Assembly: GCA_023246005.1 (NCBI GenBank)
Contig: JAHFJG010000010.1
Location: 1-45,707 of the forward strand
Reading direction: 5' to 3'
DNA: 45,707 nt
From: Candidatus Doudnabacteria bacterium
Lineage (GTDB): Bacteria; Patescibacteriota; Doudnabacteria; UBA920; O2-02-FULL-48-8
Below are positions 1 through 45,707 of this stretch, in pieces. Both the position numbers and the translations under genes were made by a program. How positions within the stretch are numbered: position 1 is the stretch's first letter; each line of letters begins with the position of its first letter. Under the pieces are notes generated by a model that saw only the letters and a list, made by a program, of their open reading frames with translations, searched no databases and was not told where the DNA came from.

Positions 1-318
1 GACGCTACGTTTAATTTGGGAATCCTAAGTTTGCAATGGCCGGCAATGACGATTTCTGCCAATGGTCACGCAGAAAAAACTTTCACAGTGAAAATTAACA
101 GCACATTCCCAGGCGGTTCGGACTATGTCATGACCAACATCTTTGGCAATACAGTCAATATTCAAGTTGCCCATGTCTTAGGAATATTCATAGCTCCGAA
201 AACTGGCGCGACATCCACGATTGCGTTTGTTCTAGCATCAGTTACGGTACTAGGTTTTGTTGGCTTCAAAAAACGCTTAGCAATTAAATTATTGTTAGCT
301 AAAGCAATCCATATTTAA
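1..318 (+). CDS. C-terminal end of a surface-anchored protein (5' partial)
   Basis: The frame is open from base 1, so the true start lies outside the window; 105 residues are visible. The visible part is a beta-rich extracellular-looking segment followed by a PKTGA motif (about residue 76), a hydrophobic stretch of about 17 residues and a KKR cluster. This order resembles a sortase-type LPxTG sorting signal. However, about 15 residues follow the basic cluster, which is longer than usual, so it may simply be a membrane anchor. It is probably an exported surface or wall protein of unknown function. A strong hairpin follows the stop codon. Confidence 0.6.
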   Translation, partial: DATFNLGILSLQWPAMTISANGHAEKTFTVKINSTFPGGSDYVMTNIFGNTVNIQVAHVLGIFIAPKTGATSTIAFVLASVTVLGFVGFKKRLAIKLLLAKAIHI

Positions 319-329
319 AAATAGACTTG

Positions 330-398
330 CAGCGCCTTGGGGATAAATCCTCACGCCAAAAGTATGGTGTGGGGATAAACCAAGGCGCTGTTTTGATT
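330..398 (+). terminator. Two-tier hairpin, likely terminator of the surface-protein gene
   Basis: An 11-bp perfect outer stem (330-340 with 380-390, CAGCGCCTTGG / CCAAGGCGCTG) encloses a second 6-bp stem (352-357 with 366-371, one G-U pair). A TTTTGATTTG tract follows. Both sides of the internal loop carry GGATAAA. The internal structure is more elaborate than a plain rho-independent terminator. Confidence 0.6.
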
Positions 399-473
399 TG
401 CCCCTATAATCTTTGAAATTTGCAGAGCGATTGTTTGTTGTTTATGATGTAGGTAACAAACATATTTCAAACA

Positions 474-503
474 AAAACCGAACAATTTGTCGGTTTTATT
501 TTT
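474..503 (+). terminator. Short hairpin with T tract just upstream of galE
   Basis: AAAACCGA (474-481) pairs with TCGGTTTT (490-497) across an 8-nt loop and is followed by ATTTTT. It lies only 10-16 nt before the galE ATG. It could be a second terminator for the upstream gene or an attenuator. A TTTAAT at about 501-506 may serve as the galE -10 box. Confidence 0.45.
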
Positions 504-512
504 AATACCACC

Positions 513-1532
513 ATGTCTAATGCCGGAAAAATTTTAATTACCGGAGGCGCTGGGTACATTGGCTCTCATACGGTGAAGCTCTTGCAAGAGCAGGGGATGG
601 ATGTTTTGGCGCTTGATAATTTGTCCACTGGACACGCGGATAGCGTTAACTGCCCTTTAATCGTAGGGGATTTGTCTGATAAAAATTTACTTGGAAAAAT
701 ATTTTCTGATTACCAAATCGATGCCGTGATTCATTTTGCCGGTTCTTTGATTGTCGAAGAATCTGTATCGTTCCCGCAGAAATATTTTGAAAATAATGTT
801 GCCAATGGTTTGAATTTGCTAGACGCCATGGTCAAACGGGGTGTAAATAAAATTATTGACTCGTCTTCTGCAGCGGTTTATGGGGAGCCGCACTACATGC
901 CGATTGACGAAGATCATCCCCGGAAGCCAGTCAATCCTTATGGTGAAAGTAAATTAGTTTTTGAGAAAATTTTGCGGTGGTATGCGCAAGCCTTTGGATT
1001 GTCTTCAGTCAGCTTGCGTTACTTCAACGCTGCCGGTGCCAGTCTAGACGCAAGTTTAGGAGAAGACCATCCAGTCGAGACTCATTTGATTCCAAAAGTT
1101 TTGCGAGTCGCGGCTAGACAGGAAGAAGTTCTAAAAATTTTTGGGAATGATTATCCAACGCCGGACGGCACATGCATCCGTGATTACATTCATGTTGTTG
1201 ATTTGGCGCAAGCGCATTTTTTATCCTTAAATAAATTGAATCAAGATTCAGGCTGCTTTAGCTACAACGTTGGAACTGGCAAGGGTCGATCCGTCGGTGA
1301 AGTCGTCAATGCAGCCATGGAGGTAACACATAAAATGATCCCGATTGAATATGCGCCAAGACGCGCTGGGGATCCGGCTATTTTAGTGGCAGACGCAGAA
1401 AAAATCAAAAACGAATTAGGTTTTGAAGCCAAATATTCTGATTTGGAAATCATAATGAAAACCGCCTGGGCGTGGCATCAGAAGCTTTTGGATAACCATA
1501 AATATAAACAGCAAGAATTACAGATGCACTAA
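513..1532 (+). CDS. galE: UDP-glucose 4-epimerase
   Basis: Interconverts UDP-glucose and UDP-galactose (or the N-acetyl forms) in the cytoplasm, supplying sugars for surface polysaccharide. The 339-residue length is normal for the family. The extended-SDR signature is complete: the NAD-binding loop GGAGYIGSH at residues 11-19, the SSSAAVYG segment at 117-124 with the catalytic Ser, and the YGESK motif with Tyr143 and Lys147. The start at ATG 513 puts the Rossmann loop at the usual distance from the N-terminus. There is no Shine-Dalgarno. It is a single transcription unit between a hairpin upstream and a terminator at 1533. UDP-GlcNAc or UDP-glucuronate epimerases are close relatives, so the exact substrate is inferred. 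Confidence 0.93.
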   Translation: MSNAGKILITGGAGYIGSHTVKLLQEQGMDVLALDNLSTGHADSVNCPLIVGDLSDKNLLGKIFSDYQIDAVIHFAGSLIVEESVSFPQKYFENNVANGLNLLDAMVKRGVNKIIDSSSAAVYGEPHYMPIDEDHPRKPVNPYGESKLVFEKILRWYAQAFGLSSVSLRYFNAAGASLDASLGEDHPVETHLIPKVLRVAARQEEVLKIFGNDYPTPDGTCIRDYIHVVDLAQAHFLSLNKLNQDSGCFSYNVGTGKGRSVGEVVNAAMEVTHKMIPIEYAPRRAGDPAILVADAEKIKNELGFEAKYSDLEIIMKTAWAWHQKLLDNHKYKQQELQMH

Positions 1533-1556
1533 AAATCGCCTAAATGGCGATTTTTT
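1533..1556 (+). terminator. Terminator of galE
   Basis: AAATCGCC (1533-1540) pairs with GGCGATTT (1546-1553) across loop TAAAT, followed by a T run. The T run merges into the -10 box of the next gene. Confidence 0.8.
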
Positions 1557-1558
1557 GA

Positions 1559-1564
1559 TATGAT
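1559..1564 (+). promoter_or_regulatory. -10 box TATGAT for leaderless transporter gene
   Basis: TATGAT lies 7 nt before ATG 1572, so transcription would start at or next to the start codon. No Shine-Dalgarno fits in between. Confidence 0.65.
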
Positions 1565-1571
1565 TTAAACT

Positions 1572-2483
1572 ATGCATTGGTTTTTTATTGCCTTGATTTC
1601 TCCTTTTTTATGGAGTATTTCAAATCATATTGACAAATACCTTATAGGAGGATATTTAAAGAAAATCAAATTTACCTCTTTTGTGATTACGACCTCAATT
1701 TTCACCGCGGTTTTCGCATTAGGGATTTTTGCATTCAAGCCGTCGGTTATTCATATTCAATTCGATTATTTTTTATTGCTGATTTTAGACGGCATTTTTT
1801 CCGCAATTTATTTATTTCCTTATTATCAGGCACTGGTTTACGAAGAGGCTTCGATTGTGGTTCCCATGTTTCAAATGATTCCGATTTTGGGATTTATCTT
1901 GGGTTTTATTTTTCTTGGAGAACATTTAAAGCTTGAACAAATTTTAGCAGGAATAATAATTATTTCTGGCGCCTTGGGTTTGTCATTGGAGTTAAATGAA
2001 AGAATTCGTCTTAAGAGCAAAGTTTTTTTTCTTATGCTTGTTTCTTCGCTGATTGTTTCATTCGGGGTTTTGATTTATAAGTTTGTCGCTCTGCATACGG
2101 GATTTTGGACTGCGATTTTTTGGCAGCAAATTGGCATCGTCTTGACAGCTTTAAGCCTGATGATTGTCCCGGACTATCGGGAAAATTTTATGGAAATGGT
2201 TTTAAGGCAGAATTCGACTTTTCTGATCTGGGAAGGAATTAATGAGATTGTGTCTCAATCTGCTGCATTGATCTTTGGTTACTCTTATCTGCTGGCTCCA
2301 ATTGCTTTAGTCCAGCTCGTAGGCTCAGTTCAGCCATTGTTTGTACTAATATTAGGAATTGGTGTAAGTATCTTTCCTGCTAAATTTTTTCCAGAAGACA
2401 TTTCACGCAAATTTCTTATACAGAAAGTCATGTTTATTTGCTTAATTTTATTTGGAAGCTACTTGCTGTTCAGAAATTTGTAA
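1572..2483 (+). CDS. EamA/DMT-family membrane transporter
   Basis: Integral membrane protein of 303 residues with about ten hydrophobic segments in two repeated halves, the usual layout of drug/metabolite (EamA) transporters. The N-terminal segment FFIALISPFLWSISNHIDKY and the mid-protein IIIISGALGLSLEL match the style of the family. Such proteins export or import small metabolites across the cytoplasmic membrane; the substrate cannot be read from the sequence. It is probably leaderless, with a -10 at 1559. It is followed after 50 nt by a glycosyltransferase, so a role in envelope sugar metabolism is possible but unproven. Confidence 0.8.
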   Translation: MHWFFIALISPFLWSISNHIDKYLIGGYLKKIKFTSFVITTSIFTAVFALGIFAFKPSVIHIQFDYFLLLILDGIFSAIYLFPYYQALVYEEASIVVPMFQMIPILGFILGFIFLGEHLKLEQILAGIIIISGALGLSLELNERIRLKSKVFFLMLVSSLIVSFGVLIYKFVALHTGFWTAIFWQQIGIVLTALSLMIVPDYRENFMEMVLRQNSTFLIWEGINEIVSQSAALIFGYSYLLAPIALVQLVGSVQPLFVLILGIGVSIFPAKFFPEDISRKFLIQKVMFICLILFGSYLLFRNL

Positions 2484-2500
2484 AAATTGTTCGAATTTGG

Positions 2501-2518
2501 TATAATCTTCTATATTAT
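2501..2518 (+). promoter_or_regulatory. Putative -10 boxes upstream of the GT2/S8 operon
   Basis: TATAAT at 2501-2506 and TATTAT at 2513-2518 lie 29 and 17 nt before ATG 2536. Either could drive the glycosyltransferase gene. A TTG codon at 2518 is in frame and would be an alternative start close to the first box. Confidence 0.5.
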
Positions 2519-2535
2519 TGAACTTAGAAACCAAT

Positions 2536-3267
2536 ATGTCTGACACAATCAAACTTTCCGTTATCATTCCGGCGTACAACGAAGAAAAGCGCATTGAAAA
2601 AACTTTACTGGACGTAGATGGTTATTTAGAAAAGCAAAATTATAGCTATGAAATCATAGTTGTAGACAATAATAGTAACGATCACACCTTCGAAATCGTT
2701 AAAAAATTAGAGACCACATCTGTCCAAAACGCAAAAGTCATAAATCAAACGATTCAGGGCAAGGGCGCTGCGGTGAAGTTGGGAGTAGAACAGGCCTTGG
2801 GCCAATACATTATGTTTATGGATGCGGACGATGCCACGCCGATTTCCGAAATTGAAAAATTTTGGCCTTATTTAGAACAAGGCATTGAAGTTGTGATTGG
2901 CGATCGATATCTGGATATGACGCATCAGGCCAAGCAGCCATGGTATCGGACAATTCTTTCCAGGGGAAGCAACTTGTTGATCCAGATTGTTTTGATTCCT
3001 CATATTCATGACACTCAAGCCGGTTTCAAGGCATTCAACGGAATTGCTGCAAAAGAAATATTTAAGCTCATCACAATTTACGGTTGGGCGTTTGATATGG
3101 AGTTGTTGGCAGTCGCCTTGAAATTGAGTTTCCGAATCAAGCCTGTGTCAATCATCCGCGAGGAACGCGGCGGCAGCACGGTCCCAGCCTCGGCATTTCT
3201 ACAATCACTCCGCGATTTATTCATAATCAAGTGGAATTCTTTAAGAGGGAAATATTCCGCTAAATGA
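2536..3267 (+). CDS. Family 2 glycosyltransferase (ALG5/dolichyl-phosphate-sugar-synthase type)
   Basis: 243-residue GT-A enzyme. The nucleotide-sugar fold begins with SVIIPAYNEEKRIEKTL near residue 8. The divalent-metal motif appears as DADDATP, and a conserved TQAGFKAF segment lies in the C-terminal half, as in enzymes that move glucose or mannose onto polyprenyl phosphate. The likely role is making a lipid-linked sugar donor at the inner face of the membrane for cell-surface glycosylation. ATG 2536 was chosen over in-frame TTG 2518 because the extra six residues are not typical. The stop overlaps the next gene's start (ATGA), suggesting translational coupling. The acceptor is inferred from family resemblance only. 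Confidence 0.85.
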   Translation: MSDTIKLSVIIPAYNEEKRIEKTLLDVDGYLEKQNYSYEIIVVDNNSNDHTFEIVKKLETTSVQNAKVINQTIQGKGAAVKLGVEQALGQYIMFMDADDATPISEIEKFWPYLEQGIEVVIGDRYLDMTHQAKQPWYRTILSRGSNLLIQIVLIPHIHDTQAGFKAFNGIAAKEIFKLITIYGWAFDMELLAVALKLSFRIKPVSIIREERGGSTVPASAFLQSLRDLFIIKWNSLRGKYSAK

Positions 3268-5081
3268 TACAAAATTTTCGGTTAACTTATCCAAAAATTC
3301 TTTTCGGCATTTTGATGCCAGTTTTTTTATTTATTTTTGCTCCGCACCGCCTCCAAACCGAGTTCCGGCTCCGAGCTCTGGATATAACAACTACCGATCC
3401 GTTTTTCACCTCCAAGGATACTGATCCGGACAAGCAGTGGTATTTGCCGAAAACAAAAATTCTCGATGCTTGGGGATATAGCAAAGGATCAAATAACGTG
3501 ACAGTGGCGATTATTGATACTGGTATTCACGCCAGTCATATCGAATTGAATGATGGCCGCGTAATCAGCGGTTTCAACACAATAACCAATCAGGCGATTC
3601 CGGCTAGCTCCGATTCGGACGATAATGGGCATGGCACTGCTGTTGCCGGAGTTATCGGCGCCATTCCCAATAACGGCAAAGGGATTGTTGGAATTAACTG
3701 GAATATTAAACTGATGCCAATTAAAGCTTTGGCAGCAGATGGGACTGGCGATATATCGACAGTTGCTGCGGGAATCGTTTGGGCCGCCGATCATGGCGCG
3801 AATATTATCAATTTAAGCTTAGGCGGCGAAGGGTTTCCAGCAGACATAAATTTAAGCGCTGCCATTACTTACGCTTTCCAGCATAATGTTTTAGTTGTGG
3901 CAGCAGCAGGTAATGATAATGCTGATCAAGGATTGAATTTGGACGTTGCTCCTGTTTATCCAATTTGCGCGGATAATGGTCAAAATATGGTATTAGGCGT
4001 CACAGCTACCGATGTCAATGATCAAAAAGCTAATTTTTCTGATTTTGGGCATAATTGCGTGGACATTTCAGCGCCAGGCAAACGAATTTTAACTACGGCA
4101 TTTATACCATCTGATCCTTCGAACAACGTGCTTATTTATGGTTCTGGAACTTCAATGGCCGCGCCAGTTGTTTCAGGCATTGCCGCGTTAGTTAAATCTG
4201 TTAATCCGAATTATACGAATGTTGATTTGGAGAACGTATTAATGAAAACCGCTGATAACATTGATCCTTTGAATCAAACTGCTTGTTCGGGCGGCAATTG
4301 CAATGGTTTTCTGGGCAGCGGACGGGTTAATGCTCTTCGGGGCATAGTGCCTCAGCCGATTCTAAACGGCAGTTTAGTTCGGGAAGCATTAAGCGGAAAT
4401 ATTTATTCTGTTTCAAATAATACGAAACGTTTGGTTTCTAGTTTCGTCATGAATCAACGCGGACTTGATCCAAATAAAATAATAAATGATACGCATGGCC
4501 AATTGGCAAATTTTATTTTAGGCTCTGCTTTGCCGCCGCTTGATGGGACATTAATTAAAGTCCCCGACGACCCAGAAGTTTATATTATTCTCCAAGAATT
4601 GAAACACCCCCTGACATATCTCGTTTTTATATCTAGAGGATTAAAGTTTTCCGATATTAAGATTGTATCTCAAACAGATATCAATTCTTACGCTGAAGGA
4701 GATTGGTATTGGCCGCCGGATGACACAACAGTCTTGATTAAGGGTAATCCTTTAGTTTTTGTCATGAATCAGCAAGTCGCCAAGCCAGTGACTTATTTTG
4801 TTTTCATCCAGCGGCATTTGTCATTTAATAAAATTATCTCAGTAAGCCTTGATGAGTTTCTTCATCTGCCAAGGTCTACGGATATTTATTGGTTAGCTCC
4901 TGTAGACGGGACATTGGTTAAATCAGATACTGCTTCAGCGGTTTATATCATACAAAATGGAACCAAGGTCTTGTTGTCCGCTCAAGCTTTTTTTGCACGT
5001 GGCTATAGTTTTAGGAATGTTAAAACTTTGCCTGAATCGGAAATTGCGGTCATAGCACCGGGCGGCATAATAGGGTCCTAA
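3264..5081 (+). CDS. Exported S8 (subtilisin-like) serine protease with C-terminal repeats
   Basis: 605 residues. An N-terminal hydrophobic segment (about 11-27) probably exports the protein. The catalytic triad of the subtilase family is intact: Asp85 (IIDTG), His123 (NGHGT) and Ser297 (GTSMAAP), with the oxyanion Asn217 in AAGND. After the protease domain (to about residue 362) come four or five repeats of about 50 residues with a recurring pattern of GTLxK, VYxI, then VF..RxLSF..I. The same repeat forms the C-terminal half of the next protein, so the two probably bind the same wall or surface ligand. It is coupled to the upstream glycosyltransferase by a 4-nt overlap. The substrate is unknown. 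Confidence 0.9.
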   Translation: MIQNFRLTYPKILFGILMPVFLFIFAPHRLQTEFRLRALDITTTDPFFTSKDTDPDKQWYLPKTKILDAWGYSKGSNNVTVAIIDTGIHASHIELNDGRVISGFNTITNQAIPASSDSDDNGHGTAVAGVIGAIPNNGKGIVGINWNIKLMPIKALAADGTGDISTVAAGIVWAADHGANIINLSLGGEGFPADINLSAAITYAFQHNVLVVAAAGNDNADQGLNLDVAPVYPICADNGQNMVLGVTATDVNDQKANFSDFGHNCVDISAPGKRILTTAFIPSDPSNNVLIYGSGTSMAAPVVSGIAALVKSVNPNYTNVDLENVLMKTADNIDPLNQTACSGGNCNGFLGSGRVNALRGIVPQPILNGSLVREALSGNIYSVSNNTKRLVSSFVMNQRGLDPNKIINDTHGQLANFILGSALPPLDGTLIKVPDDPEVYIILQELKHPLTYLVFISRGLKFSDIKIVSQTDINSYAEGDWYWPPDDTTVLIKGNPLVFVMNQQVAKPVTYFVFIQRHLSFNKIISVSLDEFLHLPRSTDIYWLAPVDGTLVKSDTASAVYIIQNGTKVLLSAQAFFARGYSFRNVKTLPESEIAVIAPGGIIGS

Positions 5082-5083
5082 AA

Positions 5084-6811
5084 ATGAAACCAACACTGTC
5101 GACAATTTGTTTGCTGATTTTGTTCGCAGAATTAGTCCCTAACTTATCTTCCTTTGCACTAGCGCAAGGTTCAATTGACTCGGCGTTTAATCCGAGTCTG
5201 ATTATTCCAGATTCAGCGTTTGCGGATGTCGGAACATTTGGCACCGCGGCCGGAATTCAGAAATTTTTGGAGTTAAAAAATTCGGCGCTGGCTAATACCA
5301 CTCCTGATTTTTTGGCTAAGTTAAAAGAGCCGGACACTTTGACTAAAGTTGCCTTAGAAGATTCGGAGCCAAACTTGACCAGGCTTAGAACAGCGGCCGA
5401 ATTGATTTATGATTCTGGGACCAAATGGGGACTTAACCCCCAAGTGCTTTTGGTCATGCTTCAGAAGGAACAAAGCTTGATTACAGGAACCTTTAGTTCT
5501 GATAGCAGTTTGCAGACAGCGCTTGATAGAGCAGTTGGTTTTGGCTGTCCGGACGATCAGCCGTGCGGCAATATTTTTATTGGTTTTTATCGGCAATTAT
5601 TCGGTAGCTTTGATTATAGCGGCAGCCGATGGCTGGGCACATCAGCTTCTCTGATCAAATCATTTAATGCTCAAATCGATGGCGTGCGCGTCGGTCGAGG
5701 ACCTGCAGTGAATAGTTTAAACCAAACGTTTGGCAGTCCAATCATTCGGACTGCGAGAAAAGGGGACACAGTTATCTTTGATAATACTTTAGGCGGGTAT
5801 GAGGGTGTAACGCCGCAGCAGACTGTGACTTTGGGCAATTTTGCTACGACTGCTTTGTATCGTTACACGCCGCATGTGTTTAATGGCAATTATAATTTTT
5901 GGAAATTTTATACAGCCTGGTTTAAATACCCCAACGGGACAATTGTTCAAAAAATTGCCGATACGGCCCAGTACGTGATTGACAATGGCACGAAGCGGCT
6001 GTTTTCCAGTTTTGTCGCAAGCCAGCGCAAGCTTAATCTGACAAATATAATTACAGTTTCCCAAACTGAATTTGATTCTTATCTTACTGAAAAACCACTC
6101 ACCCCGCTTGAAGGGACTTTGATTAAGGGCGATATTGATCCCACCGTGTATTTAGTTGCTGATTCCAGCGTTCATCCAATTTCAGGTCCAGTGTTTGCTC
6201 AACGCAAACTTTCATTTAAGAAAGTCATAACTATTCAGAAGGCAGAAGTTGCATCATACGATCAAGGCAGCTTCGTCGCCCCAGTCAGTGGGACTTTGAT
6301 TTTGGGTTTAACCGATCCGACTGTGTATATTATTGATGACGGATTCAAGCGGCCGATTTCTGCCGACATCTTTAAAGTCCGCAAACTTTCGTTTAGGAAG
6401 CTTATGAAACTTTCTGACGCCGAAATAACCAGTATCCCAATCGGTCCTTATTTGACCCCGCCGGAAAAAACCGCATTTAAAACCAAAACTGATTCATTGG
6501 TTTGGTGGTATCAGGACAATTTAAAACATACGGTATCAGCATTTGTCTTTAAACAAAGAGGAATAAGAAATTTTCCTTTGCTGACTTTGTCTGACGCGGA
6601 AGTCACGAATATTCCAACAGGTAACCCGCTGGCGCCGATTGATGGAACAGTTTTCAAGGGTGACCAGTCAGCCGCGATTTATAAAATGATCAGTGGATCC
6701 AAGCGCATGTTTACAGCAGCCTCTTACAAGAAAGCTAGATATCCGAAAGCTACCATTTTGCCGCAAGTTGAAGTTGATCAGTATCAGCCCGGAGATGATA
6801 TTGTCAAATAG
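5084..6811 (+). CDS. Exported lysozyme-like (putative muralytic) protein with the same C-terminal repeats
   Basis: 575 residues with a signal peptide (about 1-27, ending near ALAQ). Residues about 100-285 resemble lysozyme-fold exoproteins of Patescibacteria and Actinobacteria. The helix NPQVLLVMLQKEQSLIT carries a candidate catalytic Glu129, and the domain ends in ALYRYTPHVFNGNYNFWK. Residues about 290-570 contain five copies of the roughly 50-residue repeat also present in the S8 protease two bases upstream. I infer a peptidoglycan-cleaving or wall-binding protein acting outside the cell. Enzymatic activity is not proven, because the domain is a distant relative of known transglycosylases. 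A gap of only 2 nt to the protease gene indicates one operon. Confidence 0.72.
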   Translation: MKPTLSTICLLILFAELVPNLSSFALAQGSIDSAFNPSLIIPDSAFADVGTFGTAAGIQKFLELKNSALANTTPDFLAKLKEPDTLTKVALEDSEPNLTRLRTAAELIYDSGTKWGLNPQVLLVMLQKEQSLITGTFSSDSSLQTALDRAVGFGCPDDQPCGNIFIGFYRQLFGSFDYSGSRWLGTSASLIKSFNAQIDGVRVGRGPAVNSLNQTFGSPIIRTARKGDTVIFDNTLGGYEGVTPQQTVTLGNFATTALYRYTPHVFNGNYNFWKFYTAWFKYPNGTIVQKIADTAQYVIDNGTKRLFSSFVASQRKLNLTNIITVSQTEFDSYLTEKPLTPLEGTLIKGDIDPTVYLVADSSVHPISGPVFAQRKLSFKKVITIQKAEVASYDQGSFVAPVSGTLILGLTDPTVYIIDDGFKRPISADIFKVRKLSFRKLMKLSDAEITSIPIGPYLTPPEKTAFKTKTDSLVWWYQDNLKHTVSAFVFKQRGIRNFPLLTLSDAEVTNIPTGNPLAPIDGTVFKGDQSAAIYKMISGSKRMFTAASYKKARYPKATILPQVEVDQYQPGDDIVK

Positions 6812-6816
6812 TGTAG

Positions 6817-6822
6817 TATAAT
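6817..6822 (+). promoter_or_regulatory. -10 box TATAAT for leaderless ABC transporter operon
   Basis: Perfect TATAAT 8 nt before ATG 6831. No Shine-Dalgarno is present. Confidence 0.65.
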
Positions 6823-6830
6823 GATTGGAC

Positions 6831-7751
6831 ATGGAAAATATTATTGAGGTGAAAAATTTAGCCAAGAAATACGGCAGCTTCACAGCAGTAGACGGAATCA
6901 ATTTCTCCGTCCAGGCCGGTGAGGTTTTTGGCATTCTGGGTCCCAATGGCGCAGGCAAGACCACCACCCTCGAAATGATTGAAGGCTTAAAGCCCATGAC
7001 TTCTGGAGAAGCAGTTTTGGATGGCCACAATGTCAGTCGCGAAACCAGGCTGGTCAAATCCTTGATTGGGGTTCAACTGCAGTCGTCTTCGTTTTTTGAT
7101 GCTTTGAATCTTAAAGAACTTTTGGAAATTTTTGCGTCTTTGTACAACCGCAAGGTTGATGCCATGGAATTATTGCGAGAAGTCCAGCTGGACGAAAAAT
7201 GGAAAGCACAGGTTAAAGAGCTTTCCGGCGGACAGAAGCAGAGATTTTCTATTGCCGCGGCTTTGGTCAATGATCCCAAGGTTTTATTTCTAGACGAACC
7301 GACCACTGGCCTTGACCCGCAAGCGCGCCGAAATTTGTGGGATTTGGTCACATTGATAAACAAGAAAGGCAAAACTGTTGTGCTTACAACTCATTATATG
7401 GATGAAGCCGAAGTTTTGTGCGACCGGATTGCAGTTATGGATCACGCGCACATTGTGGCTATGGACACGACGGAAAATTTACTCAAAATGCCCGGACTGT
7501 CTACGATTGCGCGTTTTCGAGTAGACAAGCCTTTAGTTGATGGAGCGCGGTTAAAAACTTTGACTGGCGTTACCGAAGTTGAACACGAGGATCACACTTA
7601 TCGACTCACAACTGATAATTCGGAAGCGACTTTGGCTGATTTGTTTAAGTTCGGCCGAGAAGCGGGATTTAAATTACTTGATTTGCAGCTGCATCAGCCG
7701 ACATTGGAAGACGTGTTTTTAAAGTTAACTGGTCACGCTTTAAGGGACTAA
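6831..7751 (+). CDS. ABC transporter ATP-binding protein (DrrA/CcmA type)
   Basis: 306-residue ATPase with all nucleotide-binding motifs: Walker A GPNGAGKTT, signature LSGGQKQR, Walker B LFLDEPTTGLD, and the H-loop TTHYMDEAE. The C-terminal extension of about 90 residues is typical of the DrrA-like subfamily that pairs with ABC-2 permeases. It powers export through the next gene's membrane protein, one base downstream. The start at ATG 6831 is preferred to in-frame TTG 6825, because TATAAT at 6817 then gives the leaderless spacing seen across the window. The exported compound (drug, lipid or polysaccharide) cannot be told from the sequence. Confidence 0.92.
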   Translation: MENIIEVKNLAKKYGSFTAVDGINFSVQAGEVFGILGPNGAGKTTTLEMIEGLKPMTSGEAVLDGHNVSRETRLVKSLIGVQLQSSSFFDALNLKELLEIFASLYNRKVDAMELLREVQLDEKWKAQVKELSGGQKQRFSIAAALVNDPKVLFLDEPTTGLDPQARRNLWDLVTLINKKGKTVVLTTHYMDEAEVLCDRIAVMDHAHIVAMDTTENLLKMPGLSTIARFRVDKPLVDGARLKTLTGVTEVEHEDHTYRLTTDNSEATLADLFKFGREAGFKLLDLQLHQPTLEDVFLKLTGHALRD

Positions 7752-7752
7752 T

Positions 7753-8835
7753 ATGCGCACCCTTGCAATACTAACTTGGTCAGCCATCAAAATGTTTGCC
7801 AGAAATAAGCAAGCTTTGTTTTTCACATTCTTTTTTCCGATTTTACTAATGACGGTTCTTGGGCTGATCAACTTTGATAAAACCTCCAAGATTGACGTTG
7901 GATTAGTCCTTACTGGCCCGCCCAACCAAGCTACGGCGCAGTTTGTCGGGGCGTTGAAAAAAATTGACTTCTTTACGATCCACGAAGGCATCGAAACCGA
8001 CGAACGCCAGGCGTTAGTAGACGATAAGCGAGCCGCGGTGTTTATTATTCCATGGAGTTTGATCCCTGGGCCATCCAAAGTCACAGTGGTCAGCAACGTC
8101 GGCAACCCGCAGGGAGCGGCCACAGCGTTAAATATCATCAGTGGAATGCTGGATAAAACAGCGTTGAGCATCACGGGCGCCAGCAATTTTTTCAACGTCA
8201 TCAACGAAGAAGTAAACACTCATCACTTAAAGTATATTGATTTCTTGCTGCCTGGGCTGATCGCGCTGTCCGTTATGCAAATGTCAGTTTTCTCCGTGGC
8301 TTTCTTATTCGTCAATTACAAAGAAAAAGGAGTGCTGAAACGATTGATTGCCACGCCAATGCTGCCATCGATTTTTGTCACTTCCAACGTTATTACCCGA
8401 ATGATTGTGACTTTATTGCAAACTACATTATTTATTGCGCTCGGCGTGTTTATTTTTCATGCTCACGTTATCGGCTCGTATTGGTTGATTTTTTTAATCG
8501 CGGTTTTGGGCAGTATTATGTTCTTGGGATTGGGCTTTACCATATCGGGCATTGCTTCCACTGTGGAATCAGTTCCGCCGCTGGCTAACCTTATAGTCTT
8601 CCCAATGTTATTTTTGGGTGGCACGTTTTTTCCGGTTGATTCATTCCCAGCGTGGCTGGGACACATTGCCAAATATTTGCCTTTGACTTTTTTCTCTGAC
8701 GCCATGCGTTCGGTCATGACCAAAGGTTATACGATTTCGCAAATTTCAAACGATTTGTTATGGATGTTTGGCTGGGCTATAGTCATGGTTGTCCTGGCCA
8801 ACATTACGTTTGGGTTTGAAGAGAAAAGACAATAG
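7753..8835 (+). CDS. ABC-2 type transporter permease
   Basis: 360-residue membrane partner of the ATPase. One N-terminal transmembrane segment (about 20-37) is followed by an extracytoplasmic domain of about 130 residues. Five transmembrane helices follow from about residue 160 on, including the ABC-2 signature region ending LPLTFFSDAMRSVMTKG. This layout matches DrrB/YhgE-type exporters. The gene starts one base after the ATPase stop and is followed by a terminator, so the two form a two-gene unit. The large extracytoplasmic loop suggests interaction with something outside the membrane. Confidence 0.9.
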   Translation: MRTLAILTWSAIKMFARNKQALFFTFFFPILLMTVLGLINFDKTSKIDVGLVLTGPPNQATAQFVGALKKIDFFTIHEGIETDERQALVDDKRAAVFIIPWSLIPGPSKVTVVSNVGNPQGAATALNIISGMLDKTALSITGASNFFNVINEEVNTHHLKYIDFLLPGLIALSVMQMSVFSVAFLFVNYKEKGVLKRLIATPMLPSIFVTSNVITRMIVTLLQTTLFIALGVFIFHAHVIGSYWLIFLIAVLGSIMFLGLGFTISGIASTVESVPPLANLIVFPMLFLGGTFFPVDSFPAWLGHIAKYLPLTFFSDAMRSVMTKGYTISQISNDLLWMFGWAIVMVVLANITFGFEEKRQ

Positions 8836-8876
8836 AGAGCAATTTCTAATTGACCTAATTGGTCTAATTTTTAAGC

Positions 8877-8902
8877 AAAAATCGCCAGTTGGGCGGTTTT
8901 TT
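8877..8902 (+). terminator. Terminator of the ABC transporter operon
   Basis: AAAATCGCC pairs with GGCGGTTTT around loop AGTTG (one G-U pair) and runs into TTTTTTA. Confidence 0.8.
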
Positions 8903-8914
8903 ACTTGTCTAATA

Positions 8915-8934
8915 TTTTGTCCGATCGGACAAAA
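8915..8934 (+). promoter_or_regulatory. Perfect 20-bp palindrome upstream of the CYTH gene
   Basis: TTTTGTCCGATCGGACAAAA is a perfect dyad. It lies 65 nt before the CYTH start and just after the ABC terminator. It may be an operator for a dimeric regulator, or the stem of a second terminator with a GATC loop. Confidence 0.4.
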
Positions 8935-8966
8935 AGTTGTACATTGCCTAAATGGCGGTTTTTTGG

Positions 8967-8972
8967 TATGAT
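8967..8972 (+). promoter_or_regulatory. -10 box TATGAT for leaderless CYTH gene
   Basis: TATGAT lies 7 nt before ATG 8980. The surrounding 37 nt are nearly identical to the cassette upstream of the transporter at 1572. Confidence 0.65.
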
Positions 8973-8979
8973 TTGAAAT

Positions 8980-9519
8980 ATGAAAGAAGTTGAAGTCAAG
9001 GCCAAACTGCGGAATAAAGATAAAGTTGTGAAAAAACTTCAGGATTTAGGTTGTGACTTGTCTGAGGAGATCATTCAAACAGATAAGGTTTTTGCGCCAA
9101 ACGATGTTACTAATTTACCAACGGGCAGGAATTTACCGTTTTTGAGGATTCGTGAATCCAAAGACAAGTATTTGCTGACTTTAAAAATTCCGCAAAGTAA
9201 TAGTTTGGACAAGTACGAACAGGAAACCTATGTTACAGATCCTGCTGCCTTGGAAAACATTATCTTACGTATCGGATTTAAACTCATGGTGACAATTCGC
9301 AAGTATCGAAGAAAATGCACTTATAATAGCTGGGAAATTTGTGTGGACAAAGTTGAGGGTTTGGGTGATTTCGTGGAAGTTGAGCAATTATCAGAAGATG
9401 GGGACAGTGAAAAAATTCAATCTGAATTATTTAATTTTCTTAAAACTCTGGGCATCGAGGATGCTGATCGCGAGCATTTTGGTTATGATGTGTTGATTTG
9501 GCAGAAACAAAATAAATAA
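8980..9519 (+). CDS. CYTH-domain protein (class IV adenylate cyclase / triphosphatase family)
   Basis: 179 residues. The metal-binding ExExK signature is at residues 3-7 (EVEVK). Charged strand motifs follow: LRIRESKDKYLLTLK, the YEQE motif, IRKYRRK and EICVDKVEGLGDFVEVE, which line the tunnel of CYTH enzymes. Family members hydrolyse inorganic triphosphate or thiamine triphosphate, or cyclise ATP. The sequence alone does not decide among these, though the length and motifs fit the CyaB/thiamine-triphosphatase-like branch. It is a single gene with its own -10 box and no Shine-Dalgarno. Confidence 0.85.
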   Translation: MKEVEVKAKLRNKDKVVKKLQDLGCDLSEEIIQTDKVFAPNDVTNLPTGRNLPFLRIRESKDKYLLTLKIPQSNSLDKYEQETYVTDPAALENIILRIGFKLMVTIRKYRRKCTYNSWEICVDKVEGLGDFVEVEQLSEDGDSEKIQSELFNFLKTLGIEDADREHFGYDVLIWQKQNK

Positions 9520-9571
9520 AAAAACCGGTGAGAGGGAATCTCATCAAAAGGGCTCGACTTAGGAACTAGTT

Positions 9572-9602
9572 TATGATATTGTTTCCTTACTTTTGAAGGA
9601 GG
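9572..9602 (+). promoter_or_regulatory. -10-like box and Shine-Dalgarno of the GC-rich pair
   Basis: TATGAT at 9572-9577 may be a -10 box. GGAGG at 9598-9602 lies 5 nt before ATG 9608. A strong Shine-Dalgarno contrasts with the leaderless neighbours and decides the start. Confidence 0.55.
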
Positions 9603-9607
9603 TTTTC

Positions 9608-9916
9608 ATGCAGTTTCCAAGCGAACGCAAGGTCGAGATTCTCGAACAAATCAACGTCCTGGCAGCTCCGTACGGACTGCGAGCCGAATACCTTGGTAAC
9701 TTCTCGACTGTAGGTGTTCAGGGTGATGACCGAAGCTACACGCCGACGGTGGTGTTGATCGGGCCTCACCCTGGCGATGAAGATCTGGCAGCACTTTCGA
9801 GGGCAATTTCGAACAACACGCCAGTCAACCGCGTGACGTTTGAGCTCGTAGCTGCAGGCAAGCCATTACCGTTTCATACATCGCTCAAACCACCAGCCAC
9901 GACCGAGATCTCATGA
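9608..9916 (+). CDS. Hypothetical protein, GC-rich, Shine-Dalgarno-led
   Basis: 102 residues; I do not recognise a family. It begins MQFPSERKVEILEQIN, which looks like an amphipathic helix, then an alternating strand/helix region (YTPTVVLIGPHPGDEDLAALSRAI) and a proline-rich tail. There is no signal peptide or membrane segment, so it is probably cytoplasmic. The start at ATG 9608 is set by GGAGG five bases upstream. Base composition and codon use are clearly GC-richer than the flanking genes and match the ParB-like gene 75 bp downstream. The two therefore look like one acquired or specially expressed unit. Confidence 0.6.
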   Translation: MQFPSERKVEILEQINVLAAPYGLRAEYLGNFSTVGVQGDDRSYTPTVVLIGPHPGDEDLAALSRAISNNTPVNRVTFELVAAGKPLPFHTSLKPPATTEIS

Positions 9917-9977
9917 TCTTCGTCGTTTTTATTTGTGAAAGCAATTTATTGTTTGTATACTTAACTAAACATTCTTC

Positions 9978-9983
9978 AGGAGG
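9978..9983 (+). promoter_or_regulatory. Shine-Dalgarno AGGAGG of the ParB-like gene
   Basis: Perfect AGGAGG with 7-nt spacing to ATG 9991. An ATG at 9985 is too close to be used. Confidence 0.8.
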
Positions 9984-9990
9984 AATGACC

Positions 9991-11355
9991 ATGGCTTTGA
10001 TTAAGAGGAGTCCTCGCAATGCCTTTCCTTCTGATGGAAAGGTGCTTGTAGTGGGCATGGACGCGCCGATCACATTGCATTCGCGGTTCATGAATCGGAC
10101 GTATTTCTGGTGGCCCGAGCAACTCCGCCGAGCTGAAGATTTTCCGCCGAAGGTCGCGGCCCTCATCCTGTCCAAGGATTTGGTACCCGGAGACGAACGG
10201 CGAATCCTAGACATCGCAGACAATAAAGGAGTGAAACAGATATCGAAGGCTAGCGGCCTCGTGAGACTTAAAGAACTGCTCAGTACGTATCTCAACGGCG
10301 TCGATATGGCCGTCAACCCGGCAGAACCTGACGGCAAGCCGGTTCTGTCGCCGCGCCCGAAACCACAGACACAGTTTCATCTCGTCCGGAAACCGGAAGC
10401 TGCTCTTGAGGACGAAGAAAAGATGCCCCCCGCGGGTCTAGGCGAGGTCCAGACCAGCTTAGGATTCTTCTGGATTCCAATCGGACGAATCCGCATCTTT
10501 GAAGATCAGCCGCGAGAGTATTTCGACCAGGTCAGCCTCGCGCTGCTGGCCGCAAGTATCTCTGAAGGCGGCCAAGAAGAGCCTATTTGGGTGAGACGTC
10601 TTACAGACGACTCAGATCACGACTACGAACTCGTCGATGGCCAGCGCCGTTACCATGCGTGCACGATAATCCATTTCACGCACATGAAGGCGGTGTTTAA
10701 GCTGCCCAAGAGCAAAATCGAGCAGTACAAGCTGTCGGTAATCGGGAACTTTGGGCAAGAACCTCATCCGCCGCTTGAGATTGCGAGATCGATCTACAAG
10801 CTAGCCTACGGATTGCCAGAGTTGCAAGCGCTGTCAATGACCAGGCGCATCGACTTTCTGTCGCACGTCTATGTGAAGTCGCCTGGTTGGGTTACCTATC
10901 ACCTGTCGCTTCTCAGGCTCGTGCCCGATGTGCAGGCGATGATGGAGCCCACAGTTCCGAAGGATCAACGCCTGCCGATCCTTATAGGCAGTTATTTGAG
11001 CACTATCGACAACAAGCCGTTGCAGATAGAAATCGCGAAGCTCGTCGTGACACAGGGACTGTCGGTTAACCAAGCGCGCGATTACGCTCGGAGGCGCGCC
11101 CTTGAACTTGGGGCTTCAGTCGGCACCGGCCGCAAAAGGCAACCCAAGGACGACTACCTCCGATTCATGAGGTTTGTGAATCGAATTGCAGCGGAAGGGA
11201 ATATCCAGCTCGAGATTTCAGATGAAGGGTTTGAGGCGATGTTCAAGCCGCGCACTCCTGCTGAGCGCAGCAATACCTCCGCGAAACTTGCAGACAACAT
11301 TAGGACACTCACAAAGTTAAAGGAGAAAGTTGATAAGATAGACAGAAAGGGGTGA
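9991..11355 (+). CDS. Orphan ParB-like protein with N-terminal extra domain
   Basis: 454 residues. The ParB/Spo0J core is readable: QPR at 172-174, GGQEEPI at 193-199, the box II motif DGQRRYHA at 216-223, a HPPLEIA segment at 259-265, and a KorB-like helix-turn-helix near 282-310. Proteins of this family bind CTP and DNA sites, usually for chromosome or plasmid partition. Residues 1-105 form an additional alpha/beta region (VLVVGMDAP near 18-26) not found in ordinary ParB. No parA and no obvious parS cluster is adjacent, so a role in segregation is uncertain; regulation or a mobile-element function is possible. AGGAGG at 9978-9983 lies seven bases before ATG 9991 and sets the start. Composition is GC-richer than the neighbours. 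Confidence 0.78.
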   Translation: MALIKRSPRNAFPSDGKVLVVGMDAPITLHSRFMNRTYFWWPEQLRRAEDFPPKVAALILSKDLVPGDERRILDIADNKGVKQISKASGLVRLKELLSTYLNGVDMAVNPAEPDGKPVLSPRPKPQTQFHLVRKPEAALEDEEKMPPAGLGEVQTSLGFFWIPIGRIRIFEDQPREYFDQVSLALLAASISEGGQEEPIWVRRLTDDSDHDYELVDGQRRYHACTIIHFTHMKAVFKLPKSKIEQYKLSVIGNFGQEPHPPLEIARSIYKLAYGLPELQALSMTRRIDFLSHVYVKSPGWVTYHLSLLRLVPDVQAMMEPTVPKDQRLPILIGSYLSTIDNKPLQIEIAKLVVTQGLSVNQARDYARRRALELGASVGTGRKRQPKDDYLRFMRFVNRIAAEGNIQLEISDEGFEAMFKPRTPAERSNTSAKLADNIRTLTKLKEKVDKIDRKG

Positions 11356-11379
11356 TGATACAAGTCATTGCCCGTTTTT

Positions 11380-12006
11380 TTAAAGTTTTTGCCAATCCAG
11401 CCAGCTGGAAAGCTCGGAGGCTGATTGAACATAGCCTTTGATATTTATTTCAGTGCCTTTGTGAATTCCTAAATGCAAATGTTTACGTTCGCCATCGGTT
11501 TCGGTTGGCGGTTGACCTAAGAAGCCGATTTTTTCACCTTGAGATAGTGAGTCGCCAATATTTTTGACAATACTTTTGAGACTAACATGGCCGTAGATCA
11601 CTGTCACGGCCTGGTTATTGATCGTGCAAGATTGCACAAGAACGCCACCGTAGCCGGTAGCAGTTCGTTTGGTCAAAATTTTGCCAGGACAAATTGCGTA
11701 GAAGGGGATACTGGAATTTGTTTCTTGGGGAAAGGTTTCAAAATCAACACCAGTATGAAAGCCGGTAAATTTTTCCGGTTGCACTGGAGAAGTTTTCGGC
11801 GTGATATAAATTCCAAAAGGTTTTTTAGTCACGCGCTCACTAGCGCGATCAACCGGATCAGCCACAACTTTTGAAGGCGCGGGAGTCGGACTGGTATATT
11901 TTATGGTCGGGACTACTGCTTGTCTATGGACAAAAAAATAAATAATGCCTCCCAGGATTATGACCAATACAATAAAACCAATTTGCCAAGAATTTAGTTT
12001 ATTCAT
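11380..12006 (-). CDS. Membrane-anchored M23 family metallopeptidase
   Basis: 208 residues. One N-terminal transmembrane helix (about 9-26) anchors the protein facing out, followed by a Pro/Thr-rich linker and a LytM-type domain. The zinc ligands of M23 are visible: His84 and Asp88 in HTGVD, and HLH at 176-178. YGH at about 138-140 completes the active site. The family cuts peptide cross-links in peptidoglycan during growth or division. It is transcribed away from the flippase gene; a CATAAT at 12013-12018 (minus strand) lies 6 nt before the ATG, consistent with a leaderless message. It is convergent with the ParB-like gene. Confidence 0.88.
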   Translation of the reverse strand: MNKLNSWQIGFIVLVIILGGIIYFFVHRQAVVPTIKYTSPTPAPSKVVADPVDRASERVTKKPFGIYITPKTSPVQPEKFTGFHTGVDFETFPQETNSSIPFYAICPGKILTKRTATGYGGVLVQSCTINNQAVTVIYGHVSLKSIVKNIGDSLSQGEKIGFLGQPPTETDGERKHLHLGIHKGTEINIKGYVQSASELSSWLDWQKL

Positions 12007-12012
12007 AATCTA

Positions 12013-12018
12013 ATTATG
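12013..12018 (-). promoter_or_regulatory. -10 box CATAAT for M23 peptidase gene
   Basis: On the minus strand CATAAT lies 6 nt before the M23 start codon. The region is a divergent promoter shared with the flippase. Confidence 0.5.
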
Positions 12019-12047
12019 CGCTACTTCTTATTCTGCTCCAAATTCAG

Positions 12048-12058
12048 TATAATATAAT
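12048..12058 (+). promoter_or_regulatory. Overlapping TATAAT boxes for the polysaccharide cluster
   Basis: TATAAT occurs at 12048-12053 and again at 12053-12058. The second lies 5 nt before ATG 12064. Confidence 0.6.
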
Positions 12059-12063
12059 AAGAT

Positions 12064-13491
12064 ATGCTACAAATCGGACGCAATATTTTAAGCCTTTTAG
12101 TTTCAAGGATACTGGCCGCGGTTATCCTGTTTTTAATTTATACTCGCTTGATCCAATACCTGGGTCCTTATGCCGCAGGGCAATATGGGCTTATGGCGGC
12201 TTATTTGACAGTATTTAGTTTTTTTATCGATTTAGGAATGCAGCAATTGGTGATTAAAAAAATCAGCGAGGACAAAACGCAAGCGTCAAAATATCTAACT
12301 AATTATTTTGGTATCCAATTTTGTTTCGGACTAGCGTTCATGCTAATCATATACACGATTGTTAGCCTAGCTCATTATCCGATCTTAGTTAGACACGCTT
12401 TATATATCACAGGATTCAGTTTATTGTTGTCATCCATGACCATGCCGTTTATGGCCGTCATCAATGCGTTTCAGAGATTATCAATCATTGCCAGAGTAAA
12501 TTTTGCTAATTCCGTAATCAATGCCAGTATGATGCTGGCAGCCATAGTTTTTCGCCGTAATATATTTTTTCTAGCATTCATTCCAGGTGTTGTCGCAGGG
12601 TTTGATATTATCATATACGGATTTGTCGTAGCGAAAAAATTCGCCAAGCTGACTTTTGATTTTGATTTTTCTTTTTGGAAAAAGATTTTTCTTTGGAACT
12701 TGCCCTTTATGTGGTTGACAATTTTCAGTATTTATAATCGGATTGACAGCTTGCTGTTGCCTCACCTGCGCAATTTCACTGAAGCAGGGTATTATTCCGC
12801 GGCGTATAAATTTTGGGACACTTTGGCTTTTTTGCCAGCAGTAGTGGCCGCGGCATTGTACCCTTATTTTGCGGACCGATTAATGCGGGGTGAGAAGGAA
12901 CAAGTTAGAGAAGTTTTGGAAACATACACCAGGTACATGATTGCTCTCGGGATTCCTTTAAGCATCGGGGCTTATTTTTCCGCCCAGAAAATTTTGTTGT
13001 TTTTTGCAGCATCATTTGTGCCCGCGGCTCCAGCCCTTTGGTTGCTGATCGCTGCTGTGTCCGTATTGTTTATTTATGTCCCGGTCAACAGCCTCATCAT
13101 TTCGCAGAAAACCAAAATTGCAACTATAATTACCGGATGCAATCTTTTATTTAATTTGATCGCAAATTTAATTTTTATCCCGAAATTCGGCTTTGTGGCC
13201 GCGGCTGTGATTACCTTAATGAGCGAAATCATCCAGCTGGTCGGCTATACGATAGTGGTTAAGCGGCAAATTATCGATTTTAATTATTTGTCAAATTTTA
13301 TCAAGCCAGTTATTGCCGGAATCATCATGGCCGCGGCACTGATGTTTTTGAAAAATTTGAATCTCTGGTTATTTATACTTATTGGGGCCTTTGTTTATAG
13401 TGTTTGTTTGATTTTGCTCGGGTTCTTCAATCATCATGACTGGGAACTATTGAAAGCGTCAATCAACTTTAGAAAGAAAATAGAAGTATGA
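12064..13491 (+). CDS. Polysaccharide flippase (Wzx/MATE-like)
   Basis: 475-residue polytopic membrane protein with about 12-14 hydrophobic segments. It fits the polysaccharide biosynthesis/oligosaccharide flippase family that moves undecaprenyl-linked repeat units to the outer face of the membrane. The first segments (SLLVSRILAAVILFLIYTRL) and the FxIDLGMQQLVIKKIS region resemble Wzx/RfbX proteins. It heads a run of tightly overlapping envelope genes (ATGA overlap with the next), which supports the role. Its substrate is unknown. Confidence 0.87.
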   Translation: MLQIGRNILSLLVSRILAAVILFLIYTRLIQYLGPYAAGQYGLMAAYLTVFSFFIDLGMQQLVIKKISEDKTQASKYLTNYFGIQFCFGLAFMLIIYTIVSLAHYPILVRHALYITGFSLLLSSMTMPFMAVINAFQRLSIIARVNFANSVINASMMLAAIVFRRNIFFLAFIPGVVAGFDIIIYGFVVAKKFAKLTFDFDFSFWKKIFLWNLPFMWLTIFSIYNRIDSLLLPHLRNFTEAGYYSAAYKFWDTLAFLPAVVAAALYPYFADRLMRGEKEQVREVLETYTRYMIALGIPLSIGAYFSAQKILLFFAASFVPAAPALWLLIAAVSVLFIYVPVNSLIISQKTKIATIITGCNLLFNLIANLIFIPKFGFVAAAVITLMSEIIQLVGYTIVVKRQIIDFNYLSNFIKPVIAGIIMAAALMFLKNLNLWLFILIGAFVYSVCLILLGFFNHHDWELLKASINFRKKIEV

Positions 13492-14591
13492 AAATAGGCA
13501 TAGAAGCAGAACGGGCGAATTTGCCCAACCCCACAGGAGTTGAGCGCTATGCCGCTGAAATGATCAAGAATTTCGCGCGGTTGGATCGCAAAAATGAATA
13601 TGTATTGTATTTTAGGACCAAACCGCAGCAATGGTTTTATGATTTGCCGAAAAATTTTTCCATGAAAGTTATTCCATTCCCAAAGTACTGGACACAGATT
13701 CGGATTTCATGGGAAATGGCGCTGCATCCGGTGGATGTGCTGTTTATCACAGCATCGGCCTTGCCGCTTTGGCATCCTAGGAAATCAATTGTGACTGTGC
13801 ATGACGTGGCTTGGAAAATGTTTCCATATGCTTTTACCAAATTTATGCGCAGGTATTTGGAATGGTCAACTTCGTTTGCCGTGAAAAATGCGGCAAAAGT
13901 CATCGCTGTATCCGAATCCACCAAACAAGATCTGGTAAAGTTTTATGATATAACCGCAAACAAAGTTATAGTCACTCATTTAGGCTTGGATGGAAATTTT
14001 CGGCCTATGAAGTATGAGGAGGTTCAGCCTATGTTAGATAAATATAATTTAGTTTATCAAAAATATATTTTATTTTTGGGCACAATCCAGCCTCGAAAAA
14101 ATATTATCCGCCTGGTTGAAGCCTACCAGCAATTGAAAAAACAAAATCACGTCGAAGAAAAATTGGCAATTTTCGGCGGACGCGGTTGGCTGTGGGAGCC
14201 GATTTTGAAAAAAATAAAGATGGTCGGTTTGGATGGCTCAATCAAGTATTTTGATTACGCGCCGCCTGAAGATTTGCCGTATTTATATGCTGGCGCCAAA
14301 CTACTCACTTTGCCGGCTCTATATGAGGGATTTGGTCTTCCTCCGCTTGAGGCCATGGTATCGGGTGTGCCCGTGGTTGTATCAAATGTTTCATCCTTGC
14401 CAGAAGTAGTGGGGGATGCAGGAATATTAGTTGATCCGAATTCTGCAGATTCGATTGCTGATGGATTGCTGAAAGTTTTGACTGATAATAATTTACGCGA
14501 GCAGATGATTGTTAAGGGCTTAGAGCGCGCTAAACAATTTACCTGGGAAAATACGGCAAAGAAGACGCTTGAAGTATTTAATAGTTTATGA
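13488..14591 (+). CDS. Family 4 glycosyltransferase
   Basis: 367-residue GT-B enzyme. It begins [22 protein letters not shown], the donor/acceptor loop of GT4 enzymes, with ITVHD-like (IVTVHDVAW) and VSESTK segments in the middle. The C-terminal nucleotide-sugar site has the E-x7-E motif ([11 protein letters not shown]). It probably adds a hexose to the lipid-linked oligosaccharide at the cytoplasmic membrane. It is coupled by 4-nt overlaps to the flippase before it and the polymerase after it. It is a paralogue of the enzyme at 41267-42445 in the second polysaccharide cluster. Confidence 0.9.
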
Positions 14592-15859
14592 AAGTATTAT
14601 TAATAATAATTTTTACAATTGCATCCATTGCCAGCTTTTGGCAATTTTTGCGCAGTAAATATAAATTATCGCCGCTTTTGCTGATGCTTTCGGCTTGGTT
14701 TATCGCCATCGCAATTTCACAATTACATTTATCAAGTTTAGAATTGATTTGGCCGATTAAATACTGGTATTTGATTTTTGTATCATTGGCAAGTTTTGTG
14801 CTAGGAGTAATTTTTGTTGATAAGGTTGTCATTCCGACCGATAAGGAAAAGCTTACAAACTCGCTCGGGATGACAGATACTCAAAAGCTTCGATTGATCA
14901 TCTACTTTCTCTTTGCAATTTCACTCGTTGCTCTATATTTCTTTTATAAAAAAGCTGGAAACTTCCCGCTTTTTGCCAAAGATCCGGACGCATTCCGGTT
15001 CGCGGCGGATGATCAGGTGCCGGGACTTATCAATTATTGCGCCCAACTTGCTCGAATTTTTATTCCACTTTCATTTTTTCTTATATTTTTCCAAACATTT
15101 TCGTGGAAGAAACATTGGAACTTAGTCTTTTTTAGTTTAATAGGGGCAGGCAGTTTAATTTTGTTTACTTCCCGCACGCAAATTTTCTTTATTGATTTAT
15201 GGGTCATGGCTTTATATTTGTTGATGCGCAAGCCAAATTTTAAGCAAGCCATCAAGTTTTACCCATTCTTTTTGGCAGTTTCGATTGTGGTTTTGGCCGC
15301 AGTGCCGCTGATCCGGCAATATAGAAGTTATGGCGCGGATTATTTGGGACATATTACGGGCATAAACATCGCGAGCGGTAATCAAATCGCTAAAGCTTTT
15401 TTGCCCATTTATGTCGGAATTTCGTTTAATCAGCAAGCGCTTTTGCGCGCGGAAAATTATTATCAGACTCACGAGTTGCTATATGGCAGAGTTTCACTTG
15501 ATCCGTTTACCAATTTGCTTGGCAAAATCATCAAGCCTTTGAATAAATTTAAATCGCATTATGATTTAGGCGCGATTTTTTATTCTTGGTGGAATACGGG
15601 GACGTATTTGTTCCCATTTGTGCAGGATTTTGGCACTGCCGCATTTTATTTCGTGCCGTTCATTATTGCCGGTATTTTGACGCTCGTCTGGCGTTACTGG
15701 GAGTCATCACCCAACTTTTTGTCTCTGAATTTATATGCTTACGCTATGTTTTTTATTGTCATGACCGTGTATTTATCGTTCACAGTGAGAGCGGAGATGT
15801 ACATAGATTTGGCGCTGTTGTTTGTCAGTTATTTTTTTGTTTCAAAAAATGAAGGTTAG
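14588..15859 (+). CDS. Putative O-antigen/oligosaccharide polymerase (Wzy-like) membrane protein
   Basis: 423 residues with about 10-12 transmembrane segments and a larger soluble loop between about residues 240 and 340 that is rich in charged and aromatic residues. Such an arrangement is typical of Wzy/oligosaccharide repeat unit polymerases, which are poorly conserved in sequence. The assignment therefore rests on topology and on position between glycosyltransferases and downstream of a flippase. Overlaps with both neighbours show a single operon. It could instead be another type of membrane glycosyltransferase. Confidence 0.65.
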
Positions 15860-16796
15860 CATAATTGTCGTCATTTATAACAGCAAAAAATGGATCAAAT
15901 TAGTTTTTGATGCGATTTTGGCGCAAACACATAAAGATTTAGAAACGATTGCCGTAATTTGCGGCAATGATGATGGATCAAAAGATTTTTTGCAAACTAA
16001 TTACCCAAGTGTAAAAATCATTGATCCAGGAAAAAATCTTGGTTTTTCCACAGCCAACAATCTTGGAATTAAAGAATCAACAGGTGAATTCATTCAGCTG
16101 GTGAATCCGGATTTGATTTTGGAGCCAAATTATATTGAGGTGCTGTTGAAAGCATTTGCTGATCCAAAGATTGCAGCTGCCACTGGCAAATTGCTTCGTT
16201 ATGATTTTGAAAATAATCAAAAAACCAAGATTATTGATTCAACCGGGATTGTCATGTCTGTTTCTGGTCGTGCCAGAGACAGGGGACAAAACCAAATTGA
16301 TATTGGCCAATTTGATAATCAAAAAGACGTTTTTGGAGTTTCGGGTGCAGGACCAATGTATCGTAGATCAGTTCTGGAAACAGTTAAGTTTGGCCAAGAA
16401 TACTTTGATGAGGATTTTTTTATGTACTGGGAGGACGCGGATTTGTCTTGGCGGTTCAACAATGCCGGATATAAAAATGTTTATGTTCCTAGTGCTGTGG
16501 CTTATCATGGCCGGACAGCAGGGCAGAGCGAAGGCGGGTACCTGCATATCTGGAAATTCATTCAACATCACAAAAAGTTAAATAAACAAATTCTTAAGCT
16601 TAATTACAAAAATCACATCTTGATGTATATAAAAAATGCCAAGAATCTTTGGCATCCGACTTTTTGGCTGCGCGAGATTGCCATGCTTGGATACATTGTG
16701 GTTTTTGAAACTAGTACTTTGAAAGTTATACCAGAATTGTTCCGTCAGATTCCCGGAATTTGGGCAAAAAGAAAAGCCGCAGCGAATTTACGCTGA
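15849..16796 (+). CDS. Family 2 glycosyltransferase (rhamnosyltransferase-like)
   Basis: 315 residues. GT-A fold with [17 protein letters not shown] at the start, the acidic motif VNPDLILEPNY in place of a classical DxD, and the conserved YFDEDFFMYWEDADLSWR signature of WbbL-like enzymes. The C-terminal region contains one amphipathic or membrane-associated stretch (HPTFWLREIAMLGYIVVFE). ATG 15849 was chosen because it begins exactly at the GT-A strand and overlaps the previous stop by 11 nt. The product probably transfers a deoxyhexose or hexose to the growing surface glycan. Its last 9 nt overlap the convergent gene at 16788. Confidence 0.87.
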   Translation: MKVSIIVVIYNSKKWIKLVFDAILAQTHKDLETIAVICGNDDGSKDFLQTNYPSVKIIDPGKNLGFSTANNLGIKESTGEFIQLVNPDLILEPNYIEVLLKAFADPKIAAATGKLLRYDFENNQKTKIIDSTGIVMSVSGRARDRGQNQIDIGQFDNQKDVFGVSGAGPMYRRSVLETVKFGQEYFDEDFFMYWEDADLSWRFNNAGYKNVYVPSAVAYHGRTAGQSEGGYLHIWKFIQHHKKLNKQILKLNYKNHILMYIKNAKNLWHPTFWLREIAMLGYIVVFETSTLKVIPELFRQIPGIWAKRKAAANLR

Positions 16797-17087
16797 GGCG
16801 AGTACAATGAATCTTTTTGTTGAGTTGTCCCTTGAGGCGGCGATCTTTTTGGAAGTAGGCATGAGCGATCGCAAATCGCTGACAATTTCATCGATGGTGC
16901 CAGAAATGAGCGGAACCTGTTCGACAGCTTTGAAGTAGTTGATGGTCGCGGTAATCATCTCTGCCCGAAGGTCGAAATGGTTTTCATGCATGATCCCGGG
17001 TTTAATCTTGTCTTTGTATAGATTCAGAACAAGAGCGGCGAGAATGTCCTGTTCGACCATCGGATCTGCCTGATGTGTTGAACTCAC
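16788..17087 (-). CDS. Hypothetical small protein, GC-rich, Shine-Dalgarno-led, GTG start
   Basis: 99 residues, mostly helical by appearance, of unknown family. It begins at GTG (17085-17087 complement) with GGAGG four bases upstream on the minus strand, so the start is well supported despite being non-ATG. No membrane or signal segment is seen. It interrupts the polysaccharide cluster on the opposite strand, overlapping the end of the glycosyltransferase by 9 nt. Its composition is GC-richer than the neighbours, like the genes at 9608-11355 and 29353-31818, so it may belong to the same class of acquired or differently expressed genes. Confidence 0.6.
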   Translation of the reverse strand: MSSTHQADPMVEQDILAALVLNLYKDKIKPGIMHENHFDLRAEMITATINYFKAVEQVPLISGTIDEIVSDLRSLMPTSKKIAASRDNSTKRFIVLASA

Positions 17088-17136
17088 GTGTCCTCCAATG
17101 AAGTTGGGAATGCTTAGATTTTAGCAGTTTTTAGGT

Positions 17137-17142
17137 TATAAT
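17137..17142 (+). promoter_or_regulatory. -10 box TATAAT upstream of GT2
   Basis: Perfect TATAAT 11 nt before ATG 17154. Confidence 0.6.
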
Positions 17143-17153
17143 AGCAATACCTT

Positions 17154-18005
17154 ATGGATCTGTCGGTTATAATTGTCAATTACAATACAAAAAGTCTGCT
17201 CCAGAAATGCTTGGAGTCAGTTTTTGCATCTCAAACAAATTATCAATTTGAGGTTTTAGTTTCGGATAACGCTTCTACCGACGGCAGTGTTGAAATGCTT
17301 AAACAAAACTTCCCTAAAGCCAAATTAATTGAAAATACGGCAAACCTCGGCTTTTCAAAAGGCAACAATGTTGCTATCAAACAAGCTTTGGGAAAGTATA
17401 TTTTGTTGCTGAATTCAGACACAGAAGTTCGAATCGATACTTTTGATTTGTCTATTAAATACTTAGATGAACACCAGGAAGCGGGTATTATGGGATGCAA
17501 AGTTTTAATGCCGGATGGAAGTTTAGATAAAGCTTGTCGGCGCCGGTTTCCTAATCTTTGGAATTCATTTTTGCGACTGTTTGGGCTAAAAAAATTTAGC
17601 GACTATAACATCAATACGCCAATTGACCAGGAAACCGAAGTTGATGCAGTCATGGGCGCGTATTTAATGATTAGAAAATCAGTCGTTGAAAAAATCGGAT
17701 TGCTGGATGAAGAATATTTTATGTATGGCGAGGACATTGATTGGTGCTGGCGTGTGAAAGAAGCGGGCTTTAAGGTTATGTATTATCCGGCTGCTCAAAT
17801 TACGCATTATAAATATGGTTCAGCCCAGACAGCGCCGTTTAAAACAATCAGGCTTGCGCATGAAGCCATGAAAATTTTTTATCGCAAGCATTACGCCCAA
17901 AGATACAATTGGCTGTTTAATCAATTCGTTTATTTGGGAATCAATCTGCGCATGTATCTGGTTTTGATTTTAAATATGTTTAGGAAAAAGAAAACAGTCC
18001 ACTAA
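17154..18005 (+). CDS. Family 2 glycosyltransferase (WbbL/rhamnosyltransferase type)
   Basis: 283-residue GT-A enzyme. The N-terminal strand is MDLSVIIVNYNTKSLLQKCL; LLNSDTEV carries the metal-binding acidic residues; EEYFMYGEDIDWCWRVKEAG is the family signature. The C-terminal NLRMYLVLILNMFRKKK looks membrane-associated. It is a paralogue of the enzyme at 15849-16796 and completes the same glycan cluster, though it is separated by a minus-strand gene and has its own promoter. The sugar is not determinable. Confidence 0.88.
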   Translation: MDLSVIIVNYNTKSLLQKCLESVFASQTNYQFEVLVSDNASTDGSVEMLKQNFPKAKLIENTANLGFSKGNNVAIKQALGKYILLLNSDTEVRIDTFDLSIKYLDEHQEAGIMGCKVLMPDGSLDKACRRRFPNLWNSFLRLFGLKKFSDYNINTPIDQETEVDAVMGAYLMIRKSVVEKIGLLDEEYFMYGEDIDWCWRVKEAGFKVMYYPAAQITHYKYGSAQTAPFKTIRLAHEAMKIFYRKHYAQRYNWLFNQFVYLGINLRMYLVLILNMFRKKKTVH

Positions 18006-18042
18006 CTGGCAGAGCTGAATTTACAAGAATAAATATTTTTGT

Positions 18043-18051
18043 TAATATTAT
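18043..18051 (+). promoter_or_regulatory. -10 box (TAATAT / TATTAT) upstream of S41 protease
   Basis: Overlapping TAATAT (18043-18048) and TATTAT (18046-18051) lie 7 and 4 nt before ATG 18056. A leaderless start is likely. Confidence 0.5.
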
Positions 18052-18055
18052 TCCC

Positions 18056-19309
18056 ATGGACGATCAACCTTCTGAAACAAATTTGAGCTCCAAACAAATT
18101 AAGGTTTATGCCTTAGTGGCTGTGATGATAATTGCGGCATTTGGGTTTGGCTTTGCCGCAGGGCAAGGCAAGATTAAAATTAAATCCGGAAAAATTGAGA
18201 TTACCAAAGGGCAGCAGCCGCCTGCGACTAGCGCTGATTATTCGCTGCTTTGGAACGCTTTAGATCTTTTGAATGCCAAATACGTTGACCGGCCGCTTGA
18301 TCAGCAAAAATTGATGTATGGCGCGGTTGCTGGCTTAGTGTCGGCAGCTGGCGATCCTTACACTGTATTTTTTAATCCAACTGACGCCAAAGCGTTTACC
18401 GAACAGCTGCAGGGCTCGTTTGATGGCATTGGCGCCGAGCTTGGCATGAAAAGTGAACAACTGGTCATAATCGCGCCCTTGGAAGGCACGCCGGCGTCCC
18501 GCGCAGGACTGCTGGCTGGAGACGAAATTTTGGAGATTAATGGTGAAACTACGAGCGGAATGTCTGTGGATGTGGCAGTTTCAAAAATTCGAGGAAAAGC
18601 AGGGACTAGCGTCAAGCTGACAATTTTGCATAAAAGTAAAATGCAACCACAAGATATTACCATCACGCGGGCTAAGATTGTCATCAAGAGCGTTAAGCTT
18701 GATTCAAAAATTGTGGGCAACCCCAACGTTTCGGTCGGGGCAAGAAAAATTGCAGTGATCAAAATTAATCAATTCGGCAATGATACGAAAGGATTGCTTG
18801 ATTCAGCAATTGGCGCTGTTGTTTCCGGAAATTATGCCGGTTTGATTTTGGATTTGCGCAACAATCCTGGTGGTTACCTTGAAACAGCTGTGAGTACGAT
18901 TTCGAATTGGATTGACAGCGACAAAATCGCAGTCAAAGAGATTAGTTATGGAAATTCGGAAAAAGATTATACCACTGCCGGCGTGCCGAGATTAAAAGAG
19001 ATGAAAACTATCATTTTGGTTAATGAAGGCTCAGCTTCAGCTTCGGAAATTGTGGCTGGAGCACTGCAGGATTATCATGCTGCGACATTGGTCGGCGTGA
19101 AAACTTTCGGTAAGGGGTCAGTCCAGGAATTGCAAGATCTGACCGGTAATTCAGAAATCAAGATTACGGTGGCAAAATGGTATACGCCGAAAGGCCGCGG
19201 GATTAACAAAACCGGGCTTGAACCGGATATCAAAGTTGATTTAACTGCTGACGATATAGCCGCTGATAAAGACCCGCAAATGAATAAAGCGCTGGAATTG
19301 TTGAAGTAG
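18056..19309 (+). CDS. S41 family C-terminal processing peptidase (CtpA/Prc-like)
   Basis: 417 residues. An N-terminal transmembrane helix (about 17-36) anchors the enzyme outside the membrane. A PDZ domain (about 110-200, with the GDEILEINGE strand) precedes the protease core. The Ser-Lys dyad is present: Ser328 in the SASASE motif and Lys353 in TFGKGSVQ, with the usual 25-residue spacing, plus Gln357. The family trims the C-termini of exported or wall proteins. It is a single gene between the glycan cluster and alaS and is followed by a terminator hairpin. Confidence 0.93.
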   Translation: MDDQPSETNLSSKQIKVYALVAVMIIAAFGFGFAAGQGKIKIKSGKIEITKGQQPPATSADYSLLWNALDLLNAKYVDRPLDQQKLMYGAVAGLVSAAGDPYTVFFNPTDAKAFTEQLQGSFDGIGAELGMKSEQLVIIAPLEGTPASRAGLLAGDEILEINGETTSGMSVDVAVSKIRGKAGTSVKLTILHKSKMQPQDITITRAKIVIKSVKLDSKIVGNPNVSVGARKIAVIKINQFGNDTKGLLDSAIGAVVSGNYAGLILDLRNNPGGYLETAVSTISNWIDSDKIAVKEISYGNSEKDYTTAGVPRLKEMKTIILVNEGSASASEIVAGALQDYHAATLVGVKTFGKGSVQELQDLTGNSEIKITVAKWYTPKGRGINKTGLEPDIKVDLTADDIAADKDPQMNKALELLK

Positions 19310-19335
19310 GGTATAGAGTTTAGGGTTTAGAAAGG

Positions 19336-19357
19336 CCGAGGCTTTCGCCTCGGTTTT
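19336..19357 (+). terminator. Terminator of the S41 protease gene
   Basis: CCGAGGC (19336-19342) pairs with GCCTCGG (19347-19353) across a 4-nt loop and is followed by TTTT. The alaS -10 box begins only 9 nt later. Confidence 0.8.
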
Positions 19358-19361
19358 ATGT

Positions 19362-19367
19362 TATAAT
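19362..19367 (+). promoter_or_regulatory. -10 box TATAAT for alaS
   Basis: Perfect TATAAT 8 nt before ATG 19376, leaderless arrangement. Confidence 0.65.
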
Positions 19368-19375
19368 TTAAGCAT

Positions 19376-21106
19376 ATGAATTCAAACGAATTACGCCAGA
19401 AATTTTTGAAATTTTTTGCAGAAAAAGGACATAAGGTTGCGCCTTCAGCTTCGTTAGTTCCGGCCAATGATCCGACAGTTTTGTTTACCACGGCCGGCAT
19501 GCATCCGCTGGTGCCTTTTTTGTTAGGCCAGGAACATCCTGCTGGCAAGCGTTTGGTTAATTTTCAAAAATGCTTGCGCACAGATGACATTGATGAAGTT
19601 GGCGACAATGTTCATAATACTTTTTTTGAGATGCTCGGCAACTGGTCTCTGGGAGACTATTGGAAGAAAGAGTCAATCGAGTGGTCATATGAATTTTTGA
19701 CTGACAAAAAATATTTAGGTTTGGGAAAAGAAAAATTAGCGGCGAGTGTTTTTGCAGGCGATAAAGACGCGCCGCCAGATGATGAGTCAGCTCAAATTTG
19801 GAAATCATTGGGATTAAGCGATGATCGAATTGCGTATCTTGGAAGGAAAGACAATTGGTGGGGGCCGCCCGGCCAAACAGGGCCTTGTGGCCCTGACACG
19901 GAAATGTTTTATTGGACGGGCAAAGATCCGGCGCCTAAAAAATTTGTTGCTCAAGATTCCCGGTGGGTCGAGATCTGGAACAATGTCTTTATGCAATACA
20001 ACAAGACTATTGACGGCAAATTCGAATCGCTCAAGCAGAGAAACGTTGATACCGGCATGGGCCTGGAACGCGCGACAATGGTTTTGGAAAGCAAAGAAAA
20101 TATTTATGAAACCGAGCTGTTTTTGCCAATCATCCAAAAGATAAAAAATTTGTCTGAGAAACAGGACCAAAAAGCGGAAAGGATAATTGCGGATCACATG
20201 CGTGCGTCAGTTTTTTTGCTGGCTGACGGCGTGATTCCGTCGAACAAAGATCGTGGTTATGTATTGCGCCGCTTGATTCGCCGCAGCATCACTTATGGAC
20301 AAAAACTTGGAATCGAACATGACTTCACTGGAGAGATTGCAGCTGTAATAACTGGCGAATACGGCGAAATTTATCCAGAACTAAAAAATGCCAAGATTGA
20401 GGAAGAATTGAAAAAAGAAGAATTAAAATTTCGAGAGACGCTCGGGAAGGGGATGAAGCTGTTGGAGAAGAAAGAATCAATCACCGGAGCTGAGGCATTT
20501 GATTTATTTCAGACATATGGTTTTCCGCTCGAACTCACCAAAGAATTTGCAACAGTTTCCAATCCAACCGAATTTGAGCAAGAATTCAAAAAACACCAGC
20601 AGCTTTCTCGTACTGCCTCTGCCGGCCAGTTCAAAGGCGGCTTGGCCAGCCATTCGGATAAAATTGTCAGACTGCACACTGCTACACATCTTTTGAATGC
20701 GGCGCTGCGGAAAGTTTTAGGAGACAGCGTCTGGCAAAAAGGCAGCAATATCACAGAAGAGCGGACGAGATTTGATTTTACTCATGAGAAAAAAATGACA
20801 GACGACGAGAAAAAGCAAGTTGAAGATTTGGTTAATGGCTGGATTGCAGCTGATTTGTCAGTCAAAAAAGATCTGCTGCCGCTTGAACAGGCCCAGAAGC
20901 TTGGGGCAATTGGCGTATTTGACGAGAAGTACCTAGACATAGTTTCGGTGTATACTATATATGATGGGAAGTCCGAAGAAGTCATTTCCCGAGAATTCTG
21001 CGGCGGCCCGCACATTGAACACACTCGTGTGATTGGAAATTTTAAGATTAAGAAAGAAGAAGCCGTTTCAGCCGGAGTGCGGAGAATTAAAGGAATAATT
21101 AACTAG
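19376..21106 (+). CDS. alaS: Alanine-tRNA ligase, compact form
   Basis: Charges tRNA-Ala and, through its editing site, clears Ser/Gly mischarging. At 576 residues it is about 300 shorter than the usual 870-880. The class II catalytic core is complete (TTAGMHPLVPF, RTDDIDEVG, GMGLERA). The editing zinc site is present: HTATH at 434-438 and CGGPH at 542-546. The stretch that normally carries the beta-barrel between the helical domain and the editing site is shortened: only about 40 residues separate the YGFPLELTKE motif from HTATH. The C-terminal oligomerisation and tRNA-elbow domain (C-Ala) is absent. The reading frame is intact, so this is a natural short form rather than a broken gene. It is probably co-transcribed with pgi, 8 nt downstream. 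Confidence 0.94.
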   Translation: MNSNELRQKFLKFFAEKGHKVAPSASLVPANDPTVLFTTAGMHPLVPFLLGQEHPAGKRLVNFQKCLRTDDIDEVGDNVHNTFFEMLGNWSLGDYWKKESIEWSYEFLTDKKYLGLGKEKLAASVFAGDKDAPPDDESAQIWKSLGLSDDRIAYLGRKDNWWGPPGQTGPCGPDTEMFYWTGKDPAPKKFVAQDSRWVEIWNNVFMQYNKTIDGKFESLKQRNVDTGMGLERATMVLESKENIYETELFLPIIQKIKNLSEKQDQKAERIIADHMRASVFLLADGVIPSNKDRGYVLRRLIRRSITYGQKLGIEHDFTGEIAAVITGEYGEIYPELKNAKIEEELKKEELKFRETLGKGMKLLEKKESITGAEAFDLFQTYGFPLELTKEFATVSNPTEFEQEFKKHQQLSRTASAGQFKGGLASHSDKIVRLHTATHLLNAALRKVLGDSVWQKGSNITEERTRFDFTHEKKMTDDEKKQVEDLVNGWIAADLSVKKDLLPLEQAQKLGAIGVFDEKYLDIVSVYTIYDGKSEEVISREFCGGPHIEHTRVIGNFKIKKEEAVSAGVRRIKGIIN

Positions 21107-21114
21107 GTTATAGT

Positions 21115-21927
21115 ATGATCAACTTAGAAACAATCTCTGGACTGCCTTTGGAACTTGATGAAAAAACTTTCAAGCTAAAGTTTAATCCGCCCTTAGCTGA
21201 AATAATTCCTGATATCCGCAAGTTTTCCGATATGATACCTGTTTTGATTGACAGGTCCGCGGAACCAAAATCGAAGGTTGAAGAAATGTACTACATGTAC
21301 CGGGATATTCATTTGCCTGCTGATGAGGCTGTAATTCGCAAAAATAATATCCGTTATGACATTACAGTTATCCCTCCGGTCATGATTGGAAAGGAATTTA
21401 ACAAAACTGTCGGACACTATCATCCCATTATTCCTGGCTCCCAAAAAATGTCTTATCCAGAAATATATGAAGTACTCGAAGGTCAGGCTTTGTTTTTAAT
21501 CCAGAAAATGGATCAAGATTTTAAACAATTAATTTCGTTTTATGGAATTGTAGCGTCAGTTGGCGATAAAGTGATTTATCCTCCAAACTACGGACATATA
21601 ATCGTCAATATAGGAAAAGGAGTGCTGGTAACCGGCAACTGGACTTCATACGGATTTAAATCTTTATATGAACCAATCAAAGATCGCCACGGTATGGCTT
21701 ACTATGTTTTAACTGATGATATTAAACCGTTTGTTATGGTCAAAAATGAGCATTATGCAGATCATCCGCCAGTGCGCATGCTTACAGTGGCTGATAAGAT
21801 TCGCACAGAGTTCGGTTTTGAATCCACGAAACCTATGTATACAAGTGGGATTAATAATCCAAAATTGTTAGAGTTCCTGAACAACCCGACCAAGTATGCA
21901 ATTGAGCTTTCCACGATTACTTCATAA
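21115..21927 (+). CDS. pgi: Cupin-type glucose-6-phosphate isomerase
   Basis: 270 residues. The cupin metal site characteristic of archaeal-type PGI is visible: GHYHP with His101 and His103, Glu116 in the YPEIYEVLEG motif, and His161 in YPPNYGHIIVN. The enzyme interconverts glucose-6-phosphate and fructose-6-phosphate in central carbon metabolism using a bound Fe or similar metal. It is unrelated to the common bacterial PGI. It is longer than the archaeal enzymes (about 190), with an N-terminal extension of about 70 residues. It starts 8 nt after alaS, so is probably in the same operon. Confidence 0.85.
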   Translation: MINLETISGLPLELDEKTFKLKFNPPLAEIIPDIRKFSDMIPVLIDRSAEPKSKVEEMYYMYRDIHLPADEAVIRKNNIRYDITVIPPVMIGKEFNKTVGHYHPIIPGSQKMSYPEIYEVLEGQALFLIQKMDQDFKQLISFYGIVASVGDKVIYPPNYGHIIVNIGKGVLVTGNWTSYGFKSLYEPIKDRHGMAYYVLTDDIKPFVMVKNEHYADHPPVRMLTVADKIRTEFGFESTKPMYTSGINNPKLLEFLNNPTKYAIELSTITS

Positions 21928-21945
21928 TGCTAGAATTACTTCATT

Positions 21946-23544
21946 ATGCCTCCAAAAATCATTAAATTAGCCAAAAAAGATGACATCGCAGCTGCAATTA
22001 AGCAGATCAAAGGCCTTCACGACCGCGAGGTGATTTTTGAATTAGAAAAAGGTTCGGTAGTGCTTGCGACTTCTGACAATCTTAAGCTTCTAAGAAGAGT
22101 CGGCGAGGCATTAGGGAAAAGTATAAAAGTTAAGACAGATGATGATGTCGGCCGGATTCTGGCAAAAAAAGCTGGTGTCTTGTTCGGCGAGGCAGAACAG
22201 CCAGGAAAATTACAAAGGCCATCTTTGATGCGTGTTGCTAGAAGCGATGTTAAGCCGAGGTTTTCTGATATTTTAGGAGCAAAAAGGGGATTGACCAAAG
22301 TGACAGAAGGGATTAAGAAAGTTTTACCTTTGTCGAATATTGAACCAGCGGTTAAATCATCAGTCAGTTTTTCTGCTAAAAGAGATTCAAGTTTCAAAAA
22401 ATCACGATATTTTTTTTCTAATATATTTATCATTCTTTTTGTAGTTTTGGTGCTAGGAGTAGTCGGTATGGCAATTTTTCTGCCGTCAGTTACGATTACG
22501 ATCACTGCCCGATCAGAGCAATTAAGCAGAGATTTGGAGATTACAGTTGATAAAAGTTTTTCAAATGTAGATTCAAACAAATTGCAAGTGCCAGGCATCC
22601 CCGTCACTCGCGAAGTTTCTGAAACTAAAAATTTTCCCGCTACCGGGATTAACTTGAATGGCACAAAAGCTGCCGGTAGGGTGACAATTTATAATTTTAC
22701 CAGTAATATTCTAACACTCAAGGCCGCGACCACCACCTTGAATGCCAATGGCAAGAAATATTTTTTTACTAAGGATGTGACTGGAATTAAACCAAACGGC
22801 CTTGCCAATCCTGACATTCAAGTTATCGCAGAACAGCCAGGGGAGAGTTATAATCTCGCCGCAAATACGAAGTTTCAAATCATCAATTCAGCTCTTGGCA
22901 GCGCCAATGTTTATGGTCTTAATTCGTCTGGTATAGGCGGTGGAAAAGCCACCAGTACTACGGTGTTATCTCAAGAGGATTTGGATAAGGCCGTTGATAG
23001 TTTAACTAATGCTATCGTGGTCCAGGCTGCGTCAGATTTAAGCCAACAAAATGGGGCCAAGGTCGAACTTGTATCTTCCGGCATCAGTAAGGAAATTTTA
23101 GCTAAAACCGCGAACAAAAATGTTGGAGACGTCACTAATAGTTTTGATATGACCATGATTGCCAAAGTTACGGGTTTGGCGTTTAAGGACAGCGATGCTA
23201 CCGGAGTGGTGTTGGCAAAAATCAATGAAGTCTTATCAAGCGATAAATATTTGGAAAGTGATGCCAAGTCTCAATACCGGGCCCAGTTTAAATCAATAGA
23301 TATTCCTAATGGCCACGGAGTTTTGGCCATGCACTTTGAAACTATTGTTGCTTACAAAGTTGATGCAAGCAACTTAACGAAAATTCTCGCCGGGAAGAAC
23401 GAAACCGAGATCAAGGAAATATTATTGAGCAAACCAGAGATTGACAAGGTCCAAGTAAAGTTCTGGCCTGATTGGTTTATTCACAAAGCTCCGCGCTTCA
23501 ACGGCAAGATTTATATCAATACTGTGCTATTGCAAAGTAATTAA
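21946..23544 (+). CDS. Membrane-anchored baseplate-J-like protein
   Basis: 532 residues. A cytoplasmic N-terminal part of about 155 residues (KLAKKDDIAAAIKQIKGL onward) looks like the nucleotide/sugar-binding fold often found in these CPR proteins. One strong transmembrane helix follows (about 160-183). A large extracytoplasmic part contains repeated beta-rich segments with the GTKAAGRVTIYNFTS motif seen in baseplate J/gp47-like proteins of Patescibacteria. The function is not known; attachment or surface-structure roles are proposed for relatives, but I see no phage-tail genes nearby. It starts 18 nt after pgi. Confidence 0.6.
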   Translation: MPPKIIKLAKKDDIAAAIKQIKGLHDREVIFELEKGSVVLATSDNLKLLRRVGEALGKSIKVKTDDDVGRILAKKAGVLFGEAEQPGKLQRPSLMRVARSDVKPRFSDILGAKRGLTKVTEGIKKVLPLSNIEPAVKSSVSFSAKRDSSFKKSRYFFSNIFIILFVVLVLGVVGMAIFLPSVTITITARSEQLSRDLEITVDKSFSNVDSNKLQVPGIPVTREVSETKNFPATGINLNGTKAAGRVTIYNFTSNILTLKAATTTLNANGKKYFFTKDVTGIKPNGLANPDIQVIAEQPGESYNLAANTKFQIINSALGSANVYGLNSSGIGGGKATSTTVLSQEDLDKAVDSLTNAIVVQAASDLSQQNGAKVELVSSGISKEILAKTANKNVGDVTNSFDMTMIAKVTGLAFKDSDATGVVLAKINEVLSSDKYLESDAKSQYRAQFKSIDIPNGHGVLAMHFETIVAYKVDASNLTKILAGKNETEIKEILLSKPEIDKVQVKFWPDWFIHKAPRFNGKIYINTVLLQSN

Positions 23545-23626
23545 TAAGAAGAAAAGACGAAAGGCCAACAGCGTAAGAGCAGCAATGGATTTATGTAGAA
23601 AATGGCTTAGATTAGCCAAAAAATTG

Positions 23627-23647
23627 ATCCTGAAACAAGTTCAGGAT
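23627..23647 (+). repeat. Short palindromic repeat (REP-like)
   Basis: ATCCTGAA and TTCAGGAT flank the loop ACAAG. The same style of element recurs at 42407-42427 and 42439-42458. It may double as a terminator of the preceding gene. Confidence 0.6.
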
Positions 23648-23666
23648 GACAATCAGCCATAATCGT

Positions 23667-23695
23667 TTGACAGCGATCGTTTATTTTGTTACTAT
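23667..23695 (+). promoter_or_regulatory. Promoter of the ribosomal (alpha) operon
   Basis: TTGACA (23667-23672) and TACTAT (23690-23695) are separated by exactly 17 nt. The start would be near 23702, giving a leader of about 55 nt before infA. This is one of the strongest sigma-70-type promoters in the window. Confidence 0.8.
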
Positions 23696-23756
23696 TGCTA
23701 AGCAATTCGCTTAACATCTACACATATTCCTACTGTTACTCAAGACTTCGGGTCGA

Positions 23757-23977
23757 ATGCCCCACAAAAAAATACCATTGAATTAGAGGGTAAAGTCGTA
23801 GAATCTCTACCCAATGCTGTTTTTCGTGTGCAGATTGAGTCCGGCCAGATTATTTTGGCTCATATTGCTGGCAAATTACGGGTAAATAAAATTCGAGTTC
23901 TGCCAGGTGATCGAGTCATTGTCGAAGTGACGCCTTATGATCTAACTCGAGGACGAGTAATTAGACGTCTTCGATGA
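23757..23977 (+). CDS. infA: Translation initiation factor IF-1, apparent -1 frameshift at A7 near the start
   Basis: The 68 residues from AAT 23771 to TGA 23977 are a clear IF-1 ([37 protein letters not shown]), an OB-fold factor that binds the 30S A site. That frame has no ATG, GTG or TTG upstream before a TAA near 23701. An ATG at 23757 begins MPHKK in the next frame and reaches a run of seven A (23766-23772). Slipping back one base there, or one extra A, gives MPHKK joined to NTIELEG, a 73-residue protein, the normal IF-1 length. Options are a homopolymer sequencing error, polymerase or ribosome slippage, or a rare ATT start at about 23729. The leader belongs to the promoter at 23667. Confidence 0.8.
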
Positions 23978-23983
23978 TAAGAG

Positions 23984-24094
23984 ATGAATCCCGTTAGAAA
24001 TTTTACATAGTTTATTTTAACGCAAGATTATATTTAACGAGACAGTTATAATTAATAGAGTAATTCACTAATCATTATTTCTAAACGGGATGAA
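23984..24094 (+). mobile_element. MITE-like element copy 1, between infA and rpmJ
   Basis: CCCGTTAGAAA (23990-24000) and TTTCTAAACGGG (24078-24089) are inverted ends of an A+T-rich element of about 100 bp. ATGAA flanks both sides (23984-23988 and 24090-24094), and the right copy is the rpmJ start codon. The reverse complement matches the copy at 38615-38723 over both ends (about 15/16 and 23/25 positions). It has no coding capacity. The left ATGAA opens an 8-codon reading frame (MNPVRNFT). Confidence 0.75.
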
Positions 24095-24203
24095 AGTACG
24101 AGCATCAGTTAAACCCATGTGCAAGAAATGCAAGATCGTCCGTAGACGCGGCGTGGTTTTTGTTATTTGCGAAAATCCTAAACATAAGCAGAGACAAGGT
24201 TAA
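24090..24203 (+). CDS. rpmJ: 50S ribosomal protein L36
   Basis: 37-residue L36. It begins [15 protein letters not shown] and keeps the zinc ligands (CxxC at 11-14, then Cys27 and His32 in the CENPKHK segment). It follows infA as in most bacterial alpha operons. The start codon is the last part of the inserted repeat element: A24090 directly follows the element's inverted end. There is no Shine-Dalgarno. It is followed by rpsM after 3 nt. Confidence 0.95.
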
Positions 24204-24206
24204 TTT

Positions 24207-24602
24207 ATGGCACTAGTACGTATTGCTGGAGTAACCCTCCCCCAACAAAAAAGAATCGAAGCAGCTCTGCCTTATATTTTCGGCGTGGGTTGGCCAGGTT
24301 CACAGAGAATTCTGGCGGCAACCAAGATTGATCCAAACAAACGAACATCAGAATTAACTGAAGCTGAAGTGGCCAAGATTCGTGAATTTATAGAAAAAAA
24401 TTATATGGTAGAAGGAGCCTTGCGCCAGCAGATCACCAGCAATATTAAATTAAAGAAAGAAATTGGTTCCTACCAAGGCATCAGGCACATTCGCGGCTTG
24501 CCAGTGCACGGCCAGCGAACCAAGACTAATTCCAGAACCAGACGCGGCAATGTCAGAAAGACCGCAGGCTCCGGACGCAAATCATCGGCAGAAAAGACTT
24601 AA
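24207..24602 (+). CDS. rpsM: 30S ribosomal protein S13
   Basis: 131 residues. The opening [21 protein letters not shown] and the C-terminal [19 protein letters not shown] are diagnostic. S13 sits in the head of the small subunit and contacts the P-site tRNA and L5. It is slightly longer than the 118-residue E. coli protein because of a basic C-terminal tail. It is part of the infA-rpmJ-rpsM-rpsK order. Confidence 0.97.
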
Positions 24603-24639
24603 ATATAATTTCTAATTTTTAATTACTAATTTCTAAATC

Positions 24640-25080
24640 ATGGGTCAGCAAAAGGCAACTACAATTCTTGGAGAAGAAACGAAGGCTACTGCTACTAATG
24701 TCGCATCTCCGAAGCGCAAAAAATCCAAGATTAAAGTTGCGCGCGGCAAAATTTTTGTCCAGTCAACATATAATAATACCATCATCACTGTGACTGATCC
24801 TAATGGCAATGTCATTGGCTGGGGCAGCGCCGGCAGAACCGGATTTAAAGGCAGCAAGAAATCGACCCCTTATGCTGCGCAAAAAACCATGGAAGATACC
24901 ATTAACCGCTTGAAAGACACAGGATTAAACGAAGTTGATGTGTTTGTCAAAGGCATTGGCACTGGCCGCGAATCAGCAGTTAGAGCGCTGCAAGGATCAG
25001 GATTTAATATTTTATCGATTCAAGACCAAACTCCTATTCCACACGGCGGAGTCCGACCAAAGAAGGCTAGGAGAGTATAA
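24640..25080 (+). CDS. rpsK: 30S ribosomal protein S11
   Basis: 146 residues. The core (GKIFVQSTYNNTIITVTD, then GFKGSKKSTPYAAQ and the C-terminal TPIPHGGVRPKKARRV) is typical of S11, which lines the mRNA exit platform. About 30 extra N-terminal residues rich in Lys, Ala and Thr are present compared with E. coli (129). A 145-bp palindromic repeat separates it from rpsD. Confidence 0.97.
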   Translation: MGQQKATTILGEETKATATNVASPKRKKSKIKVARGKIFVQSTYNNTIITVTDPNGNVIGWGSAGRTGFKGSKKSTPYAAQKTMEDTINRLKDTGLNEVDVFVKGIGTGRESAVRALQGSGFNILSIQDQTPIPHGGVRPKKARRV

Positions 25081-25083
25081 TTT

Positions 25084-25228
25084 TATGACAAATCCGAAAT
25101 CCGAATATCTAAATCCGAGACAAATTCAAATATCGAATGTCCAAAATTCTAAACGTTTTGATATTTGTGCTTTGAATTTAGATATTGTTTCGAATTTAGC
25201 GCTTCGTGCTTCGAAATTAAGTCAGGAA
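25084..25228 (+). repeat. Long imperfect palindromic repeat between rpsK and rpsD
   Basis: About 145 bp. The left half (from AAATCCGAGACAAATTCAAA) is an imperfect inverted copy of the right half (ending CTTTGAATTTAGATATTGTT), meeting near AAACGTTTTGATAT. The right end carries the tandem motif GCTTCG TGCTTCG. Similar ATCCGAAAT-rich intergenic palindromes are familiar in CPR genomes. It holds no credible gene; a frame of 98 codons through it is chance. Confidence 0.6.
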
Positions 25229-25234
25229 TAAAAC

Positions 25235-25843
25235 ATGGCGAGATACACTGGTCCTAAAATTCGATTGTCCCGCAAATTCGGCGAAGCCTTCACCAAGAAA
25301 GCCGAAAAGTATTTGGCTAAGCGCAATTATCGCCCTGGCCAGCATGGCCAGAATCCGCAGCGCGTTTCTGAATATGGCATGCAGCTTCGGGAAAAGCAAA
25401 AAGCCAAAATTATTTATGGCTTGATGGAGCGCCAATTCCGAAAATACTACGAAACAGCCAGCAAGAAAGTCGGCGCCACTGGTGATTTGCTGCTTCAACT
25501 TTTGGAATTTAGATTAGATAATGTGGTTTTTCGCATGGGATTTGCCCAGACCAGAGCCCAGGCCAGACAAATTGTTTCGCATGGATTCTTCGAGGTTAAC
25601 GGAAAAAAAGTTAACATCCCGTCGTATCAGGTTAAAGTCGGGGATGAGATTAAAATTCGAGAAATTAAACATAAATCGGGGTATGTTAAGAATTTAGTGC
25701 CGGTTTTGGCTGCTGCCAAAACAGCGGAATGGCTGTCTTTAGACCCTAAGAATTTTTCCGGTAAAGTTTTATCCAAACCTTCCCGCGAGCAGCTGGATAA
25801 CAGTTTGAATACGCAATTAATTGTTGAGTATTATTCAAGATAA
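25235..25843 (+). CDS. rpsD: 30S ribosomal protein S4
   Basis: 202 residues. MARYTGPKIRLSRKFGEAF and the RPGQHGQ motif start the protein; the S4 RNA-binding domain (LDNVVFRMGFAQTRAQARQIVSHG) follows at about 90-150. S4 is a primary 16S rRNA-binding assembly protein and in many bacteria regulates this operon. The N-terminal zinc cysteines are absent, so this is the zinc-free form. It is separated from rpsK by a repeat, unusual within this operon. Confidence 0.97.
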   Translation: MARYTGPKIRLSRKFGEAFTKKAEKYLAKRNYRPGQHGQNPQRVSEYGMQLREKQKAKIIYGLMERQFRKYYETASKKVGATGDLLLQLLEFRLDNVVFRMGFAQTRAQARQIVSHGFFEVNGKKVNIPSYQVKVGDEIKIREIKHKSGYVKNLVPVLAAAKTAEWLSLDPKNFSGKVLSKPSREQLDNSLNTQLIVEYYSR

Positions 25844-25861
25844 TTAATTTTTTATAAACAT

Positions 25862-26791
25862 ATGGAAAATATTTCTTTGCCGAAAAAAGTTTCTTTCGAA
25901 GAGTTAGGGAAGAATAAATATAAAGTCATCATGGAGCCGCTGTATCCCGGCTACGGAGTTACTCTTGGCAATAGTTTGCGCCGAGTTCTGCTTTCGTCCT
26001 TGCCCGGCGCTGCTGTTGTAGCTGTAAAGATTAAAGGCGTGGATCATGAGTTTTCCACCATTCCTAATGTCAAAGAAGATGTGATTGAGATTATTTTGAA
26101 CTTAAAACAGTTGCGTTTGAAGGTTCACACTGATCAGCAAGTCAAACTTGAAATGAAAGTAAAGGGTGAAAAGGAAGTCACTGGCGCTGATTTCAAAAAA
26201 AATTCTGATGTTGAAGTCGAAAATACGGATTTACACATCGCAACATTGGACAACAAATCATCTGAACTTGAAATGGAAGCGGTAGTGAGCGTTGGCCGCG
26301 GTTATGTGCCAGTTGAACAGCGCGAACATGAAAAATTGGAAATAGGAATGATTGCGGTGGATGCTATTTATTCGCCGGTTCGATCAGTAAACTACGAGAT
26401 TAATAATGTTCGTGTCGGCCAAATCACCAATTATGACGAACTGATTTTGACTATTGAAACTGACGGCACGATCAATGGCAAGGATGCGATTGACCAAGCT
26501 TCTAAAATTTTAATGGATCATTTTGCTCTGTTTGGCAAAGACAATTTGGAGCAAACAGCAGCCCCAGTTCTCGACACGATAGCCGATGAAGGGATTAAAG
26601 TCGCTGAAGAAGATGACCTGAAATCTTTGGATTTATCTAACCGTTCATATAATGCATTGGTTAAAAACCATATTAATAAGATTTCCGAACTGTCAGCGCT
26701 TGATCATGACCAGCTGATGAATACTGAAGGCTTGGGTACGAAATCAGTTGAGGAAATTGAACGACTATTAGCAGAATATAAAGCAAAATAA
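25862..26791 (+). CDS. rpoA: RNA polymerase alpha subunit
   Basis: 309 residues. The N-terminal dimerisation domain (GYGVTLGNSLRRVLLSSLPG near 31-50) nucleates RNA polymerase assembly. The C-terminal domain (about 255-309; NRSYNALVKNHINKISEL, EGLGTKSVEEIE) contacts upstream promoter DNA and activators. An acidic linker joins them. The stop overlaps the rplQ start by one base (TAATG). Confidence 0.97.
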   Translation: MENISLPKKVSFEELGKNKYKVIMEPLYPGYGVTLGNSLRRVLLSSLPGAAVVAVKIKGVDHEFSTIPNVKEDVIEIILNLKQLRLKVHTDQQVKLEMKVKGEKEVTGADFKKNSDVEVENTDLHIATLDNKSSELEMEAVVSVGRGYVPVEQREHEKLEIGMIAVDAIYSPVRSVNYEINNVRVGQITNYDELILTIETDGTINGKDAIDQASKILMDHFALFGKDNLEQTAAPVLDTIADEGIKVAEEDDLKSLDLSNRSYNALVKNHINKISELSALDHDQLMNTEGLGTKSVEEIERLLAEYKAK

Positions 26792-27189
26792 TGCGACACC
26801 TTAAGAAAGCGAAAATCGGCAAAGGCAGGGATCATGCCAGAAAACTGGTTCGCTCTTTGGCCGCGTCAGCAATTGTTTATGAAAAAATCCAGACCACCGA
26901 GGCCCGGGCCAAGATTGCCCGTATACTGGTAGAAAAAATGATTACTAAGGGCAAGTCCGCCCTAGGCGGATCCCTGCCGGCCGGGCAGGCGGGCGCCTCC
27001 GGCGGAAAAGATATCTCTTTGCATAATAAGCGCCAAATTTTTTCTGCTCTTCCCAACAATGCCGCACGCAAGGTCATCGAAGTCTTAGGTCCTAGATATA
27101 AGACACGGATCGGCGGATACACAAGAATTATTCGATTAGGTAAATCGAAAGACGGTATGCCGAAAGTGCAATTGGAATTAGTAGAATAA
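26791..27189 (+). CDS. rplQ: 50S ribosomal protein L17 with in-frame palindromic insertion
   Basis: 132 residues; the usual bacterial core is about 115-120. MRHLKKAKIGKGRDHARKLV and the C-terminal GPRYKTRIGGYTRIIRL are standard L17 sequence. Residues 56-72 (SALGGSLPAGQAGASGG) are encoded by a GC-rich palindromic element (26956-27006) inserted in frame in a loop, replacing or extending the variable region before SLHNKRQIFSAL. The insertion keeps the protein open, so the ribosome apparently tolerates it. The gene is coupled to rpoA by a one-base overlap. Confidence 0.95.
   Translation: MRHLKKAKIGKGRDHARKLVRSLAASAIVYEKIQTTEARAKIARILVEKMITKGKSALGGSLPAGQAGASGGKDISLHNKRQIFSALPNNAARKVIEVLGPRYKTRIGGYTRIIRLGKSKDGMPKVQLELVE
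26956..27006 (+). repeat. GC-rich palindromic element inside rplQ
   Basis: TCCGCC CTA GGCGGA at the left, a central CTGCCGGCCGGGCAG region, and GCCTCCGGCGGA at the right; 51 bp, 17 codons. It shares its ends with the shorter element at 41360-41390 in a glycosyltransferase gene. Confidence 0.8.
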
Positions 27190-27190
27190 T

Positions 27191-27613
27191 ATGACCAAGA
27201 CATTCATCCCGAAAACGAAAGATATTAAGCGCGCCTGGTATGAAGCTGATGCCAGCCAGTTTACTTTGGGCCGGTTAGCTTCAAAAATAGCAACTATTCT
27301 TCGCGGCAAGCACAAAGTTACTTTTACTCCACACATGGACGTTGGTGATTTTGTGGTTGTGAAGAATGCCGAGAAAGTAAAGTTCACCGGCCGCAAGCTG
27401 GCGCAGAAAAAGTATTATCGGTTTAGCGGTTACCCGGGCGGACTTTACACAAAAAAATTATCTGACCGAATGGAAAAAGAACCGGAAAAAGTCATTCGCG
27501 ATGCGGTTTATAACATGATTGATTCTAATCGTCTGCGAAAGCATATTTTACGCCGACTGAAAGTCGTAGTCGGGGATAAGCATGAATTCATTGTAGAAAA
27601 GGAGTTAAAATAA
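27191..27613 (+). CDS. rplM: 50S ribosomal protein L13
   Basis: 140 residues. WYEADASQFTLGRLASKIA near the start and VYNMIDSNRLRKHILRRLKV near the end are typical of L13, an early 23S rRNA assembly protein. It lies between rplQ and rpsI; the rplM-rpsI pair is conserved across bacteria. The stop shares one base with the rpsI start (TAATG). Confidence 0.97.
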   Translation: MTKTFIPKTKDIKRAWYEADASQFTLGRLASKIATILRGKHKVTFTPHMDVGDFVVVKNAEKVKFTGRKLAQKKYYRFSGYPGGLYTKKLSDRMEKEPEKVIRDAVYNMIDSNRLRKHILRRLKVVVGDKHEFIVEKELK

Positions 27614-28158
27614 TGGAAGCTTTGCCAAAGAAACCCATTCATAAGTCAGCAGCTAAACTACACCCAGCTCACCATGCTGCAAGAAAACCGCGCGTAATCA
27701 AAGAATCGGCTAAGCCAGAAGCTGCGATTATGGAGCCTGAAGTTAAGCCAGTGGCGCCGAAAATTCCACACGGGAAAAGTTATCATGCTGTGGGACGCCG
27801 CAAAACTGCAGTGGCTCAAATTTTATTAACTCAAGGCGCTGGGGAGATTAAGATTAATCAATTGCCGTTTGAAGGATATTTCCAGACTGCAGATTTGCAG
27901 CAAATTGTCACGCATCCGCTGCGCCAACTCGGATTAGAAAAGCAGATGAATGTTAAAGCCAAAATTCATGGCGGCGGGATTCATGCCCAAGCTGAAAGTC
28001 TGCGCCACGCGATTTCTCGAGCTTTGATTGCGTTTAATCCAGAATCCAGACGAACCTTGAAAAAATTAGGTTTCCTTACCCGCGATCCAAGAGTGAAAGA
28101 GCGAAAGAAACCAGGCTTGAAACGCGCCCGCCGAGCGCCGCAGTTTAGCAAGAGATAA
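27613..28158 (+). CDS. rpsI: 30S ribosomal protein S9 with N-terminal extension
   Basis: 181 residues; the ordinary length is about 130. The conserved core starts near SYHAVGRRKTAVAQILL (about residue 56) and ends with the C-terminal KKPGLKRARRAPQFSKR tail that reaches the P-site tRNA. The first 50 residues are rich in Lys, Pro, Ala and His and look disordered, an extension I infer is lineage-specific. The start at 27613 fits the one-base overlap with rplM. It is the last gene of the alpha operon here. Confidence 0.96.
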   Translation: MEALPKKPIHKSAAKLHPAHHAARKPRVIKESAKPEAAIMEPEVKPVAPKIPHGKSYHAVGRRKTAVAQILLTQGAGEIKINQLPFEGYFQTADLQQIVTHPLRQLGLEKQMNVKAKIHGGGIHAQAESLRHAISRALIAFNPESRRTLKKLGFLTRDPRVKERKKPGLKRARRAPQFSKR

Positions 28159-28161
28159 GAT

Positions 28162-28190
28162 TTGACTGAAATATTTCTTGCTTGTATGAT
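28162..28190 (+). promoter_or_regulatory. Promoter of the zinc-ribbon gene, leaderless
   Basis: TTGACT (28162-28167), a 17-nt spacer, TATGAT (28185-28190), then 8 nt to ATG 28199. Both boxes with ideal spacing make this the clearest leaderless promoter in the window. Confidence 0.75.
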
Positions 28191-28198
28191 AATTGTCC

Positions 28199-28369
28199 AT
28201 GACAATTACGAAATGCGACATTTGCAAGAAAGAGATAAAAGATTCTGATAAATCAGTCAGTGCCCGTTTCCATTGGGCTAGCAAACAATTTTGTATAGAT
28301 TGTGGCAAACTAATTACTAATTTTTTACTCAAAAATAAATTAATTTCGGCGGTAGAAATCAATAAATAA
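28199..28369 (+). CDS. Small zinc-ribbon protein
   Basis: 56 residues. Two CxxC pairs, CDIC near residue 6 and CIDC near residue 32, would bind one zinc ion. The rest is lysine-rich. There is no membrane segment. The function is unknown; small zinc ribbons often bind nucleic acid or ribosomes. It has its own promoter and is one base from the next gene, so the two are probably co-transcribed. Confidence 0.7.
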   Translation: MTITKCDICKKEIKDSDKSVSARFHWASKQFCIDCGKLITNFLLKNKLISAVEINK

Positions 28370-28370
28370 T

Positions 28371-28685
28371 ATGGATGACAAAGACTTAAAGCAAATTAAG
28401 GACCTGTTTAAGCAAGAATTTAAGACCGGATTTAGAGAGAGTCTAAATGAATTTTGGGACGGGAATCTCGAACCTGCTTTTACGGATATACATAAAGATA
28501 TAGCCAATCTTCCGACAAAAACGTTTCTTACAGATAAATTGGCTAATCTGGAAGGTGATTTGGTTAAAAAACTTCGTAAAGAGGACGAAAAGATTAATCG
28601 ATTAGCGGAAATCTTGAAAGACAAAAATATTCTTACCGAGCTGGACATTCAGGAACTTGGCAATCTCCAAGTTTTTCCTAAATAA
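28371..28685 (+). CDS. Hypothetical coiled-coil-like protein
   Basis: 104 residues, highly charged, with heptad-like spacing of Leu/Ile (DLKQIKDLFKQEFKTGFRESL; LANLEGDLVKKLRKEDEKI). This looks like a small helical or coiled-coil protein. Similar short proteins occur widely in CPR genomes without known function. It starts one base after the zinc-ribbon gene and ends before a terminator. Confidence 0.65.
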   Translation: MDDKDLKQIKDLFKQEFKTGFRESLNEFWDGNLEPAFTDIHKDIANLPTKTFLTDKLANLEGDLVKKLRKEDEKINRLAEILKDKNILTELDIQELGNLQVFPK

Positions 28686-28712
28686 TGAAATTCAAGCACT
28701 AAATTGCTTACT

Positions 28713-28741
28713 AAAATCGCTCTCAACTGGGCGATTTTTGT
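28713..28741 (+). terminator. Terminator of the small-protein pair
   Basis: AAAATCGC (28713-28720) pairs with GCGATTTT (28731-28738), then T-rich. It may also work for the convergent phosphatase gene. Confidence 0.75.
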
Positions 28742-28765
28742 TTATAGTTAAAAAACTATCGCGGT

Positions 28766-29287
28766 TTACTTAGATATCGTCCATTCCAAAATAGTCTTGA
28801 GTTTGTTTTCAATTGTTGAACAGATGTTCTTTATAGTCGTTTGATGAACGCTGAAACTTCCATTTCCTGCTGGGTCTTTAATATCCTTATGGTTTTTTGT
28901 TATTTCCGAAAAAATATGTATTTTATTTTTCGCTTTAGGGAATTGGTTTAGTAAAGCATTTTTAGCTGTAGAAAACACTTTTTTGTCCATAGCAATAATT
29001 ACTGCCGTTTTTTTGATTACTGCAGGAGTTATTTTTTGGTAAAAGTGGTCAGTTAGATCAATCCTGAATTTCCGTAAAGTCGGCGATGCTGCTTTCCACT
29101 CTTTTCTATATTCAGTTAAATTTGTGTGTCTTGGTTTAGCAATGCCCATTGTTCCCTGTAAACCATACGATGCTACAGAAAATTTATTATCCAGATGATT
29201 TCTTTCCAAAACTTGAGAAAGATATTTTTCTGCAACCACAGAACGATGGATATTGCCATTACACACAAAAACAATCAATTTTTTCAT
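28766..29287 (-). CDS. Low-molecular-weight protein-tyrosine-phosphatase-like protein
   Basis: 173 residues. The P-loop CNGNIHRS (Cys9 to Arg15, CX5R) and a DPAG motif in the C-terminal half, which would supply the general acid, mark the LMW-PTP/arsenate-reductase-like fold. Such enzymes dephosphorylate tyrosine phosphate on proteins, often in polysaccharide export control, or reduce arsenate. No thioredoxin-type resolving cysteines are evident, favouring a phosphatase. It is leaderless or nearly so: TATAAT (29299-29304, minus) is 11 nt before the ATG. Confidence 0.8.
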   Translation of the reverse strand: MKKLIVFVCNGNIHRSVVAEKYLSQVLERNHLDNKFSVASYGLQGTMGIAKPRHTNLTEYRKEWKAASPTLRKFRIDLTDHFYQKITPAVIKKTAVIIAMDKKVFSTAKNALLNQFPKAKNKIHIFSEITKNHKDIKDPAGNGSFSVHQTTIKNICSTIENKLKTILEWTISK

Positions 29288-29298
29288 AAAGTATATTT

Positions 29299-29304
29299 AT
29301 TATA
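29299..29304 (-). promoter_or_regulatory. -10 box TATAAT for the phosphatase gene
   Basis: Minus-strand TATAAT with 11 nt to the start codon, just after the terminator of the upstream gene. Confidence 0.6.
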
Positions 29305-29307
29305 ACA

Positions 29308-29348
29308 AAAATCGGTGGGTGGGAACTAAAATTCAGTTCCCACCCTTC
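29308..29348 (-). terminator. Terminator of the PEP-synthase-like gene
   Basis: GGGTGGGAACT pairs with AGTTCCCACCC around a 7-nt loop on the minus strand, followed by ACCGATTTTT. Confidence 0.8.
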
Positions 29349-29352
29349 CTAA

Positions 29353-31818
29353 CTACGGCAATATCTCAACAATCCCTTTCGGCCCGTTCACTCGCACCCT
29401 CATCCCTGTTTTGAGAATTTGAGTGGCACGTTGGACGTTGAGAACTGCCGCAATGTTCATTTCCCGAGCGTAAATTGCCCCGTGAGCCAGAAGGCCGCCA
29501 ACCTCTGTGATCAGCCCTCCCTCTGCACCAAGAATTACTAGAACTGGCGACCAGGCAGGATCAGTTGTGATTGTAACCAGCACCTTGCCTTGGCAAAGTT
29601 GCAAGATTGGCTCGCTGTCCGTGAGGTTTCTGACAACCACCACTTCGCCTTCAGTTATTGCGTTGGTTACACCAATTCCCCTGAGCACATCGGAGTTGGC
29701 AGAGGTATATTTGCCGATTTCTTCTAACTGGTCGGCAAACATAATTGGTGGCACTTCTACCTTCCTTTCCTGTTTACTTTTCTTGCTCCTTTCCGTGGCC
29801 AGCTTTCGCATTTCGTCTTCGTTTTCGCAAAGACGAAATACTTCCTCTGGGTTGAGGTGAAAAATCAACCCGTCTGGCCACTGAAGCCGTTGCTCCATTT
29901 GTACTGCCAGTTGTCGCAACAGGGCGTATCCCTTGAGGAAATGAAACTTCACAGCTTCCCGCAAAGGCAGGTAGGTCCGAACCGCCCTAACTTCACGGCA
30001 AAGGTTAGAGCTTTCGCTCCCAACTCTGGCCGCAAGGTCTCTCAGCAGTTCTTCGACTTTCGCTTGAGCGTCGGCGTAGTCGGGTTCTAACAACCCAAGC
30101 TTCTCGGACAACTCGACTAAGAGTTGCGGCTGGTCGTGGTATCTTGGAGTTGAAATTTCCAGCTCGTGGCTCGCAAGATGACCATATCGGACAAGAACGG
30201 TGTCGAGAGTTACCTGTCCTTGTCTGAATAGCCTCAAGTCAGCGTTGAACTGAAGATTGGGGTTATCTTCGGGTGACACACCTCCTGTGAGAACGTTAAG
30301 ATAGCCCTCACCATCCTCTCCAAAAAGTTCACGCAACAAGTTACGCAAACGAGTGAAGGAGAAGAAGCCAAGCCGAGTGACCTTGACGAACAACAGGCAA
30401 GCTTGGGTGCGAAGCAGTTCACAGGCTTCAAAGTAACGTCTTTGAAGCTCGCAGATGTTACTCGAGGCCTCATTAGCTAAGTGAGAGATGTTACTATCCC
30501 ACTCGGCCAACGCAACTTGGGATTCCTTCTGCAGCGTATCTTCCAAACCACGAATTGAAGTAAAGAATTGATGATAAGCCAGAGCATATTGCTTTGCTCT
30601 TGCTGTCCCAAAAATCTTTGCTAAAAACTCGGGATCAGGATTTTGCTGATACAATTGCACTTCTGGATAATTACCCAGTGATGGATTTTCCTTGATACTG
30701 CTCAAGTAATAATCCACCAATCTGCAATAATCATCCAAAGGAACGCCCTTGATGCGATAGGTGAAGGCATCGTGAACGATACTGCACCTTGGTTGCCCAG
30801 CGACTAACTGAAAGAATCCAGTTTCTAACTCTTCGCCAATATCGTAGCCCATTTGGTTGCGAGCAGTTCTAATTGCACCCTGCCCGTGAGCAAAACAATA
30901 AGTGAAGAGGCCGAAACTCATCTGGGTTGGATGTGGAGTAAGTAGTTCACTGACGTTCTGATCACTCAGAGCATCAGGTAGTGTTGAACAGCCCAACCTC
31001 TCCAGTCTGATTTCTTCGTTTCGCAAGTCACTTCTCACTGAAGCGATAACTTCCTGAACCACGGAAGTCTTCCCGTTAGTTGTGATGTTGCGAGACTGGT
31101 TGAGATAAAGTAGTCCTGTTTCTTGTTCAATCGCCCATTCGATGTCTTGCCCCGTTCCAAAGAAATCACGTAGTTTTCGACCAACCGAGACAAGCTCGCA
31201 AAGCTGATGAGACGAAAGCGAAGGAGTAAGTGCCCCTTCTTCACTTAGCAATTCACCAGTGGTCGCATCCACGTAGTAACGCTTGGGTTCAGTTTGTCCT
31301 GATACCAAGCCTTCGGCAACGCCTGCAACGACTTCTATGACCATTGCTTTGTCATCTTGGGTTACAGGATGATGGGTGAACAACACACCAGCCACTTCGG
31401 CCGGCACCATTTCTTGCAAGATCAAGGCCAGTTGGTCTGAATTGACCCCGTGTAGTCCAGCATAGGTCTTTACGGCCTCGCTATTCAATGCTGCGGCACA
31501 ATCCAAGATAGCTGGTTCAAGTTCCTCTTGGTTTACGAATAACCTGCTCTTGAACTGCCCTGCCCAAGACAAGGCTCCGTCTTCACCGACAGCCGAACTA
31601 CGGACTGCGAGACCTGATTTGAAATCCAGATTGTCGTGAGTCGCTTTCAGCAGTTCCGAAGCAACCAAACCATCGGCGAGTATCGCTAAAACTTCGTCCG
31701 AACTGAGAATGATGGCTTCTTTTACCAGTAGCCCAAGGGACTGTATTTGGGCTAACCTGAAAGCCTTGCATCCAACGATTGTTTCGCCAAGGCTAAGAGC
31801 CTCAAGTAATTTACGCAT
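29353..31818 (-). CDS. PEP-synthase-like phosphotransferase (ATP-grasp plus swivelling His domain)
   Basis: 821 residues. The N-terminal part is the ATP-grasp domain of the PEP synthase/pyruvate phosphate dikinase/rifampin phosphotransferase group (GCKAFRLA, AVRSSAVGED near 71-80, LILQEMVPAEVAGVLFTHHP). A long central region contains VRYGHLASHELEISTPRY. The C-terminal domain has the phospho-carrier histidine in GGLLAHGAIYARE. The PEP/pyruvate-binding barrel of true PEP synthases is not obvious, so the phosphate acceptor is unknown; the layout is closest to rifampin-phosphotransferase-like enzymes. Its start has GAGGAGG six bases upstream, unusual here, and its composition is GC-richer than the neighbours. 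It lies downstream of an attenuator-like leader and a racemase gene. Confidence 0.75.
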   Translation of the reverse strand: MRKLLEALSLGETIVGCKAFRLAQIQSLGLLVKEAIILSSDEVLAILADGLVASELLKATHDNLDFKSGLAVRSSAVGEDGALSWAGQFKSRLFVNQEELEPAILDCAAALNSEAVKTYAGLHGVNSDQLALILQEMVPAEVAGVLFTHHPVTQDDKAMVIEVVAGVAEGLVSGQTEPKRYYVDATTGELLSEEGALTPSLSSHQLCELVSVGRKLRDFFGTGQDIEWAIEQETGLLYLNQSRNITTNGKTSVVQEVIASVRSDLRNEEIRLERLGCSTLPDALSDQNVSELLTPHPTQMSFGLFTYCFAHGQGAIRTARNQMGYDIGEELETGFFQLVAGQPRCSIVHDAFTYRIKGVPLDDYCRLVDYYLSSIKENPSLGNYPEVQLYQQNPDPEFLAKIFGTARAKQYALAYHQFFTSIRGLEDTLQKESQVALAEWDSNISHLANEASSNICELQRRYFEACELLRTQACLLFVKVTRLGFFSFTRLRNLLRELFGEDGEGYLNVLTGGVSPEDNPNLQFNADLRLFRQGQVTLDTVLVRYGHLASHELEISTPRYHDQPQLLVELSEKLGLLEPDYADAQAKVEELLRDLAARVGSESSNLCREVRAVRTYLPLREAVKFHFLKGYALLRQLAVQMEQRLQWPDGLIFHLNPEEVFRLCENEDEMRKLATERSKKSKQERKVEVPPIMFADQLEEIGKYTSANSDVLRGIGVTNAITEGEVVVVRNLTDSEPILQLCQGKVLVTITTDPAWSPVLVILGAEGGLITEVGGLLAHGAIYAREMNIAAVLNVQRATQILKTGMRVRVNGPKGIVEILP

Positions 31819-31822
31819 CGGT

Positions 31823-31831
31823 TTTCCTCCT
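31823..31831 (-). promoter_or_regulatory. Strong Shine-Dalgarno of the PEP-synthase-like gene
   Basis: GAGGAGG on the minus strand, about 6 nt before the ATG. It supports the chosen start and contrasts with leaderless neighbours. Confidence 0.75.
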
Positions 31832-31913
31832 CAAAGATGGAAAGTTGCAGCACAGAACAGATATGTTTTGTGCTCGTGTCTAACAATCTACGATTGCTAA
31901 TCACCAAAACAAA

Positions 31914-31998
31914 ACACCTTCCGCAAAATCCAGAAGGTGTCTCGTTTCTTATGAGTTAAGACAAACCTAACATTGGACTTTGCATAAAAGCAAAGCCC
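31914..31998 (-). promoter_or_regulatory. Attenuator-like leader B (PEP-synthase-like gene)
   Basis: On the minus strand: hairpin GGGCTTTGC / GCAAAGTCC (31975-31998), then the terminator ACACCTTC / GAAGGTGT (31914-31940) followed by TTTTGTTTT. The terminator loop holds TGGATTTTGC, which can pair with GCAAAGTCCA of the first hairpin (10 bp, one G-U) as an antiterminator. Homologous to leader A at 32751-32893. Confidence 0.7.
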
Positions 31999-32003
31999 GC
32001 CAT
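31956..32003 (-). CDS. Possible leader peptide B
   Basis: 15 codons plus stop: MAGFAFMQSPMLGLS. It covers both arms of the first hairpin of leader B and contains two Phe codons (TTT GCT TTT) within the hairpin's left arm and loop. There is no Shine-Dalgarno or clear promoter directly before it. Unlike a classical leader the stop comes after the second arm, so its translation is uncertain. Confidence 0.35.
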   Translation of the reverse strand: MAGFAFMQSPMLGLS

Positions 32004-32037
32004 CCGAAGCTATTTGATTGTTTTAATGTAAGGTAAT

Positions 32038-32730
32038 TCATATAGAGGTTATCTTTTTAACAGTAGCATCAAGTAAGATTTTCATTGTATCGTAGATTTG
32101 GAAATTGTCTTGCTTGGGTATTAGTAACTGCAAATCTGTGCAAGCCAGAATGATATTTTTAACCTTCTTTTTTCCGAAGTCCTGTATTATCTTTAAGAGC
32201 AGATCCCTATCTTTATTATCGTAACGATTTGATGTAATGTTAAGGATCAACTTGCCGATTTTAGCCTGTTGTAAACTGTCTGGAACAAGCGTGGCTATGC
32301 CGCTTGCTTTTAACAGTTTTTCATATAACTTATTTTTCGTTGTGATTGGTGTGGCAATAATACCGACTTTATTTATTTTTTGTTGTTTAAGAAATTTGGT
32401 AGTTTCTTCCAAAATGCTTAAGACGGGTATCTTCACTGCTTGCCTTATATCGTTGATAAACTTATGTAATGAATTGCAGGGCAATACCACAAAATCAGCT
32501 CCTGCTTTTTCCAAGTTCCTTGCTGCCGCTAAAAGTTGCGGCAAAATTCTTTCTTCTCCAATGCCGTCTACAATAGCATCCTTTTCAATATCAAACCTCA
32601 AAGGAATGCTGTTAATCAGAATGGGCGGATAGCTGGTTTTATCTATTTGTCTACACGAGAAAATTAGCTCTAAATAAAATTCAGAGGTTGTTTCAGGCCC
32701 AAGCCCACCAATTATTCCTACAGTTTTCAT
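32038..32730 (-). CDS. Aspartate/glutamate racemase family protein
   Basis: 230 residues. GIIGGLGPETTSEFYLELI opens the protein and the two catalytic cysteines are in place: Cys85 in LPCNSLH and Cys197 in LACTDL. The family (RacX/YgeA, aspartate racemase) inverts the alpha carbon of an acidic or other amino acid without cofactor. D-amino acids would serve wall peptides, but the substrate is not determinable from the sequence. It is preceded by leader A with its own promoter, and is followed after 220 nt by the PEP-synthase-like gene with a homologous leader, so the two are probably regulated by the same signal. Confidence 0.85.
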   Translation of the reverse strand: MKTVGIIGGLGPETTSEFYLELIFSCRQIDKTSYPPILINSIPLRFDIEKDAIVDGIGEERILPQLLAAARNLEKAGADFVVLPCNSLHKFINDIRQAVKIPVLSILEETTKFLKQQKINKVGIIATPITTKNKLYEKLLKASGIATLVPDSLQQAKIGKLILNITSNRYDNKDRDLLLKIIQDFGKKKVKNIILACTDLQLLIPKQDNFQIYDTMKILLDATVKKITSI

Positions 32731-32750
32731 AATGATTATTAGTTAATTAT

Positions 32751-32841
32751 AAACAAAAAACACCTTCGCAAAGTCCTAAGGTGTCGTGAATGTTAGTCTA
32801 TTCTATAACACAAACTAGGGACTTTGCTTATTGCAAGCCCC
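32751..32841 (-). promoter_or_regulatory. Attenuator-like leader A (racemase gene)
   Basis: On the minus strand: hairpin GGGGCTTGC / GCAAAGTCCC (32818-32841), then the terminator ACACCTT / AAGGTGT (32760-32784) and a TTTTTTGTTT tract. The terminator loop contains AGGACTTTGC, fully complementary to GCAAAGTCC of the first hairpin, giving a mutually exclusive antiterminator. The linker keeps GTTTGT and TTA blocks in common with leader B. Confidence 0.75.
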
Positions 32842-32878
32842 AGCTCCAGATATTCAATGTTATAGACTCATTTTTCAT
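32828..32878 (-). CDS. Putative Trp-rich leader peptide A
   Basis: 16 codons plus stop: MKNESITLNIWSWGLQ. Two Trp codons (TGG AGC TGG) lie at the start of the first hairpin's left arm and the TAA lies in its loop, directly before the right arm. That is the classical position for ribosome-controlled attenuation, as in trpL. The ATG lies 9 nt after a TAATAT -10 box, matching the leaderless pattern of this genome. Confidence 0.6.
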   Translation of the reverse strand: MKNESITLNIWSWGLQ

Positions 32879-32887
32879 ATTGGTTAT

Positions 32888-32916
32888 ATATTACCCCTTT
32901 TTACGGAAACTGTCAA
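32888..32916 (-). promoter_or_regulatory. Promoter of leader A / racemase
   Basis: Minus strand TTGACA (32911-32916), a 17-nt spacer, and TAATAT (32888-32893). Confidence 0.75.
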
Positions 32917-32949
32917 TGGGGGAGTAAGTTTTTGTTTTTGTCTTAATCT

Positions 32950-33138
32950 TTAGTGCTTGTTTGGGAGCAGGAGGGTATATGACCCTAGTTCATTCTGTTC
33001 AATGAAATAGGTCTTGCCTTTCCACTCAAATTTATAAAACCAGTCCTCCGGCTGGGTTTGTATCCAGGCATTAGCCGCCATAATGCCGGACCCGATTTGA
33101 TCCCTAGCGGCAGGGGTAGGAAATTTGATTATTCTCAT
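32950..33138 (-). CDS. Hypothetical small protein
   Basis: 62 residues, family not recognised. It has an aromatic, Trp-containing middle (WIQTQPEDWFYKFEWKGKTYF), no membrane helix and no Cys pairs. AAAGGA six bases before the ATG on the minus strand supports the start. The intergenic sequence before it is a diverged copy of the sequence before leader A. It lies in the same direction as the racemase and PEP-synthase-like genes. Confidence 0.55.
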   Translation of the reverse strand: MRIIKFPTPAARDQIGSGIMAANAWIQTQPEDWFYKFEWKGKTYFIEQNELGSYTLLLPNKH

Positions 33139-33194
33139 TTAAATCCTTTCGTGGTTAATAGGGGAGTATTTTTATTTTTGTTTTGGTCTTAGAT

Positions 33195-33389
33195 TTAGAC
33201 TAATTGCTTTACAGCAATGTAGGCAGAAATCTTTTTGCCAAGAGCATTAAACTGCTCTGGCTGGTCAGCAACGAGTGAGCGTTGAAGCATAAACTCGTTG
33301 ATTGACTTTTGAAGAGAAGCCTTCATAATGTTTGACTTCATTTCGTTAGTTAAGCCAATTTGCTTAACCGCGATTTTCTTAGTCTTCAT
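33195..33389 (-). CDS. Hypothetical small protein
   Basis: 64 residues, helical and Lys/Gln-rich (NEMKSNIMKASLQKSINEFML); family not recognised. AAAGGAC lies about 3-9 nt before the ATG on the minus strand. It is the first gene of the minus-strand run and is divergent from the Shedu-like gene. Position suggests a link to that run, but the function cannot be inferred. Confidence 0.5.
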   Translation of the reverse strand: MKTKKIAVKQIGLTNEMKSNIMKASLQKSINEFMLQRSLVADQPEQFNALGKKISAYIAVKQLV

Positions 33390-33447
33390 AGTGTCCTTTC
33401 TTTGCTTAATTATTACGGCCTGAAAACACCCGGCGCAGGCCTGGCAG

Positions 33448-33504
33448 TCAAGGGAGCTAAAATCATTTTATGGCTGACTGCAGATAAATTGATTTTACCC
33501 TTGA
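33448..33504 (+). promoter_or_regulatory. Long inverted repeat overlapping the Shedu-like promoter
   Basis: TCAAGGG-agc-TAAAATCA (33448-33465) pairs with TGATTTTACCCTTGA (33490-33504): 15 bp with a 3-nt bulge and a 24-nt loop. The right arm overlaps the -35 box at 33501. This may be an operator or a structured element in the divergent region. Confidence 0.6.
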
Positions 33505-33529
33505 TACTGACGGGAACGACGGGTATAAT
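33501..33529 (+). promoter_or_regulatory. Promoter of the Shedu-like gene
   Basis: TTGATA (33501-33506), a 17-nt spacer, TATAAT (33524-33529). The predicted start near 33536 leaves a 22-nt leader. Confidence 0.75.
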
Positions 33530-33557
33530 TGAAAGGCCATAAGTAAGCATTTATTCT

Positions 33558-34628
33558 ATGCCAGAACTACAACCCGTTGTAGAAAAACCAAAATTATTAA
33601 AAACTGACACAAGGCAATGGACATCAGGGAGAGTCAAATTTGCCGTGATCGGTTGGGTTGGTAAACCAGATCGTAATTATATCGTTTTGGAAAAGAATTT
33701 CTTTGGGAAATCTCGAAATCCGGATCAAAAGTTCAATTTACGAGAGTCTGATTGGGTCAATCTAAAAAAGTTAATTGATGGAGATTTGATAAAAGCAACT
33801 GAATGGCTCCCCACCGTTCAAATAATTGATCAGAAAAGTTTAGATGAATTTTTGAAGCAAAATCCGGATGCGTTAGAGAAAATTCTAGCGAGTCCTGATA
33901 TTCTAAAACTAAACGAGCAAAGTATTGAAAGTTTGAACAAATTGGTTGTTAAACTTTTCGAAATAAAAAAAGACCAAGCAGAAGTTATACTGAAACAATT
34001 AACGGCCGCATCGAAACAGGATTTAGAGTTATTTTCTAAATTATTAGAGGATTTGCGATTGAACCAAATTTCTACCTTAGCATCTTTGATTTATCAAAAA
34101 TTAAAAGTTATCGACTTACTTGAAACTGTTTGTATGGATTCAAGTCGGAGCGAGAGAGATGTGCATAAAATTTTTGAATCAAACACATGGCTTTTAGGTA
34201 AGCAGTTTGAAATTTTACAGAGCGATAAACCTTTATCTCAATATTTTGAGACGAATGTTAAGGAAGACCCCGAGACACGAAAAAGGCCGGATCTTATCCT
34301 AAAGCAACTTCCTTTCAGCAATGATATTGTTTTAGTTGAATTTAAAGCTCCAGGTATTAAGTTAAAGGCTAAACATATTGGGCAGGTTTTGGAGTATAAG
34401 GCTTTGATTCAACAAAATAAGCCCAATGTTAGCAATATCCACTGTTTTGTCTATGGCTACGAAAAAGACCACACTTTTACAAAATCAAATGATGTTGTTT
34501 TGAAGACATTTTCGGAAATCATTGCAGAATTAAGATCGGAATTCAACGAATACGAAAAATTACTTAATGAGAGCCAACAGGATATTGGAATTTTAGAGCA
34601 ACTAGACGACTCTGACATTCCATTCTAA
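33558..34628 (+). CDS. Shedu-like (DUF4263) nuclease, candidate anti-phage defence
   Basis: 356 residues. The C-terminal PD-(D/E)xK region matches Shedu SduA/DUF4263: SERDVHKIFESNTWLLG near 197-214, Asp245 in RPDLIL, Glu261 and Lys263 in VEFK, and the QxxxY motif at 276-280. The N-terminal 190 residues are variable, as usual for Shedu, and would sense the trigger. Shedu proteins act alone as single-gene defence nucleases. The gene has a strong promoter overlapped by a long inverted repeat. Defence is inferred from the family; other DUF4263 proteins may have different roles. Confidence 0.75.
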   Translation: MPELQPVVEKPKLLKTDTRQWTSGRVKFAVIGWVGKPDRNYIVLEKNFFGKSRNPDQKFNLRESDWVNLKKLIDGDLIKATEWLPTVQIIDQKSLDEFLKQNPDALEKILASPDILKLNEQSIESLNKLVVKLFEIKKDQAEVILKQLTAASKQDLELFSKLLEDLRLNQISTLASLIYQKLKVIDLLETVCMDSSRSERDVHKIFESNTWLLGKQFEILQSDKPLSQYFETNVKEDPETRKRPDLILKQLPFSNDIVLVEFKAPGIKLKAKHIGQVLEYKALIQQNKPNVSNIHCFVYGYEKDHTFTKSNDVVLKTFSEIIAELRSEFNEYEKLLNESQQDIGILEQLDDSDIPF

Positions 34629-34671
34629 GCCTATTAGTTTGACCGTCTTCAAGCCAGGGTTTTTAACTGGT

Positions 34672-34677
34672 ATAATA
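34672..34677 (+). promoter_or_regulatory. Possible -10 box before the DedA gene
   Basis: TATAAT about 96 nt before ATG 34774, with no matching -35 box at normal spacing. The intervening leader shows no clear gene. Confidence 0.4.
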
Positions 34678-34773
34678 TAGATATCTTTAAAAATCGAATA
34701 GTTTAAATCAGCTATGTGGTTTAGATTGAATTGAAGCAGACTCGTAGTATCCCGCAGTTTAGCAAACGCTAAA

Positions 34774-35340
34774 ATGTTTAAATCAAAAATCAAAATAGTT
34801 CTGGATATCATTGTTGTTATCGTCATTTTTATTGGCGCTTTTTGGCTAGGCAAAATAGCCCAGCAGAACATCCAAATCCAAATTGAGGTGGCACGCTTCG
34901 GTTATTTTGGAATTTTTATTGTCGCCCTGGTAACAGGCTTTAATTTAGCGGTTCCGATTCCAGCCATTTCTTTTTTACCGGCATTTGTGGCTTCCGGCTT
35001 AAATTTATATCTGGCGATTTTGATCATAACAGCTGGCGAGACGATTGCCGACATGGTAACGTATTTTATTGGAGCCGCCGGCCGGGGTTTGTTTGAGAAA
35101 GCGGCCAAAAGTAAGATCACCAAAAGATTGGATGCCTTGCGTCAAAGTCATCCATTGCTTCCAATTATTGGATTGTTTTTGTGGGCATCTTTGGTCCCTG
35201 TGCCAAACGAAGTTTTAGTAGGGCCTTTAGGTTTTCTTAAATATCGAGCTTATGCAATATTTTTAACAGTAGGCTCGGGGAATCTGGTGTTTAATATCTT
35301 GTACGCCCAAGGCGTAATCAAACTATTTTCAGTTATATAA
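34774..35340 (+). CDS. DedA/VTT-domain membrane protein
   Basis: 188 residues with four or five hydrophobic helices. It fits the DedA/VTT (SNARE-associated) family by length and by the segments NLAVPIPAISFLPAFVASGLN and SLVPVPNEVLVGPLGFLKYR. Members move polyprenyl phosphates or phospholipids across the membrane, so a role in recycling the carrier for wall and polysaccharide synthesis is plausible. It is convergent with typA, with a 6-nt gap and no visible terminator between them. Confidence 0.75.
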   Translation: MFKSKIKIVLDIIVVIVIFIGAFWLGKIAQQNIQIQIEVARFGYFGIFIVALVTGFNLAVPIPAISFLPAFVASGLNLYLAILIITAGETIADMVTYFIGAAGRGLFEKAAKSKITKRLDALRQSHPLLPIIGLFLWASLVPVPNEVLVGPLGFLKYRAYAIFLTVGSGNLVFNILYAQGVIKLFSVI

Positions 35341-35346
35341 GCGCTA

Positions 35347-37170
35347 TTATTCGTTGTTTTGTTTCTTTTCTCTCTTTCGTTTATTTGGATCCAGAATTTT
35401 TTTGCGCAGCCTCAAACTTTGTGGAGTGACTTCCAGAAGTTCATCGGGACCAAGATATTCCAACGACTCTTCCAGGCTCATAGTTTTTGGCGGGCTTAAG
35501 ATCAAAGCTTCATCCGAACCAGAGGCTCGCATGTTGCTTAGTTTCTTGGTTTTGTTCACATTCAGTTCGATATCTTCTGCCTTGGCGTTTTCGCCCACGA
35601 TCATACCCATGTAAACCTCCACAGCTGGGCCGATAAACATGGTCCCGCGTTCTTGGGCATTGTTTAAGCCATAGGCGTTGCTAACACCCGACTCAGAGGC
35701 AATAAGCGAACCATGGGGCAAGTTCATTTGATTAGCCGCTTCTACTGGCCGGTATGAGTCAAAGATGTGGTTGATGATGACTGTGCCTTTGGTTTGAGTC
35801 ATGAGCTTGCTTTTTAATCCAATAATGCTGCGAGTGGACATGACATAATCCAAATGCACTTCGCCGTTTTGTGTGTGAATGATTTCGGCCAGATTGCCCT
35901 TTCGTCGGCCGATTTCTTCAATCACAGCACCCTGATAATCATTCGGCACAATCGCGGACAAGCGCTCGAATGGTTCGGTTTTGGCGCCGTTTTCTTGCTT
36001 AAAAATAACTTCTGGTTGAGACACCTGCAATTCATAACCTTCCCGGCGCATGGTTTCAATAAGGATTGCCAGGTGCAGCTCACCGCGGCCAGCGACTTGG
36101 AAAGTATCCGGACTGGCTGTGTCCGTGACTTTAAGCGCGACATTGGTTTCTAATTCCTTATAAAGCCTGTCGCGTAAATTTCTGGAAGTAACAAATTTGC
36201 CTTCGCGGCCGGCGAAAGGCGAGTTGTTGACAGCAAAAGTCATTTGCACAGTTGGTTCATCAACGATTATAGGATCTATCTGCTTAGGATTACTCGGGTC
36301 TGTAATGGTGGAGCCAATGGTGATATCTTCCAAACCAGCAACAGATACGATTTCGCCTGCAGATGCCTCTTCCACAGATTGTTTTTGCAATCCTTGAAAA
36401 ACCGAAATGTCTGTAGCGCGTCCAGTGAACTTAGTTTGGTCTGGCGCGATTTGCATGATTGATTGATTTTTTTTGATCGTGCCGGAAGTAATTTTGCCAA
36501 TGCCCGTTTTGCCTTTATAAGAATCATAAGTCAGAGCCAAAACCAAAATTTGCAGCGGCTCGTTTTCCATAATCGTAGGGCCGGGAATTTTTGCAACTAT
36601 TGTCTCGAAAAGGGGAGTCAGATCAGTACCTGGCTTATGATGATCAAGCGTGGCTAACCCAGCTGTGGCTTGAGCGTAAATAATTGGAAAATCCAGCTGT
36701 TCATCTGTGGCATGCAAATTGACGAACAAATCAAAAGTTTTATTGACTACTTCATCAATCTGCGCATCCGAGCGGTCAATTTTGTTAATCACAACAATGG
36801 CCTTGTGGCCTAATTCTAAAGCTTTCTTGAGCACAAATTTGGTTTGTGGCATTGGGCCTTCTTTGGCGTCAACAAGCAGCAACACTCCATCCACCATCCG
36901 CAACGTGCGTTCAACTTCACCGCCAAAGTCAGCATGGCCTGGCGTGTCAACGATATTAATTTTGACATTATTGAACACAACCGAGGCGTTCTTGGCTTTG
37001 ATCGTAATGCCGCGCTCCCGTTCCAAATCCATGGAATCCATGATCCGCTCGCCCAAATCCTCGATATTGCGGTGGGTGTGGGTTTGTTTAAGCATGGCGT
37101 CAACCAAGGTTGTCTTGCCATGGTCAACGTGAGCAATAATGGCGATGTTTCGAATGTCTGCTCTTTTCAT
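35347..37170 (-). CDS. typA: Translational GTPase TypA/BipA
   Basis: 607 residues, the same as E. coli Bip[15 protein letters not shown] (P-loop near 9-22), DTPGHADF and NKIDRSDA are the GTP-binding motifs, followed by EF-G-like domains and the C-terminal region typical of BipA. It binds the ribosome and aids assembly or translation under stress. The start was placed at 37170 ([11 protein letters not shown]), because the open frame extends 31 codons upstream with no family resemblance. It is divergent from the zinc-ribbon gene at 37246. Confidence 0.95.
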
Positions 37171-37233
37171 ATGTATATAAAATAAAATCGGCTGAGGCGC
37201 CGAAGCACTATCAATAGTAGCATACTCTTGTGC

Positions 37234-37239
37234 TATAAT
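37234..37239 (+). promoter_or_regulatory. -10 box TATAAT for leaderless zinc-ribbon gene
   Basis: Perfect TATAAT 6 nt before ATG 37246. Confidence 0.6.
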
Positions 37240-37245
37240 CAAGTC

Positions 37246-37473
37246 ATGGATCCTATCAAACAAGCCAAACTAAGCCACATCAAAGTTTGCGAAATTTGCA
37301 AACGACACGACCCAATGGTTAAAAACTATTCGGAAGATTATGATTTGCAAACTTCTATCCGCGATTACGTCGAAAAAACTACTGGTGAAAGAATTAATGT
37401 CGGCGATATCGCTCATCTTTGCGATTCGTGTTACGGTCTTGTAAATGATTCACGAGAAGAAGATGAAGAATAA
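37246..37473 (+). CDS. Small zinc-binding protein
   Basis: 75 residues. CEIC and CDSC would bind one zinc ion. The spacer carries an acidic helix, and the C-terminus is strongly acidic (DSREEDEE). The family is not recognised. ATG 37246 is preferred to in-frame TTG 37228, because the latter lies upstream of the -10 box. It is followed by a bidirectional terminator shared with rnpB. Confidence 0.7.
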   Translation: MDPIKQAKLSHIKVCEICKRHDPMVKNYSEDYDLQTSIRDYVEKTTGERINVGDIAHLCDSCYGLVNDSREEDEE

Positions 37474-37517
37474 AAATAGTGAGTAGTTGGCAGTATATAG
37501 TGAGTAGAAAATAATAT

Positions 37518-37543
37518 AAAAATCCGTCTTTAGACGGATTTTT
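37518..37543 (+). terminator. Bidirectional terminator between the zinc-protein gene and rnpB
   Basis: AAAAATCCGTCT (37518-37529) and AGACGGATTTTT (37532-37543) form a near-perfect 12-bp stem with A and T tracts on both sides, so it works for both converging genes. Confidence 0.85.
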
Positions 37544-37548
37544 ATATT

Positions 37549-37944
37549 GCTGCCTAAGTAAGCTGTAAGCCGAATTCTGTCTGTTCCGCCGAAGAGACGG
37601 AGAGGCAATCATCTATCTAGGCCAAACATTGCTGTTTGGCTCAAGCTGTCAACCCGCTCTCAAGGAGCCTATTTGACATTGCACTAAAAAGTAGGAATTT
37701 AGCCGTTTCACCTCTGGCATTACTGCCGGAGCTCGCCCTGAACCATTCGCTTGTGCTTCAGGTTCAGGGCGGTTTTGCGATCTCTCACAAAACCGTTTCT
37801 GTTCGCATCCCGAGGATTACTCCCGACGGGCGTTACCCGCTACTTTTGGTTGCATGAACTCATGAGAATTCCATTCAACCCACGTGTTCGGACTTTCCTC
37901 CCTCATTTTGCAATGAAGGCGATCGCCGCACTTGCTTAGGAAGC
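37549..37944 (-). ncRNA. rnpB: RNase P RNA
   Basis: The catalytic RNA that trims the 5' leader of tRNA precursors. On the minus strand, from 37944: P1 left arm GCTTCCTAAG, then GAGGGAGGAAAGTCCGAACA (the CR I core), ACAGAAACGG, GGTGAAACGGC, and near the 3' end AGATGATTGCC and ACAGAATTCGGCTTA. P1 closes with CTTAGGCAGC (37549-37558). The length of about 396 nt and the core order match bacterial type A. It has a strong promoter and a terminator. End points come from the P1 pairing. Confidence 0.95.
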
Positions 37945-37951
37945 AAAAGGA

Positions 37952-37980
37952 AGTTTAGCCTTTTTCGCCCGAAATGTCAA
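37952..37980 (-). promoter_or_regulatory. Promoter of rnpB
   Basis: Minus strand TTGACA (37975-37980), a 17-nt spacer, and TAAACT (37952-37957); the RNA start follows about 7 nt later. Confidence 0.8.
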
Positions 37981-37985
37981 GATTG

Positions 37986-38012
37986 TTGACAATTCAAAGT
38001 TTTTCCTATACT
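37986..38012 (+). promoter_or_regulatory. Promoter of the RRM gene, divergent from rnpB
   Basis: TTGACA (37986-37991) and TATACT (38007-38012) with a 15-nt spacer. The -35 boxes of the two genes are only 5 nt apart. The RRM transcript would have a leader of about 95 nt in which AAGGGAA can pair with TTCCCTT. Confidence 0.6.
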
Positions 38013-38113
38013 CTATTTATGTTCCTTTAGTCGAAGGGAAGTACATTAAGATAACATAGGGTTCCTAGTTTGGTTTCAAATTAGTGCGTTTCCCTTTGTT
38101 TAAAGGCTAGAAA

Positions 38114-38437
38114 ATGGCAAAGAAACTTTTTGTCGGAGGCCTGCCTTACACCACAACCAGCGATGATCTGAAAAATCATTTTTCAGGCGCTGGATCTGTT
38201 GTGTCTGCGCAAGTCATTACTGACAAGTTCTCTGGACGATCCAAAGGTTTTGGATTCGTAGAGATGTCTTCGGATGACGAAGCCAACAAAGCTATTGAAA
38301 TGTTCAATGGCACTGACTTTGGCGGACGATCGTTGGCTGTCAACGAAGCACGCCCAAAGACCGAAGGCGACCGCGGTTCTCGCGGCGGATTTGGCGGCGG
38401 CGATCGTGGCGGACGAGGTCGTAGAGACAGCTATTAA
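38114..38437 (+). CDS. RNA-binding protein with one RRM domain
   Basis: 107 residues. RNP2 (LFVGGL, 5-10) and RNP1 (KGFGFVEM, 44-51) are intact, and the C-terminal 25 residues are a Gly/Arg-rich tail that adds nonspecific RNA binding. Bacterial proteins of this type (Rbp-like) act as RNA chaperones, often cold-inducible. The long structured 5' leader and the 3' hairpin cluster suggest post-transcriptional control, perhaps autoregulation. Confidence 0.92.
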   Translation: MAKKLFVGGLPYTTTSDDLKNHFSGAGSVVSAQVITDKFSGRSKGFGFVEMSSDDEANKAIEMFNGTDFGGRSLAVNEARPKTEGDRGSRGGFGGGDRGGRGRRDSY

Positions 38438-38449
38438 GCACTCGTTACG

Positions 38450-38542
38450 TTTGCAAAACTACCGGCTGTCGAAATTTTAACAAATTTCGCAGCCTGCGTT
38501 CTCGTCCCGCTAAGGCGGGATTGCGAAGGCTAGTTTTGCAAA
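38450..38542 (+). repeat. Composite palindrome downstream of the RRM gene
   Basis: A perfect 12-bp outer stem (38450-38461 with 38531-38542) encloses two hairpins: CGAAATTT/AAATTTCG (470-477, 482-489) and TCCCGC/GCGGGA (505-510, 515-520). The unit would fold as a multi-branched junction. The GGATTGCGAA part resembles the element at 42451-42463. Confidence 0.65.
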
Positions 38543-38574
38543 GTATCTCGTTAATAAAAAAAATGTCAAACAAG

Positions 38575-38598
38575 ACCCCGGCGAAAGTCGGGGTTTTG
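38575..38598 (+). terminator. Terminator after the RRM gene
   Basis: ACCCCG (38575-38580) pairs with CGGGGT (38589-38594), followed by TTTTG. Confidence 0.8.
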
Positions 38599-38601
38599 TG
38601 T

Positions 38602-38607
38602 TATAAT
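38602..38607 (+). promoter_or_regulatory. -10 box TATAAT of the sugar-transferase cluster
   Basis: Perfect TATAAT 7 nt before the ATGAA at 38615, which is the left flank of the inserted element. Without the element the gene's own ATGAA would stand in this leaderless position. Confidence 0.65.
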
Positions 38608-38614
38608 AAAGGTC

Positions 38615-38723
38615 ATGAATCCCGTTAGAATAATGATTAGTTGGTTTATAGCTAATTAACATTTTAAGCGGAGAATTCTATTTTTCATGATGATTAACAA
38701 TGTTAAATTTCTAACGGGATGAA
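38615..38723 (+). mobile_element. MITE-like element copy 2, at the start of the sugar-transferase gene
   Basis: CCCGTTAGAA (38621-38630) and TTTCTAACGGG (38708-38718) are inverted ends, with ATGAA on both sides (38615-38619 and 38719-38723). The right ATG is the start of the sugar transferase. It is homologous to copy 1 in the opposite orientation. The left ATGAA opens a 14-codon frame (MNPVRIMISWFIAN) directly behind a TATAAT box. Confidence 0.78.
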
Positions 38724-40140
38724 GCGTTCAGAACTGCTATTTAATTTAATTTCAATACCAGTTGATCTATTAATGATGCTAATCGCAGGTATTGTAGCTT
38801 TTTATTTGCGCGTGAAATTAGAAAATTTGCGGCCAATTTTGTTTTCTTTAACTTTTCAGTCCTACTTTAATATTTTGCTTTTGACTAGTCCAATTATTCT
38901 GGTAATCTTGGGTCTCGCCGGATTATATAATCTGAAAGGCACGCGTAGAATTTCCTCGGAGTTAGTCAAAATTATTTTAGCCATATCATCAGGGCTACTG
39001 CTGGTCGTCATTTTGTTTTTTTTCAACCAAACAGTCTTCCCGTCCCGATTGATTATCTTGTTAACGTGGGGATTGACCATTGTTTTGATCAGTATTGGCC
39101 GAATTCTTTTGTTTCGCCTCCAAGTCAACTTATTTCGGCGGGGGATTGGTTTGCATCGCCTGGTCGTAGTTGAACCACCGGATAAAACCTATGGTTTGAT
39201 AAAAAAAATTGAAAAACGTCCGGAGCTGGGTTTTAAAATTTTAGCTAAGCTTAAATCCAATTCCTCTACAGATCAGCTGATTGCGGAACTTGAATCACTT
39301 CAGCGACAAGTTGGGATTGATGAGTTGTTACAGTCAGACCCAAACGTTGACCCAACCACGAGCGCCAAAATTTTGCAATTTTGCCGCGATTATGGCATTC
39401 GATTTAATTTCGTGCCGAATTTGTTTGAAACCGAAACCACAAACATTGCAGTGGAAACAATTTCAGGCATCCCAATTATTATTTTGAAAGGCACGCCGTT
39501 GGAAGGCTGGGGAGCAGTAGTCAAAAGAACTTTGGATATTTTGATTTCCGGGCTGGCTCTGATTATTTTGAGTCCAATTTTACTGATCATAGCCTTGATG
39601 ATCAAATTAACTTCCAAAGGTCCGGTGTTTTTTCATCAGCCGCGCGCCGCAGGCTTGGGTGATTTTGAATGCTATAAATTTCGAAGCATGCACCATGAAA
39701 TGAGCGAAGGGACTGAATCTGGCGATAAGATGCGGGAAGAAATCGAAAAGCAAAATGTCCGCCAAGGCCCGTTTGTTAAAATAAAAAACGATCCGCGAGT
39801 CACTCCTGTGGGTAAATTTTTGCGCAAAACTAAACTGGATGAATTGCCTCAACTTTGGCATATATTTGTTGGACAAATGAGTTTGGTGGGGCCGCGCGTG
39901 CATATGGTGAAGGAAGTTGATCATTTTCGCAAAGATTATAAGTATTTATTTATTATAAAACCAGGGGCAACCGGGCTGACTCAGATTACGCAAGCAACAG
40001 ACAGACCCGAGCTTTCCTGGGAAGAAGAAATTAAGCTTGATGAATTTTACATTGAAAATTGGTCGATTTGGCTGGATCTGTATATTATTCTGAAAACATT
40101 TCTGATTTTAATTGGCCGCAAACCGAAAGTTGATTATTGA
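38719..40140 (+). CDS. Polyprenyl glycosylphosphotransferase (WbaP/WcaJ-like sugar transferase)
   Basis: 473 residues. Four N-terminal transmembrane helices (to about 125) and a Rossmann-like middle region precede the catalytic domain from about residue 265. That domain has one more membrane segment, then SKGPVFFHQPRAAG, CYKFRSM, KTKLDELPQLWH and GPRVH motifs. It transfers a sugar phosphate from a nucleotide sugar to undecaprenyl phosphate, the first step of surface polysaccharide assembly. The start codon coincides with the end of an inserted repeat. It is the first gene of the second polysaccharide cluster and overlaps the next gene by one base. Confidence 0.93.
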   Translation: MKRSELLFNLISIPVDLLMMLIAGIVAFYLRVKLENLRPILFSLTFQSYFNILLLTSPIILVILGLAGLYNLKGTRRISSELVKIILAISSGLLLVVILFFFNQTVFPSRLIILLTWGLTIVLISIGRILLFRLQVNLFRRGIGLHRLVVVEPPDKTYGLIKKIEKRPELGFKILAKLKSNSSTDQLIAELESLQRQVGIDELLQSDPNVDPTTSAKILQFCRDYGIRFNFVPNLFETETTNIAVETISGIPIIILKGTPLEGWGAVVKRTLDILISGLALIILSPILLIIALMIKLTSKGPVFFHQPRAAGLGDFECYKFRSMHHEMSEGTESGDKMREEIEKQNVRQGPFVKIKNDPRVTPVGKFLRKTKLDELPQLWHIFVGQMSLVGPRVHMVKEVDHFRKDYKYLFIIKPGATGLTQITQATDRPELSWEEEIKLDEFYIENWSIWLDLYIILKTFLILIGRKPKVDY

Positions 40141-41270
40141 TGAAAATTGCTTTAGTGCACGAATTTTTAAACCAGCTTGGCGGGGCGGAACGCGTGCTTG
40201 AGAATTTTTTGGAAATCTGGCCCGCCTACGCCAAGGCTTCGGCGAGCGAGCTGGATGCTACAGTCCATGTGATTTTGTACGACAAAGACAAAACGCTTGG
40301 AAGATTTGAAGAATACAAAAAGAGGATTAGCTGGCTCAATGCTTTGCCTGGCGTAAAAAGACACCCAAGATTGTTTTTGATTTTAATGCCGGGTGCAATT
40401 GAGGGTTTCGAATTTGACGATTACGATGTAGTTTTGTCAGACTCGTCGTCTTTTGCCAAAGGCGCCAATGCGAGAAATAAACTTCATATTTGCTACTGCC
40501 ACACACCCACAAGATTTTTGTGGACTGAACCGGAATATTTGGACTATCAGGAATATCCAGCCCTGCTTAAATTTTTTGGGCACCTTGTTTTACCAAGGCT
40601 CAAGCGATGGGATTACCAGGCGGCCCAGAAGCCGAATTTTTTCATTGCCAATTCTTCAAACGTCCAGCACCGCATCAAGAATTATTACAAGCGCGATTCA
40701 GTCGTCATTTATCCGCCTGTCGACACGGATTTTTTCAAGCCTCTAGGTGAGAAAAAAAATTATTTTTTTACCGCTTCCAGGCTTGAGCCCTATAAGAAAG
40801 TGGAAGCGATTATTGAAGCCTTTAACCGCCTGGGCTGGCCTTTAAAGATTGCTGGAAAAGGCACGCACATGGAAAAGCTTAAACAAATATCAAAGCCGAA
40901 CATTGAGTTTTTAGGCCGCGTGTTAGATGAAGACTTGCGCCGGCTTTATTCGGAAGCTAGAGCGTTTGTGTTTGCGGCCGAAGAGGACGCGGGAATTGTT
41001 TTGATCGAAGCCAATGCTTGCGGTACGCCAGTAATTGCCTTTAAAGCCGGCGGGGCGAAAGAAATGGTGAAGGAAAACATAACAGGAATGTTTTTTAACG
41101 AACAAACCGCCGATTCTCTGATGGAAGCCTTAAAGAATTTTGATGTAACCAAATTTGATCCCTTGAAGCTGCGCGAACATGCGGAAAAATTTAGCAAAAA
41201 ATTTTTTCAGCAAAAGATTAAAAATTTTGTTGACGAGAAATATCTCGAGTTTCAGAAAGGAAAGCTATGA
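40140..41270 (+). CDS. Family 4 glycosyltransferase with repeat-encoded segment
   Basis: 376-residue GT-B enzyme: ALVHEFLNQLGGAERVLENF at the start, CYCHTPTRFLW in the middle, and the E-x7-E nucleotide-sugar motif EDAGIVLIEA near the end, with a mannosyltransferase-like look. Residues about 29-37 (PAYAKASAS) are encoded by a GC-rich palindromic element inserted in frame in a loop after the first helix. ATG 40140 was chosen because it begins the first beta strand and shares one base with the previous stop. Overlaps the next gene by 4 nt. Confidence 0.88.
   Translation: MKIALVHEFLNQLGGAERVLENFLEIWPAYAKASASELDATVHVILYDKDKTLGRFEEYKKRISWLNALPGVKRHPRLFLILMPGAIEGFEFDDYDVVLSDSSSFAKGANARNKLHICYCHTPTRFLWTEPEYLDYQEYPALLKFFGHLVLPRLKRWDYQAAQKPNFFIANSSNVQHRIKNYYKRDSVVIYPPVDTDFFKPLGEKKNYFFTASRLEPYKKVEAIIEAFNRLGWPLKIAGKGTHMEKLKQISKPNIEFLGRVLDEDLRRLYSEARAFVFAAEEDAGIVLIEANACGTPVIAFKAGGAKEMVKENITGMFFNEQTADSLMEALKNFDVTKFDPLKLREHAEKFSKKFFQQKIKNFVDEKYLEFQKGKL
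40220..40254 (+). repeat. GC-rich palindromic element inside a glycosyltransferase gene
   Basis: CCCGCCTACGCCAAGGCTTC GGCGAGCGAG; CGCC and GGCG arms flank the centre. It encodes PAYAKASASE in frame. Confidence 0.65.
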
Positions 41271-42445
41271 AGATCGGATTAGATTTGCGTATGGCGGGCG
41301 GCGGATCGGGAATTGCCCGATACATTAGTGATCTTTCGCACGAAATTTTAAGCCAGGATTCCGCCAAAGGCGGATCCGCCTCCGGCGGAAAAAAAAACCA
41401 GTATGTTTTATTTTTTAGAGACACAGAGCAATCGGAAGACTACAAGCAGTTTGGCCAAAAAATTGTCATAACCGGCATCAGGCACTATTCTTTGGCTGAA
41501 CAGTTAAGACTCCCAGAAATTTTAAAAAAAGAAAATCTTGATCTAGTTCACTTTCCGCATTTCAATGTGCCGATTTTTTATCGCCAGCCGTTTGTGGTGA
41601 CCATTCATGATTTAACTCACACCTTGTTTCCTGGAAAAAAGCCATCACATTTTTTTCATAGACTGGCTTATTATATGGTATTTAATGCAGCAATCACGAA
41701 TTCCAAAAAAATTATTACAGTTTCAGAATCAACCAAAAAACAAATTTTACAGCACTTTCGCGTTGATGAGAAAAAAATTTTAGTTGTTTATGAGGGCCAT
41801 AATCAGGCCTATAAAATGCTTGGCAAGGATGAAGCTTTCCAGCAAGTTTCTAAAAAATTTAACATCAACAAACCATATTTGCTGTACGTCGGAGTATGGC
41901 GCAGATATAAAAATCTGCCCATGCTTGCTAAGGCTTTTGATCGCTTGCTTGATCAGGGCTTTGACTTACAGCTAGTTTTAGCCGGCAGTCCAGATCCAAA
42001 TTATCCGGAAATCAAAAGTCAGATAACAGATATCAGAAATCAAAATAGGATCAAAATGCTGGGAAGAGTCAGTGACGAAGATTTGAATTTACTTTACAAT
42101 GCAGCTGAATTGTTTGTTTTGCCCTCTCTGATGGAAGGATTTGGCCTGACTGCCTTGGAAGCGTCAGCTTGCGGCGTGCCCATTGCTTGTTCCGATATTC
42201 CGGCTTTGCGGGAAGTATTGGGCCAGGGCGCGGAATACTTTGATCCAAATAATTTGGAAAATATGACTGATGTGTTATTTAGTTTGTTGAAACGACCGGA
42301 AAGGCTGGAAGAATTAGCCAACCTGGCTCTCAAGCGCGCAGATTTGTTTAATTGGAAAAAAGCTGCTGAGGAAACGGTCGAAATTTATTCTACAAGTGTC
42401 AGCGCAATGCTGAACTTGATTCAGCATCTTAAAACAAGATCCTGA
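41267..42445 (+). CDS. Family 4 glycosyltransferase with repeat-encoded segments
   Basis: 392-residue GT-B enzyme. GIARYI near the start, TIHDLTHTLFP and VSESTKK in the middle, and EGFGLTALEASACG (E-x7-E) at the nucleotide-sugar site. Residues about 32-41 (SAKGGSASGG) come from a palindromic element like that in rplQ, and the C-terminal tail AMLNLIQHLKTRS comes from two short palindromic repeats that also supply the stop codon. It is paralogous to the enzyme at 13488-14591. It probably adds a sugar in the second glycan cluster. Confidence 0.88.
   Translation: MKIGLDLRMAGGGSGIARYISDLSHEILSQDSAKGGSASGGKKNQYVLFFRDTEQSEDYKQFGQKIVITGIRHYSLAEQLRLPEILKKENLDLVHFPHFNVPIFYRQPFVVTIHDLTHTLFPGKKPSHFFHRLAYYMVFNAAITNSKKIITVSESTKKQILQHFRVDEKKILVVYEGHNQAYKMLGKDEAFQQVSKKFNINKPYLLYVGVWRRYKNLPMLAKAFDRLLDQGFDLQLVLAGSPDPNYPEIKSQITDIRNQNRIKMLGRVSDEDLNLLYNAAELFVLPSLMEGFGLTALEASACGVPIACSDIPALREVLGQGAEYFDPNNLENMTDVLFSLLKRPERLEELANLALKRADLFNWKKAAEETVEIYSTSVSAMLNLIQHLKTRS
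41360..41390 (+). repeat. Double GC-rich palindrome inside a glycosyltransferase gene
   Basis: TTCCGCC AAA GGCGGA followed directly by TCCGCC TCC GGCGGAA: two adjacent hairpins. The ends match the rplQ element at 26956-27006, which has extra sequence in the centre. Confidence 0.8.
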
Positions 42446-42458
42446 CTTTCGTCAGGAT
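42407..42458 (+). repeat. Two short palindromic repeats at the end of a glycosyltransferase gene
   Basis: ATGCTGAA CTTGA TTCAGCAT (42407-42427) and ATCCTGAC TTTC GTCAGGAT (42439-42458). The stop codon at 42443-42445 lies in the second. Same style as 23627-23647. Confidence 0.7.
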
Positions 42459-42473
42459 TGCGAAAGATAAATT

Positions 42474-43568
42474 ATGAAAATATTACTAGCCGGCGGCGGT
42501 AGCGGTGGCCCTGTAACTCCCATTCTGGCTGTGATCCTGGAAATAAAAAAACTTGAACCCCGGACACAATTTTTATTTGTGGGCACCAAACGAGGTCCAG
42601 AGTCTATTATGGTAACTGACGCTGGATTTAAGTTTATTTCAATCCCAGCTGCCAAATGGCGGCGTTATTTCTCAATAAAAAATTTATTTGAACCGTTTAT
42701 TTTTGTCGCGGGATTCATTCGAGCTTGGTTCATTATCAAGCAATTCAAGCCTGATGTCGTGTTTGCTGCCGGCAGTTTTGTCTCTGTTCCGATTTGCTGG
42801 GCTGCGAAAATTAAAAAAGTAAAAATTGTGATTCACCAACAAGATGCCAGAGTCGGTTTGGCCAACAGATTAATTGCTCCGGTCGCTGATCAAATTACCA
42901 CAGCGTTTGAACAAACCAGTAAGCAATTTTATTCCGGCTCTGGCATGGATCCGAACAATCTCAAACCAGCCGCAGAATGGGTGGGAAATCCGGTCAGGCC
43001 GGATTTGCTGATCAAAAATAATTCAGCCAAATTTTTTTTCCATCTTCACGAAAGTTTGCCGATTTTGCTGATTCTTGGAGGTGCAACTGGCTCGGCTCAA
43101 ATTAATCAATTGTTGTCAGAAATATTGCCTGATTTGGTGAAAGCGCATCAGGTGATTCACCAAACCGGTAAAGGCAAAAATATCATTAATTTTAAACACG
43201 AGAATTATCATGCGATTGAATTGATTCCGTTTAGGGAATATGCTTCGATTTTGCAAATGGCGCATTTGGTCGTTGCTCGCGCAGGCCTCTCGACGATTGC
43301 CGAGCTTTCGGCGCTTGGCAAGGCAGCAATAATCATCCCGATGCCTAAGACGCATCAGGAAGAAAATGCTAAGATATTAGCAAGCTTATATGCTGCGATA
43401 GTCCTGACAGGCACAGACGCGACTTCAGACAATCTTAATCGTATAATTAATAAACTTAAGTTTGATTTAAAATTTACAGAAGCGCTGGGGGAAAATATTT
43501 CTGCAATCATTCCCACAGATGCAGCTCGCCGCTTGGCCGAAATTATCATCAAAACCCATGCTCAATAA
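42474..43568 (+). CDS. murG: Undecaprenyldiphospho-muramoylpentapeptide N-acetylglucosaminyltransferase
   Basis: Adds GlcNAc to lipid I to form lipid II on the cytoplasmic face of the membrane. 364 residues, normal length. The N-terminal loop reads GGGSGGPVTP where the common form is GGTGGHVFP: one residue is added and the His, considered catalytic in E. coli MurG, is Pro. VIHQQDARVGLANRL, the GGATGSAQINQ loop, and RAGLSTIAELSALGKAAIIIP (the nucleotide-sugar site) are intact. The gene overlaps the patatin gene by 11 nt and leads into murC. Confidence 0.93.
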   Translation: MKILLAGGGSGGPVTPILAVILEIKKLEPRTQFLFVGTKRGPESIMVTDAGFKFISIPAAKWRRYFSIKNLFEPFIFVAGFIRAWFIIKQFKPDVVFAAGSFVSVPICWAAKIKKVKIVIHQQDARVGLANRLIAPVADQITTAFEQTSKQFYSGSGMDPNNLKPAAEWVGNPVRPDLLIKNNSAKFFFHLHESLPILLILGGATGSAQINQLLSEILPDLVKAHQVIHQTGKGKNIINFKHENYHAIELIPFREYASILQMAHLVVARAGLSTIAELSALGKAAIIIPMPKTHQEENAKILASLYAAIVLTGTDATSDNLNRIINKLKFDLKFTEALGENISAIIPTDAARRLAEIIIKTHAQ

Positions 43569-44547
43569 TCGTCCAAAAATTGGCATTGCTTTATCCGGAG
43601 CTTCTGGGCGGGCGATTGCGCACATTGCGGTGCTGGAAGTTTTGCGCGAACATCGCATTCCAATCGATATTATTGTCGGATGTTCGTCTGGCGCCATAAT
43701 TGCCGCAAGTTTCGCAGTCGGGACCATGGACAAGCTTAAAATTTTTATCCATGAGCTGACTTTTCCAAAACTTTTGCGGTTGTGGTCAACAAAAAACGCC
43801 AAAGGCGGCTTGTTCCATTTACATAACGATCACATGAACAAAGAACTCAATGTAATTACTAGGGGACTGAATTTTGAAGACATTCAATCAGTTAAGCTTG
43901 CGTTTTCTGCAACTGATTTAAATACCGGGGAACTTGTAACTTTGTCCAAAGGAAACATAAATAAAGCTTTTAAGGCTTCTGTCGCAATACCAGGTTTGTT
44001 GGAGCCTATGGTTTCCGAAGGGCGAGTTTTGGTCGATGGCGGCTTGGTTAATATCGTGCCGACATTGCCGGCCAAACAGTTAGGCGCTGATATTGTGATT
44101 GGCATAAATTTGGCGGCCACAAAATTTATTTACGAAAAAAGAATGCCGATTTGGCGCGGCTATAGATTTTTGACTAGATTGATGGGTCTGCAATTTATTC
44201 GCGAAAAAGTAATTCCGAAATTATCCCCTAGGCTGTTGTTTCGCATAGATACCCAATCAGATGTTTTAGAAGCAAAGGACATAAAAATTCCAGGAGTCAT
44301 GTCGGTTTTGTCCAAAGCCATTGATCATTCGTTTGAAATCTCCGAGCAATGGGACGAATCACACGTGGCTTGCGATTTGATGATTGAACCGAATGTCAAA
44401 CATTTCGGAAAAGTTGAACTTAGGAGTTTGGAAAAAATCTATGAGGAAGGCAGAAGGGCAGGTGAAGCGGCGATCCCGGAAATAAAAAAATTAATTGCTG
44501 AATTTGAATCATCAGTCTTATCTCAACAAGCAGAAGTCACAGCATGA
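43558..44547 (+). CDS. Patatin-like phospholipase family protein
   Basis: 329 residues. The nucleophile elbow GCSSG (Ser43) and the DG dyad partner Asp160 in LVDGGLVN are present; the oxyanion loop reads GASGRAIAH. Patatins hydrolyse acyl esters of phospholipids. The start at 43558 lies inside the end of murG (11-nt overlap) and puts the oxyanion loop at residue 14, the normal position. It is sandwiched between murG and murC with overlaps on both sides, so it is co-expressed with lipid II synthesis; membrane lipid turnover tied to wall growth is a guess. Confidence 0.87.
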   Translation: MLNNRPKIGIALSGASGRAIAHIAVLEVLREHRIPIDIIVGCSSGAIIAASFAVGTMDKLKIFIHELTFPKLLRLWSTKNAKGGLFHLHNDHMNKELNVITRGLNFEDIQSVKLAFSATDLNTGELVTLSKGNINKAFKASVAIPGLLEPMVSEGRVLVDGGLVNIVPTLPAKQLGADIVIGINLAATKFIYEKRMPIWRGYRFLTRLMGLQFIREKVIPKLSPRLLFRIDTQSDVLEAKDIKIPGVMSVLSKAIDHSFEISEQWDESHVACDLMIEPNVKHFGKVELRSLEKIYEEGRRAGEAAIPEIKKLIAEFESSVLSQQAEVTA

Positions 44548-45707
44548 CGATTAAAGATGCAAAAAATATCTATTGTTTGGGTATCGGCGGCATTGGCGTC
44601 TCGGGCTTGGCTCGCCTTTTTTTGAGCATGGGCAAGCAAGTTTCTGGATCAGATCTCAAACAATCGCAGATAACAGAAGAGTTACAAAAACTCGGGATAC
44701 AAGTTTCAATTGGTCCTAATCCTGAAAATTTACCAGATAAACCGGATTTGGTGATTTACTCGCAAGCCGTGCCACTGCAAGATTTAGATCAATTCAGAGC
44801 TGAAAAATTATCTCAAGCCGAAGCGATAGGAGAGTTGATGCAGGACAAATTTGGAATTGGAGTCACTGGCACAAATGGCAAATCAACCACAACGGCTTTG
44901 TTAGGCCTGATACTCGATCATGCTGATTTGGATCCAACTGTTTTGATCGGATCAATCTTAAGTCCCAAGAATGAGACTGAAAAATTCAAAGCCAATGTGA
45001 GATTAGGAAACGGCCAGTACTTTGTGGCTGAATCTGACGAATACCGCCGTAAGATGCTGGAAAATAAGCCAAAGATGATTGTGGTAACGAATATTGCTTT
45101 GGATCATTTGGATTATTATAAAAATTTGGATGATATCAAATCAGCTTTTCTAGAATATATCAAATTACTGCCCAAAGACGGAATTTTGATTTATAACGCG
45201 GATGATCATAATACCGTAGATGTCTGCAAGCATGCTGCTTGCCACAAATTCACTTTTGGCATCCATCATTATGCGGATTTGCAAGCCATCAATCAGATAA
45301 CAGATAACAATAAACAAATATTTGATTTGCATTATGATGATGTGAAAATCGGGAGTTTTGAACTTCACGTACCAGGCTTGTTTAACATTTCTAACGCTCT
45401 CGGAGCGACTTTGGCCGCGATCAAGCTCGGAGTCAAGATCAAAGTGATCCAAAAGACCCTCCAGGATTATGCTGGAATCTGGCGGCGATTTGAAGTTGTC
45501 GGAGAGTTGCAAGGTAAACCCGTGATCTCTGATTATGCTCATCATCCAGCCGGAGTTGAACAGACCATTGCGGCGGCCAAGGAATTCTACCCTAAGAAAA
45601 AAATTTTGACGGTTTTCCAGTCGCATCATAGGAATCGGACCAAAGCTTTATTTTCCGAATTTGTCGATTCGCTGGTGAGAGCAGATGAAATTATTTTGTC
45701 TGAAATT
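44544..45707 (+). CDS. murC: UDP-N-acetylmuramate-L-alanine ligase (3' partial)
   Basis: 388 codons are visible and the frame is open to the window end; about 60-80 residues are missing. It adds the first L-alanine to UDP-MurNAc. The Rossmann N-domain (IYCLGIGGIGVSGLA), the ATP loop GVTGTNGKSTTT, the AESDEYRRKM motif, TNIALDHLDYY and the C-domain start (SDYAHHPAGVEQTI) are all MurC/Mpl-type. A start overlapping the patatin stop by 4 nt indicates coupling. Mpl is a close relative but the gene order favours MurC. Confidence 0.9.
   Translation, partial: MTIKDAKNIYCLGIGGIGVSGLARLFLSMGKQVSGSDLKQSQITEELQKLGIQVSIGPNPENLPDKPDLVIYSQAVPLQDLDQFRAEKLSQAEAIGELMQDKFGIGVTGTNGKSTTTALLGLILDHADLDPTVLIGSILSPKNETEKFKANVRLGNGQYFVAESDEYRRKMLENKPKMIVVTNIALDHLDYYKNLDDIKSAFLEYIKLLPKDGILIYNADDHNTVDVCKHAACHKFTFGIHHYADLQAINQITDNNKQIFDLHYDDVKIGSFELHVPGLFNISNALGATLAAIKLGVKIKVIQKTLQDYAGIWRRFEVVGELQGKPVISDYAHHPAGVEQTIAAAKEFYPKKKILTVFQSHHRNRTKALFSEFVDSLVRADEIILSEI

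Follow-up and report, generated by a model that had tools for sequence, protein, structure and literature searches.

A probable tryptophan attenuator, the second of two in its operon, ahead of a rifampin-phosphotransferase-like gene of Candidatus Doudnabacteria

The window, by which we mean the whole 45,707-nt stretch analysed, carries on its minus strand, in this order, a promoter, leader A, a racemase gene, leader B, the gene for an 821-aa enzyme, a strong terminator, and a low-molecular-weight phosphotyrosine phosphatase-like (LMWPc) gene. Leader B (31914-32003) is a genuine element that is homologous to leader A (32754-32878): as the sequence-only reading had recognized, the same parts follow in the same order in both. 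The promoter and genes are as follows.

32888..32916, minus strand: sigma70-like promoter of leader A, TTGACA ... TAATAT, 10/12 consensus matches
32038..32730, minus strand: amino acid racemase (PF01177, TIGR00035), 230 aa, Cys85 and Cys197 present
29353..31818, minus strand: 821-aa protein with ATP-grasp (PPDK_N) and C-terminal phosphohistidine domains, its gene predicted to be regulated by leader B
28766..29287, minus strand: LMWPc protein; the neighbour pair recurs in Nomurabacteria (locus L092, 62% identical)

The racemase scored 166.8 bits against TIGR00035, above the curated cut-off of 93.1. The 821-aa protein had been called PEP-synthase-like, a name that its scores do not bear out. It reached 151/740 and 226/972 bits against the PEP synthase models TIGR01418 and PRK06241, far under their cut-offs, and 214/999 bits against rifamycin phosphotransferase Rph (NF041857), also below the cut-off. 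Its domain order is that of Rph, with an N-terminal ATP-grasp and a C-terminal phosphohistidine domain containing the GGLLAHGAIYARE motif. Judged by these matches, the protein is a rifampin-phosphotransferase (RPH)-like enzyme of the dikinase family and not a true PEP synthase, and it lies below the cut-offs of all named families. Genomes of the window's family also hold long arrays of ~500-aa PEP-utiliser (phosphohistidine) domain proteins plus one protein with an ATP-grasp domain (G012:C6:135815-149693; G013:C7:67224-86517; C21 and C42 of the window's own genome, G000). A strong terminator stands before the LMWPc gene in the window (29317-29345) and between the PEP-synthase-like and LMWPc genes of L092 (~6251-6290), and in both the LMWPc ATG comes almost directly after an AT-rich promoter-like stretch. 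Elsewhere in the window, a 356-aa ORF (33558-34628) matched the C-terminal domain of the Shedu defence protein weakly and below threshold (PF14082, E 6e-4).

The leaders are made up of the following elements; peptides are given up to the stop codon.

32828..32878, minus strand: leader ORF A, MKNESITLNIWSWGLQ; Trp codons 32848-32846 and 32842-32840
32833..32841, minus strand: region 1 of leader A, GGGGCTTGC
32818..32827, minus strand: region 2 of leader A, GCAAAGTCCC
32760..32784, minus strand: terminator of leader A, ACACCTT-A-GGACTTTGC-G-AAGGTGT
32776-32768, minus strand: region 3 of leader A, the terminator loop
32759-32755, minus strand: T tract of leader A
31967..32041, minus strand: leader ORF B, MNYLTLKQSNSFGWRALLLCKVQC, 24 codons; Trp codon 32002-32000
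31998-31990, minus strand: region 1 of leader B, GGGCTTTGC, 5' arm of hairpin 1
31983-31975, minus strand: region 2 of leader B, GCAAAGTCC, 3' arm of hairpin 1
31914..31940, minus strand: terminator of leader B, ACACCTTC-T-GGATTTTGC-G-GAAGGTGT, with arms ACACCTTC (31940-31933) and GAAGGTGT (31921-31914)
31931-31923, minus strand: region 3 of leader B, the terminator loop, GGATTTTGC
31913-31906, minus strand: T tract of leader B

The hairpin, linker, terminator, loop and T tract had all been described before and are present where they were placed. The key part absent from that description is, in both leaders, a short ORF whose Trp codons abut the first hairpin. Leader ORF A reads ATG AAA AAT GAG TCT ATA ACA TTG AAT ATC TGG AGC TGG GGC TTG CAA TAA; its second TGG reaches into the first bases of region 1, and its stop codon sits within the hairpin 1 loop. 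The ATG of leader ORF B overlaps the racemase stop (ATGA), and its TGG stands directly before region 1. A Shine-Dalgarno sequence is absent from both ORFs. The -10 box of the leader A promoter, a call that is a consensus match only, lies ~9 nt upstream of the leader ATG, and the start of ORF A would lie near the transcript 5' end.

Folding of leader B (96 nt) gave -41.5 kcal/mol (z = -6.3), which 0/200 shuffles equalled; leader A was less striking (z = -2.2). In both leaders a 9-base run in the terminator loop complements the 3' arm of hairpin 1, and shuffles of the loop at the same composition gave values of 2e-4 (A) and 2.5e-3 (B) for this pairing. A strict scan of the whole window on both strands, for a hairpin and a terminator whose loop pairs with the hairpin's 3' arm, returned leader B as the sole site, with none in 20 resampled windows. 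An Rfam covariance-model scan of the whole window at gathering threshold detected no leader family and RNase P only (bacterial class A RNA at 37551-37938). At E up to 1, Rfam gave no match for leader A (L001) or for a Doudnabacteria leader from genome G023 (L036), described next.

Genome G023 (Candidatus Doudnabacteria MJ-time_bin-3275) belongs to another family of the same order, and its racemase is 79% identical to the window's. Ahead of this racemase lie a stretch resembling a promoter, a leader ORF reading MKSNGLNLITWRWDLQ, then GCAAAGTCC and the terminator ACACCT...AGGTGT; the operon runs leader-racemase-trpS (tryptophanyl-tRNA synthetase). This leader ORF and ORF A are equal in length and share Trp at codons 11 and 13 and the LQ-stop ending, while most other codons differ. 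A pattern scan recovered a further copy in G004, from another genus of the window's family, with leader ORF MIYIVINKEISAAWNWALLSGKVRLDLV, hairpin GGGCTTTGC...GCAAAGTCC and terminator ACACCTTC-GGACTTTTGC-CGAAGGTGTTTTTG. It is the nearest relative of leader B, reading WNWALLSGKV where B reads GWRALLLCKV, and the gene behind it encodes 189 aa without a Pfam match. Restriction to recent duplicates had been named as grounds for abandoning the idea, and these copies in another genus and another family place the leader beyond such duplicates.

A second pattern found the strict family to comprise 4 copies among 49 genomes of the order. Because an exact shared-core pattern had 0 matches in viral or genome contigs, we regard the sequence family as narrow. 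A second BLAST match in the window's own genome (C25) sits inside a coding gene and was rejected as chance. The trpS loci scanned in the order had no convincing Trp-codon leader beyond that of G023, and racemases 44-58% identical elsewhere in the phylum were without such a leader.

From leaders A and B, the pairing of the terminator loop with region 2 had been described as compensated. The C-to-T change that yields one G-U and the extra A31974-T31932 pair in leader B are both as described. However, GCAAAGTCC is identical in A, B and their two closest relatives; because region 2 is invariant across these four close copies, and B (one G-U), G004 (a bulged T) and G023 (two mismatches) each depart on one side only, compensation between A and B gives way to a one-sided wobble. 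The G023 antiterminator is weak (7/9 pairs).

Two-sided changes were seen against a more distant leader, L088 of Magasanikbacteria. The ATG of its leader ORF, MKNFKILNTSWCWTVPPR, shares bases with the stop codon of a TrpR-family gene, as the leader B ATG does with the racemase stop. The terminator is ACGCCTT...AAGGTGT, with a loop, GACCTTACC, that complements region 2, GGTAAGGTC, exactly. The TGGNGCTGG motif and the common terminator stem suggest that L088 is probably homologous to the window leaders, short of proof. Relative to the close copies, both sides have changed at 4/9 positions of helix 1:2 and likewise of helix 2:3; region 2 and the loop of L088 pair at 9/9, and partners swapped between lineages pair at 5 or 6 of 9. 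These counts come from a hand alignment with one distant sequence, used because a condensed 5-sequence alignment moved L088 by one column; a 4-sequence MAFFT alignment misaligned the terminators. If L088 is homologous, the two-sided changes support 2:3 pairing.

Across the five leaders (A, B, G023, G004, L088), predicted energies in kcal/mol were -10 to -14 for hairpin 1:2, -10 to -16 for duplex 2:3 and -7 to -16.5 for the terminator. RNA from region 2 to region 3, ending before the terminator 3' arm, took the antiterminator fold in 5/5 members, and the free RNA folded as hairpin 1:2 plus terminator. In leader A the antiterminator wins even with the terminator complete. At equilibrium the terminator is favoured in the other four (in leader B, -14.4 against -12.6 for the bare antiterminator duplex), and the switch would therefore have to be kinetic in these.

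Trp-codon leaders also precede members of the trio of racemase, PEP-synthase-like and LMWPc genes in other lineages. Three Nomurabacteria leaders with WW, found at racemase loci and unrelated in sequence to the window leaders, each have a terminator. The first, MKNKFQINKTRKGKSWWGVKSLSFSAFASVC (L082), is followed by trpE and then the racemase. The second, MLDKRQDNKTEKLLNSWWGASTLAFAPFC (L083), and the third, MNNIYKNNLNKSWWNANTYFFASIC (L092), each come after a TrpR-family gene; behind the leader lie a small ORF and the racemase in L083, and in L092 a PEP-synthase-like gene and LMWPc, the L092 racemase being convergent. Since all three genes are present at L092 (25% identical to the window's for the PEP-synthase-like protein, 62% for LMWPc, 61% for the racemase), the trio recurs as neighbours. 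The TrpR-family gene is a weak Trp marker, because PF01371 is frequent in the phylum (113/287 genomes); the three leader-linked copies score under the TrpR curated cut-off.

Several further features were noted at these loci. The small ORF of L083 (5670-5846) ends in PPPRWGGWGGGP. Just upstream of the racemase in L082 (~5925-5965) and L083 (5932-5964) is a GC-rich hairpin, GGGGGCG...CGCCTACC, with apparent compensatory changes and distinct from the window's leader. Behind the L082 racemase (~6720-6860) a Phe-rich leader-like ORF with a GTG start, MNKNIQANSYFFFGFSHNFRRLIFAL, stands ahead of a hairpin that resembles a terminator. An inverted repeat, CCCGTTAGAAA ... TTTCTAACGGGATG, which includes the start codon, lies 100-200 nt past the racemase in L083 and L127, at the starts of two unrelated genes (aspS-like and proton-pyrophosphatase-like).

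In other Patescibacteria, racemase-tyrS and racemase-tyrA-like operons are preceded by leaders with Tyr/Trp codons. In L037 (1118-1460, G039) and upstream of the L038 racemase (G015), two tandem Tyr-rich leader ORFs, such as MKISSSQINSYYYATSLQRLR and MTLNFTQLNPYYYNPFHKVSFKAPKSYWL, each have a terminator behind them, and then come the racemase and a TyrA-like gene; these are probably Tyr attenuators in tandem. WYY or YWYQFTY leader ORFs with terminators precede the racemase in L131 (2937-3005), L132 (5875-5943) and L127 (4465-4533), with tyrS after the racemase in L131 and L132. As in the window, a leader ORF and terminator come ahead of a racemase from the same superfamily, but the codons are Tyr-rich (YYY, WYY, YWYQFTY) and the racemases only 34-47% identical to the window's.

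An attenuator with an antiterminator had been proposed before; our data favour it and name its input as the Trp codons of the leader ORF, so that an attenuator-like element becomes a specific proposal of tryptophan attenuation. From its sequence, leader B is likely to control transcription by ribosome-mediated attenuation in response to the availability of charged tRNA-Trp, as the second of two such attenuators in its operon. Like a trp attenuator, it has a Trp codon at the 5' edge of hairpin 1, alternative 1:2 and 2:3 pairing, and a U-tract intrinsic terminator before the regulated gene, which 2:3 pairing would exclude. In 5/5 leaders the final Trp codon adjoins region 1. A Trp-related gene lies downstream in G023 (trpS) and, behind an unrelated WW leader, in L082 (trpE); the window's own genes are linked to tryptophan via relatives only. 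Leader B has one Trp codon and its relatives have two, which makes its sensitivity to tryptophan less sure.

Under this proposal, a ribosome that has finished the racemase would reinitiate, as we assume, at the overlapping ATGA and translate the 24-codon leader behind RNA polymerase. When Trp-tRNA is scarce, it would stall at the TGG abutting region 1 and cover that region, leaving region 2 (GCAAAGTCC) free to pair with region 3 (GGATTTTGC) upon its emergence. The resulting helix of 9-10 bp in the terminator loop would block stem closure, on the geometric argument that 9 bp in an 11-nt loop should leave the stem no room, and polymerase would read into the 821-aa enzyme gene. With plentiful tryptophan the ribosome would run over region 2, the terminator would form and transcription would end behind the racemase; with no ribosome present, regions 1 and 2 would pair and the terminator would again form. 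Leader A would work likewise at the promoter, for the racemase. We infer stalling, antitermination, the Trp response and reinitiation; the sequence elements, folds, leader ORFs, and relatives with their genes are shown by the sequence analysis, all in metagenome-assembled genomes.

A simpler account is that leader B is a plain terminator behind the racemase with a hairpin before it, copied together with leader A by duplication and without switching. Its position at the racemase stop, its strong terminator and its single Trp codon would suit this. A plain terminator, however, needs no second hairpin whose 3' arm is complementary to its loop, and the same element stands behind promoters and before genes in A, G023 and G004. 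Ahead of the 821-aa enzyme gene there is also a good ribosome-binding site, and the stretch from leader B to that gene showed no convincing promoter. We therefore hold this account to be unlikely.

Less likely still is a leader that senses general translation slowing, another amino acid or an antibiotic, as an arrest peptide would. RPH-type enzymes are known for antibiotic resistance, here a matter of family match, and the leader B peptide contains several Leu codons. Yet Trp is the residue conserved at the stall position in all five strict and distant leaders, the downstream genes include trpS and, behind Nomurabacteria WW leaders, trpE, and the related Tyr leaders sit before tyrS and tyrA-like genes. 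To a riboswitch, T-box or protein-bound leader with an incidental short ORF we give the smallest chance, a very slight one. An extra linker hairpin predicted in both A and B, otherwise unexplained, would fit such a leader, but the Rfam searches above found none, and the ORF, with its stop position and Trp codons, is the best-kept feature between families.

What tryptophan attenuation would serve here is suggested by gene content. TrpB was not found in the three carriers G000 (80% complete), G004 and G023 (87% complete), which are therefore probably Trp auxotrophs, and a switch would answer scarcity; trpB exceeded the cut-off in only 3/49 genomes of the order, and the G000 assembly yielded no trpS. 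The switch thus probably serves Trp scarcity or salvage and not biosynthesis. Racemases adjoin trpS, tyrS (L128, L129, L131, L132) or tyrA-like genes elsewhere, which suggests a role with aromatic amino acids and perhaps, as a guess, salvage of D-forms. The earlier suggestion of one pathway for the racemase and the 821-aa enzyme holds in part, as far as a shared Trp signal, given the gene orders racemase-trpS and trpE-racemase and the PEP-synthase-like gene that follows a WW leader, all in other genomes. A broader scenario, doubtful but worth stating, is that Trp-auxotrophic Patescibacteria moved a trp-type attenuator to salvage, with the terminator loop as antiterminator strand, such that Trp starvation would switch on TrpRS or an RPH-like, ATP-dependent enzyme along with a racemase acting on scavenged D-Trp or another D-aromatic acid. 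If the attenuator reading is right, reduced, mostly uncultured bacteria use translation-coupled attenuation of the classical type, and their leader peptides begin very near the 5' end of the transcript. This regulon would be a handle on two enzymes, both of which should be needed under tryptophan shortage, and the role of the racemase would become a testable question on D-tryptophan or other D-aromatic acids.

Attenuation of trp genes is an old mechanism, known from E. coli. In the papers searched, few of them subscription ones, amino-acid attenuators were not reported for the Candidate Phyla Radiation. Among Actinobacteria, trp operon attenuators have been described, with candidates before trpS (PMC1262725). 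The enterobacterial (trpL) and actinobacterial attenuators share with the window leaders a short leader ORF with clustered UGG codons, a 1:2 hairpin overlapped by the stalled ribosome, a 2:3 antiterminator, a U-tract terminator and trpS among the targets. The window leaders differ from them in lacking a match to Rfam leaders and in their targets, a racemase and an RPH-like enzyme in carriers where trpB was not found. Their ORFs, moreover, either begin close to where the transcript begins or overlap the preceding stop, and region 3 is the terminator loop instead of the terminator 5' arm. The Nomurabacteria WW leaders are alike in their Trp codons, hairpin, terminator and overlapping targets (racemase, PEP-synthase-like gene, LMWPc), whereas their leader sequence is another and their region 3 is the terminator 5' arm, the classical order; they are probably convergent with the window leaders or very distantly related to them.
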